From: Lentisphaerae bacterium WC36 | GTDB lineage: Bacteria > Verrucomicrobiota > Lentisphaeria > Victivallales > SZUA-371 | NCBI GenBank assembly: GCA_020683205.1 | Contig: CP085689.1 | Coordinates: 2,288,230-2,352,229, forward strand | Direction of reading: 5' to 3' | DNA: 64,000 nucleotides | In this document: piece after piece, positions 1-64,000 of the stretch | Numbering within the stretch: the stretch's first letter is position 1 | Layout of the letters: every line of letters begins with the position of its first letter | Translations under genes and position numbers: made by a program | Notes under the pieces: model-generated | What the model was told of the DNA's origin: nothing | The model's database searches: none | Seen by the model: the letters and a program-made list of their open reading frames with translations, nothing else

Positions 1-154
1 TTTCTCTTGTTTCATAATTTTCTGAACTTAATTGCTTAGTAAGGCAGTCTAATTCTTCATCTAAAACATTACTTTCTGCAAAAGTAGATACCGATAAAGC
101 AGACACGCAAGCAGCAAGAAGCACAAAGCTCCCTCTCTGGTAACTTTTTCCCAT
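1..154 (-). CDS. Secreted protein, N-terminal fragment (runs off the window)
   Basis: An ATG at 154 has a GGAG ribosome site about 10 bases upstream. It opens a frame that stays open to base 1 (51 codons). The product begins with a signal peptide (basic MGKSYQRG, hydrophobic core, cleavage near TFA-E). The mature start ends in LSSENYETRE, which resembles the first helix of the HEAT-like secreted repeats common in PVC bacteria. That resemblance is weak and is an inference. The function is unknown because only the start is visible. Confidence 0.6.
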   Translation of the reverse strand, partial: MGKSYQRGSFVLLAACVSALSVSTFAESNVLDEELDCLTKQLSSENYETRE

Positions 155-434
155 TTTTTTAATTCTCCAAACATTTCTTTTCTTTTTTTCTTGAATCTTA
201 TAACTAGCTTTTTATAATAACTTTAACCCAGGATAATATAACTATTATAACTAGCAAAGGTTCAATTACACATATTATATATAGCATTTTTTAATAAAAA
301 AGACAACCTCTATTTAAAAAAAAATTAAGATTTTCATTTGCTAAAGAGCTATAAAGAAGTTACTTTCATTATTAGGCTAGTTTTAATTTGTTTAAAATTA
401 AAAAAATTTGGACATATAAAGGCAATTAATAATT

Positions 435-2861
435 ATGAATAAAAAATTTATTTCAAGCTCCGTACAATTTTTCCTAAATGGAATCAGTATGGCAATGATG
501 TTTTATATCTGTTTCGGACAACTTAATCAATTAATTAACATCTCTCACGTTGCCGAATATATTATGAAATTCGATACTAATTCTTTCCTAATTTCACTAA
601 TAATAGCCTTTGCATTACAATTTTTTCTAGGACGTCTTTGTGGAGGTAAAAATAATTTTGAAGAGATTATTAAGGATTTCGTAACGAGTAGCAAAATTTG
701 CTTGCCAAGTTTACTTTTTTTACCAAGTATTTTATCTTTTATGCGAAGTAGCGATGAGGAATTTACAGCAACAGTTATTGGCAAATTTATAAATTTTTTA
801 TTAATTAATTTCATTGACGTTATTTACCTTAATTATATTACACCTGCATTAATGGTGATTGTTATTAGTTTTATTGGCATAAGATTTTTTGCAGTCTTAG
901 CCGAAAGAAAAAGTAAACTTCTTGAATTTGAATACAAAACTGAACATAAAATGCAACTTTTGATGCTATTATTAATCTTTACTGTAATATTTATTGGATA
1001 TGGAGTTTACCTACAGCGCAGTTATTTCAATAAACTATTACTCCTATACTATGACTGGGGAATATTCCTCAATACTGCAGAAAACAGCTTAAAAGGCAAT
1101 TGGTTCTTTTCAAATGAAGTTCAACATAATTTTATGGGTCGCCATATGATGCCATTGAGCATTATACTAATTATGCCATTTGTCGCACTATCTAAAAGCA
1201 TTGATACAATGTTTTATTTGAATTCAATTGTTCTTTTTGGAAGTTCATTTGTTGTTTTCTACTTAGCAAGGGCTTATAAACTACGCCTTGGAGCTTCGTT
1301 TTTAGTAGCCTTGGCATATTTACTTTATCCAAGCATTACCAATTTAAATTTAGCACTCTACTACGGATTTCATTGCATCTATTTTATTATTCCAATAGTA
1401 TGGCTATTTTTTATACTGCTCCAAAAAGAGCATTATAAATGGGCATTAGTGGTCTTCTTTTTATCAATGCTAATCAAAGAATCTGTACCTGTTTTATGGT
1501 TTGGTGTTGGAGTTTATATGCTATTTACCAAACGCTATAAGTGGGCTTTATTGATGTTTATTTTTTGCCCAATTTATTTCGTAATAGTAGCTAAATACAT
1601 GATGCCTCACTTTGTCCCAACAGGTTTTGAAGGCGATGAAAAATACTATTTCTTCAGCTATTATAAAATTTTAGCGCCAAACGAAAGCTACAAAGAAATA
1701 ATTTTTGCACCATTCACCAATCCCAAAACATTCTTTGGACTTTTATTCCGTCCAACTAGCATCCATTTTATTATTTTACTAACGATGAGTTTTATGCCTT
1801 TTGTGATACGTTACCCGCTACCATTACTTGGGGGAGTCGCATGGTATGGCTTATTATTAATTCAAGATTCATATTTCCGTCACAATTTGGATATGCAATA
1901 TCAAACAGAAATTATTCCATTTGTGTTTTTAGCTGTAATTATAGGCTGTAAATATTTTAATGTTAGCAAATGGGGTAAAATTTGGTCAAAAATATGTTTT
2001 TATAATTTAGATTTAAAGAAAAAATTTCAACGCCCAGCGATACTGTTGTTTGGTGTTATACCCGCAGTGTTATGCTCTGCATATTTTTATGGAGAATATC
2101 CATATGCGGCAAATACGACAGTACAATTTGAATATGCTCGAGATCATCGTCAATTAGTTGCTAAAGTTAAAGAAATTTTACCCAAAAAAGTTTCTGCGAC
2201 AATTACACCTCAGCTAGCAGGACATTTTGTTCTTCGTAATGATGTTTGGTTAAACTATAATAAACCAAAAGATTATGTAGTTATTGGCTATGATACACTC
2301 CATTCATATTTAGAGCATGAAAAGTTTACAACTTTGCATGAAATTATCCTGAGCAGCGGCAAATACCAGCTACTTGATCGCCCATTGTCAGACGGTGGCA
2401 ACACGGTGCTAATTTATAAAAGAGGAGCACCAGAGAATAAAGTTCATAAAAATTTGCAATTACAAAATATGAGTAATAAACAATTTGCCAAATTTGGAGC
2501 TCTTTACCCTTTACGAGGCGATGACAAGATTGAAATTAGAATCCGTCAGGCACGAACTAATACCGAAATAAACTTTTTAATTGGAGTACAAGTAAAAAAG
2601 AAATTACATGACAATTATTATTTTGATATTCAACTTTTTGATAAAAAAACTAAAAATAAATTCTATGATGAAACGGTTTATTTTGGTCATGGCTTTACTC
2701 CTCCATGGAGAGCAAAAATTAATGATGTGTTTGTTTTTTTAGTAAAAGCCCCTGTTCCAAGTGGAATTGGTGCAAATGATATTATTTTTGCAAATCAAGT
2801 TGGCACACAATCTGGACCAGTTCAAGAAAGAGTTCAAAAATATTTACCTATGATAAAATAA
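435..2861 (+). CDS. DUF2079 family polytopic membrane protein
   Basis: An 808-residue inner-membrane protein with roughly a dozen hydrophobic helices in the first 560 residues and a soluble C-terminal part. The core YYDWGIFLNTAEN, then GRHMMPLSIILI, then AYLLYPSITNLNL, then KESVPVLWFGVGVYML follows the DUF2079 pattern: an acidic D-x-G-x-F block after the first helices, an H block, a 'YLLYP' block and a K-E block. DUF2079 proteins resemble GT-C-fold glycosyltransferases, but no substrate is known. It is the only + strand chromosomal protein gene here and has no operon partner. Confidence 0.75.
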   Translation: MNKKFISSSVQFFLNGISMAMMFYICFGQLNQLINISHVAEYIMKFDTNSFLISLIIAFALQFFLGRLCGGKNNFEEIIKDFVTSSKICLPSLLFLPSILSFMRSSDEEFTATVIGKFINFLLINFIDVIYLNYITPALMVIVISFIGIRFFAVLAERKSKLLEFEYKTEHKMQLLMLLLIFTVIFIGYGVYLQRSYFNKLLLLYYDWGIFLNTAENSLKGNWFFSNEVQHNFMGRHMMPLSIILIMPFVALSKSIDTMFYLNSIVLFGSSFVVFYLARAYKLRLGASFLVALAYLLYPSITNLNLALYYGFHCIYFIIPIVWLFFILLQKEHYKWALVVFFLSMLIKESVPVLWFGVGVYMLFTKRYKWALLMFIFCPIYFVIVAKYMMPHFVPTGFEGDEKYYFFSYYKILAPNESYKEIIFAPFTNPKTFFGLLFRPTSIHFIILLTMSFMPFVIRYPLPLLGGVAWYGLLLIQDSYFRHNLDMQYQTEIIPFVFLAVIIGCKYFNVSKWGKIWSKICFYNLDLKKKFQRPAILLFGVIPAVLCSAYFYGEYPYAANTTVQFEYARDHRQLVAKVKEILPKKVSATITPQLAGHFVLRNDVWLNYNKPKDYVVIGYDTLHSYLEHEKFTTLHEIILSSGKYQLLDRPLSDGGNTVLIYKRGAPENKVHKNLQLQNMSNKQFAKFGALYPLRGDDKIEIRIRQARTNTEINFLIGVQVKKKLHDNYYFDIQLFDKKTKNKFYDETVYFGHGFTPPWRAKINDVFVFLVKAPVPSGIGANDIIFANQVGTQSGPVQERVQKYLPMIK

Positions 2862-3232
2862 AGCATTCTAAAAATTTAAAGAAAATAAGTGCCATATTTT
2901 TTGTTGGAGTAATAAATTATTTAATAATAATTGAAAATAAAAATTATGAAGAGGAATGTTGAACACCAAAACTAATATATCACTCATACCAGTGATAATA
3001 ATCACTTACTCTACTCCAACTAGGGTAAAGTAAAAAAAAACATTGAAAAGTAGCTGAAAATATCAAAATCCAAACACTCCATTATTCTTCACTCACTCCT
3101 TATCCTTATGAAGTTTATAAAAGAATAAAATTACACATATTAATTTAATAGCAAAAAATTTATTTTTTAATAAAAAAAATGAACTTTTTGTTCAAATAGC
3201 TGTCTATATTTTTATAAATAATCTCTTTTCCT
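2862..3232. other. Intergenic stretch without a recognisable gene
   Basis: Very AT-rich DNA downstream of the DUF2079 gene. It contains a short inverted repeat (TATCACT ... AGTGATA, about 2979-2997). No frame with a start and ribosome site was found on either strand. Terminator hairpins follow at 3233-3282 and 3361-3400. Confidence 0.5.
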
Positions 3233-3282
3233 TTTTTTGAAAGTCATAAAACAATAAAATTTGTTTTCATGACTTTTTTTAT
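3233..3282. terminator. Long hairpin with flanking T runs, probably bidirectional
   Basis: AAAGTCAT (3240-3247) pairs with ATGACTTT (3269-3276). The inner AAAACAA/TTGTTTT extends the stem around a short AT loop. A T7 run follows on the + strand and an A-rich run precedes it, so it can stop transcription from the + strand gene at 435-2861. Confidence 0.6.
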
Positions 3283-3360
3283 TAATATATAGTGGATTAA
3301 TACTTTCCTAATCAATAAAATATTCAAAATCTACCGAGGAAAGAGTTATATTATAAAGCA

Positions 3361-3400
3361 AAAAAGCATTGCTGATATAAATACCCTCAATGCTTTCTTC
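3361..3400 (-). terminator. Rho-independent terminator of the STAS/alaS unit
   Basis: On the - strand AAAGCATTG pairs with CAATGCTTT (3364-3372 with 3389-3397), followed by a T6 run. It lies about 25 bases after the stop of the STAS gene. Confidence 0.7.
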
Positions 3401-3424
3401 ATTAAATTACATAAAAAATATTAA

Positions 3425-3958
3425 TTACTTATCAGTTTTCTGATCATTTTTTTCACGCAATTTATCTAAATCTGTTTTAGCATACTTAACAACCTTCTCG
3501 AATTTTGCTACATTATCTTCATCAATATCCATCAAGGTAGCGTGAGCTTCATAAACACACTCAGCGGTGTTTAATTGTTTATCTTCAGGTTTTTCACTAC
3601 ATTCAATTACAGTTTCAGGCTCGCTAGTTGATTCAGTGTCATCACGATAAATAAAATTAATTAACCGATCAATCCCAAGCCCAATCAACAATTCCTTATT
3701 TTGCTCATTTGCATTCACAATATTCATAACAGCATTGCACTCATGAGCTTTCAGCCCAAGCATTGCAATAATTCCCATAAATGTGCTATCCATGCCAATG
3801 CACTCAGCTAAATCAATTGAAATCTCTTTAAAATTAACAACATCAATTTCCTTAGCCAAACAACGAATAACTGGTGCGTACTCAAAATTTGCACGACCAG
3901 AAATCTTAACACTATAACAGCCTTTATCAATGGATATCACAACATCTTTATTTTTCAT
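3425..3958 (-). CDS. STAS-domain protein (anti-sigma-factor-antagonist-like)
   Basis: A 177-residue soluble protein. Residues 5-105 form a STAS-like fold: beta-strand VVISIDKGCYSVKISG, then SIDLAECIGMDSTFMGIIAML, where the MDST serine is at the position phosphorylated in SpoIIAA-type antagonists. The last 65 residues are acidic and low in complexity. STAS proteins bind anti-sigma kinases in partner-switching control, but no kinase or sigma gene is nearby. It sits 27 bases after alaS and probably shares its transcript, which ends at the 3361-3400 terminator. Confidence 0.7.
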   Translation of the reverse strand: MKNKDVVISIDKGCYSVKISGRANFEYAPVIRCLAKEIDVVNFKEISIDLAECIGMDSTFMGIIAMLGLKAHECNAVMNIVNANEQNKELLIGLGIDRLINFIYRDDTESTSEPETVIECSEKPEDKQLNTAECVYEAHATLMDIDEDNVAKFEKVVKYAKTDLDKLREKNDQKTDK

Positions 3959-3985
3959 GATAAAACTATTCCCTAGGAAAACTTC

Positions 3986-5773
3986 CTATTCTTTAATTAA
4001 AACAGCTTTGATACGACGCACGCCACGGCTTGAACTTTCTTCTTTCTTAATCTTAAAGCGTCCTAATTTCCCAGTACTTTCAGCATGGGGGCCTCCACAA
4101 ATTTCTTTACTAAAGTCGCCTATACTAAAAACTTTCACAATTTCGCCATAACGATCACCAAACAAACCAATTGCTCCAGCCGCTTTTGCGTCTTCAACAG
4201 TCATCTCTTCTAAAGTAATCGGCATATCTTTTGCAATTACATCATTAACAATTGCTTCAATTTCATTTAAAATATCACGAGTAACTTTTTCAGGATGAGA
4301 AAAATCAAAACGTAAACGATCAGCAGTAATGTTTGATCCCTTCTGAGCAACATGGTCACCTAACACATTACGTAATGCTTGATGCAATAAATGTGTCGCT
4401 GTGTGCAATGAAGTAGTTGCTTCAGAATCATCAGCTAAACCGCCTTTAAATTTATTTTCAGCACCCTTACGAGATAACTCTTGATGCTTTTCAAATGCCT
4501 TTTTAAATCCTTTTTCATCAACAACAAAACCACGCTCTGCAGCCATTTCAATGGTCAATTCTAATGGAAACCCATATGTATCATATAATTTAAAAGCATT
4601 TTTACCACTTACTACTTTATTTTTAATGTGTTCTGGAACACGACTAATTAACTTTTCAAATTCTTTTGTACCTTTTTCAATTGTACGAGCAAATGCTTCT
4701 TCTTCAGTACTTAACTCATTAATAATTTCTTTATTTTGAGCATCTAAAGAGGGATAACATTCTTTATATTCATCAATAATCACTTGAGCAATCTTGGTAA
4801 TAAAAGCAGTTTCAACACCTAATTTACGACCTTGACGAATTGCACGACGAATCAAACGACGCAACACATAGCCTTGGTCAACATTACCCGGCAACACTCC
4901 ATCGCTCATCATAAAAACAGCAGCTCTTAGATGGTCAACGATAATACGTTCTTCTTGGCAACGTTCACGTTCCACGTCCTCAGATGCTAAATCCCTAATT
5001 TCATCTAGCTTTGCAAATAAAGGTAAAAATAATTCAGTTTCATAACAGCTCTTCTTGCCTTGCAACACCGCTGTAACACGTTCAACCCCCATACCAGTAT
5101 CAACATTTTGCTGGGTTAATGGCTCAAACTTACCTTCAGCAGTTTTATTATATTGCATGAAAACATCATTCCAGATCTCAACCCATAATTTATTCTCTGG
5201 ATCAAAAACTTCAGGTGCATCACCATCACCAGTCCAAAAAAACATCTCTGAATCAGGTCCACATGGTCCAGTTTGAGCAGCAGGTCCCCACCAATTATCT
5301 TTTTTTCCTAACCTTGCAATTCGCGCTTCACTAACACCAAGTTCACGCCATAAATTAAACGCTTCTTCATCAAAAGGTGCATCATCATCACCAGCAAAAA
5401 CACTCACAGCTAAATTATCTAAGGAAATATTTAACCACTCAGGTGCAGTTAAAAATTCAAAACTAAAGCGAATAGCTTCTTCTTTAAAATAATCGCCTAA
5501 AGACCAATTACCCAACATCTCAAAGAATGTTAAATGCACTGCATCTCCAACTTCATCAATATCACCTGTACGAACACATTTTTGGTAATCGCAAATTCTT
5601 GTTCCTGATGGATGTTTTTCTCCTAATAAATATGGAACTAAAGGATGCATTCCTGCAGTCGTAAATAAACACGTTGGATCATTTTCTGGAACTAAAGAAG
5701 CACTACTAATTGCTTTATGTCCCTTGCTTTCAAAAAATTGAATATATTTTTTTCTTAAATCTGATGCTTTCAT
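3986..5773 (-). CDS. alaS: Alanyl-tRNA synthetase, short form lacking the C-Ala domain
   Basis: A cytoplasmic class II enzyme that charges tRNA-Ala. Motif 1 (FTTAGMHPLVPYLLG), motif 2 (FFEMLGNWSLGDYFK) and motif 3 (GMGVERV) are all present. The editing half carries HTATHLLH and CGGPHAEST, in place of the usual CGGTH, near residue 560. The protein ends at residue 595, just after the GVRRIKAVL strand, whereas typical AlaRS has about 870 residues. The oligomerisation/C-Ala region is therefore missing. The frame and stop look clean, so this is a naturally short form and not a truncation at the window edge. Confidence 0.93.
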   Translation of the reverse strand: MKASDLRKKYIQFFESKGHKAISSASLVPENDPTCLFTTAGMHPLVPYLLGEKHPSGTRICDYQKCVRTGDIDEVGDAVHLTFFEMLGNWSLGDYFKEEAIRFSFEFLTAPEWLNISLDNLAVSVFAGDDDAPFDEEAFNLWRELGVSEARIARLGKKDNWWGPAAQTGPCGPDSEMFFWTGDGDAPEVFDPENKLWVEIWNDVFMQYNKTAEGKFEPLTQQNVDTGMGVERVTAVLQGKKSCYETELFLPLFAKLDEIRDLASEDVERERCQEERIIVDHLRAAVFMMSDGVLPGNVDQGYVLRRLIRRAIRQGRKLGVETAFITKIAQVIIDEYKECYPSLDAQNKEIINELSTEEEAFARTIEKGTKEFEKLISRVPEHIKNKVVSGKNAFKLYDTYGFPLELTIEMAAERGFVVDEKGFKKAFEKHQELSRKGAENKFKGGLADDSEATTSLHTATHLLHQALRNVLGDHVAQKGSNITADRLRFDFSHPEKVTRDILNEIEAIVNDVIAKDMPITLEEMTVEDAKAAGAIGLFGDRYGEIVKVFSIGDFSKEICGGPHAESTGKLGRFKIKKEESSSRGVRRIKAVLIKE

Positions 5774-5888
5774 AATATTTTTATTAATGTTATCTAGTTA
5801 TTTTAAAAATCATTGTATACTTAAAGATAAATATATAACCAATATCAATATTGTCTAATGTTTTTGACTTTTAAATCATAAAAAAATA

Positions 5889-5921
5889 AAAAAGAGAGTG
5901 ATTTATTGCACTCTCTTTTTT
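5889..5921 (-). terminator. Terminator of the sulfatase gene
   Basis: A perfect 10-bp stem, AAAGAGAGTG (5891-5900) with CACTCTCTTT (5909-5918), is flanked by A and T runs. It lies between the sulfatase stop and the alaS start and could work in both directions. Confidence 0.75.
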
Positions 5922-5948
5922 ATTGTGAAGGTTTCTAAAATTTTAACT

Positions 5949-7418
5949 TTATTTTTTTTTGCGAATTCCGTAATATTTTTTAAATTGACGCTTTTTGTCA
6001 AAATTAGGATTTTCAGTAGGTAATTGTGCCTTTACACTTTTACGCCACTCTTGAAGCTCTTTAAGCATTTCTACAGTTTTTTCAGGATATGCTTTTGAAT
6101 AATCAAGTGTTTCAAATGGATCATTTTTTAAGTTAAAAAGCATTACCTTTCCATCTTCAAAATATTCAACTAGTCTCCAGTCTCCATTACGAACTGCACC
6201 ATATGGCAACGTGCGATGGTAGTGCGGGTAATGCCAATACAATGAACGCTTTTTAATAGCAGTAGGTTTATGGTCATTATTTGCTAACAACAACGGTTTT
6301 AAACTAACCCCATCAATATGTTCACTTTTTTTCAATTTAATACCAGCTAAATCAAGCAGTGTTGGGTAAAAATCCATACCAATTGCAGGTGTTGATTCTA
6401 CAACTCCTTTTTTAATTCCAGGCCCAGCAATCACAAATGGCTCTCTAGTCCCTCCTTCAAATGAAGTCCCCTTAAGCCCTCGCAATCCTCCAGCATATTC
6501 ATGCCAATATGGCCCATTATCAGCAGTAAAAACAATAATTGTGTTATCATAAACCCCTGCATCTTTTAACTCTTGAACAACTCGACCAACACTCTCATCC
6601 AAACTTTGAACCATCGCAGCGTATTCAGGACGGCGATGCTGATATTTCTTTGGATTAGCAGCTAATTTTGCCTTATATTTTCTGACATACTCTGGTTTTG
6701 CTTGAATTGGTGTATGCACAGTATAGTATGAAAAATATAACATGAAAGGATTGGCATCACTTTTATGTTTATCAATATAATCTACTGCGTAATCTGTCAA
6801 ACGGTCTGTTAAATAATCACCTTTTTTGCCACCTTTAACATTCGGCATATCCCAAGGATAAAAATATTTTCCACGTCCTTTTGGCTGCCCCCACTCACGT
6901 CCACCAATATTAATATCAAAACCGTGATCAGTAGGATAATGCTGGTCCACTAATTCTGGTTGTTCAATAGGCATTAAATGCCATTTGCCAATGAAAGCTG
7001 TTGAGTAACCATTTTCTTTTAACGCTTCGGGTAAAGTAATGCGTTCATGCTCCATCTTCATGTTCCAATTTGGTACTGATAATTTTGCATATGGTCTTTT
7101 TTGTCCAGCAATCCAGTCAGTTAAATTTAACCTTGCAGGATATCGACCTGTCAAAATGGCTGCACGACTTGGTGAACAAACTGTACACGCTGAATAACCA
7201 TTATTGAAGTAAACGCCATTCTCAAAAAGTGCATCAATATTTGGAGTTTCATGAAAATCACTTCCCGTTTTCGACAAACCGCTATAACCAAAATCGTCAA
7301 CTAAGAAAAATACAATATTTGGTTTTTTAGTGTTTTTTTGCTGCTGTTGAGCAGCATTGACATTTAATGCACTAGTTACTAATAAACTTCCAAAACCTGC
7401 GTAGAAAACTTTCTTCAT
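5949..7418 (-). CDS. Secreted Cys-type sulfatase
   Basis: A 489-residue protein with an N-terminal signal peptide (MKKVFYAGFGSLLVTSALNVNA). The sulfatase signature C81-S-P-S-R followed by ILTGRYPAR marks the cysteine that maturation converts to formylglycine. Metal ligands D41-D42 (FLVDDFGYSG) and the later VFTADNGPYWHE block fit the arylsulfatase family, which hydrolyses sulfate esters, often of polysaccharides, in the periplasm. No sulfatase-maturating enzyme is in the window, so it must come from elsewhere. It is a single-gene unit with its own terminator. Substrate unknown. Confidence 0.9.
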   Translation of the reverse strand: MKKVFYAGFGSLLVTSALNVNAAQQQQKNTKKPNIVFFLVDDFGYSGLSKTGSDFHETPNIDALFENGVYFNNGYSACTVCSPSRAAILTGRYPARLNLTDWIAGQKRPYAKLSVPNWNMKMEHERITLPEALKENGYSTAFIGKWHLMPIEQPELVDQHYPTDHGFDINIGGREWGQPKGRGKYFYPWDMPNVKGGKKGDYLTDRLTDYAVDYIDKHKSDANPFMLYFSYYTVHTPIQAKPEYVRKYKAKLAANPKKYQHRRPEYAAMVQSLDESVGRVVQELKDAGVYDNTIIVFTADNGPYWHEYAGGLRGLKGTSFEGGTREPFVIAGPGIKKGVVESTPAIGMDFYPTLLDLAGIKLKKSEHIDGVSLKPLLLANNDHKPTAIKKRSLYWHYPHYHRTLPYGAVRNGDWRLVEYFEDGKVMLFNLKNDPFETLDYSKAYPEKTVEMLKELQEWRKSVKAQLPTENPNFDKKRQFKKYYGIRKKK

Positions 7419-7573
7419 AAACCTTTCCTTTCTTTATATTCTCTGTAAATAATAACAACTATAATATTCAACCAAATTCGTTGCCAAAGACTCTTTTTTC
7501 TTAAATTACCTTTATTAATACATTTTTACTAACAATAACGAATAAAAAAATCAAATATTTTATACCTTTAATA

Positions 7574-7608
7574 CAAAAAACGATTTTGTTTAAAATTAAA
7601 CAAAATCG
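7574..7608 (-). terminator. Rho-independent terminator
   Basis: A perfect 13-bp inverted repeat CGATTTTGTTTAA/TTAAACAAAATCG (7581-7593 with 7596-7608). A T6 run follows on the - strand, 30 bases after the stop of the PilO-like gene. Confidence 0.8.
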
Positions 7609-7637
7609 CTTCATAACTATTGAATAAAATATGCTAA

Positions 7638-8597
7638 TTAAAACACTAATTGAGTTGAACGGTATGGGAAACTTAAAAGTAATTTCACATCCAAAACATT
7701 TTTAGCACGATTTTCACGACTAGAAGATTGATCAATAGTCACACCACAAGTCAATAAAAGGTATTTTTCATAATTATTCAACTTATTGACAAAATCCAAA
7801 ATATTATCATATTTTGCCGAAAATTCCAAAACAATCATTTCTTGATTTAACAATTTCGCATCGTTCGATTCAATACTTAAAGATTTAAAATCACGAATTC
7901 CTGAATCCTTAATTAAATATGCAACTAAGTTTACAATTTTTGTTTTCATTTTTTTGTATTCTACTTTCGCATCAGCTTCCAAATTCTTTAGATATTCACC
8001 TTTTCTCAGATCATAGATAAAATCACGATTTCTAGTAATTTGCTCCCATATTTTACGACGACCTTCCAAATCTTCAGGCAAATTTAATTTCAAATTTGGC
8101 TCATTCAAACGAATTTTAATTTGATATGGTCTATTTAGTGTCAAGCCCATAATTTTAGTACTGCTAGTAACATCATCTGTTCTTAGCTGAGATAAATACT
8201 TTGTCTCAAAAGATTTTCTGTCCATATTTGATGAAAAAGTCCCAAGAATATACTTAGTATCATATGGTCGTAAAATATTCAAATTACTTGCACCAAACTT
8301 ATATGCTGGCTTTAAAAAACGAGTACCGCTAGTTGCTGGCATCACATTTAATAAAGAAATATCAGAATAACTTCTAACTCCATTTAAGAATGTAACCCAA
8401 AAGTTATTTATTCCCAATGGCACTTTCACAAGCTTTTCTACTCGAATATCTATCTCTTCTTGTGCAGGAGCAATTGTCACAGCAGCCGTAGCTTTCTTTG
8501 CGGCTGGATTAGCTGCAAATGTTGCATTTGCAGTAAGAATACTCAAAACTAATAATAAGAATAGGCTCGATTTTTCTTTTAAATTTTCTAGAAGCAT
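7638..8597 (-). CDS. Secreted or anchored protein, possibly PilO/GspM-like
   Basis: The product has about 319 residues from the ATG at 8597, which has GGAG nine bases upstream. A longer frame from TTG at 8612 would have its start inside that ribosome site. The N-terminus is a signal peptide or anchor (hydrophobic LFLLLVLSILTANATFA). The C-terminal 100 residues (VLEFSAKYDNILDFVNKLNNYE...LLLTCGVTIDQ...VLDVKLLLSF) look like the ferredoxin-like domain of PilO-type pilus or secretion proteins. That match is by pattern only and no pilus genes are adjacent. A helical, charged middle section could be a coiled coil. Confidence 0.6.
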   Translation of the reverse strand: MLLENLKEKSSLFLLLVLSILTANATFAANPAAKKATAAVTIAPAQEEIDIRVEKLVKVPLGINNFWVTFLNGVRSYSDISLLNVMPATSGTRFLKPAYKFGASNLNILRPYDTKYILGTFSSNMDRKSFETKYLSQLRTDDVTSSTKIMGLTLNRPYQIKIRLNEPNLKLNLPEDLEGRRKIWEQITRNRDFIYDLRKGEYLKNLEADAKVEYKKMKTKIVNLVAYLIKDSGIRDFKSLSIESNDAKLLNQEMIVLEFSAKYDNILDFVNKLNNYEKYLLLTCGVTIDQSSSRENRAKNVLDVKLLLSFPYRSTQLVF

Positions 8598-8861
8598 CAA
8601 AATTATCTCCAATATTAAATTAACCGTTTCAAAACTTCAACAAATATTTTCAGTTAAAAACATATACTTTTACAAATAACACACCTTTTATTCATGAAAA
8701 ACTTGCAAAATGCGCTTTCTTAATAGTACACTCCGAAAATATTTGTTGCAATATTTTATCTATAAATTTCTCAGTTTAAAGTTATTAAAAATCTTATTTT
8801 TTATTATTTAATAACTTTTTTTACCTTATTTATTATGTTTTATGGCAAAAACACAACTAAA

Positions 8862-9710
8862 TTAAATACGACAAGATTTAATTTCAGTAATAATAATTGC
8901 CTTTGCACCAATTGCTTTTAATTCATCCATGACAATATTTGCATCTTTGCTTTTTATCATTGACTTAACTGCGCACCAATTTACATCACTTAACGGCGAA
9001 ACAGTAGGCGACTCGATACCTGGTGTCAACTTGCATGCAGCATCCAAATTAGCTTTTTCAATATCATATTCTACAATTACATATTCACGAGCAACCAACA
9101 CTCCACGGATACGCTCAATTAATTTTTTAACATCATCATTTTCTAAAGCGTCTTCGCTTCGAGCAAAAATAGCAGCCTCAGATGTCATAATTGGCTCACC
9201 AATCACTTTAAGCCCAGCTTCTTTAAGCGTCTTACCAGATTCAACCACGTCAGCAATTGCATCAGCAACACCTAACTGAATTGAAATTTCAACTGCACCA
9301 TCAAGCTTTACAACACTTGCATCAACGCCATTTTTTTCTAAATCATAAAGAACAATATTCGGGTATGACGTCGCAATTTTCTTACCTGCAAAATCTTTTA
9401 CAGTCCAATTGTGTTCTTTTGGCACAGCATAGAAAAAGCGCGAATTTCCAATATTTAATGGCTGCAACATTGCAATATCACTTTTGCTATCAAAAGCCAA
9501 ATCAAGTCCAGTAATACCTAAATCTAAAGTACCATTTCCAACATAAACTGCAATATCTCTAGGTCTTAAATAGATAAATTCAACATTATTTTTTTCATCG
9601 ATCACGCTTAATTCACGGCCACTACGCTTACATTTATAGCCAGCTGATTTTAATAAATTCACTGCCCCGTCAGACAATGCTCCTTTATTAGGAACGGCAA
9701 TCTTTAACAT
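8862..9710 (-). CDS. hisG: ATP phosphoribosyltransferase, long form
   Basis: First enzyme of histidine biosynthesis: ATP + PRPP to phosphoribosyl-ATP. The 282 residues include the catalytic periplasmic-binding-like domain (MLKIAVPNKGALSDGA at the start, GVADAIADVVESGKTL in the PRPP-binding loop) and the regulatory HisG_C domain (about 210-282, ending AKAIIITEIKSCRI). This is the histidine-inhibited long type that needs no HisZ. It lies 25 bases after hisE and is co-transcribed with it. hisH lies 5 kb upstream, so the pathway is split. Confidence 0.95.
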   Translation of the reverse strand: MLKIAVPNKGALSDGAVNLLKSAGYKCKRSGRELSVIDEKNNVEFIYLRPRDIAVYVGNGTLDLGITGLDLAFDSKSDIAMLQPLNIGNSRFFYAVPKEHNWTVKDFAGKKIATSYPNIVLYDLEKNGVDASVVKLDGAVEISIQLGVADAIADVVESGKTLKEAGLKVIGEPIMTSEAAIFARSEDALENDDVKKLIERIRGVLVAREYVIVEYDIEKANLDAACKLTPGIESPTVSPLSDVNWCAVKSMIKSKDANIVMDELKAIGAKAIIITEIKSCRI

Positions 9711-9735
9711 TTTTATACTCCAGTTATACTATATT

Positions 9736-9999
9736 TTATAAATATTTATAAACATCTTCAAGTTCAAGATCATTTGCAATCATCATCACTTGTAAGTGAT
9801 ATAAAAGTTGAGAAATTTCCTCAGCTGTTTTTTCTTTACCTTCGTACTCTGCAGCAATCCAAACTTCTCCAGCCTCTTCATTGATTTTTTTACCAATAAA
9901 GTGTTTACCTTTAGCAAACTCTTTCACAGTACCACTATTTGGATCGTTTGTAGCAATCTTTTCTTTAAGCTCAACAAAAAGCTCTTCAAAACGTTTCAT
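9736..9999 (-). CDS. hisE: Phosphoribosyl-ATP pyrophosphatase
   Basis: An 87-residue all-alpha NTP pyrophosphohydrolase that performs the second histidine step. It shows the acidic helices [36 protein letters not shown], where the E-E-x-x-E pattern binds Mg2+. The stand-alone gene (not fused to hisI) is directly upstream of hisG. Confidence 0.92.
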
Positions 10000-10100
10000 T
10001 TTTAAATGTACCTATTTTTATCTTTAATTCTATTAATTTTGTCTTAAGCTATATAAAATACTTTACATTATACAATTTTACAATTTTTTTATAGCAAAAA

Positions 10101-12035
10101 TCAGTTTGTTTTACCACTATGTTTAATTGAAGCGTTATTTATTGCCAAATACACCTTAGGAATTAAATACTTTAACACTGAGGCAAAAGGAACTGCAAAA
10201 ATCATTCCTGATAAACCTGCAAAATAGCCGCCAAGCAAAACTACAACAATTGTTTCAAGCGTAGTCAATCCCAATGCATTTCCAACTAATGTTGGATATA
10301 AAATCAACTGCTCAATCACCCCATTCATCACAATATAAGTTGCTAAAACCATCATTAAAGTATTAACACCAGCAACCTCACTGCCTCCTGCTAAACAAAC
10401 CAATAGTGTTAATGTAGCACTGCTAACAGGACCAATATAAGGCAGTAATATTGTGAAACCAGCTATTAAGCCTACAATTGGAGCATAAGGTACGCCAATT
10501 AAAAAAAATATTGTTATATATAGCACACTTTCGATAAAAATAATCAAACAATAACTTTTCACCCAAGTTTTTAACTTGAAAGCAATATTATCCATGATTT
10601 CTATCACGCTCGCCTTCACATTACTATTTGTTTTTGGCAACCAGCCACTATTAAGCATGCTGTCGACAATATAAGTTGTTGTTGAAATATGTTTATGATT
10701 ACTTGCTACGGCCAATTTATTTAAAATTAAAGAAAAGAAAAATATTGTCATCAAAATATTAAATAACCACATGGCTATATTTGAACCAATCATAACAACA
10801 ACATTAACAACTCCTTTAGTTTTAGGCAAAATTTTCTTCAAAATTTGCAATTGATTCTCAGGGTTATTTATAAATATTTTAGTCTCATCAATAACACTTT
10901 TTATCGCAGGGTATTTAATAAATTTTTCTTTATATTCCTCTAATTTTTTACTAATAACTGCAAAAAATGCTCGTGACGAATCTTTGACACTATTTGATAC
11001 AGCCTTATCTTCATTTTTATTATCAACACTTAGTGAATTATTAGCATTAACTGCGTTTTCAGTTACATCTTTACTATTATTTTCACTTTTTTTCCTATCA
11101 TCTTCAATTAATGTATTAGCATGATGCTCAACAACTTGCCTTTCAACTTTTTTAAATTCAGTTCTAAAACCATCCATATATTGATAAGTTGCAACTCCAA
11201 AGGAGACAATAAAAACAATAAAGAAAATAACCGTCAAACTAACCGTGGTCATGGTTGCTTTAGCAATTAGTTTTTGCTGTTTTTTTTCTGCAATTTCTTC
11301 AGGAGTTAACTCTCGCTTATTTTTGCGTAAATGAAGAATTTCAGTAATATATTTTGAAACGTGCCTAAAAGGAGAAAACAGCACTGCGGAAGTCGAGAAA
11401 AACCACTTTATAAAAGTACTATTATCTAATGCGTATTCTAATTTCTTTTCAAGAGGCAAAAATAATATTGCTAATAAAAAACCAAACAATAGTGGCTTTA
11501 AATACATTGCACAAATTATAAAAAGAAAAATAACAACAAAAGCAACAGCAATGCCAGTAGCAGAATTAATAACCTTACTACGTTTAGCAATTTTATCCTC
11601 AGCGTCTTGCTGAATATTCAAAACTTCTTCTTTGCTCACACCCAAATTGTCAGCAATTTGCTTTACTAGAAAACTTTCTTCGTCATTACAGTCACTATTT
11701 GCTACAGCAACATCATAAAGGTGACGAATTATTTCAATTTTCTGATGATCATCTGCAGATGCATTCAGCAGCTTGCATGCATCACGAATCTCTTTAGCAG
11801 TAATTTTTGGTGCATTATTAATAATTTGTCCACTATCAATATTAGGACAAAGCTCCTGAAAAATACTTTTCAGTTCATTTACCTCATGAATATCCATAAA
11901 TCCATCACGTTGTGCAACAGCTATATTCAAAACAATGATTGCTTCGACAAACTTACTATCCTGCAATCCATTATCAACTAAATTGTTGAAAAACTTGCGA
12001 TACAATCTTCTTTTTTGAGGTAATTTTATTTTCAC
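10101..12035 (-). CDS. TerB-like domain fused to an AI-2E/PerM family membrane protein
   Basis: A 644-residue protein. Residues about 1-155 are soluble and helical and resemble a TerB/DjlA-N domain (IVLNIAVAQRDGFMDIHEVNELKSIF ... LYDVAVANSDCNDEESFLVKQIA). A membrane section follows, then a charged spacer (about 300-355). The PF01594-like permease core holds VPYAPIVGLIAGFTILLPYIGPV and LGGYFAGLSGMIFAVPFASVL. AI-2E family proteins are proposed exporters or ion/H+ antiporters, and the substrate is unknown. The fusion with a TerB-like front is unusual. It is monocistronic. Confidence 0.75.
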   Translation of the reverse strand: MKIKLPQKRRLYRKFFNNLVDNGLQDSKFVEAIIVLNIAVAQRDGFMDIHEVNELKSIFQELCPNIDSGQIINNAPKITAKEIRDACKLLNASADDHQKIEIIRHLYDVAVANSDCNDEESFLVKQIADNLGVSKEEVLNIQQDAEDKIAKRSKVINSATGIAVAFVVIFLFIICAMYLKPLLFGFLLAILFLPLEKKLEYALDNSTFIKWFFSTSAVLFSPFRHVSKYITEILHLRKNKRELTPEEIAEKKQQKLIAKATMTTVSLTVIFFIVFIVSFGVATYQYMDGFRTEFKKVERQVVEHHANTLIEDDRKKSENNSKDVTENAVNANNSLSVDNKNEDKAVSNSVKDSSRAFFAVISKKLEEYKEKFIKYPAIKSVIDETKIFINNPENQLQILKKILPKTKGVVNVVVMIGSNIAMWLFNILMTIFFFSLILNKLAVASNHKHISTTTYIVDSMLNSGWLPKTNSNVKASVIEIMDNIAFKLKTWVKSYCLIIFIESVLYITIFFLIGVPYAPIVGLIAGFTILLPYIGPVSSATLTLLVCLAGGSEVAGVNTLMMVLATYIVMNGVIEQLILYPTLVGNALGLTTLETIVVVLLGGYFAGLSGMIFAVPFASVLKYLIPKVYLAINNASIKHSGKTN

Positions 12036-12101
12036 TTGTAGCTACTCCATTTTTAATAAAAACTCAAAACTACAGTTTTTGTCACCATTTTGTGGTAATA
12101 T

Positions 12102-12135
12102 AAAAAAAGAACTCCTATTTTTTTTAGGAGCTCTT
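12102..12135 (-). terminator. Terminator of purM
   Basis: On the - strand GAGCTCCTA pairs with TAGGAGTTC (one G-T pair) around an A-rich loop and is followed by T7. It lies 13 bases after the purM stop. Confidence 0.8.
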
Positions 12136-12147
12136 AAACTAAATTCA

Positions 12148-13185
12148 TTATTCAACGATAACTTTTTTGCTACCCTCAACAACCTTACCACAAACTGCGG
12201 CAGTAAAGCCATTTCGCTCACAAATTGCTAAAGTTTTATCAACATCAGTAGCTGGTACAAATAATACCATACCGATACCCATATTAAAAACACGATACGC
12301 TTCTTCTTTAGCAATATCACCAGACTCAACAATCAATTTAAAGATTGGAGGAATTGGTAACGCTGTAGAATCAAAAACTACATCAACATTTTCAGGCAAA
12401 ATTCTTGGTGTATTATCATATAAACCACCACCCGTAATATGCGCAATCCCATCAAGAGCGACCCCTTTATCCATTGCTTCTTTAATTGCGTTCCAGTAGC
12501 AAATATGTGGTTTCAGCAGCGCTTCTCCAACGCTTTCACCATTTAATTCTTCTAATTTATCATTAACATCATACTGCATTTTTTCAAAAAGAATGTTACG
12601 CGCTAAACTATAACCATTTGTATGCAGACCATTAGAAGCTAATCCAATCGCTACGTGACCATCCGCAATTTTTTCACCAGTAATTAATTCATCTTTTTCA
12701 ACAATACCGTTAATAACTCCTACTAAGTCAAAATCATCTCCATACATACCAGGCATTTCAGCAGTTTCACCACCAAGAACAGCACAACCAGCATTTTTAC
12801 AAGCTTTTGCAATACCATTTAAAACATCTTCATATAATGGACTTCTTAATTTACCAATACCTAGATAATCCAAAAAATAAACTGGTTCAGCTCCCTGCAC
12901 TGCAATATCATTGATACAATGATTTACAATATCATGACCAACAGTGTCATATTTTTCCATCATCATTGCAATCATCAATTTTGTACCAACACCATCAATA
13001 CTTGAAACCATTACTGGATTTTTGTATTTACTCAAGTCAATTTGAAATAAACCACCAAATCCACCAATTGGAGATAACATTTCTTTACGTTTTGTTGAAG
13101 CAATATTTGCTTTAACTTTACCCAATAAATCGTGTGCTAAATCAATATCAACACCAGCTGCTTTATACGAATCACTTTTCGCCAT
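12148..13185 (-). CDS. purM: Phosphoribosylformylglycinamidine cyclo-ligase (AIR synthetase)
   Basis: De novo purine synthesis: FGAM + ATP to AIR. The 345 residues have the family's usual length and blocks: GGFGGLFQID near the start, SSIDGVGTKLMIA, GHDIVNHCINDIAVQGAEP, and the ATP-binding LGGETAEMPGMY. The enzyme is cytosolic and belongs to the PurM/ThiL superfamily. Other pur genes are not in the window. It precedes its own terminator and follows the acyltransferase gene by about 60 bases. Confidence 0.96.
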   Translation of the reverse strand: MAKSDSYKAAGVDIDLAHDLLGKVKANIASTKRKEMLSPIGGFGGLFQIDLSKYKNPVMVSSIDGVGTKLMIAMMMEKYDTVGHDIVNHCINDIAVQGAEPVYFLDYLGIGKLRSPLYEDVLNGIAKACKNAGCAVLGGETAEMPGMYGDDFDLVGVINGIVEKDELITGEKIADGHVAIGLASNGLHTNGYSLARNILFEKMQYDVNDKLEELNGESVGEALLKPHICYWNAIKEAMDKGVALDGIAHITGGGLYDNTPRILPENVDVVFDSTALPIPPIFKLIVESGDIAKEEAYRVFNMGIGMVLFVPATDVDKTLAICERNGFTAAVCGKVVEGSKKVIVE

Positions 13186-13247
13186 TGTTTTTTAATCCTA
13201 CTTATTTTATAATTATTTTTTATCTTTAATTTGATTAGTTCTCAATC

Positions 13248-13922
13248 TTAATCTTCTTTTGAACAACTATCTACAGTAATATCTAACAAAGCTTGACGTA
13301 CAATTTCTTGATATTTATCAAGCTGTTCGTCACTTAAATTTTTTGGAATTTCAATCGGCTTTCCTAAAACCATTTTCACTCTGCAGAACGGTTTAGGTAT
13401 CTGAAATTTATCCCAACTCTTAAGCTCCCAATATTTTGAGTAATTAATTGAAATTGGCAATATTTTAGTTCCAGTTTGACTTGCTAAATAAATTGGCCCC
13501 TTACTCATTTTGTATTTAGGACCTCGTGGTCCGTCTGGCGTAAAACTAACATTATTTTCATTTTTAATTGCCTTAAAAGCTCCTGCCAAAGCCCGAGCAC
13601 CCTTACGAGATGACGACCCACGTGTAGCACGTAAATTAAACTGACTAATTAAATCAGCAATGTATTGTCCATCACGTGACGCACTAATTACCGCTACAGT
13701 TTGCTTACGAATCCACTTAGGAAACATCATTGGAAAAAAAAGTAATCTATTATGCCATGTTACTGTGACAAAAGTTTTGCCAACGTCCATCGCATTGCCA
13801 CGATCTTCAATGGAGATAAAAGTTGACCACTTATAAAAGCGCAAAAACATCGCGGGGAAAAAATAAAGCCATGTCGGAATTTTTTTCACTTGGCGAAAAT
13901 TATGCTTTAACTTTTTTTTCAT
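13248..13922 (-). CDS. DUF374 lysophospholipid/lipid A-type acyltransferase
   Basis: A 224-residue LPLAT-superfamily enzyme, probably acting at the inner membrane on lipid A or phospholipid acylation. The N-terminus is basic and hydrophobic (LYFFPAMFLRFY). The catalytic histidine block is VTWHNRLLFFPMM. The second conserved block, SFTPDGPRGPKYKMSKGPIYLA, is diagnostic of DUF374. Expression is probably shared with purM downstream. Confidence 0.85.
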   Translation of the reverse strand: MKKKLKHNFRQVKKIPTWLYFFPAMFLRFYKWSTFISIEDRGNAMDVGKTFVTVTWHNRLLFFPMMFPKWIRKQTVAVISASRDGQYIADLISQFNLRATRGSSSRKGARALAGAFKAIKNENNVSFTPDGPRGPKYKMSKGPIYLASQTGTKILPISINYSKYWELKSWDKFQIPKPFCRVKMVLGKPIEIPKNLSDEQLDKYQEIVRQALLDITVDSCSKED

Positions 13923-14114
13923 AATAATATCTCTTTATTTAAATATCTAGATAAACTGTAAAATTTAAAATTTTGTAATGCTTTACTAAACAAAAAATTT
14001 AACACTAATTTCAAAGAATTACAAACACAACGAATTTGTTTTAAAACAAATTTCTCATAAAACAGAAGATTTACCGCAAAACCTTACTATTTAAGTAATA
14101 ATTTTTGTAAAAAA

Positions 14115-14771
14115 TCAGCAGTTATTTTTCAGATTTAATTCACACTTTTTATTCAAAACACACTGCTCACATTTTGGCTTTCTAGCAACACACACTAAAC
14201 GTCCATGATTTATTAATAAATGTGAAAAATTTACCCATCGTGCTTCATCTACAACTTCAATCACAAACTGTTCAATCTTAACTGCATTATCAGTTTTCAC
14301 TAAACCAATTAAATTCAACAACCTAGTAACGTGAGTATCAACAGGAAAACCAGGTACATCAAAAGCATCCCCTAAAATAACATTAGCAGTTTTCCTACCT
14401 ATCCCTGGAAGCTTTACCAAATCTGTTAAATTATTCGGTAATTCACCGCCATAACTCTGATCAATAACTTGACATGCCCCAATAATCGACTTAGCTTTAT
14501 TACGAAAAAAACCAGCCGAACGAATATCATCTTCAAGCTCTTCTTGATTAGCAATTGCATAATCATGTGCAGTAGGATATTTTTTAAATAATGCTGGAGT
14601 TATCTTATTTACCCTTGCATCAGTACATTGAGCCGATAAAATTGTAGCAACCATCAACTCAAGTGGGTTTGAATGATCAAGAGAGCAACTTAATTTACCG
14701 TATTGACTAAATAGTAAATCATAAATTGCGTCTAAAAATTCATGACGTTTCTTTTTACTTAGTTTTTTCAT
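14115..14771 (-). CDS. nth: Endonuclease III (DNA glycosylase/AP lyase)
   Basis: Base-excision repair enzyme removing oxidised pyrimidines. It has 218 residues from ATG at 14771. A longer open frame reaches 14864 but lies inside hisH and is not needed. The helix-hairpin-helix LPGIGRKTANVILG holds the catalytic lysine, FPVDTHVTRLLNLIG holds the aspartate, and the 4Fe-4S loop is C-x6-C-x2-C-x5-C (CVARKPKCEQCVLNKKC). Its start overlaps the hisH end by 17 bases, which implies translational coupling. Confidence 0.95.
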   Translation of the reverse strand: MKKLSKKKRHEFLDAIYDLLFSQYGKLSCSLDHSNPLELMVATILSAQCTDARVNKITPALFKKYPTAHDYAIANQEELEDDIRSAGFFRNKAKSIIGACQVIDQSYGGELPNNLTDLVKLPGIGRKTANVILGDAFDVPGFPVDTHVTRLLNLIGLVKTDNAVKIEQFVIEVVDEARWVNFSHLLINHGRLVCVARKPKCEQCVLNKKCELNLKNNC

Positions 14772-15375
14772 TGACCTTTTTAACAAAATTCTCCAAAATC
14801 TGAATTCCACAATCTTGACTTTTTTCAGGATGGCATTGCATTGCAAAAATATTACCACGTCCAATAATTGCAGGAAACTCTAAAATATAATTACAACGCC
14901 CAATCATTTCATCACTATTGTCTAACTGAGCATAATATGAGTGAACAAAATAAAAGAAACTACCATCAGCAACATTCTTCAACAAATCGTTCTCTTGAGT
15001 ATAACAGACATTATTCCATCCCATATGAGGAACTTTTTCCTCATATTTAGGAAAATGTACCACCTTACCTTTTATTATTCCTAAACCAGCAACATTTGGT
15101 GCTTCCTCACTAGCTTCTAAAAGCATTTGCATCCCCAAACAAATTCCTAAAAAAGGTTTATTTTGCGCAACTACTTCTTTAATTGCATCAACTAAATTCA
15201 ATTCATTTAAATGCTTCATACCATCGCCAAAGTTGCCAACTCCCGGCAAAATCACCGCATCTGCAGTTAGAATGTCCTCTGGAGTAGTAACAATTTTCAC
15301 ATCGCCACCTGCAAATTCTACTGCTTTTTGAACATTCATTAAATTTCCCATTCCATAATCAATTAAAGCAATCAT
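14755..15375 (-). CDS. hisH: Imidazole glycerol phosphate synthase, glutaminase subunit
   Basis: A 206-residue class I amidotransferase that feeds ammonia to HisF in histidine biosynthesis. The nucleophile elbow GICLGMQMLLEASEEAP carries the catalytic Cys, and the C-terminal MQCHPEKSQDCG carries the His-x-Glu of the triad. The N-terminus MIALIDYGMGNLMNVQKA is typical. Its 3' end overlaps nth. hisF is not in the window. Confidence 0.95.
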   Translation of the reverse strand: MIALIDYGMGNLMNVQKAVEFAGGDVKIVTTPEDILTADAVILPGVGNFGDGMKHLNELNLVDAIKEVVAQNKPFLGICLGMQMLLEASEEAPNVAGLGIIKGKVVHFPKYEEKVPHMGWNNVCYTQENDLLKNVADGSFFYFVHSYYAQLDNSDEMIGRCNYILEFPAIIGRGNIFAMQCHPEKSQDCGIQILENFVKKVNEKTK

Positions 15376-15503
15376 TCTTATTTTTAACCTTACTTATTTA
15401 TTTGCTTTCTACTTTTATAGGGTTTTACCCCTAAAAATATTTTCTATAATTTACCGTTAAGACAATTCTAACGGCAAATTAGTATTCTTTAATATAAATT
15501 TTA

Positions 15504-16466
15504 TTAGCGCAATTTAGAAACAGGCTTTTTCTTGTTATCTAAAACTTCCAAACTCATCATTGCTCCTGGGCGATACTTTGTATCAATATAGCGCCAAACA
15601 ACCTTTTTATCACGAGTAATTTCCATTAAAGCTGCTCCATTTTTTTGATCTTGAACAATTTTATAGATACCAAATGCGACATTACCATTTGGCATCGCAT
15701 TAATACCACAAATCATACCAACTTTAACTTCTGGAGTATCCTTTTTAGGATCATAACTCCACACAACTTTACCCTTTTTATCATATTCAACAATGCCTGT
15801 AACTTGACCTGTTAAATAATTACCATTAGGCAATTTTACAATAGAAAATGCTAAAGGGCCATCAACTTTCTTTTCCCAAAGAACGTTCCCCTTGGCATCA
15901 TATTCGCGATATATTTTATTTTTAGTCATTGCCACTAAATATGTACCATCAGCAGTTTTTCTAACCATACGCATATTATGATGACTGCCTTTTTTATAAG
16001 GCTTAACGCCAAAAGACATAACTACATTACCTTTTGGATCAACTTCAGTTACTTTACCAGTGCCATTTTCACCAACAACAGTATTACCATTTTTTAAACG
16101 TTGACACGCAAAAGCTCCTCCTCCTTTAGTATATTTAGGAGTATATCGCCACACAACTTTATTTGTCTTTGGGTTAACTTCCTTTACGCTACCATCAGCG
16201 AATAAGACATTGCCATTATCTAACATCCATACATCATGGTTATTACCTGCCTTAAAAGACCAGACAATTTTACCATTCTTATCAATAAGAACGGTAGCTC
16301 CCTTGCCTGTTGCTAAAATATAACCATCAAAGTCACCATAAATATTTTTAACTTTCTGTTTTGGTTTAACTTGTATTTGTTTATTATCTTTTTTTTCTTC
16401 AGCTACAAGATTCATTACTCCGACAAAACTTGATAAAACCAAAGTTGCTAACAATAATTTCTTCAT
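15504..16466 (-). CDS. Secreted beta-propeller (PQQ/arylsulfotransferase-like) protein
   Basis: A 320-residue protein with a signal peptide (MKKLLLATLVLSSFVGVMNLVA). The mature part is a run of about six 'NGN ... VVWSY/VVWRY' blades (GKIVWSFKAGNNHDVWMLDNGNVLF, NKVVWRYTP, GKVVWSYDP, KKVVWRYID). This pattern is seen in PQQ-like and arylsulfotransferase-type propellers. No catalytic arylsulfotransferase histidine could be assigned with confidence, so the substrate and activity are unknown. It is probably periplasmic and monocistronic. Confidence 0.7.
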   Translation of the reverse strand: MKKLLLATLVLSSFVGVMNLVAEEKKDNKQIQVKPKQKVKNIYGDFDGYILATGKGATVLIDKNGKIVWSFKAGNNHDVWMLDNGNVLFADGSVKEVNPKTNKVVWRYTPKYTKGGGAFACQRLKNGNTVVGENGTGKVTEVDPKGNVVMSFGVKPYKKGSHHNMRMVRKTADGTYLVAMTKNKIYREYDAKGNVLWEKKVDGPLAFSIVKLPNGNYLTGQVTGIVEYDKKGKVVWSYDPKKDTPEVKVGMICGINAMPNGNVAFGIYKIVQDQKNGAALMEITRDKKVVWRYIDTKYRPGAMMSLEVLDNKKKPVSKLR

Positions 16467-16576
16467 CTTCTTCTACAACATCCTCTTTTTTTTACGTTAC
16501 ATTAAAAATAGTTCAAGCTGATAAAGCTCAATAACCCCTCCTGACAAAAATTAGAAAACTTCATCAGTATCACTAA

Positions 16577-16620
16577 ATTAAAAAAGCCCTTAATCTAAGT
16601 ATTAGAACTAAGGACTTTTT
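16577..16620 (-). terminator. Terminator of the gene at 16645-17208
   Basis: On the - strand AGTCCTTA pairs with TAAGGGCT (one G-T pair) around a 16-base loop and is followed by T6. It lies 25 bases after the stop. Confidence 0.7.
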
Positions 16621-16644
16621 ATAAATAAATATCAAAATAATTGA

Positions 16645-17208
16645 TTATTTTGCACTATCAAAAACGCTTGAGTCAAAATCATCGTCTTTTAAATCATAGC
16701 AAACTAAACCAGTAATAAAGTCCGCAAACTCAACTGGATGGAAACCAACATGAGCGCCAACGCCCAATGCTAAATCAGCACCGATTTCCCAATAATCACG
16801 AGCACCAGTTTGTGGCTCATAAATATTCATCCCTGGCCATACTAAACCAGTATAACTTTCAGCATAATCAATAACACTACGAGTTGAATCAACACGAGTT
16901 CTTGACTCATCAGCAAGGTTTGTGAAGTTCATGTTATAACCACTTTCAAAACCAATACCGTATTGTCTGTTATATTCTTTAATTAATCTTGCACTTGGAC
17001 CGATACCCGCACCATAATCTAAAAATCTAGTAGCACGAACTTCAGCGCGAGCTTCAAGACCAACACCTAAACTAATTGAAACTATGTCAAGCGCGTCCAT
17101 AAATCTATGTGGAACGTACAGTAATAATTTTTCTGCGACATCAGCTTTAGCCACCGGCGAAACAATTGCAGAAGCTGCAACAGTTAATAAAAGGATAAAT
17201 TTCTTCAT
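16645..17208 (-). CDS. Small secreted protein of unknown function
   Basis: A 187-residue protein with a clean signal peptide (MKKFILLLTVAASAIVSPVAKA). The mature protein is rich in glycine and alternating small/aromatic residues (VSISLGVGLEARAEVRATRFLDYGAGIGPS, WEIGADLALGVGAHVGFHPVEFADFITG), like a small beta-barrel or outer-membrane-associated protein. The closing GFHPVEFADFITGL...LKDDD resembles conserved lipoprotein-like families of PVC bacteria, from memory only. It is monocistronic with its own terminator. Confidence 0.55.
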   Translation of the reverse strand: MKKFILLLTVAASAIVSPVAKADVAEKLLLYVPHRFMDALDIVSISLGVGLEARAEVRATRFLDYGAGIGPSARLIKEYNRQYGIGFESGYNMNFTNLADESRTRVDSTRSVIDYAESYTGLVWPGMNIYEPQTGARDYWEIGADLALGVGAHVGFHPVEFADFITGLVCYDLKDDDFDSSVFDSAK

Positions 17209-17520
17209 AGTTTTAAATACCTTTCTCTTTTAAAATTTTAGATCTTTATTTATTATTTTGCAGGATACTTCCAATTTTGATAATTTATAATTAAAGCAAG
17301 CATTCCTAATCTACATTCGTCGTAAAATTTGACAATACTACATAATTTAACAATAATGTTGTATAGTTAATTATTCAAATAAGAAGTCAAAAAAAATTAC
17401 GTCTTTTATGAAAAGTTTAAAAAAATTTCAAAAATAAATTGCATTTTCAACGAATTCCTTTATTTTTATATATTTGATTTATGACAAAAAGTATTTTTTT
17501 GTTAAATGCTCAAAACTCCT
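17209..17520. other. Intergenic stretch before tRNA-Arg
   Basis: About 310 bases with no frame carrying a start and ribosome site. It must hold the promoters of the tRNA (+) and of the gene at 16645-17208 (-). No confident -35/-10 pair was assigned. Confidence 0.4.
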
Positions 17521-17597
17521 GTACCTGTAGCTCAGTTGGATAGAGCGTCTGCCTCCGGAGCAGAAGGTCGTGGGTTCGATTCCCGCCAGGTATACCA
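17521..17597 (+). tRNA. tRNA-Arg(CCG), probable prophage integration site
   Basis: A 77-nt cloverleaf with acceptor GTACCTG/CAGGTAT, D-arm GCTC...GAGC, anticodon stem TCTGC/GCAGA with loop CTCCGGA (anticodon CCG), and T-arm GTGGG-TTCGATT-CCCGC. Discriminator A and an encoded CCA follow. The first pair is G-T. A tyrosine integrase starts 142 bases downstream, as expected for phage insertion into the 3' end of a tRNA gene that the element restores. Confidence 0.95.
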
Positions 17598-17643
17598 TTT
17601 TTTTATATCAATTTAACCTCAAAATTTAACTTTCACTTGCAAA

Positions 17644-17724
17644 TGTCTTATATTGTCTTATATTGTCTATATAGCCAAAAGGTATACAAATGGTATACAA
17701 AAGGTCTACAAATGGTATACATAT
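17644..17724 (+). repeat. Two phased direct-repeat arrays upstream of the integrase
   Basis: Three copies of TGTCTTATAT (10-base period, 17644-17673, the last imperfect) are followed by four copies of GGTATACAAAW (11-base period, 17681-17724; the third is GGTCTACAAAT). GGTATAC also forms the tRNA 3' end at 17589-17595. The helical spacing and position between tRNA and integrase suggest integrase or Xis arm-type sites, or an int operator. This is an inference. Confidence 0.7.
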
Positions 17725-17738
17725 TTTCGAGGTGAATA

Positions 17739-18983
17739 ATGGCAAGAAAAAAAGGACAAGGTTCGATTTTTTTACGGGGACAAACGTATTATTTGAAATA
17801 TCGAGTTAATGGCAAAAGCAAAACTATTAGCTTAAAAACTACAAATCAAGAAAAAGCTGAAGAAGAAGCAAATAAATATTTTTTGATAACTCAAGCACAA
17901 AATATTGAAGAAATAGCCCTCTTTACAGGACGAGCTAAAAAAATTATTAATGAAATTAATAAAATTGAATTGAAAGACACTTTCAAACAATTCAAAAATA
18001 GCACATTACGTCCCGAGTGTAGTGAAAAAACTTTAAATCAACATCATTTGCATTTAAAAACGTTGCTCAAATGGCTAGAAACAAAGCCACAAATTAAAGG
18101 CTTTGCAGATTTAGATCGAAATATTTTAGAGCAATTTTTTGCAGATTTAAACAGTAAAAATAATGCAATTAAATACAACCGTATTCTCAAAAGTTTAAAA
18201 TTAATTTATCGAATTATTGAACCAGAGAAAGTAAATCCATTTAAATCTTTTAAAAAATTAATTGAAGAAAACCACGAACGCAAAGAATTTACTCAAACCC
18301 AAATTAAAAACATTTTTGCAGTTTTTGACAATAAAAAATTTCATCTCATGCATAAAAAAGAGATGAAAATTTTATTTAAATTGGCGGTTTATACCGGAAT
18401 GCGTTTGAAAAATTGTGCATTAATAGAGTGGAATGATATTGATTTGGAGCGCAATTTGATTAGTTGTATCCCTTTTAAAGGGCGTAGATTTTCAAAAAAA
18501 CCGCTCTTAATTCCAATCCATAGCAACTTAAAAAAATCTTTATTTAAATTAAATCAAAAGAAAAAAGGTTCATATGTTTTGACCGAAGTTGCTAGAAGAT
18601 ACGAATATAACCCCACTGGGGTACAAAAAGATTGCACAAAAGTTATAGATTTTTCATTTTTTGACCCTATAAAAGATGAGAAAATAACTCGCAATAAAGA
18701 TTATAGTTTTCATTCGTTTCGTCATTCTTTCGTGTCATTTTGTGCCAATGCAAAAGTACCGCTTCATGTAGTCCAAGAAATTGTTGGTCATAGCTCACCT
18801 GCAATGACTCGTCATTATACACACGTTAATAATGAGGCAATGCAAGAAGTTGTTAAGGCTCTTGATTTTGATAAAAATACCATTTCAGAAACTGAAAAAT
18901 TAGCACAAATTGCTAAAGTTATTAGCGATAAAAAACGCAAAAGCGCTAGTGACAAACAAATTTTAGAAATTTTAAAGAAATAA
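17739..18983 (+). CDS. int: Phage-type tyrosine recombinase (integrase)
   Basis: A 414-residue integrase catalysing site-specific insertion and excision. The short N-terminal beta segment (MARKKGQGSIFLRGQTYYLKYRVNGKS) is an arm-binding-like domain. A SAM-like core-binding domain covers about 80-170. The catalytic domain carries Arg in YTGMRLKNC, H-x-x-R in HSFRHSF, the second His in VGHSSPAMT, and the nucleophile Tyr in RHYTHV. The ribosome site GAGGTG is at the right spacing. It is transcribed away from tRNA-Arg, opposite to the rest of the prophage. Confidence 0.95.
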   Translation: MARKKGQGSIFLRGQTYYLKYRVNGKSKTISLKTTNQEKAEEEANKYFLITQAQNIEEIALFTGRAKKIINEINKIELKDTFKQFKNSTLRPECSEKTLNQHHLHLKTLLKWLETKPQIKGFADLDRNILEQFFADLNSKNNAIKYNRILKSLKLIYRIIEPEKVNPFKSFKKLIEENHERKEFTQTQIKNIFAVFDNKKFHLMHKKEMKILFKLAVYTGMRLKNCALIEWNDIDLERNLISCIPFKGRRFSKKPLLIPIHSNLKKSLFKLNQKKKGSYVLTEVARRYEYNPTGVQKDCTKVIDFSFFDPIKDEKITRNKDYSFHSFRHSFVSFCANAKVPLHVVQEIVGHSSPAMTRHYTHVNNEAMQEVVKALDFDKNTISETEKLAQIAKVISDKKRKSASDKQILEILKK

Positions 18984-19043
18984 AAAAGTGGCTGGATTTG
19001 TGGTCCAGTCTTAAGGAAGAAATAAGAAGTATTTTATTTGTTT

Positions 19044-19526
19044 TTAAAGTTTTTCGATTTTGATAAATTGTCTTGCTTCGGTGATTGATTCTTGGGTGTG
19101 GTTTTTCCAAACTTTACCGCCGCCAATTCTAACGGCTAAATACATTTTATTTCTCGTGTAAATATCTACTTTATAAAATTTAAGTAACAGACGGAATATT
19201 TGATCTGCTTCTTTGCGTGCTAATGATTCACTTGCGTAGAGTGCGTCATGAATTAAAGCAGCGATTAAAAAGCGAAAATCAAACGGACTACCAGTTGTAC
19301 TCCAAAAAAATTGTGGAATGCTTGCGCCATCAAAAAGAAAGCCTCTTAAAATCGTAATTTTGTAGCCGTTAAAGATAAAAATAATATCTTTTTGGACTCT
19401 CATTTTGTGCAAGTCATTTAGGCAATTATTTTCATAAACGGCGCAATTTACACAAATTGGCTCGTAGCACAAAAGGGGCTTTAAAATTAACCGCCCCTCA
19501 ATTGAAATATTTTTAATATCATTCAT
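19044..19526 (-). CDS. DUF1353 phage protein
   Basis: A 160-residue protein with the DUF1353 core FLFDGASIPQFFWSTTGSPFDFRFLIAALIHDALYAS followed by ADQIFRLLLKFYKV and YLAVRIGGG. DUF1353 genes sit in phage late regions, often near lysis or tail genes, and their biochemical role is not established. The N-terminal third carries C-x2-C-x5-C (ICVNCAVYENNC), outside the usual domain. It is the last gene of the late operon and overlaps the lipoprotein gene by 8 bases. Confidence 0.8.
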   Translation of the reverse strand: MNDIKNISIEGRLILKPLLCYEPICVNCAVYENNCLNDLHKMRVQKDIIFIFNGYKITILRGFLFDGASIPQFFWSTTGSPFDFRFLIAALIHDALYASESLARKEADQIFRLLLKFYKVDIYTRNKMYLAVRIGGGKVWKNHTQESITEARQFIKIEKL

Positions 19527-19932
19527 TTTGCACCTTATTATTTGCTGTTTGCGTTGGTTGTGAGCTTAATTTTTTATTTATTGCATCAATGGCGGTTTTA
19601 ATGATTTCTTGATTGGTTGTGCCGATTATCAGCGTGGTTTTGCTACTCTTTGAATCGCTGTTAAATATTGAACTGTCTGAACGTTGAAAAAAGGCAATAA
19701 CATCTTTGCTGTGCTCGCCGTTGTGGATTGTTGCAGCGGTAACTTCACCGACCACGTTTAAAACTTGCGGTGCAGGTGTTCCTGTCGTTGGATCAAAAGC
19801 GGTAGTGATTTTTGAAACTCCGCCGTAACCGTTATAAACGTTGGATTTTTCGGCTAACCCTTTTGACACTGAGCAACCTGTAATTGTTAAAAAAGCGATT
19901 GAGATTAGAATTAGGGTAAATAATTTTTTCAT
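19519..19932 (-). CDS. Small phage lipoprotein
   Basis: A 137-residue protein with a signal peptide and lipobox (MKKLFTLILISIAFLTITGC, Cys20 lipidated). The mature part has no recognised domain and is Ser/Thr/Asn-rich. Its position at the end of the late operon, next to small membrane proteins, is where spanin or Rz1-type lipoproteins are found. It is longer than most Rz1 proteins and not proline-rich, so that role is only a possibility. Confidence 0.6.
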   Translation of the reverse strand: MKKLFTLILISIAFLTITGCSVSKGLAEKSNVYNGYGGVSKITTAFDPTTGTPAPQVLNVVGEVTAATIHNGEHSKDVIAFFQRSDSSIFNSDSKSSKTTLIIGTTNQEIIKTAIDAINKKLSSQPTQTANNKVQNE

Positions 19933-19962
19933 GGTTAATTTTTCCTTGTTTGGGTTATTTTT

Positions 19963-20081
19963 TTAGGTCATTTGAAGTACTGCGGCTAAAAGCGCACCAA
20001 TTGCGATGATTGAAGTAATTGCATGATTCCCCATCTTTGATGTTTTATTTGACGATTAAAATAAACTAAATATTTTTTCAT
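19963..20081 (-). other. Possible small membrane-peptide gene, frameshifted or overlapping
   Basis: An ATG at 20081 sits in an exact 24-base copy of the leader and start of the neighbouring lipoprotein gene, including its ribosome site. It reads MKKYLVYFNRQIK... for 31 codons to a stop at 19986. In the -1 frame, an ATG at 20034 gives MGNHAITSIIAIGALLAAVLQMT (stop 19963), a single hydrophobic helix. Together they look like one small holin-type protein broken by a shift, or two tiny overlapping genes. Confidence is low. Confidence 0.35.
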
Positions 20082-20083
20082 GG

Positions 20084-20338
20084 TTAATTTTTCCTTTTGA
20101 GTTCTTTGATATCTTCTTTGACGTGTTTGATTTCAGTGTAGCACGGGCAATCTTTTTGCCGTTTTTCGCATACTGAATGGCTTACTTTGTGTGATTCAAG
20201 GCTGCCAATCGCTTCAATTAATTTAATGTGGCGATTATTTGCTTCTTTTTGTGCATTGCCAGTAACTCTCACAATTGCAATAACAACGCTCACAACGGTA
20301 ACTAAAGTACTTAAAATCGTTCCGACATAATCTTCCAT
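20084..20338 (-). CDS. Small membrane protein with helical tail (holin-like position)
   Basis: An 84-residue protein with one N-terminal transmembrane helix (VGTILSTLVTVVSVVIAIV), a helical soluble part with C-x6-C-x-C, and a charged Lys/Glu tail. AAGGAG precedes the ATG. Its place after the tail-fibre genes and its shape fit a XhlA-like or holin-associated lysis protein. No sequence signature proves that. Confidence 0.55.
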   Translation of the reverse strand: MEDYVGTILSTLVTVVSVVIAIVRVTGNAQKEANNRHIKLIEAIGSLESHKVSHSVCEKRQKDCPCYTEIKHVKEDIKELKRKN

Positions 20339-20349
20339 TTACTGCTCCT

Positions 20350-20727
20350 TTAATTTGTTATTTGATTAATAATATTTTCAATCGTGACTCCGTTATCAGC
20401 GTTATTGATAATTTCCAACGCTTGTGCCGTGATTGGGTCATTAAGGTCGATTTCATTAGCGTCCGCCCAATCTTTGGCAAATTCGGTATTGCTTGCTAAC
20501 AATTCATCAAGCACGCTTTCTTTATTCAAAGTTCGGAATGCTCGCCTAATTTCTAACTTGGTAAAAACTGTTTGCGATGGTATTTCCTCAATTGGTGGCT
20601 CAAGAGCGCTATTGCCTTCTGCAACCCACAATTGGAATTTTTGATAATCGCTGTTATCTTCACAAATTGGAATAATTGCGTTATCTTCTAAGCGTAAAAT
20701 TTGATGGTCATTTAAATTTTGATACAT
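20350..20727 (-). CDS. Phage tail-fibre-associated protein
   Basis: A 125-residue protein. The N-terminal block IIPICEDNSDYQKFQLWVAEGNSALEPP is the 'x-D-x-x-Y-x-x-x-x-W-x-x-x-G-N' pattern seen in many small proteins following phage fibre genes. The helical C-terminal half has no recognised domain. Ribosome site AAAGGAG. It could be a fibre-assembly or tail-tip accessory protein. Confidence 0.55.
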   Translation of the reverse strand: MYQNLNDHQILRLEDNAIIPICEDNSDYQKFQLWVAEGNSALEPPIEEIPSQTVFTKLEIRRAFRTLNKESVLDELLASNTEFAKDWADANEIDLNDPITAQALEIINNADNGVTIENIINQITN

Positions 20728-20741
20728 ATCTTGCTCCTTTT

Positions 20742-22610
20742 TTAAATTTCAGAATTGAGGTAAATTTTGCCCGTCCATGTTGCGGTATCGCTCCAAGTAT
20801 CTCGTTTTTTTAAATTAATCATACCAGTTTTGTCATAATTAATAATTGGCAAACCTCCCGAAGTCCCATAGCTGTTATGCGAATCTATAATTATGGTTGG
20901 GTCGACCCTTTTAACAGCACATCGCAACATAATATTTTCGGAATTTTCATTTAAAAAGATTTGGAAAGTTTCGCCAATTTCTTCGTAATATCTTTGGCAC
21001 TTTGCTAATTCTAAAGCTAAATCATTTGGCTTATATCCTGTGTGTTTGTCACCAATTTCAAGCTTAAAATTAGTAATAACCGCAGTCTGATAAGCAGTGA
21101 AACGCACGACAAAAGTTTTAAAATTGCTATCAAATTCTGGAATGTTGAAAGTTACTGAATTATCGGTATTAACAGTGCCATCAATAATTGTTTCAACATT
21201 TGAATTATTAACCAAAACAATATTAATCGTGCAATCAATATCGCATTGGATATGTGCGGTAACTTGACCGCTAAAAAGTGAACGCATATCTTGAGCATCA
21301 AATTTTTGCTCTAAACTCCATAAATATGGACCACCTGGATCAATGGTGCGCGCGCCAGTATCAAGGTTATTGTTAACAGAGCCCTCATCTTCAAATGTCC
21401 AATAATGACGATCAATAAAATATCCTGAAGAGAGCGCAAAATATCTTTTATTGCTGCCGTTGTTTTTCGACAAATAATGATTAATCCGACCCTCGCTATT
21501 AATTAGTAAATTTTCGTTAAAAACTTTTTCGCTAGAGCCTCCACCAGTGCTGGTTTCAACTGTTACCCATTCACCGTTTTGGTTGTAAAATTTAGTTTGG
21601 TCGCCACTTTCTGAAGCTCCTAACGCTAAATCAACGTTTGTTTTAGTTACTTCGGCATCTGAACCGCTGGAACCTTTTAAGCTTTCGAGTTGTTCTGCGG
21701 TGAAATCTTCATAAACGAACGCATCGCCTTTATCGCCTTTTAAAGTTGCTTTTTGTTCATCTGTTAGGTCGGCAAATGTCATTGTACCATCGGCACCTTT
21801 TAAGCTCGCTAGCCATTCACTCTCAGAACCAACAAAACCATTATCAACGGCAATTTGAAATGCACTATCGCCATCGTTTCCATCTTGACCGTCAATTCCA
21901 TTTGTGCCATTTTCTCCAGGCGCACCATCTGTACCGTTTGTCCCATTTAAACCGTCGTTGCCATCTGCACCCCGCAATAACTTAATCGCCTCGCTCCATT
22001 CGCCATTAATTGTTTGGCTATTTTTGAACCTAAAAAAACAATCATCATCAGTTTGTACATCATGATAATCATTAACCCCGTCAACGCTGAATTGCACAGC
22101 AAAACCAGCATTAAGCAACGCATCAACTTGCGCAGCATTATAATTACCGTCATCAACACTTGTTGGTGTACCCGTTCCTGCACTACTACGGCGATTTTGA
22201 ATAATAATATCAAAATTATTCACAAATGCTGGCGTGGTTTCACCATTAACAAATGCCACTAACTCGCCACCAATTTTTTTCTCACTGCTATTGCCTAAAA
22301 AAGAGCCTAATTCTACGGTATTGGTATTGTCAATAGGAATAACAACCGTATTTTCTGTTGCAGAAATATTGTTGTTAATCCTAATTTGAGGCGGTGTTGT
22401 AAGTGAATAATCATCAGCTAACACAAAATCAAAACTACTGTATTCGGTCATAGTCAATGGTTCTTGGTTGCTATCAAAAAAGTGCAATATTACTAGACAC
22501 TTTACTCCCCTGGTTAAACTTGGTAAAATTCGCACTTCATTTAAAGTAGTGTCTAATTGACGGCTTTTAGTGCCGTTCATCTGTAGATATAAATTGATAG
22601 TTTGGCTCAT
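20742..22610 (-). CDS. Collagen-like receptor-binding tail fibre
   Basis: A 622-residue structural protein. The N-terminal 130 residues (MSQTINLYLQMNGTKSRQLDTTLNEV...) resemble BppU-type baseplate-attachment domains. A Gly-x-Tyr stretch (GADGNDGLNGTNGTDGAPGE, about 213-247) and KGADG/KGDKG segments with the common fibre motif FTAEQLESLKG form a collagen-like shaft. The C-terminal 270 residues (ENLLINSEGRINHYLSKNN...) form a beta-rich head that should bind the host surface. Variation is expected in this head. Confidence 0.75.
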   Translation of the reverse strand: MSQTINLYLQMNGTKSRQLDTTLNEVRILPSLTRGVKCLVILHFFDSNQEPLTMTEYSSFDFVLADDYSLTTPPQIRINNNISATENTVVIPIDNTNTVELGSFLGNSSEKKIGGELVAFVNGETTPAFVNNFDIIIQNRRSSAGTGTPTSVDDGNYNAAQVDALLNAGFAVQFSVDGVNDYHDVQTDDDCFFRFKNSQTINGEWSEAIKLLRGADGNDGLNGTNGTDGAPGENGTNGIDGQDGNDGDSAFQIAVDNGFVGSESEWLASLKGADGTMTFADLTDEQKATLKGDKGDAFVYEDFTAEQLESLKGSSGSDAEVTKTNVDLALGASESGDQTKFYNQNGEWVTVETSTGGGSSEKVFNENLLINSEGRINHYLSKNNGSNKRYFALSSGYFIDRHYWTFEDEGSVNNNLDTGARTIDPGGPYLWSLEQKFDAQDMRSLFSGQVTAHIQCDIDCTINIVLVNNSNVETIIDGTVNTDNSVTFNIPEFDSNFKTFVVRFTAYQTAVITNFKLEIGDKHTGYKPNDLALELAKCQRYYEEIGETFQIFLNENSENIMLRCAVKRVDPTIIIDSHNSYGTSGGLPIINYDKTGMINLKKRDTWSDTATWTGKIYLNSEI

Positions 22611-22618
22611 AGCGTTAT

Positions 22619-23686
22619 TTATTCCTCAAAGTTATAGGTTATATTCGGATCATAAAATTTTAAATCATTATCAAATTCAAATGCTGCCTCAATACGAAAA
22701 ATTTCATAACCCGCAATAATGGCAGGGATTTGGGTTGTGGTTGATTGGGTAATACTCTGGTCAAGAGAATTAAACCCAATCTCAATACAATTGTCAATTG
22801 CTGCGCTTTGATAGGAAAATTGCTGGTGGTCATGCTCAATATTACTATATAAAAATTGGTGAGCTCCATAGCTATATGTATAAAATGGCGCACTAAAATA
22901 AAACAACATAAATTTACTTGGTTTGATATTATAAAATGGTTTTTCTGCCAAAAAATTAACCGTAAATCTGCGAGAATCTCGCCTAATTTTATAAATTTCA
23001 TTATCTCTTTTTATGGTGTAATTTCGTAAGTTAAAGCTAGTCATTGAATCCTCAAGGGTGCCAAAAGGTATATAATTGCTTTCTTGCCAGTCACTGTCAA
23101 TTTTATTCATACCTGATTCAGCTGTTCGCCGCTCAATATTGATAATACTTTGGTGAGTGTAATTATAATAATAACCAAAATTGTAAAAATAACGTACGAC
23201 TCGCAAAGAGTTTAAAATTTGCATCGTTTTTTTAATAAAAATATTGTAAAGAATAACACTACTATTTACTGGCGGTAAACAGTAATTTGTAAAATCACTC
23301 ATTTTGTAGTACAGCAAACTATTATTTATCTCAATATGATGTTCTGAATCGGGACATGGTGCAACAAAGTTTAAACGCTCATCGGTTAATGCAGTTAAGT
23401 TGACAAATGCTCTAAATTGCAATAACTCATTGATTAAAGAGAATATCGCAACAAAATAATTATGAGTAAGAGTACCACCAACATTGAGTCTGAATAACTC
23501 TAAATAATTTTTGAGTTTTAAAATTTTTTCTCCATCATAAAAGGTACTATTTAGCATATTTATTTTTTCGATAATTGCGCCACGAATTGCGTAATGATAA
23601 TTAATATTTAATACATCAACATCCTCCCAGTTGAGGTTTGAATCATACCAACTTTGCGGCTCTATAAAAGTATTATTTAATTGCAT
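22619..23686 (-). CDS. Probable tail-tip/baseplate protein
   Basis: A 355-residue protein rich in Tyr, Asn and Phe, with no recognised domain. It lies between the tape measure and the fibre, and its start overlaps the end of the next upstream gene by 10 bases. In siphovirus order this slot holds tail-tip or distal tail proteins, so the role is inferred from context only. Confidence 0.5.
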   Translation of the reverse strand: MQLNNTFIEPQSWYDSNLNWEDVDVLNINYHYAIRGAIIEKINMLNSTFYDGEKILKLKNYLELFRLNVGGTLTHNYFVAIFSLINELLQFRAFVNLTALTDERLNFVAPCPDSEHHIEINNSLLYYKMSDFTNYCLPPVNSSVILYNIFIKKTMQILNSLRVVRYFYNFGYYYNYTHQSIINIERRTAESGMNKIDSDWQESNYIPFGTLEDSMTSFNLRNYTIKRDNEIYKIRRDSRRFTVNFLAEKPFYNIKPSKFMLFYFSAPFYTYSYGAHQFLYSNIEHDHQQFSYQSAAIDNCIEIGFNSLDQSITQSTTTQIPAIIAGYEIFRIEAAFEFDNDLKFYDPNITYNFEE

Positions 23687-24576
23687 AGTACTGGTACCTC
23701 CGCAACCAAACAGAAAACCTCTTCATTACTTGAAGTATAATCATCGAATTTTATAAAATAACTAGGTTGTAGCTCGCTAGTGTAATTAGGAAGGTGAGTA
23801 AATTTAAACTCGACAACTTCTGTTAAACTTGGTTTACTACCCTCCCACCAACCTAAAGGAGAATTGTATTCACCGATGATATATTTATTGAGAAATGGTT
23901 CAAAATATAAATATTTACTATACATAACATTTATAACAATAGAATTATTAACACTCTGCAAATAAATTTTTTCATTAAATGAATCAAGGTCTGAAGTAAA
24001 ATTAATATTACGTGCAATAGTAAATTTTTTCACTCCCACAATTATTTTTTTAGCGTTAGTTGCTGAACTATAAACTCCATAAAGTTTATCATCTTCGTTT
24101 TGTAAACAGTCATTAAATTCAACACTAAGTGTAATTATTTCATTGCCATAATAACTCTTTAAGTTAGTTGCAAAATAATCGCTTGTTCCAAGATATAACC
24201 ATGCGTTTTCTACTGCTGAACTGCTATTTACATAACGTGGACGTGGCGCAATATTAAATGGCTCTTGTGTTAAAATATAACATTCAAAATCAACGCTATA
24301 ATAGTAAAAATAGTTATTATCGGTAAATGCCAAATAATTATTTACTAAGTAGTAGCACTCCTGTAAAAAATAATTACTAGAATTATAGCTAAACTGAACT
24401 TGTAAAAAGTTTTTACTTGTCGTCAAATAATATTTTTTTATACCACTTTCTGCATTTGTTAAGCAACGGTATAGACCATTTTTTAATAATTCACTATATG
24501 GTTTTTTGCTCCAATAATAATCGTGAGTTTGATATTCACAGTGCATTAGGGTGTCGTTTAAATTATCAAAATACAT
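23677..24576 (-). CDS. Probable tail-tip protein
   Basis: A 299-residue aromatic-rich protein with many Tyr/Asn pairs and no recognised domain. Its ATG overlaps the stop of the previous gene (TAATG), so translation is coupled. The composition matches the 22619-23686 product, and both may form the tail tip. Confidence 0.5.
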   Translation of the reverse strand: MYFDNLNDTLMHCEYQTHDYYWSKKPYSELLKNGLYRCLTNAESGIKKYYLTTSKNFLQVQFSYNSSNYFLQECYYLVNNYLAFTDNNYFYYYSVDFECYILTQEPFNIAPRPRYVNSSSAVENAWLYLGTSDYFATNLKSYYGNEIITLSVEFNDCLQNEDDKLYGVYSSATNAKKIIVGVKKFTIARNINFTSDLDSFNEKIYLQSVNNSIVINVMYSKYLYFEPFLNKYIIGEYNSPLGWWEGSKPSLTEVVEFKFTHLPNYTSELQPSYFIKFDDYTSSNEEVFCLVAEVPVLCN

Positions 24577-25325
24577 TATTGCTCCTCACTAGAATTTAAT
24601 TCAATAATATTTTCGACTTTTATTAAACTTCGATGCGCTAGGATTTTTTGGCCAGCGCTTAATTTATAACCACGATTAGCCGTTGGTAGAATTAATAATT
24701 CAACTGCACTAATTTCATTATCATAGCCATTTTCATAAACATTGACTTTATAAGAAAATTCACTTTCTTCAGCAACAATTTCACATAATACAGTTGAGCT
24801 CGCTACTTTATTATTGATAATACAGTAACTTTGCGAACTATTGTCTGAATTTATAATTGAAAATTTCAACTGGTCATTCTTTGTAAAGCTGCTGTAATCA
24901 CTATTTATTTTTGAAATTCCAGCGATACAAACTTGTGACGAAAGTTTTTCTTTGGTAACTGTTTCTTGTAACACGCCAATAATTGTTCTACTATCTCGTA
25001 AATCATCAATTGTTGCTCGACGCACATACACTTTCGAAGGGACAAGATCTTGACTTGTATCTTCTCCGTAATAACCTAATGCTTTATTAACTATCGCTAC
25101 TAGGCTATATTCAAAACAAACATTGTTTTGATCGAGTGTGGTAAATTGATAGTAACAGTCAATAATATTGTTATTGTTTGCGTTGATTTCATCGTCAACT
25201 TCTTCTACTAGCAGTAAATTATGTTTATTATTTCGATGAATTTCGGCAACTTCAAGTAATAAATTCCATGTTTCTGCATCAATAGTAAAATTATCACCAT
25301 TATTTTGAGGTTGAAATATACTCAT
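24576..25325 (-). CDS. Probable tail-tip protein
   Basis: A 249-residue protein with a helical N-terminus (ETWNLLLEVAEIHRNNKHN) and a beta-rich remainder (DYSSFTKNDQLKFSII, AGQKILAHRSLIKVENI) that looks like a virion surface domain. It overlaps both neighbours by one to four bases within the tail operon. No family was recognised. Confidence 0.5.
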   Translation of the reverse strand: MSIFQPQNNGDNFTIDAETWNLLLEVAEIHRNNKHNLLLVEEVDDEINANNNNIIDCYYQFTTLDQNNVCFEYSLVAIVNKALGYYGEDTSQDLVPSKVYVRRATIDDLRDSRTIIGVLQETVTKEKLSSQVCIAGISKINSDYSSFTKNDQLKFSIINSDNSSQSYCIINNKVASSTVLCEIVAEESEFSYKVNVYENGYDNEISAVELLILPTANRGYKLSAGQKILAHRSLIKVENIIELNSSEEQ

Positions 25326-26206
25326 ACGACCCCCAACATATTTAAGTCTTCATCATTATAAATACGCTCTAAATGCGCTCTAGCTACAGCTTCATGCTCA
25401 ACACCATCAGCTGTTACTATTTTTTTATATTCATACCATAAAAAATCATGACCATATTTGCGTAAAATATGTATGTTTTGTTGCTGATTATCTTCTGTAA
25501 TTGCCGGAATTAATAAGTTTGCTTGATTTGGCGAATAAACGAAACTAAAATTAATGCGCCACGGTGCTTTGCTACTGTCATGAGTCCGAGTGCCATTTAC
25601 TCCAGTAAATAAAATTTCGCCCCGCTCATAGCCTAAAAATGGTTTGTTATTTATGCAAAAATAACAAGTTGCGAGCTTTTTAATATAATTTTCATCAACA
25701 AAACTATCAGAAAAATAACACGTTTTATTAATAGAAAGTTTACCTGTTTGCATCTCAATACCGCTAGCTTTGCCATTTTTAATATTTATCAAGCCGCCAT
25801 AAGGATCATGTTTTTGAAAGTTGGAAAACTCTTTTTCGCTAAGTAGTTTTTCGCTTGGGCTAAATGTACCAAGATGTTTAAGGCTTTTTTTCATAACCAC
25901 TCGTTGTCCTACCACAGTAAAAGTATCTTCGCTTTTTGGTAAATTATTATCATCTAAATTACTATTTATTTTATCGTAATCATAATTTGCATCAATTTCC
26001 CACGCTGAATCATTGACTCTTTTGACAATTTCAATATCTGATAAATATAAATTCTGATGTGTTTTTGATACGGTCTGATAGGCAAAATTTAATGCATTTT
26101 CCTCGCTACTTGCATCGCTAACTAAATAAGAGATACTCACGCCATTAAGATCTCCATCACTATTTATACTACCATTATTTGCTTTATAAAATGGTTCTAT
26201 TTTCAT
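25322..26206 (-). CDS. Conserved phage tail protein, probably distal tail region
   Basis: A 294-residue protein directly after the tape measure. It contains LGYERGEILFTGVNGTRTHDSSKAPWRINFSF and a C-terminal GHDFLWYEYKKIV ... EAVARAHLERIYNDEDLNMLGV. These long conserved-looking blocks look like a structural protein family of phages from this group of bacteria. No named domain is assigned. The position suggests a distal tail protein. Confidence 0.5.
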   Translation of the reverse strand: MKIEPFYKANNGSINSDGDLNGVSISYLVSDASSEENALNFAYQTVSKTHQNLYLSDIEIVKRVNDSAWEIDANYDYDKINSNLDDNNLPKSEDTFTVVGQRVVMKKSLKHLGTFSPSEKLLSEKEFSNFQKHDPYGGLINIKNGKASGIEMQTGKLSINKTCYFSDSFVDENYIKKLATCYFCINNKPFLGYERGEILFTGVNGTRTHDSSKAPWRINFSFVYSPNQANLLIPAITEDNQQQNIHILRKYGHDFLWYEYKKIVTADGVEHEAVARAHLERIYNDEDLNMLGVV

Positions 26207-26208
26207 TT

Positions 26209-29200
26209 TTATTTGCCTCCAAACTTAAGTGCATTTTTACGATTTTGCTGTAATATTTTCTTCGTATTGTTTGCAATCTCACTATTTGTATCAGCTATTT
26301 TTTTTTGTAAATTACTTCCAGCACCTGCGGCAAGAATTTTTAATTGTGCCACGCTAGTACTACCTGCTGGGGCAACGACATCTTGTACTTTCTTTTGAGT
26401 TTGCTGCATTAATGATGCAAGGGTGCGTTTTAAATAATCTTTCTTACTGTTGCTTTGATAATATTCTGCTTTTGCCTTATCTATTTTTTTTTGATCATCA
26501 GTTGCACCGCTATTATCTTTAACAGCCTTTTGCCAGGCTTTATCTAATTGAGCAGTTTTTTTTGTAACACTTTGAAGTAATTTATTTATCATGTCACGAG
26601 CGCTAGTTAATTTGCCATTATCAACAAAAAGCTTTATTTTAGCATTTAATTGTTCTCGATATTGATTTTCTTGACGATTTTTTTCCATCAAATTATAATC
26701 ATTTTGCGCCTGCTCAACAATAGAGCGTTTACGCTCTTTTTCCATAGCGGTTAACTTGCGTTGTTCTTCTGCGGTTTTTTGTAGTTTCTTTTGATATTCA
26801 GTTTCGGCTTTTTGTTTATTTTTTACATAAAGCGCAGCATGACTAGTTTGTAAATTTTTAGCATTAATTAATTCTTTATTTGCCGCATGGTAACTATTAA
26901 AATCTTGCTTTTTAGCGGCTAAATTCATCTTTTGTTGTGCTAAAGAAACTGATTTTTTAATAATTTCTTGCTCTTTACGGTACAACTTAGTAAGATCATC
27001 AATTCTTTTTTGATGTTCTGAAAGCTGCGCTCTACGCATATTTTCAACTATTTTAGCTTTCTCTTTAGCGTGTTTTTTTACCTCTTCATTTGCTTTACGT
27101 AACGTTTCTTGCTCTTCAGCGAATAACTGTTCATTGCTTTTAGCATCTTGACCAGCTATTAATGCCTTTTTTTTGCCTAGATCAGCACCATTATTGCTAT
27201 TTAATATTTTTTGTTCTTTTTGTAATTTTTGTAATTTACTGCTGACCTCATTAACTTTGCCTTGTAGTTCTTTCAATCGCGCCATGTCATCAGCAGAAAT
27301 TTTATCATAAATTCCAAATCCTAAATTTTGTCGCAACCAACTACCTTTAGAAATTGCTTTGATTTCATCATGTGCTTGAGAATATTGTATTTTTAATTCT
27401 TCTATAGCTTTATTATTGGCGTGTTTTGCCATTGCTAACTGTTTATTAACAAAAATATTTTCACTGCCATTGCGGACCGTAAATTTCTTGGTTGTTTGGT
27501 CAAAAGCGATACCAATATCACCATATTTTTGTTGTAGTTCATCAAGAGCTTTTGCCGTTTCTTTGATGGTTTTTGAATCAAAAACATTACCATTGCTTGC
27601 AACTTGCAATACTCTCTGATACTTAAAACTATCATCTTTGCGGTCATTTTGTGCTTTTTCATGAAGTTTTTGCATATGATCATTAAATTCAGTCGCTTCA
27701 ATATTTAATTGTCCCATTTTATAAGCTAATAACCCAATAACCGCTGTTACAGCTACAAATGTTGCCGCAATCGGATGCGCGCAAACAGCACTAAATGCAC
27801 CACTAACTGCTAAGGTACTAACTGCTAAAGATTTTTGTGCTAAATTTAATGTTAGCGTTGCCCCGCTACTTGCTGCTGTTGCCACGGTATGACGAACTGT
27901 TGCTAAAGAAAGAGCATTCTTTAAAGTTATACCAAAGGTGGCTAATCTATTACTTGTTGCTGTTGCTAAATTTGCAAGCTTTGCTTTGACCATCGCTGTA
28001 TTTTGCGCCAATGAAAAGCTTTTAGTCGAATTTAAAAGCTTGCGCTGATTATTATCTAGCAGTAACATTTTTAAAGCCCATTGATTAACCTTACTATTTG
28101 GCGCTAAATGCCATAACTTTAAATATTGTTCAGTTATTTTTGTCAATCTTTTTTGCGCTAAAATATTGCTTTTTATAATTTTTTGCTTTTTTGCAAAACC
28201 ACCAATTCCTGAAAAATTGCCACCAGGTATTTTTTGAGCAGCTTTTAAATCTGCTAAACGTTTAATATTATCAATAAGAGTACTATAATTACTGCTCATT
28301 GCTTGCAAAAATTTACTATTTACTGCAAATTTATTAGTAACTAAAGAAATATTTTTACTAGCAATTTGCAAAGTAGTACTTAAAACATTAATAACTCCAT
28401 GTGTGATTTTCACCGCTCCGCCAGTCGATAGTGCCACTGCCCCAAAAAGTGCAAAAGCAGCGGCTCCTTGTGTAAGAACAGCAACTAGATGTTGATTATT
28501 ATTAATAAATTCAGTTGCTGCCGTTAAACTATTTTTAATCGAATCTATAAACTCACTACCGCTGTAATTGCTAACTATTTCGCTAAATTTATTACCAAAT
28601 CCTTCTAAAGCACTGTATGCTAAACGTAAACTACCACCAATACCAGCATCCATATTTTTTGCTGTGCGCTCGGCTTCACCATTAATAGTTCGTAACTTTT
28701 TGAAAAAGTTTTCTAACTGTTCATTATTCTCCGCCAATGTTAAACCTGCTAATGAGCCACGTACATCAAAAATATCTTCAGCAAACGAAATTTTTTCAGC
28801 TGTTTTCATATTGCTCATTGCGTGTGATAAATCGCGGAAAATATCAGCCATTTTGCGTAAATTTTTATTACTGTCAAGCGTCTCAACGCCAATTGTGCGC
28901 AACTTCTTTTGAATTGAAACTTTAGCAAAATTCATATAAGCTTTACGTAATGCGGTACCTGCGATGCTTCCTTTAATACCAAAATTAGCCAATGTCCCAA
29001 TTGCCGCCGCAACATCCCGAATATTTTCACCTGCGGCGCTGGCTTGTGGTCCAGCCATCTTTAAACTTTCAAAAAGATCGGTTAAAGTTTGACTTGAGCC
29101 ATTTGCCGTCACCGTTAAAATATCGGTAACTTTGCTCATATCTTGAGCTTCAATTTTAAAAATACGCATACTATTTGCGGCAATATCACTTGCTTCAGCT

Positions 29201-29625
29201 AAATCTGTACCTGTTGCACGTGCTAAATTTAACACGTGCTCAATACTATTAGTAATCTCGTCGCCACTAAAACCCATTCGTCCAAGCGCAACCATCGCCG
29301 CTGCGACCTGTTGAGCTGTAAAACTAGTCGTACGTCCTAAAACTTTGGCTCTTCTACTTAATTTTTCAAACTCTGCTCCAGTAGCCTTGGTCACGGCTTG
29401 CACTAAGCGCATATTATCATCAAAGTTAGCAAAATGCTTGGTCGCCAACACAAATGGAGTCCCAACCATTGCCCCAAAAATTAACATCTCACGACCAATA
29501 CTTTGCACACTAGCCGCAAAATTACGCAATTTTGCTTGAGCATTGCGTAAATCTTTACTCAATTTGCTATCATTGGCGGCAATTTCAACATAGGCACGCC
29601 CTGCTCTGATATTACTAGCACTCAT
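26209..29625 (-). CDS. Tail tape measure protein
   Basis: At 1138 residues this is the longest gene of the prophage. The N-terminal TP901-type core includes LGRTTSFTAQQVAAAMVALGRMGFSGDEI, ARATGTDLAEASDIAANSMRIF and SLKMAGPQASAAGENIRDVAAAIGTLANFG. Hydrophobic segments lie near 380-400 and 585-640, where tape measures insert into membranes. Long Lys/Gln/Glu coiled coils fill about 780-1050. The protein sets tail length and is threaded through the tube. It follows the tail chaperone genes, as expected. Confidence 0.92.
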   Translation of the reverse strand: MSASNIRAGRAYVEIAANDSKLSKDLRNAQAKLRNFAASVQSIGREMLIFGAMVGTPFVLATKHFANFDDNMRLVQAVTKATGAEFEKLSRRAKVLGRTTSFTAQQVAAAMVALGRMGFSGDEITNSIEHVLNLARATGTDLAEASDIAANSMRIFKIEAQDMSKVTDILTVTANGSSQTLTDLFESLKMAGPQASAAGENIRDVAAAIGTLANFGIKGSIAGTALRKAYMNFAKVSIQKKLRTIGVETLDSNKNLRKMADIFRDLSHAMSNMKTAEKISFAEDIFDVRGSLAGLTLAENNEQLENFFKKLRTINGEAERTAKNMDAGIGGSLRLAYSALEGFGNKFSEIVSNYSGSEFIDSIKNSLTAATEFINNNQHLVAVLTQGAAAFALFGAVALSTGGAVKITHGVINVLSTTLQIASKNISLVTNKFAVNSKFLQAMSSNYSTLIDNIKRLADLKAAQKIPGGNFSGIGGFAKKQKIIKSNILAQKRLTKITEQYLKLWHLAPNSKVNQWALKMLLLDNNQRKLLNSTKSFSLAQNTAMVKAKLANLATATSNRLATFGITLKNALSLATVRHTVATAASSGATLTLNLAQKSLAVSTLAVSGAFSAVCAHPIAATFVAVTAVIGLLAYKMGQLNIEATEFNDHMQKLHEKAQNDRKDDSFKYQRVLQVASNGNVFDSKTIKETAKALDELQQKYGDIGIAFDQTTKKFTVRNGSENIFVNKQLAMAKHANNKAIEELKIQYSQAHDEIKAISKGSWLRQNLGFGIYDKISADDMARLKELQGKVNEVSSKLQKLQKEQKILNSNNGADLGKKKALIAGQDAKSNEQLFAEEQETLRKANEEVKKHAKEKAKIVENMRRAQLSEHQKRIDDLTKLYRKEQEIIKKSVSLAQQKMNLAAKKQDFNSYHAANKELINAKNLQTSHAALYVKNKQKAETEYQKKLQKTAEEQRKLTAMEKERKRSIVEQAQNDYNLMEKNRQENQYREQLNAKIKLFVDNGKLTSARDMINKLLQSVTKKTAQLDKAWQKAVKDNSGATDDQKKIDKAKAEYYQSNSKKDYLKRTLASLMQQTQKKVQDVVAPAGSTSVAQLKILAAGAGSNLQKKIADTNSEIANNTKKILQQNRKNALKFGGK

Positions 29626-29647
29626 ATTTTAGTTTATTTTCCTTTTG

Positions 29648-30091
29648 TTAATCAATAAAAAAGCTTGCAAATGTACTTGCATCGACATACTCAACTTCTT
29701 CACTACTTGCCAATGATTTTCTTGCTCGGTTGCTATATGGATTAAATGCGTCAAAATCAATGGCTTTATTATTAGAACTGTCGCCACTAAATCCAAGCAA
29801 CGCATTGTGCATAAATGCCAAAATTGCACTGCTTTGGCTCCAGTCATGATTTTGTTTGGCATATGCCATATTATGGAGTTGACGAAAAGTTAAGCTTGCT
29901 ACTTCAACGACTCCTATAATTCCAGACAGTTGCGAAATTATTTCTTCAAACTCTCGGTATTCGTTGATTTGGAATCGACCGGATTCGTTAGTGTCATTGC
30001 CGTATTCATGCTCTTTTGAAACTCCGTTGACTCCATCATCTTTTGAACCTCTTGTTGAGCAGTGCGACTTGCTTGAATCACCGTCTTGCAA
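29648..30091 (-). CDS. Tail assembly chaperone, frameshift-extension part (gpT-like)
   Basis: This frame overlaps the last 150 bases of the upstream chaperone gene in the -1 frame and has no ATG with a ribosome site. The real protein content starts at the overlap end (EYREFEEIISQLSGIIGV). It carries FRQLHNMAYAKQNHDWSQSSAILAFMHNALLG, which matches the small helical T-type extension of siphovirus tail chaperones. By analogy with lambda G/GT it is probably made as a -1 frameshift fusion. No canonical slippery heptamer was found. TTGAAGAAATAA at the upstream stop is the best place to look. Confidence 0.65.
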   Translation of the reverse strand: MQDGDSSKSHCSTRGSKDDGVNGVSKEHEYGNDTNESGRFQINEYREFEEIISQLSGIIGVVEVASLTFRQLHNMAYAKQNHDWSQSSAILAFMHNALLGFSGDSSNNKAIDFDAFNPYSNRARKSLASSEEVEYVDASTFASFFID

Positions 30092-30486
30092 TACACTGCC
30101 TTGGTCTTTGGGAAAAAGTCAATTAATTCATCAATAAGAGCATGGAATGCCGTATCAATAATTTTCCCATCTAAACGGTTAGCAAATTCTTCAGCAGTTA
30201 CACTATTTTCTGCTGCTTGTTGAGAACAAAGCACATAAAGCGTATCAACTAGCAAAATAATATCGTTACTTAGTTGCGTTAAAACATCCTCATTTAAGCT
30301 TTTTTGTAATTGCTCAATGCTTAAATTTGTAATATTTTCATCGTCAAGAGCATTGGTAATGTTTTCTTGTGGCGGTGCCATTAAGTTATTTAGATCTAAA
30401 TTGCATTTATCACGCACGGCACGCAAAGTGCCGATTGTGATTGAAATTTGCCATTCAGTATTTTTTTTATCTTTAAAAGTGCGCAT
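29938..30486 (-). CDS. Tail assembly chaperone (gpG-like)
   Basis: A 182-residue helical protein, MRTFKDKKNTEWQISITIGTLRAVRDKCNLDLNNL, resembling phage tail chaperones by its start (T-W-x-I-x-I-T-x-G-x-L/V-x-x-V) and by its place between tail tube and tape measure. It coats the tape measure during tail building. The gene ends inside the -1 frame of the extension. Confidence 0.7.
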   Translation of the reverse strand: MRTFKDKKNTEWQISITIGTLRAVRDKCNLDLNNLMAPPQENITNALDDENITNLSIEQLQKSLNEDVLTQLSNDIILLVDTLYVLCSQQAAENSVTAEEFANRLDGKIIDTAFHALIDELIDFFPKTKAVYCKTVIQASRTAQQEVQKMMESTEFQKSMNTAMTLTNPVDSKSTNTESLKK

Positions 30487-30495
30487 AATTTATTT

Positions 30496-30915
30496 TTATC
30501 CTTGAGCATAAACTTGTACTGGAGGTCGGCTTGGCGATGGCTTTAAACTTGTATCATAGCTAATTTTGCCGTCAAGATCTTGGCTCTCGTCCATCTTTTC
30601 AACATACCAATCACCATCAACACCATTACCATCACCATCGTCAGCAAATGCAGCAATTGCCGTTCCTGCTTCATAGGCATTTTGCACCTTTTTAAAATTT
30701 TCATCACTCAAATCTTTCAGTAAAGAAAAATCCATGCTACAATCTTTTAGCCCTGGGATATAAGTTTTACTGCCATTATTACCACGAGTTGTTACATCAA
30801 GCATTTCACGACTTGAATTTACTTTTACTTCAGTAACGCTCGCAATTCCGTCACCTGTTGGCTTTGTGCCAGCATCTCCAATACGAAGTTGACATTTAAA
30901 TGCTTTGGTTGCCAT
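30496..30915 (-). CDS. Major tail tube protein
   Basis: A 139-residue protein: MATKAFKCQLRIGDAGTK...VTEVKVNSSREMLDVTTRGNNGSKTYIPGLKDCSMDFSLL, then a beta-strand-rich C-terminus. The 'E-x-x-D-V-T-T-R-G...Y-I-P-G-L-x-D-x-S-x-D' pattern is that of siphovirus tail tube subunits, which polymerise into hexameric rings. It lies just before the chaperones. Confidence 0.8.
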   Translation of the reverse strand: MATKAFKCQLRIGDAGTKPTGDGIASVTEVKVNSSREMLDVTTRGNNGSKTYIPGLKDCSMDFSLLKDLSDENFKKVQNAYEAGTAIAAFADDGDGNGVDGDWYVEKMDESQDLDGKISYDTSLKPSPSRPPVQVYAQG

Positions 30916-30966
30916 TGTTCATTTTCTCCAATCTAATTAGGGTTAATATTATTTTTTAATTTTTTT

Positions 30967-31543
30967 TTAACGACACGCTTGAGCCCAAATTTGCGCAATT
31001 TTCGGCACGCTTTTATATAAACCTGTACTCATAAAAGGACGGCGTGGATAATGTGCCGTTTTGCGTTGAGCATTTACCACATATTTTTGATGCAAATTAT
31101 TTGCTTTAGCGGCTTGCCTTATTGTTAATATTTTTGTATAAACTAATTTGTCATTTTCGTAGCGAATTGGACCAGTGCTTCCAACTTTGAATTTTTTTTT
31201 AGCAAGCATTTCACGATAACTATTTTTATGGCGAATGCCGCCAAATTCATGTAAAGCGCCAATATCACTAATTAAATTAGCTGCTGGACCAATTACCACA
31301 CTATCATTACTTACAGCAAAAAGAATGCTATTTTTTAAAGCTTTTGTGTGCGAGTATGGCGCCTGTCCGGGTAACGATTTTTTACGATATTTTTTCTTGG
31401 TGCGTGGTACTTTTATTAAATTTCGTACAACTCTTCGTAAATAAGCTCCACTACTGCGAAAAAAAGCGTTTTTCAGCACGTTTGATATGTTTTTTGACAT
31501 TCATATCATTAAAATTTACTCGTACTTGATAGCTTGTTTTCAT
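30967..31543 (-). CDS. gp10-like tail completion protein, start disrupted at a T7 run
   Basis: A head-tail or tail completion protein of the HK97 gp10 type, recognised from AYLRRVVRNLIKVP, LPGQAPYSHTKALKNSILF, IGALHEFGG and HYPRRPFMSTGL. In the main frame the first ATG is at 31500 without a ribosome site. A better start, ATG 31543 (GGAG upstream), encodes MKTSYQVRVNFNDMNVKKH followed by IKRAEKRFF, then shifts frame at the homopolymer 31459-31465 (T7 on the - strand). Six T residues would join it perfectly to RSSGAYLRR. This is a sequencing indel, transcriptional slippage, or a real frameshift. Confidence 0.7.
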
Positions 31544-31554
31544 CGTAAAAATTA

Positions 31555-32013
31555 TTACTCCATGTCTTCGTAAAATTCAATTTTTAAATTTAAAGCACTA
31601 ACAAACACTAAATCGGTACGCAAATCCTCAGTTGAATAACGTGGCGAATGCTCAACAGCTGTTACTGTTGCAAAATTTAACTCACTAGTTAATTGTCTAT
31701 CTAGCAACAACTCTTTTAGGCTATCAATTGATGTTAAAATTTCTGTTACTTTGTTATGATTTGCTAACTCTTCTTTACGATTGCGATAATATTTTCCTAA
31801 GCTTTGACCAAAGCCAATGCTAATATTATGGGTGCAATGCTTTGAGTTACGCGTTATTTTTTGCTCTTCGACATTGCTTGGCAAAACTAATATTTGCAAT
31901 GAATTTAACGACTGAAAATCAAACTTAGGCGCATACTCAATTTTGGCACCTTCAAAGCCATTATCATGCAAAATTGCAATAATTTGTGCTGATACTTGCT
32001 CAATGCTAATCAT
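31555..32013 (-). CDS. Tail terminator-like protein
   Basis: A 152-residue protein, MISIEQVSAQIIAILHDNGFEGAKIEYAP..., with alternating helices and strands. It occupies the usual tail terminator/minor tail slot between the head-tail joining and gp10-like genes. Its start overlaps the upstream gene by 8 bases. The assignment rests on position and size. Confidence 0.55.
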   Translation of the reverse strand: MISIEQVSAQIIAILHDNGFEGAKIEYAPKFDFQSLNSLQILVLPSNVEEQKITRNSKHCTHNISIGFGQSLGKYYRNRKEELANHNKVTEILTSIDSLKELLLDRQLTSELNFATVTAVEHSPRYSTEDLRTDLVFVSALNLKIEFYEDME

Positions 32014-32368
32014 TGGCGTTGCCCCCTCGTTTGGTGTGAACTCGTAAAATTAATTCACTATTGTCGCTATAACGAAAACATGGCTCTTGATTAAATGAAC
32101 TCACCTCAAAAAGTGTATTATCTTTTTTTATTGCATCGCCAATCTTTGGCAAACGAGCCAAACTAGCTGTTGCGATTAAAAAGTCTACACTGTTACTGTA
32201 GCGAGCAAAGTTACTGTAACTTTCATTATTAGTAAAAGTGCTTTTACCTCTGCGTGCCGTCACAATGCAGTTTGCCGTATTATCACAAAAAAGATACTCA
32301 ACGCTTTCACCGCATAGCTCATTCATTTGGTCATTCAATATTTGCATATTTTCGCTAAAAATATTCAT
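32006..32368 (-). CDS. Head-tail joining/stopper-like protein
   Basis: A 120-residue protein. The central ARLPKIGDAIKKDNTLFEVSSF is the 'P-x-x-G-D-x-I...x-Y-x-V' beta pattern of head-closure proteins (lambda gpFII/HK97 gp7 type). It lies directly after the capsid decoration gene. Tentative, from motif and context. Confidence 0.55.
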   Translation of the reverse strand: MNIFSENMQILNDQMNELCGESVEYLFCDNTANCIVTARRGKSTFTNNESYSNFARYSNSVDFLIATASLARLPKIGDAIKKDNTLFEVSSFNQEPCFRYSDNSELILRVHTKRGGNAND

Positions 32369-32386
32369 AAATATTACCTCGGGTGC

Positions 32387-32728
32387 TTATTGCTTTAGCC
32401 ACGCACGAACAACCTCTTCACCAACATCACTATCAGCTATAGCAAAGCCAAAGAAAATATTTTCACTAGCATCGGTTGTTAGTTGATTTGCAGTTGCATC
32501 ATAATAAAGTTTATCGCCAGTCGTTACGGCAATTGCCGTATCTTTGGTAACATCCCACACCCTGTTTGTTGCAAGTGCACCAAAATGATTTACTTTGATT
32601 GTGCCATCACTCACGCCAAGCATACTGCCTACTACTACGATTGAACCACAAATAACATCTTCATTAGTGCTATTTAAGTAGTCAATTTTGCCGTCTTCAT
32701 GCACAAATGTTGCAATTATATTACTCAT
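32387..32728 (-). CDS. DUF2190 capsid-associated protein
   Basis: A 113-residue beta-rich protein: MSNIIATFVHEDGKIDYLNSTNEDVICGSIVVVGSMLGV...GVFDVTKDT-type block (here NRVWDVTKDTAIAVTTGDKLYYDATANQLT)...FGFAIADSDVGEEVVRAWL. This is the DUF2190 signature, a decoration or stabilising protein encoded right after major capsid genes. Confidence 0.8.
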   Translation of the reverse strand: MSNIIATFVHEDGKIDYLNSTNEDVICGSIVVVGSMLGVSDGTIKVNHFGALATNRVWDVTKDTAIAVTTGDKLYYDATANQLTTDASENIFFGFAIADSDVGEEVVRAWLKQ

Positions 32729-32799
32729 AATTTTTTATCCTCAAAAGTTATTTTTAGCAGCAAAGAACTACTTTGCTGCTAAAAAGAGTTTATTTAATT

Positions 32800-35058
32800 T
32801 TACACTAATGTACCTTTAGCAATACCACGAGTTTCGGTAACGTTGCACGCTACGTCAAATACAACATTCCACGCTAAACCAAGTTCATCATGCGCTACTT
32901 CTGACGGCATTAAAATTGGTTTATCGTTACCATGTAAATAATCAAGCTTTAAGCCTTCCATTAAATCTGGATTACTAAATCCAAAAATGTCCTTATTGTT
33001 GTATTTTGGGAAAACTTCATCACTCAACCAGCTTGAGCCAACAATGTCGATATTGTGTCCTGCAAGCTTATTGCCATCTGGAATTGTCACATTATCGCCA
33101 CCACCTGCAATCACAATACCTGTTGAAGTAAATAAGGTTTTTGCAGTGTCAACGTGCTCGGTTGGCACTAACAGCGTTTTCATAGCGTTATTAACTGGAA
33201 CTTGAAGTTTGCCACGTTTTACTTTTTGGCTACGGAAAAGATTGATTAATTGTAACATGCTTTCCGCATCCCATTTCAAGTCTGTTGCAATATTTTTATG
33301 TGCAGCACTGAAGTTTTTGTTATTGTCAACATCAGCATTATTTGCTAATAACTTGTTGAAGAATAATTCTTCTTCAAGAATTGCCGCATCGACCCCAAAG
33401 GAGTTAATCAATGTTTTTAATGCATCCAAATCATCGTTAATAATCATTTTGCGCCCTAAAACCAAGCGTTGAGCATAAGATTCTAACTCACGACTTGAGC
33501 TTGTTTCATCAAAGTTGGTATGCTTGATTTTACCATTATCAGCCATTTTTTGAAAACCACTGCCTTTATGCAAACGCACACTAGTTGCTTTTTTGAAGTC
33601 GTTTAGCGTACCTTTTTTACAAAGTTTGCGAGCTACTCCAGTTTGAACTTCAAATGCTTTTTGCAACATTTTATTTGCTACATTGCTTAAAATTACTGGA
33701 ATATGACCTGTTGAATTTGCAGCTCTAATGGTTTGATCTGTAAAGCCAATACCATGATAATCAGCTTGCGCTGCTAGAATATGGTAAATACCTTGCAGTC
33801 CAAGTTGACCAAATTTATTACTAGCTTCGACTGTAACTTCGCCATAATCTTTAACTAATGCTTCACTGTTTAATAAGCCGCTTGATGCTAAGACATTGAC
33901 TTCAAGAGCAGCTTTAATATCAACATCATCAGTAACTGAACCATTTTGAATATGAAAATTGCCGCTAGTACCACGATTAGTGCGTATTGCCGCTAAAATT
34001 TCACCATTTACTTTGTTTAAATCCCAGCCTTCAGCAATAGCGCTTGCTTCAATAGTTGGATATTCACCATCGCAAGCATCTTTGATTGCTTTAATGCGTT
34101 GGCGTTCAGCAGCGACCACATCTTTACTGATTGTTTCAATATCAATTTCAGTTGTTTTACTAGCTGTTACATTTGGTAAATTTGCCAAATCCTGAGTTAG
34201 CGCACTTGCTGTCACATTTTTATTTGTTTTTACACTGTTTTCAGTAACTCCAGCACTAGTATCAGTTTCGGTTGTTTGTGAATTTTCACTTGCTTTGATT
34301 AACACATCAACTTCACTTAAAGTTAAATTGTGTTCACCTAAAGCCGCTTCAATAACTTCATCACTACTATTTTTATCTAAAGAAAATTTAGCAATAATAA
34401 AGTTTTTCTGTTTTTTGGTAAATTTCATGGTTTGGTTGCCTCCGAAATTTGGGTTTAATTGGTTATTTTTATTGTTATTAAGCTCTAAATTTGCAGTAAT
34501 TGACACACTTGTGTCATTATCAGCACCAAGCGCCACAATTGACACTTCAAAAAGTTCTGATTCGGTAACCAACAATGCGGGACCTGTGAATGTTTGACCG
34601 TTGGCGGTAATCTTTTCACCTTCGGCAATTTCGCGCCCTTTAAGAGGTCGTGCGCCAATGCTCAATTCCCAATTTGCCCCATTTTGCGCTTGCGAAACAA
34701 TATTTTTGCTGTTGGCGTTGTTTGCAGTAATTACACCGTTTATCAAAATTTTATTATCGGCTTTGCTAGCAATGATTTCACCAAGCTTAGCTTCTGGGCT
34801 ATTATGATGATTTTGTAATAGTGGGAATTGACCATTTGAAATCTTTATTCCCGTTATATCGACAATTAATGGCTTATTGCTCCACGCTTGACGAATTGTC
34901 CCGCCGCTGTATGCAACCCCGGCAACTTGTGGTAAAGTTTTGCCATTAACTGCTTTTGCGGTAATTAAACAAGAGCTATTTTCTTTAATCATAATTTGCG
35001 AAAAATCAATGGCACCACTTGCTAAAATATTGTGAGGAAATAGTTTTTTAATAGTCAT
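32800..35058 (-). CDS. Prohead protease-major capsid protein fusion
   Basis: A 752-residue protein. Residues about 1-190 look like a prohead (U35-type) protease: H84-H85 in LQNHHNSPEAKLG, S133 in WELSIGARPLKG, and LFEVSIVALGAD. Residues 215-370 are a charged, scaffold-like delta region. The rest is a Mu gpT/lambda-E-like capsid (LQKAFEVQTGVARKLCKKGTLNDFKKATSVRLH ... RLVLGRKMIINDDLDAL). An internal ATG at 34428 (residue 211) has a perfect GGAGG ten bases upstream, so a 542-residue product without protease is probably made too. Confidence 0.85.
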   Translation of the reverse strand: MTIKKLFPHNILASGAIDFSQIMIKENSSCLITAKAVNGKTLPQVAGVAYSGGTIRQAWSNKPLIVDITGIKISNGQFPLLQNHHNSPEAKLGEIIASKADNKILINGVITANNANSKNIVSQAQNGANWELSIGARPLKGREIAEGEKITANGQTFTGPALLVTESELFEVSIVALGADNDTSVSITANLELNNNKNNQLNPNFGGNQTMKFTKKQKNFIIAKFSLDKNSSDEVIEAALGEHNLTLSEVDVLIKASENSQTTETDTSAGVTENSVKTNKNVTASALTQDLANLPNVTASKTTEIDIETISKDVVAAERQRIKAIKDACDGEYPTIEASAIAEGWDLNKVNGEILAAIRTNRGTSGNFHIQNGSVTDDVDIKAALEVNVLASSGLLNSEALVKDYGEVTVEASNKFGQLGLQGIYHILAAQADYHGIGFTDQTIRAANSTGHIPVILSNVANKMLQKAFEVQTGVARKLCKKGTLNDFKKATSVRLHKGSGFQKMADNGKIKHTNFDETSSSRELESYAQRLVLGRKMIINDDLDALKTLINSFGVDAAILEEELFFNKLLANNADVDNNKNFSAAHKNIATDLKWDAESMLQLINLFRSQKVKRGKLQVPVNNAMKTLLVPTEHVDTAKTLFTSTGIVIAGGGDNVTIPDGNKLAGHNIDIVGSSWLSDEVFPKYNNKDIFGFSNPDLMEGLKLDYLHGNDKPILMPSEVAHDELGLAWNVVFDVACNVTETRGIAKGTLV
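34426..34443 (-). promoter_or_regulatory. Internal ribosome site and start for the capsid part
   Basis: CGGAGG at 34439-34444 lies ten bases before an in-frame ATG (34428-34426) inside the protease-capsid frame. It begins MKFTKKQKNFIIAKF, just after an Asn-rich linker, which is exactly where a separate scaffold/capsid protein would begin. Confidence 0.65.
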
Positions 35059-35064
35059 AATTAT

Positions 35065-36489
35065 TTATCCTTGGCGTTTTTTTTCGCTCGTTAATTTTTT
35101 ATTAATATCTTCTTTGGTAATGCCTAATTTTTTCATCAATGCTTGTTCTTTGGCTATTTGTAGCATTTCAACCTCATAGTCTTTGCCCTCTTTGGCAAAT
35201 TCAGCGGCGTAAGTGGTAGTTTTACTCTCAAGACGTCTACTTTGTGCATTTGCTTCTTTGAGTGGGTCGACGTGTTCAAAACCGTCCCAAAACCAACTAA
35301 TATCAGCAATTTGTAAAGTTAATTGTTTAGTCGCGACTTTATACTCTTCTAGCCATGCATAAAAAATGCGATCGAGAGCATTTATCTCTAAATAATTGCG
35401 ACAAACTCTAATGCTTTTATGATACGTTTGATGATCAAGACGACCGCTCGCATAGTTATAGCTACTTGAGTCACCAGCAGCAATATTATATGGCATTGAA
35501 ATTGGTCGAGCCATCGCGGTAATAATTTCTCGCTTAAATGCTGGAAAGGTGGTTTGTGGATGTTTTGAGTCAAGTTGACTAATTTTATGGTTTGGTGGTA
35601 CGACTAATAAATTATTACGCTCCATTTGAAACATATCGCCAGTATCTAATGCGAGACTTTCTTCTTCCTCAACTTCTGAACCATCTTTATAAATAATTCC
35701 GCTGTAACTAGCGGCGAATTCAGCAGCATCAAGCGTGCTATTCATAAAACGGCGCAAATGGCTAAATGTTGGCAATGCAGAGGTAATTTCGCACACGCCA
35801 CGATGTTGCTCAGTTCTTTTTGCACGAAATAAATGAATCATATATTTAGCATCAATCGTTTCAAATTCACCAGTTAATTTGCTGGCTGGTAACCAACTAG
35901 CGGTACTTCCTGGATGTTCTTTGAGAACTTTGTAAGCAATTACTTTGTTATTATCGGGATCAAAGATTAAACCTTCACGCTCATTTGCCTTATTAATTGA
36001 ATTATAATCACTTGTCACGCGGTCGGTTTCAATAAGTTGTAAATCTAATTTTACAATATGATCTAACTTGCTATCTGTAGTTAATCTAGTAAAATTTTCG
36101 CCATCAGTTAACATCGCTTTACGCACTAAACGCAATTTTTCAGCCCAATCTATCTTGCGAGTCCATTTGCGAAAACTCTGCTCAATTTCTAGTGCTTGCT
36201 TGCTATTTAAATCATTAATTTGCAGTCGTGGACCAGTACCAATGGTGTCATTTGCTAATGTTTCACGAATTCCGTCGGCATATTCATTATTGTCAATTTC
36301 ATAGCGAGCACGAGTGCGGATAATTTGACGTGTAGTGCTGTTTAATATGCTATCCGCATCAAAATTATTTGCATATTGCCAATGTTTAACATTATGACGA
36401 TTAGTACGCGCTACATCATAATGACTTGTGTTGCTCGCCTTAATCGTTTTTTTAGGTGCTTTTGAAATTTTCCAGCCAAGAATTTTCAT
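35065..36489 (-). CDS. Phage portal protein, lambda gpB family
   Basis: A 474-residue protein that forms the dodecameric DNA portal. Typical blocks are NNEYADGIRETLANDTIGTGPRLQI, RKAMLTDGENFTRL, HLFRAKRTEQHRGVCEITSAL, DAAEFAASYSGIIYKDG and YNIAAGDSSSYNYASGRLDHQTYHK. These match lambda-type portals. It ends 6 bases before the protease-capsid gene, the usual W-B-C order. Confidence 0.92.
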   Translation of the reverse strand: MKILGWKISKAPKKTIKASNTSHYDVARTNRHNVKHWQYANNFDADSILNSTTRQIIRTRARYEIDNNEYADGIRETLANDTIGTGPRLQINDLNSKQALEIEQSFRKWTRKIDWAEKLRLVRKAMLTDGENFTRLTTDSKLDHIVKLDLQLIETDRVTSDYNSINKANEREGLIFDPDNNKVIAYKVLKEHPGSTASWLPASKLTGEFETIDAKYMIHLFRAKRTEQHRGVCEITSALPTFSHLRRFMNSTLDAAEFAASYSGIIYKDGSEVEEEESLALDTGDMFQMERNNLLVVPPNHKISQLDSKHPQTTFPAFKREIITAMARPISMPYNIAAGDSSSYNYASGRLDHQTYHKSIRVCRNYLEINALDRIFYAWLEEYKVATKQLTLQIADISWFWDGFEHVDPLKEANAQSRRLESKTTTYAAEFAKEGKDYEVEMLQIAKEQALMKKLGITKEDINKKLTSEKKRQG

Positions 36490-36495
36490 GTTTAT

Positions 36496-36684
36496 TTAAG
36501 ATGCTCCAGGTGAAGAAATTTTAAATGAACGAACACCAAACACATTGCGCTTAGCGTTGCGTTTAGCAGTTAAGTGATTATCAAGAGCGATTTGATCTTT
36601 GAGTGAATGATTTTCAATTTCTTCACCATCTTTTATAATCTTTTTGGGTTGTAGCATTCTGCGTTCGAGATCATTGTTTGACAT
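36496..36684 (-). CDS. gpW-like head-tail joining protein
   Basis: A 62-residue protein, RRMLQPKKIIKDGEEIENHSLKDQIALDNHLTAKRNAKRN...ISSPGAS. Its size, its slot directly before the portal, and the D-G-x-x-[IV]-x-x-[HR]-S-L-x-x-Q-I-A-x-D pattern fit the small proteins at the lambda gpW position. GGAG is ten bases before ATG. First gene after a strong terminator. Confidence 0.65.
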   Translation of the reverse strand: MSNNDLERRMLQPKKIIKDGEEIENHSLKDQIALDNHLTAKRNAKRNVFGVRSFKISSPGAS

Positions 36685-36721
36685 AAAAAAATCAACTCCA
36701 TATTTAGCTGTTTATAAGCAC

Positions 36722-36774
36722 AAAAAAAGAATACGACCAGTGAAAGAGGTGAAGGCTCCTTCACAGCCGTATCC
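36722..36774 (-). terminator. Strong terminator directly before the head genes
   Basis: The outer stem GGATACG/CGTATTC encloses a perfect GTGAAGG/CCTTCAC hairpin (36749-36764). A T7 run follows on the - strand. It ends only about 38 bases before the gpW start, so head genes need antitermination or a promoter in that gap. Confidence 0.8.
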
Positions 36775-36845
36775 TTTAAATAAATTATAAAAAAATTGTC
36801 TTTACATTATTAAACTTAACAAACTACTACACAAATTCAAGGACA

Positions 36846-36875
36846 AAAAAAATGATTATTCCATATATGGAATAA
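36846..36875 (-). terminator. Terminator of the cargo operon
   Basis: A 20-bp perfect palindrome (36856-36875; half-site TTATTCCATA) is followed on the - strand by TCA and T8. It lies about 28 bases after the stop of the last cargo gene. Confidence 0.8.
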
Positions 36876-36903
36876 CCACCTCAAAAAAACTAATAAAAAA
36901 GTT

Positions 36904-38058
36904 TTAGAGATTTATTAAATATTCAGCTAACATCTCTCTTATTTTTACATAATCATCAATATATTCCTCATATTCATCTATAAAATTATTCACTTGATCC
37001 ACCATTTTAGGAATTAATGCCAATGGGTATTTTTGATAGTATAAATTTAAATAATCCCAATTTTCTTTAATTGTAACGTGTAGAATCCTTGAAGCAAAAA
37101 CATCGTTTAGTAAAGGATGACTTTTTCTCTGACACCTTTTTAAAGTTTTTTCAACTTGTTTAGCTGTCAATTTAAATGGATTTTTTTCCTTTTCTGATTG
37201 TGCTAATTTCTTTGCTAATTTAGTTTGTTGAACTTTTACAGAAGATTGCAATTTTTCTAGTTTTACAATACTATTGTCAAGGTCAGCTTGAGATTGCTCA
37301 ATAGGTAAAATTCGTTTTTGAATATTTTTTATTTTTTCTAAATCATTAAATAATTTATTAATTTCGCTATTTTTAGTTACCAATTCCTCATTTTTCTTAA
37401 TTAAAAGTTCTTTTTTATCTTTTATAAAATCGTTAAAATATTCATCCAAGCTATCAACCTCGTCTTTTTTCTTACAAACTTTTAAAATCCCTTCCAAGCT
37501 TGCTTGATGTGGTTCAGCTTTTTCTTTTAAATTATCCAATGCCTGCTGATAGTTTTCAAGTTCAGTTGTAATACTAGATTTTATTGAGTTACTTTTTTCA
37601 ACAAAATGAGTAATGTCAGTTTGCAGTTTATCTTTCATGTTATCATATCTTGATTGCAAGGCGTTGAAATGATCTTCTGAATGTTTTTTGATTTCATTAC
37701 TAGTCGAATTCCATTCTTTGGAATATTTCGCTCCATAATTTTTATAAATACAAAAAATAATTGCTGAAACACCTAACGGAATTACAAAAAAATCTAACGC
37801 ATGAACAATAAAGTGACCTAGACCAAAACCATAAAGATTTGGCATATAATTTTTTATCCTTGAATATTGCGAAATTAACCCCATTTTTTCATAAACAGAC
37901 AACGAGCTAAATACGACTAATAAAACTTGAAAATTCCATGTCGTCCAACAGATCACAAATGAGGTAAAAAAAGGATTGCTAAACCTTTGACCAAAAGCTT
38001 TAATCAAGCCTAAAGTTTCATTTTTTACATCTTTGGTATAATCACTTTCATTACTCAT
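36904..38058 (-). CDS. Membrane-anchored coiled-coil cargo protein
   Basis: A 384-residue protein. The N-terminal block GQRFSNPFFTSFVICWTTWNFQVLLVVF and a second helix around 90-105 (FFVIPLGVSAIIFCIY) form a two-helix membrane anchor. About 200 residues of Lys/Glu coiled coil follow, then a basic helical tail (LKRCQRKSHPLLNDVF). The 'R-[LF]-x-N-P-F-F-x-S-F-[IV]-x-x-W' front recurs in small membrane proteins of mobile elements, from memory. Last gene of the insulated cargo operon. Function unknown, possibly a membrane effector or sensor in phage exclusion. Confidence 0.55.
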   Translation of the reverse strand: MSNESDYTKDVKNETLGLIKAFGQRFSNPFFTSFVICWTTWNFQVLLVVFSSLSVYEKMGLISQYSRIKNYMPNLYGFGLGHFIVHALDFFVIPLGVSAIIFCIYKNYGAKYSKEWNSTSNEIKKHSEDHFNALQSRYDNMKDKLQTDITHFVEKSNSIKSSITTELENYQQALDNLKEKAEPHQASLEGILKVCKKKDEVDSLDEYFNDFIKDKKELLIKKNEELVTKNSEINKLFNDLEKIKNIQKRILPIEQSQADLDNSIVKLEKLQSSVKVQQTKLAKKLAQSEKEKNPFKLTAKQVEKTLKRCQRKSHPLLNDVFASRILHVTIKENWDYLNLYYQKYPLALIPKMVDQVNNFIDEYEEYIDDYVKIREMLAEYLINL

Positions 38059-38080
38059 AAAAAAAGTTCTCCTTAAAAAA

Positions 38081-39191
38081 TTAAATATCTATGAAAGCGA
38101 GTTCGTTGATATGTTTTATTGCGGATTGTATAAACTCAACAGATTCGTATTCAAGGCTTTTATTATTTACAGTTTTAGTTATAAATAAATATTCAAAACT
38201 GTATTTTCTATGAAAAGAATCGTAATTTGAAAAATAATCGTTAAACTCTCCTTCCAATCTGCTAAATTGTTCTCTCTTCAATAAATTATTAGGTTCCGCA
38301 GCGATAAAATCATATAATTCATGATTTTTTATTTTTAGCACATAAATAAATGCACAAGTATCTAAGAAATCTTTACTATAATTTGGATTTTTACTTTTAA
38401 TTAAAGACATTAAAAAACAAATTTGCTTTATTTCGCGTAAATTAAGCTCATGATATCGAATTAATCCATTCCATAATTTTAAGTGAAAGTCAATATTATG
38501 TTGCTCTAAATAATGTTTAACAAAAGTTAATTCTTGACGTTGATTACAGTCAAAGTCAATATTTTTAGGTACAGTAAAATCCCAATGAAAAAACTTTTCT
38601 AATTTTATTTAAACCTCTATGCAAATCGTTGTGTTGCTCGTACCAATTCAGTAAATCATCGCTAGGATTACTCTCTTTTAACTCCTCTTTTGTTTCAGAA
38701 ATAACTTCAATTGCACCTTTGCTAATTTTATTACTGTCAGCTAATTTTTTTAATATTGAGCTGATAATTCCTTCACAAATCTCAAATAAATCTTTACTTT
38801 TTGAACCTTTTTTATTTAAATCTTCCTTAAATGTTGGGTTTTCGCATAATTTACGTAAAATTTCATAAGCGATTGCCGTGAACGGTTCATCAATAAAATC
38901 ATGTTTGAACGCATTCAAAACAATAATTGGATCATTAAATTTTTTCTCGTCGCTATCATGCGGTTCAATAATATCTAAAATACGCTTACTATCTGCCTCT
39001 TCGCCTGTAATTTTATTTATTAATTCTTTTATCAAAATTTTTTCAATTAAAAAACTTTTGCCACTTCCCCAGCCACCTTCAAACGAATAAACACCCGAAT
39101 CAACAGTATGCAGAAAACTTGCTAATTTTTGGGCAAATTCTGTACGATTTAATAAATCTACAGTCGGTTCATTTAAAAAACACTGATTCAT
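38081..39191 (-). pseudogene. KAP-family P-loop NTPase, frameshifted and internally deleted
   Basis: The first frame (39191-38565) starts MNQCFLNEPTVDLLNRTEFA and has a good Walker A, GGWGSGKS (39-46), typical of KAP NTPases. No Walker B (LDxD/R) follows where KAP proteins need it, and the frame ends after FSLGFYCT. Shifting frame near 38600 gives LEKFFHWDFTVPKNIDF and continues unbroken into the frame ending at 38081 (LKLWNGLIRYHELNLREIKQICFLMSLIKS...). A one-base shift plus loss of the Walker B segment therefore explains the two fragments. KAP NTPases are membrane-linked and often serve in phage defence. Confidence 0.75.
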
Positions 39192-39206
39192 ATTATAAAA
39201 CTCTCC

Positions 39207-40040
39207 TTAAATTGTAACTATATTTTTCCGTTTTTCTTTAAGATTCAAAAAATCTGCATAAAAATGACAATATTCATTTTTTTTATTTTGTTTTTTAATT
39301 TCACATTCCTCGCAATTCACACATTTATTATTAGCTGGTTTTCTATAAATATATGTAGGAAATCGATCTTGAGTTTTTGAACTTAAACTAAAATGTTGAA
39401 CTACAGCCAATTTATCTGTTATAAAAAGAGAGTAATGTGTAAAATTTGGTTGTAAGTAAATTTTAATTTGATTTTTATCTCCAATTTGCCTTAAATCAGT
39501 AATTGAATTTTTGAGGTGTTTCTTAAAATGAGAGTTATCATTTGAATGCCCAAATCTACTCAACATAACTTCATTCAAACTTTTATTGTTTAAATAATCA
39601 ATAAAAACAAACTCTGTTTTTAAATTATTTTCTTTTCTATTTTTTAAATTTTTTTGATATTGAGTTATCCATTTTTTTCCATTATTCAATACAATATATA
39701 AAACTTCACTTTCTTCAATTAATTGTTCCATTTCAGTTATAAAAACACTTGGACTAGAGTAAACTCTTTCTAATCCTAATAATTGAAAATTTTTTTCATT
39801 ATCTAATTCCTCTTTAACAGCATTTTTGGTTGCAGTTGAAATATCATCTTTCAAAAAAATATTAAATATAGTTCCTGCAGTACATGACACAATAACAGCA
39901 TATGATGTATTTATAACAAGCATTCCCAACAAAGAATCTTGCAACTCTTTCAAATATATTATTAAAGGACACACAAGAAAAAATAAAAACAAGAGAACGC
40001 TCCAAATCCAATATTTTTTATTATTTTTAATAAAATTCAT
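39207..40040 (-). CDS. Membrane protein with degenerate phospholipase-D-like domain
   Basis: A 277-residue protein. Two N-terminal transmembrane helices (WIWSVLLFLFFLVCPLIIYL; LVINTSYAVIVSCTAGTIF) are followed by a soluble alpha/beta domain. It contains HYSLFITDKLAVVQHFSL, which resembles the HxKx4D box of PLD enzymes but with Ser in place of Lys. Only one such box is visible. A Cys cluster, C-x2-C-x2-C plus C (CVNCEECEIKKQ...YC), ends the protein. It is probably inactive as a lipase or a remote relative, and may bind a nucleotide or phosphate ligand. Confidence 0.5.
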   Translation of the reverse strand: MNFIKNNKKYWIWSVLLFLFFLVCPLIIYLKELQDSLLGMLVINTSYAVIVSCTAGTIFNIFLKDDISTATKNAVKEELDNEKNFQLLGLERVYSSPSVFITEMEQLIEESEVLYIVLNNGKKWITQYQKNLKNRKENNLKTEFVFIDYLNNKSLNEVMLSRFGHSNDNSHFKKHLKNSITDLRQIGDKNQIKIYLQPNFTHYSLFITDKLAVVQHFSLSSKTQDRFPTYIYRKPANNKCVNCEECEIKKQNKKNEYCHFYADFLNLKEKRKNIVTI

Positions 40041-40056
40041 ATAAATTATCCTTAAA

Positions 40057-40515
40057 TTATTTTACTGTGTCAATTGCATTTATAAAGAAGCTAAAACTAT
40101 TGTAAATTCCGTAACCAAAACATAAAAAAGATAATAACCCATAACTAAAAATTCCTTGTCCTGACAATTTTGTTATAATATGATTTGGTTTTGAATAAAT
40201 TTGCAATATGAAACGAGCCCAAAGAAAAAAGCCAATTACTGCTAAAGCTACACCTATAGCAAAACTTAAAAGTGAATAAATTAAACTTGAACAATCAATT
40301 ATTTTTTCTTTGCTAAAAATAACGCCAACAAAAGCCATTAAAGCGACTGCCGATGTACCATTTAAAAGTAATAAAGAGTTTAAAAAGACTTTATATACAT
40401 CTCTCATTGCATCAAAAGCGACAAATATTTCTTTGCCGTCATATTTAACAAATCCATCTTTATTTAAAAATTCGCTATTATTGACTTCTTTTTTTTTATT
40501 TTCTTCTTTATTCAC
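40057..40515 (-). CDS. Three-helix membrane protein, first gene of the cargo operon
   Basis: A 152-residue protein starting at GTG 40515 with AAAGGTGA upstream. A charged N-terminus of about 45 residues is followed by transmembrane helices near 48-70, 80-103 and 122-145. No family was recognised. The spacing to the next gene is 16 bases, so it heads a tightly packed operon of membrane and NTPase genes. Confidence 0.5.
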   Translation of the reverse strand: MNKEENKKKEVNNSEFLNKDGFVKYDGKEIFVAFDAMRDVYKVFLNSLLLLNGTSAVALMAFVGVIFSKEKIIDCSSLIYSLLSFAIGVALAVIGFFLWARFILQIYSKPNHIITKLSGQGIFSYGLLSFLCFGYGIYNSFSFFINAIDTVK

Positions 40516-40664
40516 AACATCACCTTTATTTTTACTATTTATTAAAACCTAATAAAATAAAGCTAAAAATTATATTATACAAATATTTCCACACAAATTT
40601 TAAGTAATTATTATTTCATGATATATTATATTAATATCTTACAAAAAAACAGAGGAGTTTTAAA

Positions 40665-41054
40665 ATGGCTAAAAAAGAAAAATATTCAATTTGGGGAAAA
40701 GAAGTTGCTCCAATAAATAGAATGGCAGGTCAAGGGGTTAGTAATAATCATGCTAATAGTGAATTAACTAAAAGAGAAAAACAATTACAAAACGCTTCTG
40801 CTGGATATGTTCAATATCAAAATAGCCACCCTATAATAAGAAAGTGTTCTTTGTGTAAACTCTATTATGAAAATAATAATAAACATACTTGTTGCCCTGA
40901 GCTAGTAAAAAAATACAAAAAGCGTAATAATTATAAAAAAAGTAACAATAATTTTAACAAAAAAACAATAATAGCAAAAAAACAAAATAATAATTTTGGA
41001 ATTTTTGCTAATAAAGAGGAATATGAAAATATTAAAAATATTACCAGCAATTAA
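40665..41054 (+). CDS. Small basic zinc-knuckle-like protein, divergent
   Basis: A 129-residue basic protein on the + strand with ribosome site GAGGAG. The central KCSLCKLYYENNNKHTCCPEL offers a C-x2-C ... H-x-C ligand set, and the rest is Lys/Asn-rich (low complexity). It is divergent from the cargo operon and convergent with the terminase operon, so its own promoter must lie in 40550-40650. It could be a DNA- or RNA-binding regulator of the cargo. Function unknown. Confidence 0.55.
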   Translation: MAKKEKYSIWGKEVAPINRMAGQGVSNNHANSELTKREKQLQNASAGYVQYQNSHPIIRKCSLCKLYYENNNKHTCCPELVKKYKKRNNYKKSNNNFNKKTIIAKKQNNNFGIFANKEEYENIKNITSN

Positions 41055-41059
41055 TATTT

Positions 41060-41257
41060 CTACACAAATTTTTCAAAAGTTTCAAAGGTATTCCCACAAC
41101 TACATTGACGGCGGCGGTAAATACCGTTTTTTTCATGCTTGGTGTAGACCACTTTTAAATTTTTTTTGCCACATTCTTTGCATTGCCATATTTCCCCATA
41201 TTTTGGTACTGAACGTTTTTTTAAGCGCTGGCGTTTAGTTTTTACATTTTGGGTCAT
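41060..41257 (-). CDS. Stand-alone NrdR-like zinc-ribbon protein
   Basis: A 65-residue protein. QCKECGKKNLKVVYTKHEKNGIYRRRQCSCGNTFETFEKF matches the N-terminal zinc ribbon of NrdR (C-x2-C...[IY]-R-R-R-x-C-x-x-C-x-x-F-x-T-[FY]-E), but one Cys pair is spaced C-x-C and there is no ATP-cone. It lies 16 bases after the terminase gene. Probably a small DNA-binding phage protein. Confidence 0.6.
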   Translation of the reverse strand: MTQNVKTKRQRLKKRSVPKYGEIWQCKECGKKNLKVVYTKHEKNGIYRRRQCSCGNTFETFEKFV

Positions 41258-41273
41258 AGTTTATTATTTCTCC

Positions 41274-43595
41274 TTATTTACGGTTATTTTTTATTAACTC
41301 GCTCATTTTTACCGTCTTACGTTTTTTGGTTGTTTTCTTAAAATTTTGCTCAATTAACGACACATTGTGACTATTAGCACTCATCATGCAACCAGTTAAG
41401 CAGTCCAGCCAGTGGTTATCAACGCAATTTGGTCGTAATTTCCATTCATTGACACTACGTCCCCTGCCCGATGTTTTAACATAATATTCACTTGTTAAAT
41501 GTTCGGCAAATTGGCGGTGCTCGGTAATGCTTGAGCCATAGAGCATCAAACAGCCTTTGTCGCCAGCAGTAACCGCCAAACGATGATGTGCAAAACTTTT
41601 GTAATAGTTGGTATCATAAATATAATGACGCAATACTCGCTTTCCGTTAGTATTGGTAATGCGCCAATTATTGCCAACTTTATCACCGCGCTGCTTACGG
41701 TATTCGCTAAATGGCTTTGCTGAAGCCGTCACTCCGCGTCCATGACTTGGCATTAAAATATTTTTGTATTTACTTTCGCGACAAAATTGATAAATTGTAT
41801 CGCTCGTTTGTCCCCAGTTAGCATCAATAGTGCAGCAATTTAAACTTAAACTAACCTCATCTTCACGCAGGTATTCACGAGCGCAAATTTGCTCGATTAA
41901 TTCACTTAAACCTTGATAAATTGCGCCCTCAACTCCTGCATTTTCAAACAGATCGCCTAACTTTACAGGTGCATTACGCAAAGTAAAATAACGGCTTGGC
42001 TGTTCGGGATAAGTGCCGTAATCAATCACACTACTTGTATAATCTTCGGCAAAAGCGACCACACAATAAAAAAGTAAATCTTTATGAATATCAATAAAAG
42101 CGGTCAAAACATTAGCATATAATGGCACGGTGTAGCGGTCTAAATTATTGATTTTTGTGCTGATAAAATCAACTGAAAGCATCTCTTCAGCACCATCATC
42201 ATTTTTCAACGGCTCGTTTTGATATTCACTAAAAAATGATTTTTCATCACGTATTTTTAGATTCATTGCGTGTTGCAGTGCACTAATTTCTTTTTCTGCA
42301 TCAAAACGCTCTTTCCAACCACAACGGCTACCCTCGTCCATTTTTTCACGGTTTTTAGCATAAAATTCGGTTGCTAAGCTAAAATTACCATGCATAATCA
42401 TACTATCTTTGTAAATTTCTGCATACTTTTCCCAAAGTTCAATATTAGTTGGAAATTCATAAACCATTTTACAGCGTTCACCATTCCAACTAGGATGCAG
42501 TTCTTTATTTAAAATTTGATCTGCCATATCTTCTTGCTCAATAACCGTACACGGCATCACGCCACTTATTGATTCACCAGGACCTGCTAAACCCAATATT
42601 GCTTGATTTAAAGTATCAATACGCTTTTTGCTTTGTTCACGACTTTTAGCACTTTCTTCTGTTTGTGGGTCATCAATTAAAACTAAACTTGGTCGAATAT
42701 TTTTATTGGTTGACGGTTTTTTGTATTTCATGCCACGAATTCGACCAGTAATACCTGCTACATCAATAACAGAACCACTCGCCATACTACCTTTAATCGT
42801 TGGTAAAATTAAACGGCGCATCGTTAATTGCATTTGAGTGCGTTCACCGTGATAAAGTTGACCACCACAACGATTTTTAATACCTTCAATACAATTTATA
42901 GGATAACAAACTTCTGGGAAATCAGCCATTAACAGATCATTGCTGTCAAAATCAGTTAAAATCGACCGTAAAATATCTTGTGCTGCTGTTTCAGTTGCGC
43001 CAATAATCACAATATATTCATGATGTCCATATAAAACAGCCCACTTTGCAGCGGCTTCTGAGAGAGTGGTTTTACCACTTCCACGAGCCATCGCTAACGC
43101 AAATAACCCTTTTTCTAAAACAGCAGTTTCAAGCTTATTAATAACCTTTAAATGGTCATCACTCCATGCTTTGTTAAAATCCAATGGAAAATAGGTCTCA
43201 CAAAATAGCTTTAAATCATATTTACAGCTTTCCTTACGCTCAGAATCTTCAATAGCAGGTAACTCGCCAATATCTCGTCCCGCTTGCGCTGCGGCAGCAT
43301 TACGAGCACGTTCACGCTCTTTTTTCTGCTCGTATTTACTTTTCTTCTTTTGCTCAAGATAATATTTATCAATCTTGTTACGTCTTTTTTTAGCATCAAG
43401 CAAATAAGCAAGAAAAGCAACTAAATTAATATTATTTTTACCGTTAGCACTTTTAATGTGTGGTGCAACATTTAAATATTTATAAATTTCATTATTTTTT
43501 ATAACTTCCCCGTTATCTGTTGAATTTAAAACCCTTGTTGCTTCAACAGCTGACACATTTTCAAGGTCAATATCAGCATATTTTTTTACTCTCAT
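41274..43595 (-). CDS. Terminase large subunit
   Basis: The DNA-packaging motor, 773 residues. A 120-residue basic, partly coiled N-terminal extension precedes the ATPase. Walker A is ARGSGKTT (170-177), Walker B is SLVLIDDPQTEE, and the C-terminal nuclease region includes VLTAFIDIHKDLLFYCVVAF and NCCTIDANWGQTSD. It is longer than many large terminases because of the N-terminal extension. Its start overlaps the preceding 53-residue gene (ATGA). Confidence 0.88.
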   Translation of the reverse strand: MRVKKYADIDLENVSAVEATRVLNSTDNGEVIKNNEIYKYLNVAPHIKSANGKNNINLVAFLAYLLDAKKRRNKIDKYYLEQKKKSKYEQKKERERARNAAAAQAGRDIGELPAIEDSERKESCKYDLKLFCETYFPLDFNKAWSDDHLKVINKLETAVLEKGLFALAMARGSGKTTLSEAAAKWAVLYGHHEYIVIIGATETAAQDILRSILTDFDSNDLLMADFPEVCYPINCIEGIKNRCGGQLYHGERTQMQLTMRRLILPTIKGSMASGSVIDVAGITGRIRGMKYKKPSTNKNIRPSLVLIDDPQTEESAKSREQSKKRIDTLNQAILGLAGPGESISGVMPCTVIEQEDMADQILNKELHPSWNGERCKMVYEFPTNIELWEKYAEIYKDSMIMHGNFSLATEFYAKNREKMDEGSRCGWKERFDAEKEISALQHAMNLKIRDEKSFFSEYQNEPLKNDDGAEEMLSVDFISTKINNLDRYTVPLYANVLTAFIDIHKDLLFYCVVAFAEDYTSSVIDYGTYPEQPSRYFTLRNAPVKLGDLFENAGVEGAIYQGLSELIEQICAREYLREDEVSLSLNCCTIDANWGQTSDTIYQFCRESKYKNILMPSHGRGVTASAKPFSEYRKQRGDKVGNNWRITNTNGKRVLRHYIYDTNYYKSFAHHRLAVTAGDKGCLMLYGSSITEHRQFAEHLTSEYYVKTSGRGRSVNEWKLRPNCVDNHWLDCLTGCMMSANSHNVSLIEQNFKKTTKKRKTVKMSELIKNNRK

Positions 43596-43753
43596 TTAAT
43601 GCGCTCCTGTAATAGTTTAGCAATAAAGTCAACTATATCAACATTATGGTCAACAATTGGCACGTCATACTCTTCAAGTAGCCTTTTTAGCTCGCTTTGA
43701 TTCAACTTGAGATTATTATTTTGCAACACCTTCAGTAACTGCCGCTTTTTCAT
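43592..43753 (-). CDS. Small helical protein before terminase (possible small subunit)
   Basis: A 53-residue frame with AAGGA nine bases before ATG: MKKRQLLKVLQNNNLKLNQS, then a helix-rich remainder. The stop overlaps the terminase start (ATGA), so translation is coupled. Position and size suggest a reduced terminase small subunit or an accessory helix-turn-helix protein. No sequence proof. Confidence 0.5.
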   Translation of the reverse strand: MKKRQLLKVLQNNNLKLNQSELKRLLEEYDVPIVDHNVDIVDFIAKLLQERIK

Positions 43754-43759
43754 ATCATG

Positions 43760-43963
43760 TTATCCTTTTTTAACGTAACGTGGTTTTTTATTATCTATAA
43801 AATCAAGTAAATGCTGTCCTTGAAAAAAATAATTTCTACTCTCTTTGCGACCGCCTATTAACTTTTTTTCATAATATTTTTTCAATGTTGTTTGATGAAG
43901 ATTTAATAAAATTGCTGCTTTTTTTAAGTTATAACATTCAGTTGCTTCAATTTTTCCAGCCAT
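43760..43963 (-). CDS. Excisionase/MerR-like HTH protein
   Basis: A 67-residue protein: ECYNLKKAAILLNLHQTTLKKYYEKKLIGGRKESRNYFFQGQHLLDFI is a winged helix of the HTH_17/Xis type with the usual 'G-R-K...Y-x-F-x-x-x-x-L-x-x-F-I' wing. It could be the excisionase for the neighbouring recombinase or the DNA-binding small terminase subunit. Confidence 0.6.
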   Translation of the reverse strand: MAGKIEATECYNLKKAAILLNLHQTTLKKYYEKKLIGGRKESRNYFFQGQHLLDFIDNKKPRYVKKG

Positions 43964-44001
43964 ATTTTTATAGTTCCTTTGGTTAAATTATTTTTTTTAT
44001 A

Positions 44002-44625
44002 TTAAAAGCAAAATATTTCATCGAATGAGCAAACAGCTTCGCTCAAATCGTTAAGTAAAAAATCTAAATAGTTAAGAGTAGTTTCAAGCTTTGCGTGTCC
44101 TAATGCTCGCTGGGTTTGAATTAATGGCTGCAATGGATCATGCGGATTTAATGCTCGATAATACAAATAAATCTTTTTTGCAAAGGTCTTGCGCATTCCA
44201 TGAGTGCCATGTGCAGTAGCTATTTGCAATTTTTGATAAGTAGCACGAAACTTACGGTAAATTTGATCATAACAAACAACGTCATTTTTTACTGTAAAGA
44301 GAAAATCTTCATCAAACGCAAAACCGTTTTTTTCCATTACTTGCAGATGAATAAATAATGCTTGTTTGTTCTTTTTTGAGAGTGGAATAATGCGAAAATC
44401 ATTCTCTTTGCGAGTTTTTAACTTTGGCAATTTAACGCTGTTTTTAATTTGACAATTTTTATCAAGTACATCTGAGCGTTTAAGGTTGATAAGTTCACTA
44501 ATTCTCGCACCAGTACTGCACCCAGTAATAAACAAACAGTTCCACATCGAACCATTATAAATATTTTCAAAGTATTCACTAATTCGAATAATATTTTTAT
44601 CACTGTACGGCAACATTCCACTCAT
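44002..44625 (-). CDS. Second tyrosine recombinase, catalytic domain only
   Basis: A 207-residue protein with all catalytic elements: Arg in STGARISELINLKRSDV, Lys in KLKTRKENDF, H-x-x-R in HGMRKTFAKK, His in ALGHAKLETT, and Tyr in LNYLDF. It lacks the arm-binding and core-binding domains of the integrase at 17739-18983. Phages of several groups carry such a short recombinase between early genes and terminase. Its role may be genome resolution or a packaging-linked switch. Not needed for integration if the first integrase works. Confidence 0.8.
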   Translation of the reverse strand: MSGMLPYSDKNIIRISEYFENIYNGSMWNCLFITGCSTGARISELINLKRSDVLDKNCQIKNSVKLPKLKTRKENDFRIIPLSKKNKQALFIHLQVMEKNGFAFDEDFLFTVKNDVVCYDQIYRKFRATYQKLQIATAHGTHGMRKTFAKKIYLYYRALNPHDPLQPLIQTQRALGHAKLETTLNYLDFLLNDLSEAVCSFDEIFCF

Positions 44626-44631
44626 AATTAT

Positions 44632-44829
44632 TTATCCCACCTCTGATTTAATAATTTGGGTTGCTTGTCTATTTAAATTATTATCATTGCAAAGATCAAT
44701 TAATTTAAAGATGACTCGATCTCGTTGTAATACTATCTCTTTAATATCGTCAAGCTCTTGTTGTGCTTGCTCAATAATTTTAGTTGCTTTTCTCAAATCG
44801 CTATCTTTTGTTAATCTGTATCCAAACAT
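44632..44829 (-). CDS. Small helical phage protein
   Basis: A 65-residue coiled protein, MFGYRLTKDSDLRKATKIIEQAQQELDDIKEI. The ATG at 44829 overlaps the preceding stop (TGATG) with the ribosome site GAGGTGG inside the upstream gene. Function unknown. Confidence 0.55.
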   Translation of the reverse strand: MFGYRLTKDSDLRKATKIIEQAQQELDDIKEIVLQRDRVIFKLIDLCNDNNLNRQATQIIKSEVG

Positions 44830-45176
44830 CACTCCGCCACCTCTTTTTGAACTCTGATTGGAATTAAATCCAAATCAATACGAACGCTTTCACTGCGCCC
44901 TAAAATTAAGCACTCGGCTGTGCGACTTTCAGGATTTACTTTCCTAACTTTAACTCTAAAATTGCCAAGTCTCGGAGAATACGAAACCATCTCATAAACT
45001 TTTGGACTCAAAATTTTTTCGCAGTAAACAGGGTCAAGAATTATAATTTTCCCTTCCAATAGTTTTTGAATATTGAATTTATTGAAATAGCCTCCTACAC
45101 AGATAAAATTCAGTTCAAGTTGTTCAAACCATTCGAAACATTCTGCTAAACCAGATAAAATATCTTCAACGCTCAC
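44829..45176 (-). CDS. Hypothetical phage protein
   Basis: A 115-residue protein with no recognised domain: a helical N-terminus (SVEDILSGLAECFEWFEQLEL) and a beta-rich C-terminus. It overlaps both neighbours by 1-4 bases and ends in ...KEVAE, encoded by the ribosome site of the next gene. Confidence 0.55.
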   Translation of the reverse strand: MSVEDILSGLAECFEWFEQLELNFICVGGYFNKFNIQKLLEGKIIILDPVYCEKILSPKVYEMVSYSPRLGNFRVKVRKVNPESRTAECLILGRSESVRIDLDLIPIRVQKEVAE

Positions 45177-45589
45177 TTTTCCACCTCCTGTTTTAAGTGT
45201 GAAATTAAATCAGCAGGCAATGAGTTAAAAAAATAATCTAATTCTTTTTTAGAGCGCTGTTTTAATAGTTCAATTACTTCATTTAAAAGCTTCTTTTCAG
45301 TTTGTGTTTTGTTAAAAATCACTGTTGTTTTTCCATTAATAAATTCGCTAATTCTAATTAAATTTTTATTTAAGTCATAATAATAAGTAATTGTGATTAA
45401 ATTATTTTTTTCGTTAATTGTTTCTTTAAAAAGAATTTCACAAACAATTTCATTTTCTTTCTTTTTGGTAATAATTTGAATATATTCTTTGTCGAAAATA
45501 GCCCCTACTAATTGTTCAAGCTGAATCCCTTTACTCATTCTAAGATTTATTAATTTTTGAATTTTTTCTTTTATCTTTTCTAAACTCAT
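45173..45589 (-). CDS. Hypothetical phage protein
   Basis: A 138-residue protein: N-terminal helix LEKIKEKIQKLINLRMSKG, a beta-sheet middle (EIVCEILFKETI...LITITYYYDLNKNL), and a helical C-terminus. No family was recognised. Coupled to both neighbours by 4-base overlaps. Confidence 0.55.
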   Translation of the reverse strand: MSLEKIKEKIQKLINLRMSKGIQLEQLVGAIFDKEYIQIITKKKENEIVCEILFKETINEKNNLITITYYYDLNKNLIRISEFINGKTTVIFNKTQTEKKLLNEVIELLKQRSKKELDYFFNSLPADLISHLKQEVEK

Positions 45590-46158
45590 TCCGCCACCTC
45601 TTTTTTTTCTTTCTCTGCTAATCTTCGTCCGATTTCTTCAAATGCGTCAAAAATCATTAAAAGCCAAGTTTCTATTTTTTGTTCTGGTTGAAATTCGTCA
45701 AATTCTAAATCAGAATTATATAATTCTACTTCTAATTCCTGTTGTGAACCATTTTTACACGCATCAAAAAGCGGGGTAAATTGCTCTTTTATTTCTTCAA
45801 TTTCGTCTTCATTTGTAATATCCTCAAGGAGTTCTTTTTCCCATTTTGCTAATTCTATTATTTGAGAGTTCGCATCAAATTCAAAAACTTTTTGAGTACT
45901 ATAAGTTGTTAATTTTTCACAAAAATAATAATCACTAATTATATTATTTGCGGTCGGGATAAATTCACGACAAGCGATATAATTTCCTAAATCACCAGTG
46001 ATTGTGCAATTTCCGTCAAAGTTGGTAATTTTGACTTCTAAATTATGGCTGTCTCTTTGTTTAAAATGATGAATAGTTAATTTTTTGCCGTCAATGTCGA
46101 ACTCTTTAACGATTAGTTCATGTTTTGAAAAATCAGCCTGTGTTCTTTTATCACTCAT
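45586..46158 (-). CDS. Conserved phage protein of unknown function
   Basis: A 190-residue protein. The block LEVKITNFDGNCTITGDLGNYIACREFIP resembles a family seen in phage early regions (..N-x-D-G-x-x-x-I-T-G-D-x-G-x-x-x-x-x-R-x-F..). The C-terminal half is acidic and helical. Coupled to its neighbours by 4-base overlaps. No activity known. Confidence 0.55.
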   Translation of the reverse strand: MSDKRTQADFSKHELIVKEFDIDGKKLTIHHFKQRDSHNLEVKITNFDGNCTITGDLGNYIACREFIPTANNIISDYYFCEKLTTYSTQKVFEFDANSQIIELAKWEKELLEDITNEDEIEEIKEQFTPLFDACKNGSQQELEVELYNSDLEFDEFQPEQKIETWLLMIFDAFEEIGRRLAEKEKKEVAE

Positions 46159-46571
46159 TTTACCACCTCGTTTTTTATTAAATTTTGCTCTTTTAGAATT
46201 TTGACGTTTTTGTGATATTCTGCGATGATTTCATCTAATTTTAAAATTATTTTTTGATAATCTTCACTATTTGTTGCTTTTAATTCTTGAATATCGCCGC
46301 CCGCAAAATTATAACTCAAATAAACCTCAACTTCTGGGAAAAATTCCCCAGTAACATAAATATCTAGCGAAATAAGAGCTGAAATTGGATAAAACAACTC
46401 TGAAAATTCTGAAAACACATGAATATTTAAGTGGCTAAATTCATCATCATTGGTAATATCGCAGTAATTTCCGCCATCCTCATTGTAGTAATCAAAAGAC
46501 TCATCTTTTATAATTTCAATCGCCTTTACTTTTGTTATAATTTCCTGCACAACTTCATTATAAGTTTTCAT
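46155..46571 (-). CDS. Hypothetical phage protein
   Basis: A 138-residue acidic protein without a recognised domain. It ends in ...NEVVK, where the Glu-Val codons are the GAGGTGG ribosome site of the next gene. 4-base overlaps at both ends. Confidence 0.5.
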   Translation of the reverse strand: MKTYNEVVQEIITKVKAIEIIKDESFDYYNEDGGNYCDITNDDEFSHLNIHVFSEFSELFYPISALISLDIYVTGEFFPEVEVYLSYNFAGGDIQELKATNSEDYQKIILKLDEIIAEYHKNVKILKEQNLIKNEVVK

Positions 46572-46768
46572 TTTACCACCTCGCTAAAACTTACATTTTT
46601 TGAATCGTCCCTGAACCCCGGATCACAAAAAGGTAATTCATCAGCTAACATAAAACATTTAGCATCTTCTCTAAATAAACATCTACTACAATTTAAATCT
46701 TCAACAACTTTAAATGTTTTTTCATCAATTTTAAAAGTTTTCCCAATTGCTAAATTAAAATCAATCAT
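46568..46768 (-). CDS. Small four-cysteine phage protein, family A copy 1
   Basis: A 66-residue protein: FKIDEKTFKVVEDLNCSRCLFREDAKCFMLADELPFCDPGFRDDSKNVSFSEVVK. The C-x2-C-x7-C-x9-C set and the closing 'R-x-D-x-K-x-V-x-F-x-E-V' belong to a small putative metal-binding family common in phages and prophages. It is paralogous to the product of 46950-47123. Confidence 0.6.
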   Translation of the reverse strand: MIDFNLAIGKTFKIDEKTFKVVEDLNCSRCLFREDAKCFMLADELPFCDPGFRDDSKNVSFSEVVK

Positions 46769-46953
46769 CGTTCCACCTCGCTATTTTTCATGCGTTTTAA
46801 GATTTCTTTTTCGGCTGCGTTTAATCTGTTTATGTATGGTCTTCTTTTGAATTCTGTTTCGCTCATCATTCCGAAACCAACTGTACAATCTAATTTTAAA
46901 TACTCGTTTAATAATTCCTTATTTTTCATATTCTGAACTTTTTTCAACCTCAT
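46765..46953 (-). CDS. Hypothetical small phage protein
   Basis: A 62-residue protein, MRLKKVQNMKNKELLNEYLKL...RPYINRLNAAEKEILKRMKNSEVER; helical and charged. GAGGTG lies six bases before ATG. Both ends overlap neighbours. No family assigned. Confidence 0.5.
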   Translation of the reverse strand: MRLKKVQNMKNKELLNEYLKLDCTVGFGMMSETEFKRRPYINRLNAAEKEILKRMKNSEVER

Positions 46954-47123
46954 TTTTTCACCTCAATAAATATTTGTTTGTCTTTACACTTTGGAATTTC
47001 TCCTAATTTTTGTAAAATTTGACAATCGTCAGTTAAAAAATCACACCCAGCGCATGAAAAATCAGTATTTTCAATTGCAATATATTCAACTCGACCACGT
47101 TCGAAAGTTTCGCCATTTTCCAT
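46950..47123 (-). CDS. Small four-cysteine phage protein, family A copy 2
   Basis: A 57-residue gene that is easy to miss. ATG at 47123 has GAGGTG nine bases upstream, and the stop overlaps the next ATG (ATGA). MENGETFERGRVEYIAIENT then DFSCAGCDFLTDDCQILQKL then GEIPKCKDKQIFIEVKK gives C-x2-C-x6-C-x11-C, the same layout as the 46568-46768 product. Probably a metal-binding phage accessory protein. Confidence 0.6.
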   Translation of the reverse strand: MENGETFERGRVEYIAIENTDFSCAGCDFLTDDCQILQKLGEIPKCKDKQIFIEVKK

Positions 47124-47132
47124 AAATACACC

Positions 47133-47306
47133 TCAATAAAATAATCTTTTGATTTTGGTTAATTTTTGCTTATTCGGTAACTTTGAGTCTAAAATTTCAG
47201 CTATTTTTTGGCATTTATCGCAATCATGAAGTCTATTTGAAAAATTTTGTGCTAATTCTTCATTCTGTTTTTGCTGTTCAGCTTTTTGTTGTTTGTTGTA
47301 ATACAT
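47133..47306 (-). CDS. Small CxxC protein, family B copy 1
   Basis: A 57-residue frame with AAGGAG nine bases before ATG: MYYNKQQKAEQQKQNEELAQ, then NFSNRLHDCDKCQKIAEILD, then SKLPNKQKLTKIKRLFY. The second half aligns with the product of 49960-50130 (DC-x-KC-x2-I...IL...NK-x-K-x2-KI...Y), so they are paralogues. Function unknown. Confidence 0.5.
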   Translation of the reverse strand: MYYNKQQKAEQQKQNEELAQNFSNRLHDCDKCQKIAEILDSKLPNKQKLTKIKRLFY

Positions 47307-47388
47307 TCTCAATACTCCTTATTTTTAGTTGTTCATTCGTCGCAAATTCACACTCAACCTTATATTTATTACTGTCTAAATTTTCCAT
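47278..47388 (-). CDS. Possible 36-residue phage peptide
   Basis: ATG at 47388 overlaps the stop of the ASCH gene (TGATG), with GAGGTGG upstream. It reads MENLDSNKYKVECEFATNEQ, then LKIRSIENVLQQTTKS to a stop at 47278, inside the next gene. The strong ribosome site supports translation, but the short length keeps confidence low. Confidence 0.4.
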   Translation of the reverse strand: MENLDSNKYKVECEFATNEQLKIRSIENVLQQTTKS

Positions 47389-47696
47389 CATTCCACCTCG
47401 ATATTTATAATTATTGCTTTTGGTTCATTCTCTCCGTAACATTCGACCCAACCTGGTAAGCTGTTTGGCTTGTGGCAAATTTCAACACTTTTAATTATCC
47501 CGCTTAAACGTTCCTTGGTGTATCCTTTTGCTAAGGTGACTTTGCGCCCTATTTTGCACGTTTTAAGGTTAAAATTATTACTAATTTTGCGATATTCAGC
47601 AGTTTTTTCGCCACTTTTAAACGCTTCAAAAAATTGCTTTTTCAACGGCACAAACAGCGGTTTCATACCTGCAATTTCTTGACACTCTTCACACAA
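47388..47696 (-). CDS. ASCH-domain protein with possible zinc-ribbon front
   Basis: MKPLFVPLKKQFFEAFKSGEKTAEYRK...CKIGRKVTLAKGYTKERLSGII matches ASCH (ASC-1 homology, RNA-binding/PUA-like) proteins of phages. The open frame extends back without a start to about 47803 and encodes CDSCCNNYVTNDEISEYKEP then TLCEECQE, a C-x2-C...C-x2-C ribbon. The front may therefore belong to the preceding gene by a frameshift. ATG 47666 (MKPLF) is the minimal start but has no good ribosome site. Confidence 0.65.
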   Translation of the reverse strand: MCEECQEIAGMKPLFVPLKKQFFEAFKSGEKTAEYRKISNNFNLKTCKIGRKVTLAKGYTKERLSGIIKSVEICHKPNSLPGWVECYGENEPKAIIINIEVE

Positions 47697-47794
47697 GGTA
47701 GGTTCTTTATATTCTGAAATTTCATCATTAGTAACATAATTATTACAGCAACTGTCACATAGAAACCGCCACCCGTGTTTTTCAAATAAAGTTT

Positions 47795-48007
47795 TTAAAC
47801 TTGGTTACCGTCAATATTTGCGTATTGATCATATTCTTTTGCTCTATCACATAAAACAAATTCAAATTCATCGCCTAAAAATTCAGCACCTAAACGCCGT
47901 GCTTGTAATCCATGATTACAAAAAATAACGTAACTTTTTTCATTGTCACTATCACTTACAAGCCAAGCTTTTGTCGCTCCGTCTATTTTACAAAAAGGGT
48001 TACTCAT
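47795..48007 (-). CDS. Conserved small phage protein, probably frameshifted at its end
   Basis: A 70-residue frame, MSNPFCKIDGATKAWLVSDSDNEKSYVIFCNHGLQARRLGAEFLGDEFEFVLCDRAKEYDQYANIDGNQV, with AAGGAGATAGG before ATG. Related phage proteins, from memory, continue past this point with a W-x-x-C-x-x-C zinc ribbon. That ribbon is present immediately downstream in the -1 frame (LKTLFEKHGWRFLCDSCC). A one-base shift near GTTTAAAAAC (47788-47800) would join the two. Confidence 0.55.
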   Translation of the reverse strand: MSNPFCKIDGATKAWLVSDSDNEKSYVIFCNHGLQARRLGAEFLGDEFEFVLCDRAKEYDQYANIDGNQV

Positions 48008-48060
48008 TTTCCTATCTCCTTATTTTATTTTTAATTGTTTGAATTTTAATTCCCCACCCC

Positions 48061-48978
48061 CTAAAAGTTGAATTGCAACTGGCTTTCGTTGCTAAATTTT
48101 GGTTGTTTCTGATTGTATTCATGCCACGGAACACTTTTAAAAATTGCTTTATGATTTACCCAACGGGCAAAATCTTTTTGTAATTGATTTGGGGCAATAT
48201 TATTTTCAAAATCTCGAAACGGTTGAGCAAATGGATTAACATTTAATTTGCGTAAAAACTCAACTCTTTTTAACGCATCAGCAATATTTTTTACAAGAAC
48301 ATAAACAAAGATTTGCACATTGTTTTTGTATTTTCTCAAGAGTTTTACCGCCTTTTCAACAGCTGGCATTTGAGCCACGGTGTCGCACGCTAAACGAATG
48401 TAACGAATCCACTTGCAAGCCGCTAAAAGTTTTGCGATTGAGTCGTCAATTAATCGAGCGTCTAAGCCTTGATTGAAGTCAATTTTAATAGGCATTGTTG
48501 CGATTTTTTCAATCTGTTTGATGCCAAATTCACTGGCTAAAACATTATTGTCTAGCAAAACAACCTGCTTAAAATCTCCTGCAATGCGTTCAATTTCCGC
48601 TACTTCGTGAACATCTCCCTCTTTCTTTGGAACTACACACCAAGAACATTTATTCGGGCAACCTCTTGTCAAAAAGCCAATCGCATAATCTGAATGATCA
48701 TAAATCGAATAATCTGGAGTCATACTCTCAATTATTGGCGGTAATTTTTTACTAAAATCATAGCCAGTTCCGCCCTTGACGATTTCACAATCTGCAACAT
48801 AATCAACGTCTTTTGTGAAAGTAAAAACTTTGCTTTGATAAATTTTTGACGGCTTATCAAATAACGGCTCAAACCATTTAACTGTATTCCCTTTTAGTTT
48901 ATGAAAAGCACTAATTTTCATCAACGCTAAATTTGGGATCTTACTATCAACATCAACTAAACAAATTAATCCACTCAT
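48061..48978 (-). CDS. Radical SAM protein of phage type
   Basis: A 305-residue protein. The N-terminal 95 residues (GLICLVDVDSKIPNLALMKISAFHKLKGNTVKW) look like a B12-binding-like Rossmann domain. The [4Fe-4S]/SAM motif is RGCPNKCSWC (C-x3-C-x2-C), followed by a TIM-barrel half (VLLDNNVLAS, KIDFNQGLDARLIDD). The substrate is unknown. It lies in the same operon as a PAPS-reductase-like protein, a pairing that recurs in phages. The C-terminus SQLQFNF resembles a sliding-clamp-binding tail. Confidence 0.8.
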   Translation of the reverse strand: MSGLICLVDVDSKIPNLALMKISAFHKLKGNTVKWFEPLFDKPSKIYQSKVFTFTKDVDYVADCEIVKGGTGYDFSKKLPPIIESMTPDYSIYDHSDYAIGFLTRGCPNKCSWCVVPKKEGDVHEVAEIERIAGDFKQVVLLDNNVLASEFGIKQIEKIATMPIKIDFNQGLDARLIDDSIAKLLAACKWIRYIRLACDTVAQMPAVEKAVKLLRKYKNNVQIFVYVLVKNIADALKRVEFLRKLNVNPFAQPFRDFENNIAPNQLQKDFARWVNHKAIFKSVPWHEYNQKQPKFSNESQLQFNF

Positions 48979-48988
48979 TCTGCACCCC

Positions 48989-49156
48989 TTAAAAGTTGAA
49001 TTGTTGCTGATGTTTATTTTCTTGAATATCTTTTTGCTTTTCGGCTTGCCGTTTTACCGCATAAAGAATATTAAAGCGTTGCGATTTCGTTAAATTAGTT
49101 TTTGCTAAATAGTGTCCTAGCTGGCATAATTCTCTATTTCTTTTTATACTTCTCAT
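48989..49156 (-). CDS. Small basic protein between PAPS reductase and radical SAM genes
   Basis: A 55-residue gene with a perfect GGAGGGTG site before ATG 49156: MRSIKRNRELCQLGHYLAKT, helical and basic, ending KHQQQFNF. Its C-terminal QQQFNF copies the end of the downstream radical SAM protein (QLQFNF), which suggests a shared binding partner. Function unknown. Confidence 0.55.
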   Translation of the reverse strand: MRSIKRNRELCQLGHYLAKTNLTKSQRFNILYAVKRQAEKQKDIQENKHQQQFNF

Positions 49157-49167
49157 AATTCACCCTC

Positions 49168-49890
49168 CTAATCAAAGATAAATTCTTGTTGTTGTTCATG
49201 CTTGAATTTGCAACCTTTGACCGTTTTTTTAATCCACCAATCAAACATATTGTCGCCATCACTCCAACGGTCAACGCTCTTTTTGCCCTCAGCTTTTTTC
49301 TTTGCGTACATTTTACGAAATGCGATGCGATATGCTTTTTCGTATTGAGGGAACTGTTCAAGCTCTTTATTTGCGTTTGTACTCATAGGACAACCCAAAC
49401 AACCGACCCGTTTCCAGCCTTGATCGTAAAGCTCGCAGTATGGCACATTATACATTTTGATGAATTCCCATACGTCCGCTTCTGTCCAATCAATAATTGG
49501 GTGAAGATATTTTTTTGTGTTGTCGAACATACAAACTTCGGTCATTTTTCGCCGTGCTCTGCGGGTGCTTTCTGCGTGTCTAACTCCAGTAATTACCAAT
49601 CGACCAGTACCGCCACGCTCTTTTAATTCAGCACAACACCAGCGTTTTTGGCGCATTGGAAAACCTTTTTTAACTAATAATTTAAAAAATCCCTCTTTTG
49701 GGTAATGAATTTTTGTTTCAAGGTGATGTTTTTTTCCGAATTTAATTAAAGGCGGTGGATCTATCGTTGTTAAATTGTGGTGAGCATCAAATTTAACTCC
49801 GCTCATAATTAATAGTTGACGCACTACAGTTGAATCTTTTCCAAACGAATTTGCAAAATAATAACCCTCTGGTGGTTCAAATTCTTGCAA
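49168..49890 (-). CDS. PAPS-reductase-family (PP-loop) phage protein
   Basis: Phosphoadenosine-phosphosulfate-reductase-like ATP pyrophosphatase, 240 residues. The PP-loop is SFGKDSTV near residue 14. Other blocks are KRWCCAELKERGG, ITGVRHAESTRRARR, HPIIDWTEADVWEFI and a second Cys pair GCLGCPMS. Phage homologues probably activate a substrate by adenylation, possibly with sulfur transfer. The only start in frame is TTG 49890 without a clear ribosome site. Codons back to 49920 (SYFAIKR) also look coding, so the true N-terminus may lie in the overlapping small frame. Confidence 0.82.
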   Translation of the reverse strand: MQEFEPPEGYYFANSFGKDSTVVRQLLIMSGVKFDAHHNLTTIDPPPLIKFGKKHHLETKIHYPKEGFFKLLVKKGFPMRQKRWCCAELKERGGTGRLVITGVRHAESTRRARRKMTEVCMFDNTKKYLHPIIDWTEADVWEFIKMYNVPYCELYDQGWKRVGCLGCPMSTNANKELEQFPQYEKAYRIAFRKMYAKKKAEGKKSVDRWSDGDNMFDWWIKKTVKGCKFKHEQQQEFIFD

Positions 49891-49952
49891 TCTTTTAATG
49901 GCAAAGTAACTTTTGTTTTGCTATAATAAATACAGTTTATACAATATTTCAT
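49824..49952 (-). CDS. Small CxxC frame overlapping the PAPS-reductase start
   Basis: ATG 49952 has GGAG ten bases upstream and reads MKYCINCIYYSKTKVTLPLK, then DCKNLNHQR, to a stop at 49824, 67 bases into the next gene. The first 25 residues resemble a zinc-knuckle (C-x2-C...C). The rest may be non-functional. A -1 slip at ATTAAAAG would fuse it to the PAPS-reductase frame. Either it couples translation of that gene or the two are one frameshifted gene. Confidence 0.45.
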   Translation of the reverse strand: MKYCINCIYYSKTKVTLPLKDCKNLNHQRVIILQIRLEKIQL

Positions 49953-49959
49953 TATTTAA

Positions 49960-50130
49960 TTACTCCTTTATTTTTTTGTACAATACTTTCTCAATTTTTA
50001 CTATTTTAGCCTTGTTGGCTATATTTTGACTCAGTATTAATTTTATTTCTTCACATTTTAAACAGTCCACGCCTACAAATTCAGTGGACGTATTAATTAA
50101 ACTCATTAATTCTTGTGGATTTTCTTTCAC
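49960..50130 (-). CDS. Small CxxC protein, family B copy 2
   Basis: A 56-residue frame from GTG 50130 with GGGAGG seven bases upstream: (V)KENPQELMSLINTSTEFVG, then VDCLKCEEIKLILSQNIANK, then AKIVKIEKVLYKKIKE. It is paralogous to the 47133-47306 product. The stop lies just before the next start. Function unknown. Confidence 0.5.
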   Translation of the reverse strand: MKENPQELMSLINTSTEFVGVDCLKCEEIKLILSQNIANKAKIVKIEKVLYKKIKE

Positions 50131-50134
50131 TTTC

Positions 50135-50365
50135 TTACCTCCCGAAAAATATAAAAACTATTGCGATTAAAATTAAAACAACATTAAAAGAGTAATCACA
50201 AAGCAGTTGCGATTTTCTAAGTTTTACCCTTGACGGTTCTAGCTGACTCTCAAGCTGATTTATTTTGATTTTAAATAAAATTATATTCGTGTTTAGTTCT
50301 TTAATTTTCTTTTTCAAGCTTCTGTTTTCAGCGTCAAAATCATAAATAATTTCATCTTTACTCAT
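50135..50365 (-). CDS. Coiled-coil protein with C-terminal membrane anchor
   Basis: A 76-residue tail-anchored protein. A Lys/Glu/Asn coiled coil (ENRSLKKKIKELNTNIILFKIKINQLESQLE) is followed by one transmembrane helix at the end (FNVVLILIAIVFIFFG). It sits after the helicase-loader gene. Such proteins can tether replication or small phage complexes to the membrane, but that role is a guess. Confidence 0.5.
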   Translation of the reverse strand: MSKDEIIYDFDAENRSLKKKIKELNTNIILFKIKINQLESQLEPSRVKLRKSQLLCDYSFNVVLILIAIVFIFFGR

Positions 50366-50382
50366 TTTCTCTACCTCCTGTT

Positions 50383-51198
50383 TTATTCAAAATCCATGTA
50401 AATTTTGCAAACTTCTTGTAAACGTCTAATTAATGGTTTTTCTTGAATGTCTAAGCCTAAATCATGATATTTTTTTTGTAAATTTTTACCGTTGTCGTTT
50501 GAAGTGATCCACAATTGCCAGCCTTTTGGTTTTTCGCCAATCCATCGACCTGCTAGGTATTTTCTTTGCTGTTCACTACGAATGTAACGAGCGTTGATTA
50601 ATGAAAAAAAGCGTTTCATTTTTGACACGGTTGTATCTTCAGTTCCTAGGTCGTCAATAATTAGTAAATCAACCTCAAAAAGCGAATTTAAAAATTTATT
50701 TCCTAAGTAAGCACTTTTTGAAAAATAGCCAACAATATCATTCATAAGAATGTCAGCTGGAGCAAAATAAACCGTCTTATTTTTAAGCTGTTCAAAAGCA
50801 AATTTTTGCAGTAATCGGGTTTTATTTTTACCAGTAATTCCACCAATCCATACTGAATTATTGCAATTTTCATTTAAAAATTTAAATAATTTTTCATTAG
50901 CATTCTTATGGTTTGGGTCGTAGTCTTCAAGCTCAAACTCTTTCAAGCGGCTAAATTCAAGTCGTTCATTGTAAAGAGCATCTTGTTTGTGTTGGATATC
51001 GTCTTGACTGCGTTTCCTTTTTAATTCTTTAACACGACTATTTTCAATGTTGCTACAATCGTTACAAATCGCATATTTTAAACGTGTTTCTCGTAAAAAA
51101 TCAAGAGTAAATTCACCTTGCGATAATTCAATTTTGATGTTTTTTTGACACTTTTTGCAAACAGCGTCTAAAACTTTAGGTTCATTAACTGTTGACAT
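50383..51198 (-). CDS. DnaC-like helicase loader ATPase
   Basis: A 271-residue protein. The N-terminal zinc-binding part has C-x2-C-x24-25-C-x2-C (CKKCQKNIKIEL ... ICNDCSNI). A AAA+ domain follows with Walker A GGITGKNKTRLL (Asn in place of the usual Gly before Lys), Walker B LLIIDDLGTED and sensor 1 WITSN. It resembles phage DnaC/IstB-type loaders that recruit the host helicase to the phage origin. GGAGGGTG precedes the ATG. Partner of the DUF1376 initiator gene upstream. Confidence 0.78.
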   Translation of the reverse strand: MSTVNEPKVLDAVCKKCQKNIKIELSQGEFTLDFLRETRLKYAICNDCSNIENSRVKELKRKRSQDDIQHKQDALYNERLEFSRLKEFELEDYDPNHKNANEKLFKFLNENCNNSVWIGGITGKNKTRLLQKFAFEQLKNKTVYFAPADILMNDIVGYFSKSAYLGNKFLNSLFEVDLLIIDDLGTEDTTVSKMKRFFSLINARYIRSEQQRKYLAGRWIGEKPKGWQLWITSNDNGKNLQKKYHDLGLDIQEKPLIRRLQEVCKIYMDFE

Positions 51199-51202
51199 TT
51201 AT

Positions 51203-51928
51203 TCACCCTCCAATTGCCGCCAACGGGCTATTATCGTTAGTAATTTCAACCTCACAACTTTTAGTCGAAAAATTATTTTGGTTATTAAAGCCTCTGTTAT
51301 TCCATGTTGCTAAACGCTTTGCGGTTTCCCATGTTTCATTTTTTTGAAATTTCATCTTGCCATTTTTGTCACGCTCCGTCCAGTAATTAATAAAATTAGT
51401 TTGCATTTGTTGCGAATATTTATCGCTATGAAAATCAACATCTTTTTGAAATTCATCTAATGTCCATTTTTTAAAATTGATACTTAATCCACTTACGGTT
51501 AGCTTGACTTCTTTAGTTTTTGCTTTTTTGGCGGTAGTAGTTGCCGTTTTTGTTTTGCATTTCTGCTTATTTTTTCTACGACTCTCACCACTTTTTTTGC
51601 CTGCATTTACTCTTTTATTGTGCTTGTCTACAACCTCGTTGTAGATTTCAACTTGATGTTGATTTACTAGAAATTTGCCGTCCTCTGACGGCTTAAACAT
51701 TCGATTGACAACAAATTTTTTAATTCGCTTCCATGTCTCATCATCCTCGATGTTGAGAAAATCATAACGCAATTTGTTATCATTGTTTGGGAGCATCGCT
51801 CCATCTAGCCAAGCTTCTGATAAAAGTTTTAAATAAGCACCAAATTCGTCAAGCTTCATATTTCTAACTTTGCGACTTGATAAAAGTTTCTCAATTTTTA
51901 ATGGCATCGTGTGCAAATTATTAGCCAT
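51203..51928 (-). CDS. DUF1376 phage replication protein
   Basis: A 241-residue protein. N-terminal DUF1376: MPLKIEKLLSSRKVRNMKLDEFGAYLKLLSEAWLDGAMLPNNDNKLR...VEIYNEVVDKHNKRVNAGKKSG. Then a basic linker (RRKNKQKCKTKTATTTAKK) and a C-terminal block typical of replication initiators (FQKDVDFHSDKYSQQMQTNFINYWTE...AKRLATWNNR). It probably binds the phage origin and the loader. AGGAGGG precedes the ATG. Confidence 0.78.
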   Translation of the reverse strand: MANNLHTMPLKIEKLLSSRKVRNMKLDEFGAYLKLLSEAWLDGAMLPNNDNKLRYDFLNIEDDETWKRIKKFVVNRMFKPSEDGKFLVNQHQVEIYNEVVDKHNKRVNAGKKSGESRRKNKQKCKTKTATTTAKKAKTKEVKLTVSGLSINFKKWTLDEFQKDVDFHSDKYSQQMQTNFINYWTERDKNGKMKFQKNETWETAKRLATWNNRGFNNQNNFSTKSCEVEITNDNSPLAAIGG

Positions 51929-51942
51929 TATTTACAACCCTC

Positions 51943-52401
51943 CTAAAATGGGATATCATCTTCGTAATCTTTAGAATTAAAAACATCTGGATTACTTGGC
52001 GGTAAATCATTTCCATACTTATTGCCGTTATAATTATTCTGCTGTTGAGTGTTATTGGTTGTTTGCGTGTTGCTCTGCTGTTGATTATTATTGGTATTAC
52101 CACCAGCGTTTAAGCCTTTGATTGTTTCAAGTACAATGCGTGTTTTACTATGCTTAACTCCATTCTTTTCATAGTTATTTTGTTGCAATCGTCCTTTAGC
52201 TTCAACTAAACTTCCTTTATGTAGATAACTGCTAGCAAAATTGCTTAACGCTCCCCACGCTACGCATCGACCCCAGTAAGTTTCTTTTTTCTTACCATAT
52301 TGCTCATTAACTGCTATGGTAAATTCAGTAACTGAACTATTGCCAACTTGGTTTGTCTCAAGATCAGTCGCAATGTAGCCAGTCATAATAACACAGTTCA
52401 T
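51943..52401 (-). CDS. ssb: Single-stranded DNA-binding protein
   Basis: About 152 residues starting MNCVIMTGYIATDLETNQVG. ATG 52401 has GAGGAG nine bases upstream; a longer frame from TTG 52419 is not needed. OB fold: EFTIAVNEQYGKKKETYWGRCVAWG ... LHKGSLVEAKGRLQQNNYEKNG. A Gln/Asn-rich linker (NNNQQQSNTQTTNNTQQQ) leads to the acidic tip DYEDDIPF that binds SSB-interacting proteins. Part of the recombination-replication block. Confidence 0.93.
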   Translation of the reverse strand: MNCVIMTGYIATDLETNQVGNSSVTEFTIAVNEQYGKKKETYWGRCVAWGALSNFASSYLHKGSLVEAKGRLQQNNYEKNGVKHSKTRIVLETIKGLNAGGNTNNNQQQSNTQTTNNTQQQNNYNGNKYGNDLPPSNPDVFNSKDYEDDIPF

Positions 52402-52405
52402 AACT

Positions 52406-52621
52406 TTAATTCTCCTCAATTACGGTAATTTTGCGATGTTTAGCGGCTTTAAGTTCTATTTTGCCTTTTTTTTCAAGGGCATTAAGATGCCGTTTAGCTC
52501 CCTGTGGAGTTATTCCTTGCATTGCTCCAATCTCTTGAAGTGTTGGAGCGTAGCCGTTTTGCTCAATAAAACTTTTAATAAAATCAAAAGCTTCTTGTTG
52601 TGGTGGTGTAAGTTCATACAT
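52406..52621 (-). CDS. LexA-type DNA-binding domain without protease domain
   Basis: A 71-residue protein: MYELTPPQQEAFDFIKSFIEQNGYAPTLQEIGAMQGITPQGAKRHLNALEKKGKIEL matches the winged-helix N-terminal domain of LexA (LT-x-x-Q...F-I-x-x-[NH]-G-x-x-P-T). The S24 autoprotease half is absent, so it cannot self-cleave. It could occupy SOS-type operators or serve as a stable phage repressor or decoy. Confidence 0.75.
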   Translation of the reverse strand: MYELTPPQQEAFDFIKSFIEQNGYAPTLQEIGAMQGITPQGAKRHLNALEKKGKIELKAAKHRKITVIEEN

Positions 52622-52634
52622 TTTAAGATCCTCC

Positions 52635-52742
52635 TTATAAAAAGAAATGTAAGAAAATTATTGCGAAAATAGCGAATAGAAACATTGTGATGCCCCACCC
52701 AAGAACAAACCCTAATATGATAGCACCCTTTCTAGTATTCAT
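52635..52742 (-). CDS. Single-helix membrane peptide
   Basis: A 35-residue frame with GAGGTG eight bases before ATG 52742, overlapping the exonuclease stop (TAATG): MNTRKGAIILGFVLGWGITMF, then LFAIFAIIFLHFFL. It is almost entirely one transmembrane helix. Function unknown. Confidence 0.5.
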   Translation of the reverse strand: MNTRKGAIILGFVLGWGITMFLFAIFAIIFLHFFL

Positions 52743-53827
52743 TATTTCACCTCAAGTATTGAAACTCGATCTGCTTTAAATTTTATTAAATCTTCTACCT
52801 TGCCGTTAAATTCTGCAATGCCATCTTTTTGAGTTTTATAAGTGCCGTCCTCTTTCTTTTTAACTGCATATAATTTCTCAATTTTAGCAACAGAACAACT
52901 ACATAGCTTTAAAAATTCACCTTGAGTAATAACATCAGCTACAGCGTTATAAAGAGCGGTAATATCTTTAATTTCTCGCCCGCCACTAGATTTTTTAAGT
53001 ATTAAATTTCCGCAAACTTGATTTGACTCACACTCTTTTTTAATGCGATATTCAATTTTCTTTTGAAAGTTGGCAATAGCTTTGCATTTAGCGTAGATTT
53101 TTGCTAAATCATCATTTGAAAGCTCATTAATTTTTTCTTCAATCGTTGGCAATTCTTCGTCAATAAAGACTTCAACTTCATTTTGAATTGCTTTACAGCT
53201 TAAATGATATTGACCACGACAATATTTACACTGACTTTCTCCAGGTACTGCTTCTGCGGCTGGATCATTACATTTTTCAATAATGCTTTCAATATTGGCT
53301 AAAATATTTGCTGGCTCACTGAAAGTATAAAAATCGTTCCAACGTCCACAACGAGGTTGCACAATAAAAACAGTGCACTCTTTTTTCTTGAATTGTTGCA
53401 TTGCCATAGTTGCATAAGTTGCCAGCTGAATGTTATCTTTAGCATATTGCACGGGATTACGTCCAAACTTCCAGTCAATAACAATGAGTTTGTCAGCTCC
53501 GTTAATAACCACGTCAGCTGTACCAAAAGTGACAATTTCCCAATCTGAGCCTAATAATTCTAAAGAAACCTCCTTGTAAACTTCATCTTGAGAAGTTGCT
53601 AATTCATCAACAAAATTTAAACAATTTCGTGCCATTTCATACTGTTCGTCAGTTTCGCATAACTCTAGGTTATTAGTTGCAACAGCTTCATGTAACATTG
53701 TTCCCTCTGCTGCGTATTCGCTTTGGGGTGGCTCTGGTAGTGCTTGTTCGATTTTCATACTTCCAGGACATAACTTTCTGCGTTCTAAGCTACTTGGTGA
53801 GTTAATATGGTGAATTTCGTTAGGCAT
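52742..53827 (-). CDS. PD-(D/E)XK nuclease, DUF2800/RecB-like (phage exonuclease)
   Basis: 361 residues from ATG 53827 (GAGG ten bases upstream). It opens MPNEIHHINSPSSLERRKLCPGS with the conserved Ser/Cys front of the DUF2800 family. Then AAEGTMLHEAV, and the nuclease core FGTADVVINGADKLIVIDWKFG (D...D-x-K) followed by QLATYA. An Fe-S-type Cys set (C...C-x2-C...C: QCKYCRGQYHLSC) occurs near residue 215. It probably resects DNA for the annealing protein encoded two genes upstream (Red-like recombination). Confidence 0.82.
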   Translation of the reverse strand: MPNEIHHINSPSSLERRKLCPGSMKIEQALPEPPQSEYAAEGTMLHEAVATNNLELCETDEQYEMARNCLNFVDELATSQDEVYKEVSLELLGSDWEIVTFGTADVVINGADKLIVIDWKFGRNPVQYAKDNIQLATYATMAMQQFKKKECTVFIVQPRCGRWNDFYTFSEPANILANIESIIEKCNDPAAEAVPGESQCKYCRGQYHLSCKAIQNEVEVFIDEELPTIEEKINELSNDDLAKIYAKCKAIANFQKKIEYRIKKECESNQVCGNLILKKSSGGREIKDITALYNAVADVITQGEFLKLCSCSVAKIEKLYAVKKKEDGTYKTQKDGIAEFNGKVEDLIKFKADRVSILEVK

Positions 53828-53829
53828 GA

Positions 53830-54537
53830 TTATTTTACCTCGCAATTATTGAATAGTTGTAAGTAGTGATTAGCTAAATCTCTATTATTTAGCTCCAGAC
53901 TTGCAGCATAAAGCATGTAATAAATTAAATGATTTTTGTATCTATCATCTTGAATAACAAGCGGCTTTTCATTAGTTCTGAAATCTTGACTTATTTCTTC
54001 GAAGACGATAAATTTTCCGCTATCATCAATTAATGTATCTGGGTAACGTCTGCGAACTTCACGCACCGCACTATTAGCCCATGCGATAAAACGATTGTCG
54101 CCAACAAATAACGGGGCATTTTCTACTTCTGAGCAGAATTGCTTTATTAATTTTTCACACAACTCTCTAAGGTTGCCATTTTCCAAATAACTTAAGCAAA
54201 AACAATAGCAAATATAAGTAACAATTGGCTTTAAAAAATCGCCATTAACAGCAATTAAATCATCTTTGCTATAATTATTTTGGATTTCGTGAAAGGGAAT
54301 ATAAATTCCATCATTGCCAGTTCTTGAGTCAAATCTACGCCTGCGAACTTCTCTAATTGCCCCTGTTAAAGCAGCGACAATTTTTTTGTCAGTAATTGTA
54401 AAATTAAATTCTAAATTTTCTTTAGTAATTTTAGCTCTAACTGCATCAATAACATCTTTAATAGTGTGGCGGATAACCGCCACGTTGAAACTAAATTTAT
54501 TTTTACATTCTTCAATTAAATTTGAAAGCAATAACAT
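53830..54537 (-). CDS. Protein with an internal tandem duplication (adaptor-like)
   Basis: A 235-residue protein made of two similar halves. Half 1 contains ALTGAIREVRRRRFDSR...IYIPFHEIQ...KPIVTYICYCFCLSYLENGN. Half 2 contains AWANSAVREVRRRYPDT...FIVFEEIS...KNHLIYYMLYAASLELNNRD. The 'A-x-R-E-V-R-R-R-x-P-D' motif is like that of phage head-tail adaptor proteins (DUF6682-like, from memory), yet the gene lies in the recombination block. Its actual role is unknown. Confidence 0.5.
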   Translation of the reverse strand: MLLLSNLIEECKNKFSFNVAVIRHTIKDVIDAVRAKITKENLEFNFTITDKKIVAALTGAIREVRRRRFDSRTGNDGIYIPFHEIQNNYSKDDLIAVNGDFLKPIVTYICYCFCLSYLENGNLRELCEKLIKQFCSEVENAPLFVGDNRFIAWANSAVREVRRRYPDTLIDDSGKFIVFEEISQDFRTNEKPLVIQDDRYKNHLIYYMLYAASLELNNRDLANHYLQLFNNCEVK

Positions 54538-54866
54538 TATTCGTCCTCCTCCTTACAAGTATCACTGTTATAAATTCCTTGAAAAGGTTCTGCGTATTCT
54601 TCTGGAAGATAAAAGTTGCCTGCTATGCCTGTGCGTTCTTGGAACAGGTGATTCCCTAATTTCTTATTTGTTAACAAGCGAACATCTTCCCCAAATTTCT
54701 CCTTGAGCTGTTCTAAAACTTTATGAATGCTTTGGTTAATTTTTTCAACAGTGCAAAATGTTCCATAAGGCAAATCCACGCTTGCCTCAAAAACTTGCTC
54801 CGAATCACATGCAAAAACTTTCAAACTTAATTGTGCAGACATTTCAAATTGTTGAACAGATCCCAT
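54537..54866 (-). CDS. Hypothetical recombination-block protein
   Basis: 109 residues from ATG 54866, which has GGAGG eight bases upstream; the in-frame GTG at 54875 lies too close to that site. Mixed alpha/beta (AQLSLKVFACDSEQVFEASVDLP ... HKVLEQLKEKFGEDVRLLTN) with an acidic C-terminus. It lies between the annealing protein and the duplicated adaptor-like gene. No family assigned. Confidence 0.5.
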   Translation of the reverse strand: MGSVQQFEMSAQLSLKVFACDSEQVFEASVDLPYGTFCTVEKINQSIHKVLEQLKEKFGEDVRLLTNKKLGNHLFQERTGIAGNFYLPEEYAEPFQGIYNSDTCKEEDE

Positions 54867-54867
54867 C

Positions 54868-55962
54868 TTACTCACCTCCTTGCAATACTAAAAATTCAGT
54901 AGTTTTCTGTGTGACAATTTCAATATTTTTGAGCATTTTTGATGGATCGTAAGGCATATTGCTTGCTTCACACATTGCCTTAACATTTTCGAGCGTAATA
55001 TTTTTAGATTTTAATGCAGTTTCAAGCTCTTCTTCATCATTGCTCGTTTCGGTTACTTGGTGCTCAACTTCGGCATCTTTCATAGCTTTTTCGGCTTTAG
55101 ATTGCTTTTTAGTTGACTTCTTTTCTGTTTTTTTGTCTTGAGCAGGTTTTTCTAATAAAGATTTTTCTTGAGTAGTAGATGTTTCAGTATTATCAAACCA
55201 ATCTTTAGGTTTACTCATACCATCTTTTAAGCTATTAAAAATATTTCTTAAACTTAAAAATTGTGCTGGTGTGATTGCATCAAGTTTGCGTTGAATGCGT
55301 TCCTCAATTTGTTCTCGTGTTACTCCATAATCTGAAAATTTATCAAGCATCAAGGTAATACTTTCATTAGTTAAATTAACATTAGCAGCTAAGGTATTTT
55401 GACATTGGTTAACTGCCATTTCTGCAACATCGCCAGGAATAACTGCTAAAATACAAGCTCTTACACGTCTTGCTGATTGATTTGCAATCATTTCGTAAAT
55501 ATCGCGTGGATCTTTAAGCATTGTCAAACCATTTCTTTTTGTGAATCGAGCATGAGGAACTGTAAAAACTGCGGTGCGTTTAGTGTTAGTTTCTAAATCC
55601 CATGCAAACGCTTCAACTACGCTTTCATTGCCTGTATTTTCAATTTCTTTAAAGCCATAATCCATATTACCCCAGTTCATCGCCATACATTCAGCTAAGC
55701 GAATACTTGGACCAGTAATATTTGTTCCACCTCGTGCATATTGATAAGTTGCCGTTTCCGCTAATCCTTTACGCATACAGTCATTTAAGATTCTATCAAC
55801 AGCTTTTGCTGTATCTCGTGGATTTGCCTGTGCTACAACTAATGCCGCTTGAACAGTGGCGATTGCTTTAGCATTTGCACTACTAGCCATTACGCTATTG
55901 TTGCCATTTTGTGCAACTGTTCCAGTCATAACATTTTGTACTTTCTGAATTTCATTACTCAT
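54868..55962 (-). CDS. Phage single-strand annealing recombinase (candidate)
   Basis: A 364-residue protein. The core ATYQYARGGTNITGPSIRLAECMAMNWGNMDYGFKEIE...VEAFAWDLETNTKRTAVFTVPHARFT...DPRDIYEMIANQSARRVRACILAVIPGDVAEMAV is a well-conserved phage family adjacent to DUF2800 nucleases and thought to be a RecT/Erf-like annealing protein. The C-terminal third is a Lys-rich linker and helices. With the nuclease and SSB it would form a Red-type recombination module. Family membership is from pattern memory. Confidence 0.65.
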   Translation of the reverse strand: MSNEIQKVQNVMTGTVAQNGNNSVMASSANAKAIATVQAALVVAQANPRDTAKAVDRILNDCMRKGLAETATYQYARGGTNITGPSIRLAECMAMNWGNMDYGFKEIENTGNESVVEAFAWDLETNTKRTAVFTVPHARFTKRNGLTMLKDPRDIYEMIANQSARRVRACILAVIPGDVAEMAVNQCQNTLAANVNLTNESITLMLDKFSDYGVTREQIEERIQRKLDAITPAQFLSLRNIFNSLKDGMSKPKDWFDNTETSTTQEKSLLEKPAQDKKTEKKSTKKQSKAEKAMKDAEVEHQVTETSNDEEELETALKSKNITLENVKAMCEASNMPYDPSKMLKNIEIVTQKTTEFLVLQGGE

Positions 55963-55966
55963 TTTT

Positions 55967-56392
55967 TTATCCTTTGTTTAAATTTTTTAATTCTAAATTA
56001 ATATTTTTTATATCGTTATAAATATCTTCTGTAATTACTTCATTGAAAAGTTTCTCTTGAAGATATGGAGAAATTGGAATTATATAATTTCCCCAATTAT
56101 CTAAGATGTATTCTTGACTTTGCAATATTGCTAAATCAATAAAAAATTTTTTTACTTTACTTTTTAACAATGATGTAATGTTTTCAAAATTATTAATGTA
56201 TTCATCAACAATCTCCTCAAAAAAATCACTATTATTACTTTCAAATAAATCTCTTGAAAAATAATCACGAAACCAGCCAGGACCCCATTTTTTTACCATT
56301 TGTTCTCCAATAGTATTTTTTAATATTTGAGGTTGAAGCGGAATATTTCTCCTAACTTTTTTTTCCCATTCAGATTTCATAAATATTGCCAT
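55967..56392 (-). CDS. Hypothetical phage protein
   Basis: A 141-residue helical, Lys/Asn-rich protein (WEKKVRRNIPLQPQILKNTIGEQMVKKWGPGWFRDYF). GGAG precedes ATG by seven bases. No recognised domain. It lies between the HTH protein and the annealing protein in the early operon. Confidence 0.45.
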   Translation of the reverse strand: MAIFMKSEWEKKVRRNIPLQPQILKNTIGEQMVKKWGPGWFRDYFSRDLFESNNSDFFEEIVDEYINNFENITSLLKSKVKKFFIDLAILQSQEYILDNWGNYIIPISPYLQEKLFNEVITEDIYNDIKNINLELKNLNKG

Positions 56393-56410
56393 TTATTTCT
56401 CCATATATTA

Positions 56411-56680
56411 TTATCTAGCATTTGCTAATTTTTTGAGTTCGTAACGGTTGTATTTTGGAGTTTTACCTCCGTTAGCTGAATACTTTTTTATTAACTTCTT
56501 TTTGACATAATTATGGAGCGTTTGACGACGGCATTTTAAAATTTCGCAAGCCTCTTTAGTACTCACTAAATTATTTGGCAAATTACCGCAACTTTCAGCG
56601 ATAAAAGTATCAAGTGAATAGTCTGGAATTGCTTCAATAATGTTTAAAATTGATTTAGTGTGTATGCTAGTTTTTCTCAT
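56411..56680 (-). CDS. HTH (excisionase-like) early regulator
   Basis: An 89-residue protein: NLVSTKEACEILKCRRQTLHNYVKKKLIKKYSANGGKTPKYNRYELKKLA is an HTH_17 winged helix with the typical 'Y-x-R-x-E-L' wing. First sizeable gene of the leftward early operon. Candidate Xis or early transcription regulator. No ribosome site is evident, so translation may depend on upstream leader structure. Confidence 0.6.
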   Translation of the reverse strand: MRKTSIHTKSILNIIEAIPDYSLDTFIAESCGNLPNNLVSTKEACEILKCRRQTLHNYVKKKLIKKYSANGGKTPKYNRYELKKLANAR

Positions 56681-56783
56681 GATTGCGATATTTTTAGGGT
56701 AGAAAATGCCCCTGCGTGCCTGTCACGCTCTTTAAAAGTTTTTAGTTTTAAATATTAAGTAAAAAGAAGTTAAAGCTAATTTT

Positions 56784-56819
56784 CTAGCTTGAGTTGCCAA
56801 TATTTTTCTTGTGTAACAT
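56784..56819 (-). CDS. Possible 11-residue leader peptide
   Basis: GCAGGAG lies ten bases before ATG 56819, giving MLHKKNIGNSS then TAG. A GCGTG/CACGC hairpin (56716-56730) lies between this frame and the 56411-56680 gene. The layout fits a translated leader, but such a short frame could be chance. Confidence 0.25.
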   Translation of the reverse strand: MLHKKNIGNSS

Positions 56820-56872
56820 TTTAAAAATTCTCCTGCGGGGGTTGATTGTTTTAAATTTTTAAATTCGGCGGT

Positions 56873-56902
56873 GTGTGGGTGATCCCAATACTTCACCGCC
56901 TA
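56873..56902. repeat. Hairpin related to the leader repeat
   Basis: GGCGGTG (56873-56879) pairs with CACCGCC (56894-56900), and the loop contains GGGTGATCCC. On the - strand its end CCGCCGAATTTAAA matches the tail of the pseudoknot-like leaders at 57.4-58.2 kb. It lies in the leader of the leftward operon. Confidence 0.5.
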
Positions 56903-56937
56903 GCGTTTAAAGCCTGCTGTGGCTTATTTTATTCAAT

Positions 56938-56966
56938 TTGCTAATATTTATTGCTAATGCTATATT
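56938..56966 (+). promoter_or_regulatory. Promoter for the gene at 57017-57220
   Basis: -35 TTGCTA (56938-56943), a 17-base spacer and -10 TATATT (56961-56966). Transcription would begin about 45 bases before the ATG at 57017. Confidence 0.5.
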
Positions 56967-57016
56967 TAAGCTCCTACACTAAAATTTATTAATTTAACAA
57001 CAAGGAAATTAACAAA

Positions 57017-57220
57017 ATGAAAAAAGTGTCAATTATTTTAAAGGACAAAGACTTTCACGAATACCCAGAAGTTGAAAATATCATCTATAAAGATGGTTAT
57101 ATTGTTTTTGTATTATCCAATAAAGATCAAGCTGTATACCAATCCAATACTTTTGAAACTATCTCTATTGAAGAAATTCATGAGAATCGAAATACAAGTG
57201 GTCCATTTTTTCAAGATTAA
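57017..57220 (+). CDS. Hypothetical small protein
   Basis: A 67-residue protein, MKKVSIILKDKDFHEYPEVENIIYKDGYIVFVLSNKDQAVYQSNTFETISIEEI. It is a small beta-fold like DUF-type 'Y-K-D-G-x-x-x-F' proteins, function unknown. AAGGAAA precedes ATG. It has its own promoter and converges with the 57217-57402 gene, overlapping it by 4 bases. Confidence 0.55.
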   Translation: MKKVSIILKDKDFHEYPEVENIIYKDGYIVFVLSNKDQAVYQSNTFETISIEEIHENRNTSGPFFQD

Positions 57221-57402
57221 TTAATATTTTTAGACGCTAATTGTTGAAAAAATTTTTCAGCGTCTTCTTTGCTACATTTTATTTTCATATTTTTATTGCT
57301 TAATGAGATATGCAGTTCTCCATTTTTATAAACCGCTGCTTGAAAAGAAGCTTTTCTTAATGCTGCATATTTGCCAATTCCTAAAATTTCACACATGCTC
57401 AT
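57217..57402 (-). CDS. Hypothetical small protein
   Basis: A 61-residue protein, MSMCEILGIGKYAALRKASFQAAVYKNGELHISLSNKNMKIKCSKEDAEKFFQQLA. AAGGAATAG precedes ATG, and a leader repeat (57444-57473) lies about 45 bases upstream. Its second half, KNGELHISLSNKNM, is reminiscent of KDGYIVFVLSNKDQ in the convergent gene, so the two may be distant relatives. Confidence 0.5.
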   Translation of the reverse strand: MSMCEILGIGKYAALRKASFQAAVYKNGELHISLSNKNMKIKCSKEDAEKFFQQLASKNIN

Positions 57403-57443
57403 TTTTCTATTCCTTATTTTTTTTGGTTAATTGTTTAAAGTTT

Positions 57444-57473
57444 GGCGGGGTTTTACACCGCCCACCACAGTGT
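57444..57473 (-). repeat. Leader repeat copy C (pseudoknot-like, imperfect)
   Basis: On the - strand the segments run ACACTG, GGTGGG, CGGTGT, CCGCC: a-b-a'-b' order with one mismatch in each stem. The tail CCGCCAAACTTTAAACA is the same as in copy A. It lies in the 5' leader of the 57217-57402 gene. Confidence 0.6.
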
Positions 57474-57488
57474 GATTTATGAATTTTA

Positions 57489-57752
57489 TTAAAGTGTGTT
57501 AACCAAATTAAAAACTGCTTGAATCCTGCAATCATCATTTAATTTATTTAAACTTCTTAGTTGCGGAATAAGCTTTTCATGTCCACGTTTTTTCATTTCA
57601 TTTTCTAAGCAGTTAAGACAAATTTTATATCCGTCTTTTGTTCCTGCAAATGCTTGTTCGTGGCATTCTTCGCATTCTACAAATTCCATTTTACTATTAG
57701 TAAAAAGTAAAAATAACGTTAACGTATCAAGTTCTTGTAAAGTGTCGTTCAT
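57489..57752 (-). CDS. Zinc-ribbon protein
   Basis: An 87-residue protein: FVECEECHEQAFAGTKDGYKICLNCLENEMKKRG gives C-x2-C-x15-C-x2-C, a small zinc ribbon. AAGGA lies ten bases before ATG. Leader repeat copy B (57797-57826) lies about 45 bases upstream, the same layout as the preceding gene. A regulator role is possible. Confidence 0.6.
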   Translation of the reverse strand: MNDTLQELDTLTLFLLFTNSKMEFVECEECHEQAFAGTKDGYKICLNCLENEMKKRGHEKLIPQLRSLNKLNDDCRIQAVFNLVNTL

Positions 57753-57796
57753 TGTTCATAAATCCTTAATTTTTAGTTTTAATTTCTTAAACGGTT

Positions 57797-57826
57797 GGCG
57801 GATTTTTACACCGACCGCCACGGTGT
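57797..57826 (-). repeat. Leader repeat copy B (pseudoknot-like)
   Basis: On the - strand ACACCG (a), GGCGG (b), CGGTGT (a') and CCGCC (b') occur in interleaved order. a pairs with a' and b with b', as in an H-type pseudoknot. All pairs are perfect. It lies in the leader of the 57489-57752 gene. Confidence 0.65.
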
Positions 57827-57868
57827 CAAGGTATGTGCTTTTTCTTCTAGCCGTTGCACGCCCTACTT

Positions 57869-57886
57869 GAAAAAACGGGTTTTTTC
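57869..57886. repeat. Short A/T hairpin
   Basis: GAAAAAA/TTTTTTC around CGGG (57869-57875 with 57880-57886), terminator-like in both directions. It lies between leader repeat copies D and B. Confidence 0.4.
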
Positions 57887-57935
57887 GACCCTGCCGAGAT
57901 TAAGAGCGAGAAATAAACGACAGGCTACCTCTTCG

Positions 57936-57968
57936 CAATGGTATTTTTACACCTATTCCCCACGGTGT
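57936..57968 (-). repeat. Leader repeat copy D (degenerate)
   Basis: On the - strand ACACCG/AGGTGT (57963-57968 with 57949-57954) keeps five pairs of the a stem. The b stem is reduced to GTGG/CCAT. No gene follows it directly. Confidence 0.45.
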
Positions 57969-58017
57969 CTGTTTTACTTCATGACATAAGAAAAAAACAG
58001 AGAAAACCTTATGCCGT

Positions 58018-58045
58018 TAGCGTTTTAACACACCCGCCACGGTGG
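58018..58045 (-). repeat. Leader repeat copy E, with compensatory changes
   Basis: On the - strand CACC/GGTG forms the a stem. The b stem is TGGCG (58035-58039) with CGCTA (58018-58022), different bases from copies A and B but still five pairs (one G-T). The change on both sides supports a real interleaved structure. Confidence 0.5.
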
Positions 58046-58122
58046 ATTATTTTTATTTTTTTGTATAGCAGAGCTATAAAAATAATCTAAAAAATCACTG
58101 CTTAAAAATCTGTTTAAAGTTT

Positions 58123-58152
58123 GGCGGGGTTTTACACCGACCGCCACGGTGT
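58123..58152 (-). repeat. Leader repeat copy A (pseudoknot-like)
   Basis: The same 30-base element as copy B with the same perfect interleaved stems (ACACCG/CGGTGT and GGCGG/CCGCC). It lies 18 bases after the stop of the 58170-58322 gene. The stretch 57753-58169 holds no convincing frame, only this repeat family. Confidence 0.65.
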
Positions 58153-58169
58153 CAAAAAAAGGGTAAATC

Positions 58170-58322
58170 TTAATTAACTTGCCGTTTTGCGTTTTGGGGT
58201 GTGTAATTAATTCCCAAACATTTACATGCTTCTATAAATTCATCTAAAGAAATTGCTTTACATTCTACTAAATTTCTCATGTTTGCTAAAATTGCAGCTT
58301 GAGATGTTTTCTTGAACTTCAT
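58170..58322 (-). CDS. Small protein, first gene of the leftward early operon
   Basis: A 50-residue frame with AGGAG seven bases before ATG 58322: MKFKKTSQAAILANMRNLVE, then CKAISLDEFIEACKCLGINY, then TPQNAKRQVN. It is divergent from the CI-like repressor, in the place of a Cro-type or early control protein. The helical content allows an HTH, but none is proven. Confidence 0.5.
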   Translation of the reverse strand: MKFKKTSQAAILANMRNLVECKAISLDEFIEACKCLGINYTPQNAKRQVN

Positions 58323-58461
58323 TCTAATCTCCTAAGGTTGGTTGTTATCGTTTATATAGATATAATATAATAAAATTAGATATTTTATAAAAAATAAGCT
58401 CAAAATAAAATATATTTATTCTATATTATCCTATAAAATATAAAAAAATAATAAATAATTA

Positions 58462-58490
58462 TTGACTTTTTTTATATTTTAGGTTAATAT
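58462..58490 (+). promoter_or_regulatory. Promoter of the CI-like repressor
   Basis: -35 TTGACT (58462-58467), exact 17-base spacer and -10 TAATAT (58485-58490), 44 bases before the ATG at 58534. The AT-rich DNA between 58323 and 58461 must also hold the divergent leftward promoter and operators. Confidence 0.75.
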
Positions 58491-58533
58491 ATAGTAAAGT
58501 TAAAAAAATAATATAAAATAAAAGGATAGTTTT

Positions 58534-58905
58534 ATGTCAAAATTCGGAACAAAACTAAAGCAAAATATTAAATTAGCTGGCTTGACCAATATTGAGTTTG
58601 CAGAAAAAACAGGATTGTCTGCAAATTATGTTTCAATTTTAATTAACGATAATACTAGATTGCCAAAGCTTGACAATTTTAATAAAATGTTAGAAGTTTT
58701 AGAACCTAGAATTTCAACTGACGACTTTTTAGACTTATCTCAAATCTATACCGTTGAAAAATTTGGGCTTGCAAATAATAAATTGATTAACGACCTTTCA
58801 GATGAAGAGCAAAATGTTATTAATAGCTTTAAATTATTAACTGACCACCAGCAATTTTTAATTAAAAGCCAAATTGAAGAGTATAGGCGTTTAAATTTAA
58901 AATAA
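58534..58905 (+). CDS. CI-like Xre-family repressor
   Basis: A 123-residue protein. N-terminal HTH_3: GTKLKQNIKLAGLTNIEFAEKTGLSANYVSILINDNTRLPKLDNFNKML. The C-terminal 50 residues are a helical dimerisation part (DLSDEEQNVINSFKLLTDHQQFLIKSQIEEY) without the S24 protease. Induction must therefore use another route than LexA-style self-cleavage. It faces away from the leftward early operon, the classic immunity-region layout. Confidence 0.85.
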   Translation: MSKFGTKLKQNIKLAGLTNIEFAEKTGLSANYVSILINDNTRLPKLDNFNKMLEVLEPRISTDDFLDLSQIYTVEKFGLANNKLINDLSDEEQNVINSFKLLTDHQQFLIKSQIEEYRRLNLK

Positions 58906-59031
58906 CTCTGTATAACTTGATTGATTGGATCATTAATACAGTTTTGTGTTAGTCGTCTTTTTGGGTGTGTAAATTGCGACAAAATAGATTTTAAAAAACT
59001 CATAGTGTAACTTCCTAATTTAGATAATTAA

Positions 59032-59061
59032 TTGAAATTTTGAGCTTTTTAAAATTATAGA
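59032..59061 (+). promoter_or_regulatory. Promoter of the structured RNA
   Basis: -35 TTGAAA (59032-59037), 18-base spacer and -10 TATAGA (59056-59061; TTATAG with 17). The expected start falls at 59064-59070, exactly where the paired structure begins. Confidence 0.5.
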
Positions 59062-59063
59062 AA

Positions 59064-59216
59064 GTCGGGCGTTTAGAACCTCTGCACCAAACGATCAGAG
59101 TATGCAACTTTTCCACAAGGGTATTGTATAGCTGCATCCACCCGACAAATATAGCAGTCGGCACGCAAAAATATTGCGTGTATGTTTGGTTATTTTACGG
59201 GTTCTAAACCGCATTT
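59064..59216 (+). ncRNA. Free-standing structured RNA, family unknown
   Basis: A stem GTTTAGAACC/GGTTCTAAAC (59071-59080 with 59200-59209) closes a second stem ACCAAAC/GTTTGGT (59086-59092 with 59184-59190). Inside are three hairpins: ATGCA..TGCAT (59102-59137), CCGAC..GTCGG (59142-59161) and CACGCAA..TTGCGTG (59162-59180). CTCTG/CAGAG (59080-59100) is an alternative stem that would put ACCAAAC in a loop. A T6 run follows the closing stem and a promoter precedes it. No frame fits. It does not match tRNA, tmRNA, 6S, SRP or RNase P RNA. Flanking 58906-59063 and 59217-59628 hold no gene. Confidence 0.65.
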
Positions 59217-59628
59217 TTTAACTTAACTTATTTTATCAGAATTTCAATTTTTCCAATAAAATTATAATATAAAAAGCTCGCTTGATTTAAAAACTTTTAA
59301 ATTTTGCAATTTTTTACATAATTTTCTCCTATTGTTAAATTCCCCCATAATTTAGATTATACTACTTTATTTAGTATTGCAAATAAAAATTGTAAACTAT
59401 TGATTGTAAAAAACTTATCAAACTTATAACAGTCTAAAACGTTAAAATATCTAACCATAATTAACAATTTTATAATCAAAATATTAGAAAGATAAACTAA
59501 AAAATATTAATCTAATCTAACAAATAATTTAAGTTTAATATTATTTAGCATATAAATATTTGCTTTTATACTCAATTTAAACTATTTTAGACAATTCATT
59601 TAATAAATTAAAACAACAAGAGGTGAAT

Positions 59629-59760
59629 ATGAATTTTTTATTACTGATTCCATTTTTAATAATTGAATTAGCAATTAAAATACCGCTTTTTATATTTTGC
59701 GTTATTTTTGGTTTTTTCGAATTTACTATTAAATCTATAATTGATTATAAAAACAAATAA
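59629..59760 (+). CDS. Small membrane protein
   Basis: A 43-residue frame with AGAGGTG before ATG 59629: MNFLLLIPFLIIELAIKIPL, then FIFCVIFGFFEFTIKSIIDY. Two hydrophobic segments around Glu/Lys. First of three small membrane-protein genes read with the repressor. Function unknown. Confidence 0.5.
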   Translation: MNFLLLIPFLIIELAIKIPLFIFCVIFGFFEFTIKSIIDYKNK

Positions 59761-59777
59761 TTTTAAAAGGTGTATGT

Positions 59778-59981
59778 ATGTTTCATTCAACGATTATCGT
59801 ACTTTTATTTTTATGTACTATTTCCCTTTCTGGGTGCGGTCGTTCATGGGAAGATAAATTTGTTGCTCTAATATCAACCATAGCAATGGGATTACTTTTA
59901 TTTGTGTTTTCTCTCATATGCACGGTAGTTAGCAATGTATTTAATAAAAACAAAGCAAATAATGATACTGAAAATGAATAA
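59778..59981 (+). CDS. Small lipoprotein or membrane protein
   Basis: A 67-residue protein: signal with lipobox LSLSGC (Cys20), then a second hydrophobic helix (FVALISTIAMGLLLFVFSLICTVVSNVF) and an acidic tail. AAAGGTG precedes ATG. It could be a superinfection-exclusion or cell-envelope protein of the lysogen. Confidence 0.5.
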   Translation: MFHSTIIVLLFLCTISLSGCGRSWEDKFVALISTIAMGLLLFVFSLICTVVSNVFNKNKANNDTENE

Positions 59982-60171
59982 AAACTTTTCAAAAAAATCA
60001 ATCAGTATTATTGTAACAATTTTAATACTCCCTATTGTTGGACTTATAACAAATATTATTCTCCCAGAATCAACGGATAAAACATTCATTGGTGGCTTAA
60101 TACTCCCTGTTGTATTTTGGTCTGTTTTTTTCGGTGTTTTTAAAGTTTTAGGTCAATTTATAGACGACTAA
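59974..60171 (+). CDS. Two-helix membrane protein
   Basis: 65 residues from ATG 59974, which overlaps the end of the previous gene (coupled translation); a longer in-frame start at 59935 lies deep in that gene. Helices SIIVTILILPIVGLITNIIL and GGLILPVVFWSVFFGVFKVL. Function unknown. Confidence 0.5.
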   Translation: MNKNFSKKSISIIVTILILPIVGLITNIILPESTDKTFIGGLILPVVFWSVFFGVFKVLGQFIDD

Positions 60172-60181
60172 AAAAACACCA

Positions 60182-60207
60182 TTGAACAATGTTCGAACAT
60201 TGTTCAA
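60182..60207. repeat. 26-bp perfect palindrome
   Basis: Half-site TTGAACAATGTTC read identically on both strands, followed by related TGTTCGAA and TGTTCGAACA boxes to 60232. The same GAACAATG core returns at 60341-60394. Probable binding sites of a dimeric regulator or initiator. Confidence 0.6.
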
Positions 60208-60217
60208 GATATGTTCG

Positions 60218-60255
60218 AAAAGTGTTCGAACACCGTGTTAAAACACTTTTATTTT
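60218..60255 (+). terminator. Terminator of the small membrane-protein operon
   Basis: AAAAGTGTT (60218-60226) pairs with AACACTTTT (60242-60250), continuing into ATTTT. It overlaps the palindromic boxes, so binding there could influence termination. Confidence 0.5.
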
Positions 60256-60340
60256 GCAACAACAAAAAAATTACTTTTTCACTAAAAACTTACTTCTTTA
60301 CAAAATTACTCTGTTAATTTTTGAGGTTAATTTAAACTAA

Positions 60341-60394
60341 TTGAACAATGCTCGAAATATGTTTGAACAATGTTCGAACAATGCTTGAACAATC
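60341..60394. repeat. Phased GAACAATG repeat array (iteron-like)
   Basis: GAACAATG at 60343-60350, 60365-60372 and 60376-60383, and GAACAATC at 60387-60394: spacings of 22, 11 and 11 bases, i.e. on one face of the helix. Three AAAGTC copies follow directly. The remaining stretch to 60831 holds no convincing gene. Confidence 0.6.
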
Positions 60395-60831
60395 AAAGTC
60401 AAAGTCAAAGTCAAATAATATTAAAGAAAATATATATACAAAAGAAAAAAATTAAATCAATCAAAAACGAAAAAACAAAAACTGTTGCGGTGAAATTATT
60501 TTATTGATCCAAAATCTCAAAAAACATCAAAATATCATAAAATTCAAGATTTATGCCGTTTTAGTTATTTTTTTAAAAAACGTAAATAAAGCGATTTTAA
60601 GCCCCTGTTCTCCCTTTTACAATAAAAGTATCATAAAACTTTAAAAACTCTCTCAAATTGGCTAAAATAGACATTTAAAGGCATTTTTAATAGTAAACAC
60701 AATGACAATTTTTAATCACATAAAAACCCATATAGTTTAAATTTAACAACTAAAAGACAATTAAACACTTGACTTTTGAGCTTTTTTAAACTATTTTATG
60801 ATTAAAGAAAAATTAAATTATTGGTTGTAAG

Positions 60832-61134
60832 ATGAAATTAAACAAAGAAAAATTTAAGCTTTACCGCTTACGTTCTGGCTATACTCAAGAGGAGTTAGCA
60901 GCAAAATTCGGTATTTCAAAGCAAGCAGTGCAGCGTTGGGAATCTGGGGCATCAAATCCTAGAAAAAGTTTATTGCCAACATTAGCAAATCTTTTTAACT
61001 GTCTGCAAAGTGATTTTTGCGATATCGAGAGCGAAGAAGAAGAAGAAACTTTGCGTGCAATTATTACCAAAGCAAAAAGCTTAAATTTGACAGAGCGAAA
61101 TCAAGTCTTGCAATATTTAACGAAAAATTACTAA
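60832..61134 (+). CDS. Second Xre-family HTH regulator
   Basis: A 100-residue protein. FKLYRLRSGYTQEELAAKFGISKQAVQRWESGASNPRKSLLPTLANLFNC is a canonical HTH_3 domain. An acidic linker (IESEEEEE) and a short helix follow. It is distinct from the CI-like protein and lies beside the GAACAATG array, which could be its operator. Possible control gene of the flanking PIN and DUF2971 cargo. Confidence 0.75.
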   Translation: MKLNKEKFKLYRLRSGYTQEELAAKFGISKQAVQRWESGASNPRKSLLPTLANLFNCLQSDFCDIESEEEEETLRAIITKAKSLNLTERNQVLQYLTKNY

Positions 61135-61418
61135 AAAGCAAATTTGAGGTTAACTAGCTAATAAATAATGGGTGTCCACTTTTGTGACCAAAAGACTAAA
61201 TTGTGTGTCCATGTTTGAGGCTAAAGACCAAAAGAGAAAAACAAGCTAAAAAAACGTCAAAAAATGTCAATTTCGAGCTTAAAAAATACTAATATTTGAG
61301 GCTAAAAAAATAAGGGACTCACTCCTCTTTTTTACTACCCTTTAATATTCTCATATTACTTATACAATCTAAACAAAAACTAACAGGTCATTAACAGATA
61401 TATGATTTTTAACTATCA

Positions 61419-62447
61419 TCAAACAAAATCAAATGCTAAAAACTCTTCTATTGACATAATTTTTATATCTGACTCAAAAAAGTTTGCTAAAACTTTAAAC
61501 TTATCAATAAATCTTGAATCATCTGAAATAAAATAATTAGCTTCAAAACCATATATAGCATGAGTTACGTCATGCATTCTAGACTTTATTTTGGTCAATT
61601 CATTCTTTTTTTTGTCGTATTTAATTTTTTCAGCTTTATAGCCTGCTTCTTCTAAACAATTAAAAAAAATAGAAAAAACATCACATTTTCTATAATGATT
61701 TTTTACATTCTCAATAGATAAATTATCTAAAGTTCCATTAAATCTATCATTAAATAAATTTTTTATATTATTATCACTTAGAAGTTCCCAAGGGCTTATA
61801 TTATTAATAACTTCTGGGAATATGTTATATTTTTTTCTTACTTTATCATGGGTTCTTTCTAGGTAATAATTATAATTTGAATCTAAATCTAACATTTTAA
61901 CCGTTTTTTCAAGAACATTATCATTCTTTCTTCCTAAAATTAAAGTATCGTTATCTTCTGCAAATTGAGTTTTTGGATACTGCTCTATAACTCTTTTCAT
62001 ACATTCTTTAGGGTGTTCCTGTTTTAGCTGTGTTTTAAAAATATCTTCTCCATGATATTTAATAATAAAAGGTAAGTCTCTCAGATATTCTTCAAACATT
62101 AGTTTTTCTTGGGACGGTAAAAAAGAGTTTGAGTATGTATTATTATTAGCTTCAAAAAGATTGTAAACATCTTCTTCTCTCATATTTCCTGGCAAAAATT
62201 CCCAGTTATCACTAATGTTAGCGATTAACTGCAATTCTTTATCAACAAAAGAAATATTTTTTATTATGTCGCGTGTAAATCTATCCCTTAATGGGATAGC
62301 AATTTCTTCCATGTGGGCAGGAGAATATGGGAATATAAATCCCTGTCCTTTTAAAAATTTTATTTTGTCCATTACTTCATTGTGAAATTCTTCTTTTTTC
62401 TTCAAGCACAAAAAAATATTCATATCAAGATAAATTGACTTATTCAT
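61419..62447 (-). CDS. PIN-like domain protein, possible defence nuclease
   Basis: A 342-residue protein. It begins SIYLDMNIFLCLKKKEEF, an early Asp as in PIN nucleases. Then FPYSPAHMEEIA (Glu pair near 47). It closes with MHDVTHAIYGFEANYFISDDSRFIDKFK, where 'H-D...A..Y.ISDD..F' is the usual PIN C-terminal acid cluster. The middle 200 residues are helical insertions. Much longer than VapC toxins and without an antitoxin gene. Probably an RNA-cutting accessory or defence protein. Confidence 0.55.
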   Translation of the reverse strand: MNKSIYLDMNIFLCLKKKEEFHNEVMDKIKFLKGQGFIFPYSPAHMEEIAIPLRDRFTRDIIKNISFVDKELQLIANISDNWEFLPGNMREEDVYNLFEANNNTYSNSFLPSQEKLMFEEYLRDLPFIIKYHGEDIFKTQLKQEHPKECMKRVIEQYPKTQFAEDNDTLILGRKNDNVLEKTVKMLDLDSNYNYYLERTHDKVRKKYNIFPEVINNISPWELLSDNNIKNLFNDRFNGTLDNLSIENVKNHYRKCDVFSIFFNCLEEAGYKAEKIKYDKKKNELTKIKSRMHDVTHAIYGFEANYFISDDSRFIDKFKVLANFFESDIKIMSIEEFLAFDFV

Positions 62448-62581
62448 TATATAACTCCTATTTTAAATTACGAATTCCATAACTACATAAATAACATTTA
62501 TATTTAAATTATTAACATCCTCATATTACTTGCAAAATTTGTTGCTACACCCTACACTTTTAAGAAACGGAGAAATGTAAT

Positions 62582-62719
62582 ATGTTGAGAATTTATTTAA
62601 TTACACTTTTATTGATGCTAACAACAACTTCTTGCTGTTGTTTAGACAAACAAACCCCACAACAAAAAGAAGAGATGCAACGTGAACTTCGCATTTTCAC
62701 TCAACAAAACGCATTATAA
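62582..62719 (+). CDS. Small lipoprotein
   Basis: A 45-residue frame with GGAGAAATG before ATG 62582: MLRIYLITLLLMLTTTSCCC then LDKQTPQQKEEMQRELRIF. Signal sequence with a Cys triplet at the lipobox and a short charged tail. It runs opposite to its neighbours and ends two bases before the converging DUF2971 gene. Entericidin-like in size only. Confidence 0.5.
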   Translation: MLRIYLITLLLMLTTTSCCCLDKQTPQQKEEMQRELRIFTQQNAL

Positions 62720-62720
62720 T

Positions 62721-63953
62721 TTAGTCGCGATATTTAATTTTTGAGTATTTGACTTCAACATTATTAAAACCACGCTTAGCGAGTAAATATTCAAGATAAT
62801 GTTTTATTAAGTCTTTACGGTGAACTTTTGGACCAATGATAATTTTTAATTTCTCTTTATCATTTGATTTAAAAATTATTGGGTCTGTTTCAATATATAA
62901 TTGGGGAATTTCGCGTTCGTCGAATTTCACCCTTTTATTATACAGGTCACTATTGTTAGGAATTTGACAAATCAATCGCCACTCTTTTTCAGAGCTGTAG
63001 CTTTTATTTTTAAAAGTATACATTAAAGGATTTAAAACCGAACGCACTAACCCTTTTAGTTTGTCCTCTTGCTCTTTACTTAATTTTGCTTTTTTAAATT
63101 CATTAGTAATATCTTTAAGAAAGGGATTAAGCCTTTTTATGATTTCCTTTTTTTTATCATCTCCATACTCTATTTTATGACAAAGAAAATGCAAATTATC
63201 TTTCTATTTTATATTTTCATTTCTATTTTTTTCAAAGTTAATATTGTCTTTTTCATTTGAAGTTTTACAGTCGATTTGAGTTAGTGTGCTTTTTGTCATT
63301 AATGAGTCAAAGTTTGAACATTTAAATTGAACTGGATCAATTTCAAGACAGAAACCGTCGCCATCGTTGCCATAAGCTCGCCATAAATTAAGAGAATCTT
63401 CATCTTCAGTAAAACTAGCAGTAAAACAATGTAAACTCTCATTCTCTGGGTAACTAAATGTATCAATGCCATCTTTATAAAAAGACTCTAAAAGCTCTTG
63501 GCACTCGAAATGTTCTTTTTCTGTTTCTTTATCAAATTTTAAATCATTTGATAATAGAGCTCTACCTTCGCTAGGATCATTCATCCCTATTGAATCGTAT
63601 AGACGTAATACATTATTTATAAAATTATCATTGTTTTCTTTTGAATTAATAGTACCAACACTAGTTTTAAAATCATTCTCAAAAGACTTTTTGTTTAATA
63701 TGCTTTCAAATGCCACCATTGAACTAAAATGAAAAACTTTTTTCAATGGTTTTGGTTGATTTTCAAAATAGTCAATTATGTCATATGATAGCTCAAGAAT
63801 ACGTTCAGAGATATTAATCGAATCTTCTGTTAATATTGAAATATCGTCAAATAATATTTCACTAACTCTAGTAAAAATTGCGCTATGAATATTACTTTTT
63901 TCTTTAAATTCTATTTTTAAAAGTTTAATTGCTTCTTTAGAGTTTTTTACCAC
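62721..63953 (-). pseudogene. DUF2971 protein interrupted by an in-frame amber codon
   Basis: The first part (63953-63204, GTG start with GAGG upstream) ends ...FEKNRNENIK then TAG. The same frame then continues KDNLHFLCHKIEYGDDKKK to 62721. Both parts belong to one DUF2971 protein: HCFTASFTEDEDSLNLWRAYGNDGDGFCLEID in part one and KNKSYSSEKEWRLICQI in part two. Only one TAG separates them, so it is a nonsense mutation, a readthrough gene, or a sequence error. DUF2971 proteins are common in defence and mobile cargo. No activity known. Confidence 0.75.
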
Positions 63954-64000
63954 TCCAATACCTCTATTATAACAACATGCTAAATTAAATCTAGCAATTT

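Follow-up and report, generated by a model that had tools for sequence, protein, structure and literature searches.

In phages P1 and P7, c4 is a short phage RNA that carries two specificity patches and keeps an antirepressor gene off (PMC5320573, PMC12197685); the P1 c4 RNA blocks translation of the antirepressor (PMC5320573). The CI RNA of phage P4 is processed and pairs with an upstream leader (seqA), resulting in transcription termination, and IsrK of Gifsy-1 is a terminated leader RNA that lies before an antirepressor operon and is complementary to the read-through transcript (PMC4825925). In the literature, the Rfam family RF02221 (sRNA-Xcc1) is taken to be an sRNA that serves virulence or acts in trans (PMC2996969, PMC12444791, PMC12189769), and a search of the literature covering non-subscription journals found no paper that ties it to the control of leaders or antirepressors.

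The window analyzed here is a 64,000-nt stretch of the genome of Lentisphaerae bacterium WC36, and the region of interest sits in a tailed prophage with terminase, portal, head protease, tape measure, and integrase genes. By analogy with RF02221 loci, the minus strand of this region quite probably encodes a compact immunity RNA module with self-recognizing pairing through two patches, A and B; in this module (59216–59060), a leader with hairpin A and patch B would be followed by an RF02221-type three-way-junction RNA. The family match, the two-patch pairing, the covariation, and the layout are computed results, and the pairing is well supported.

The RF02221 match and the strand of the RNA

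The features of the locus, in window coordinates, are as follows.

58534–58905, plus strand: CI-like XRE/HTH_3 repressor gene (HTH_3, E 5.9e-6), convergent with the predicted minus transcript and different among the five copies
58746–59003, minus strand: open reading frame in the slot of the antirepressor gene, with Shine–Dalgarno sequence AGGAAG and ATG at 59003, running antisense into the HTH gene
58900–59560, no strand assigned: shared 660-bp block common to five copies, 89–94% identity
59055–59147, minus strand: RF02221-type RNA (cmscan) with P1 (GUCGGG/CCCGAC), P2 with the conserved AUACAAUACCC, P3, and J3/1
59071–59080, minus strand: J3/1 segment GGTTCTAAAC, predicted to pair with patch A
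59080–59100, minus strand: P3 hairpin, with loop GTTTGGT (59092–59086) predicted to pair with patch B
59119–59129, minus strand: conserved RF02221 core AUACAAUACCC
59162–59180, minus strand: leader hairpin 2 (CACGCAA/TTGCGTG), in the slot of the terminator in canonical leaders
59184–59190, minus strand: leader patch B, ACCAAAC, complementary to the P3 loop
59198–59211, minus strand: leader hairpin A, whose loop holds patch A, GTTTAGAACC (59209–59200), complementary to J3/1
59314–59330, minus strand: start-stop mini-ORF in the leader with a strong Shine–Dalgarno sequence (AGGAG..ATG TAA), in five of five copies
59356–59383, minus strand: promoter-like TTTGCA-16-TATAAT, a candidate leader start with 10 of 12 matches, from a consensus scan only

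A preliminary description of positions 59032–59216 had proposed an unrecognized structured RNA, transcribed from the plus strand as a free-standing sRNA with its own promoter and terminator. The Infernal search of Rfam that it recommended (cmscan, 451 bases against all Rfam) returns RF02221 at 59147–59055 of the minus strand with 36.5 bits (E 7.3e-5), below the gathering score of 53 bits, and the RNA is thus recognizable, if under the curated cut-off. The five copies in the genome score 33.7–43.4 bits against RF02221 (E down to 6e-5), none reaching 53, and in all five the model is aligned over its full length (1–87) on the corresponding strand. The P1/P2/P3 three-way-junction fold with its AUACAAUACCC core is present in the window copy, as is the family's arrangement, with leader patches A and B ahead of the RNA and the gene slot after it. 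The window RNA is a divergent, compact variant of RF02221, an RNA family that is widespread in phages and that Rfam lists as a plant-pathogen sRNA; it differs in its apical loop (CCCUUGUGG, where the family has CCCGNAAGGGG), in its sub-gathering score, and in lacking both the leader terminator and the downstream antirepressor gene.

The stems first described are present. Of the two nested long-range stems, one is GTTTAGAACC/GGTTCTAAAC (59209–59200 with 59080–59071) and the other ACCAAAC/GTTTGGT (59190–59184 with 59092–59086); the CTCTG/CAGAG stem described there as an alternative, its loop holding ACCAAAC, is helix P3 of RF02221, and, as stated there, no frame in the structured stretch has support as a coding frame. 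Window pairing amounts to 10 bp between patch A and J3/1 and 7 bp between patch B and the P3 loop, a score of 17 that none of 5000 Markov shuffles reached. A third complementary patch, CCGAC/GUCGG, exists but is invariant, and hence provides no evidence of pairing.

Over 59032–59216, the plus strand folds slightly more stably (−53.7 kcal/mol, z −4.3, with 0 of 200 shuffles equally stable) than the minus strand (−50.2 kcal/mol, z −3.9), and a T6 run does lie behind the closing stem, both of which would suit a plus-strand sRNA. However, the stem before this T6 run has a loop of more than 100 nt, which leaves a plus-strand terminator unsupported, and the sole plus-strand promoter candidate, TTGAAA-18-TATAGA (59032–59061), falls below the criteria of a consensus scan that, in this AT-rich stretch, finds 25 promoter-like sites per 2.5 kb versus 17.1 in shuffles. 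Inspection of the alignment also points to a candidate intrinsic terminator of the HTH mRNA at about 58925–58965. Variant pairs retained through a one-sided change are G–U on the minus strand and would be A–C on the plus strand, an argument based on approximately four events. Since the Rfam match, which is found on the minus strand only, the G–U pattern, and the gene-side layout all indicate the same strand, the RNA is likely encoded on the minus strand, and a free-standing plus-strand sRNA is very improbable. The earlier proposal was right that this is a structured phage RNA, that it lies in an immunity region, and that its pairing is of the antisense type; the strand and the RNA's own promoter and terminator are either wrong or unsupported.

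Covarying patches across RF02221 loci

Two pattern scans yielded 227 usable RF02221 loci, of which 167 are non-redundant. A BLAST search of phages with the Rfam RF02221 consensus retrieved Aaphi23, Rac-SA53, and Stx-type phages, together with Pasteurella, Moraxella, Acinetobacter, and Bordetella phages. Across seven inspected phage loci, the RNA lies directly upstream of the next gene on the same strand, and six of these genes are annotated as antirepressor or KilA-N. The next ORF starts approximately 44 nt past the RNA. Among 145 downstream ORFs, the leading Pfam domains are Bro-N (31), P22_AR_C (17), KilA-N (15), Rha (13), and AntA (10), with ORF6N also among the dominant domains and SymE occurring once, and their PHROG matches are mostly anti-repressor families of up to 45 members each.

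The leaders of these loci share one order: first a hairpin whose loop holds patch A, the complement of J3/1; second, patch B, the complement of the P3 loop; and third, a hairpin that resembles a terminator and has a T run. A two-patch score of at least 12 is found in 126 of the 167 loci, versus 6.7% of 1824 allele-swapped pairs, and a score of at least 14 in 102 loci versus 7 of the 1824; the loci comprise 104 distinct A/B combinations. The terminator-like hairpin and T run are present in 110 of the 126 two-patch leaders, mostly 42–59 nt past the start of patch A, where shuffles lead one to expect 2.2. A second A+B copy downstream of the RNA reaches a score of at least 12 in 98 of 167 loci, versus 45 of 2133 swapped pairs (2.1%), and in 68 of 81 cases the downstream patch B lies at a Shine–Dalgarno sequence with a start codon behind it. 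Because of these covarying patches, leader terminators, and A+B copies at ribosome-binding sites, RF02221 looks like a c4/P4-CI-type immunity RNA rather than a virulence sRNA, and its simplest reading would be a self-recognizing antisense RNA that stops transcription of its own leader and blocks translation of the antirepressor.

Xanthomonas, Rhodanobacter, and their relatives account for most of the loci in which the downstream copy is missing. Ten such loci with an upstream target only were noted in Xanthomonadaceae and Rhodanobacteraceae (L031, L037, L058, L061, L067, L080, L090, L125, L041, and L089), and in ten xanthomonad loci of this upstream-only kind, the genes behind the RNA match no Pfam or PHROG family. 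A Neisseria gonorrhoeae locus (L022, 2700–3280) holds a second, weaker RF02221 unit approximately 225 nt past the start of the first; its record is 2.17 Mb long and is labeled a plasmid despite this chromosomal size.

RF02221 loci resemble c4 (RF01695) as short phage RNAs with two patches, one of them at the ribosome site of an antirepressor gene, but differ in having targets on both sides of the RNA; the RF01695 model has no match in the window at E values up to 10 (cmscan). The c4 RNA is further characterized by RNase P processing and by a translational block of ant. RF02221 loci share with P4 CI and its seqA/seqC sites the leader pairing and a second complementary site downstream. P4, however, regulates replication genes, and in the window the upstream complementary site of this layout is present, whereas the downstream site and terminator, found in most canonical phage loci, are absent. 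Gifsy-1 IsrK and orf45-anrP (RF01394) likewise have a leader RNA ahead of an antirepressor operon, but IsrK is a translation activator; the RF01394 model has no match in the window region at E values up to 10, and a phage leader scores only 10.9 bits (E 6.4). An integron attC site was set aside by inspection, as the boxes come in inverted order and RF02221 lies mainly at phage antirepressors.

The five copies and their surroundings

The genome carries five RF02221-type copies, that of the window and four more. The 660-bp block that contains them occurs five times, distributed over four related prophage regions; its start coincides in every copy with the stop codon of the HTH gene, while the HTH genes themselves differ. 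Such conservation as DNA could reflect a replication origin, a packaging site, or a recombination site whose inverted repeats act at the DNA level, but the covariation with G–U pairs, the RNA family match, and the like arrangement upstream of antirepressor genes render this explanation highly improbable. In one prophage (L011, 4987–6992), two units of HTH gene and RNA stand in tandem with different A and B alleles.

Covariation among homologues, whose absence the preliminary description had named beforehand as refuting its proposal, is present: the five-copy score is 0.200 versus 0.119, none of 500 shuffles reaches it, and five pairs have changed on both sides. Sister-copy patch B alleles (ACTAGATA and ACCAAAGA) match their own P3 loops, no leader pairs better with a sister RNA than with the RNA of its own copy, and the A/B combination is different in all five copies. 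Variable columns are concentrated in the patches (15 of 32, versus 51 of 496 in the flanks, p 7e-7), with variability not significantly higher than in the rest of the RNA (p 0.09). This patch variability fits a diversification of specificity among co-resident prophages.

The window copy has no T run after leader hairpin 2, and the window-type copies possess no leader terminator; no A+B copy is found at a downstream ribosome site in the window, where the region before the start codon is near-invariant. An antirepressor gene is likewise absent from the locus. With terminator, ribosome-site target, and gene all missing and a family score below threshold, the block might be a decaying, non-functional leftover copied along with the repressor module. 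The compensatory changes among the five copies, which affect patches A and B and also P2, and the diversification of the patches between near-identical flanks argue against decay, and this explanation is decidedly unlikely. The candidate leader promoter TTTGCA-16-TATAAT is kept among the copies, with the last base of its second hexamer altered in two of the five.

The leader could alternatively control a small protein translated from the ATG at 59003 (MSFLKSILSQFTH...), acting as a short antirepressor against the neighboring CI-like repressor. The AGGAAG and ATG lie near the usual antirepressor start position, and the frame is open for 85–150 codons in all five copies. However, the codon changes in the part shared by the copies are mostly non-synonymous, the antisense open length is as codon usage predicts in four of the five copies (P 0.036 in the window), the ORF matches no Pfam family, and no relative of the peptide beyond its own genome reaches a significant E value. 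The ORF is probably not a conserved protein and shows no sign of selection at the protein level, and the small-protein reading appears fairly unlikely.

Homologues of the compact version outside its own genome were not found in the genomes and viral contigs searched, which counts against the reading as an immunity module. A nucleotide search of the window region against phages and plasmids gave no match; relatives among 100 genomes of the host order, and RF02221 among 137, were confined to the window's own genome; and viral contigs contained neither the compact version (pattern scans) nor relatives of the HTH protein. Within the genome, the A+B alleles of the window and sister copies gave only self hits and background as trans targets, none at a ribosome site.

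Several further observations concern the surroundings. The sole Bro-N gene of the genome lies elsewhere, without an RF02221 match, and a relative of the window HTH repressor (36% identity; G000:C1:276703-277065), located at a different site of the genome, is similarly without one. A repeat of approximately 45 nt, GGCGGGG-TTTTACACCG..CCGCCACGGTGTC, separates small genes at 57429–57473, 57787–57829, and 58106–58153 and also occurs in sister prophages, and several GTTCGAACATTGTTC-type palindromes lie downstream of the 660-bp block (60185–60400).

A candidate mechanism and its meaning for the family

We infer that the RNA is transcribed from the minus strand, processed, and active in repression. 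By analogy with the 167 RF02221 loci, it would be made by the resident prophage and cut, or end, as a stable species of approximately 88 nt, with J3/1 and the P3 loop serving as antisense to the two leader patches. Through A and B, the RNA would then pair with the nascent leader of the operon to which it belongs; in most phages it would pair, in addition, with the A+B copy located at the antirepressor gene's ribosome site. Pairing would keep the lytic (antirepressor) transcript silent, and the resulting immunity would be allele-specific.

The least certain step concerns the output in the window, which would most likely be the minus transcript itself. This transcript, if made, would enter the CI-like repressor gene antisense and head toward the Cro-like and early genes. 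It is conceivable, though tentative, that antisense transcription has replaced the antirepressor protein, with the RNA gating a head-on minus transcript that is itself the antirepressor, and that a private A/B code would provide each prophage with an independent switch.

In the annotation of many pathogens, RF02221 appears as a virulence sRNA whose targets are guesses. The window copies contribute a compact form that comes without an antirepressor gene, from a host order whose other searched genomes lack the family. Covariation links RF02221 with the leader it belongs to and, at most phage loci, also with the ribosome site of the gene next to it, frequently one for an antirepressor, which would provide a testable mechanism for the whole Rfam family and a rule to predict which prophages share, and which escape, each other's RNA immunity.
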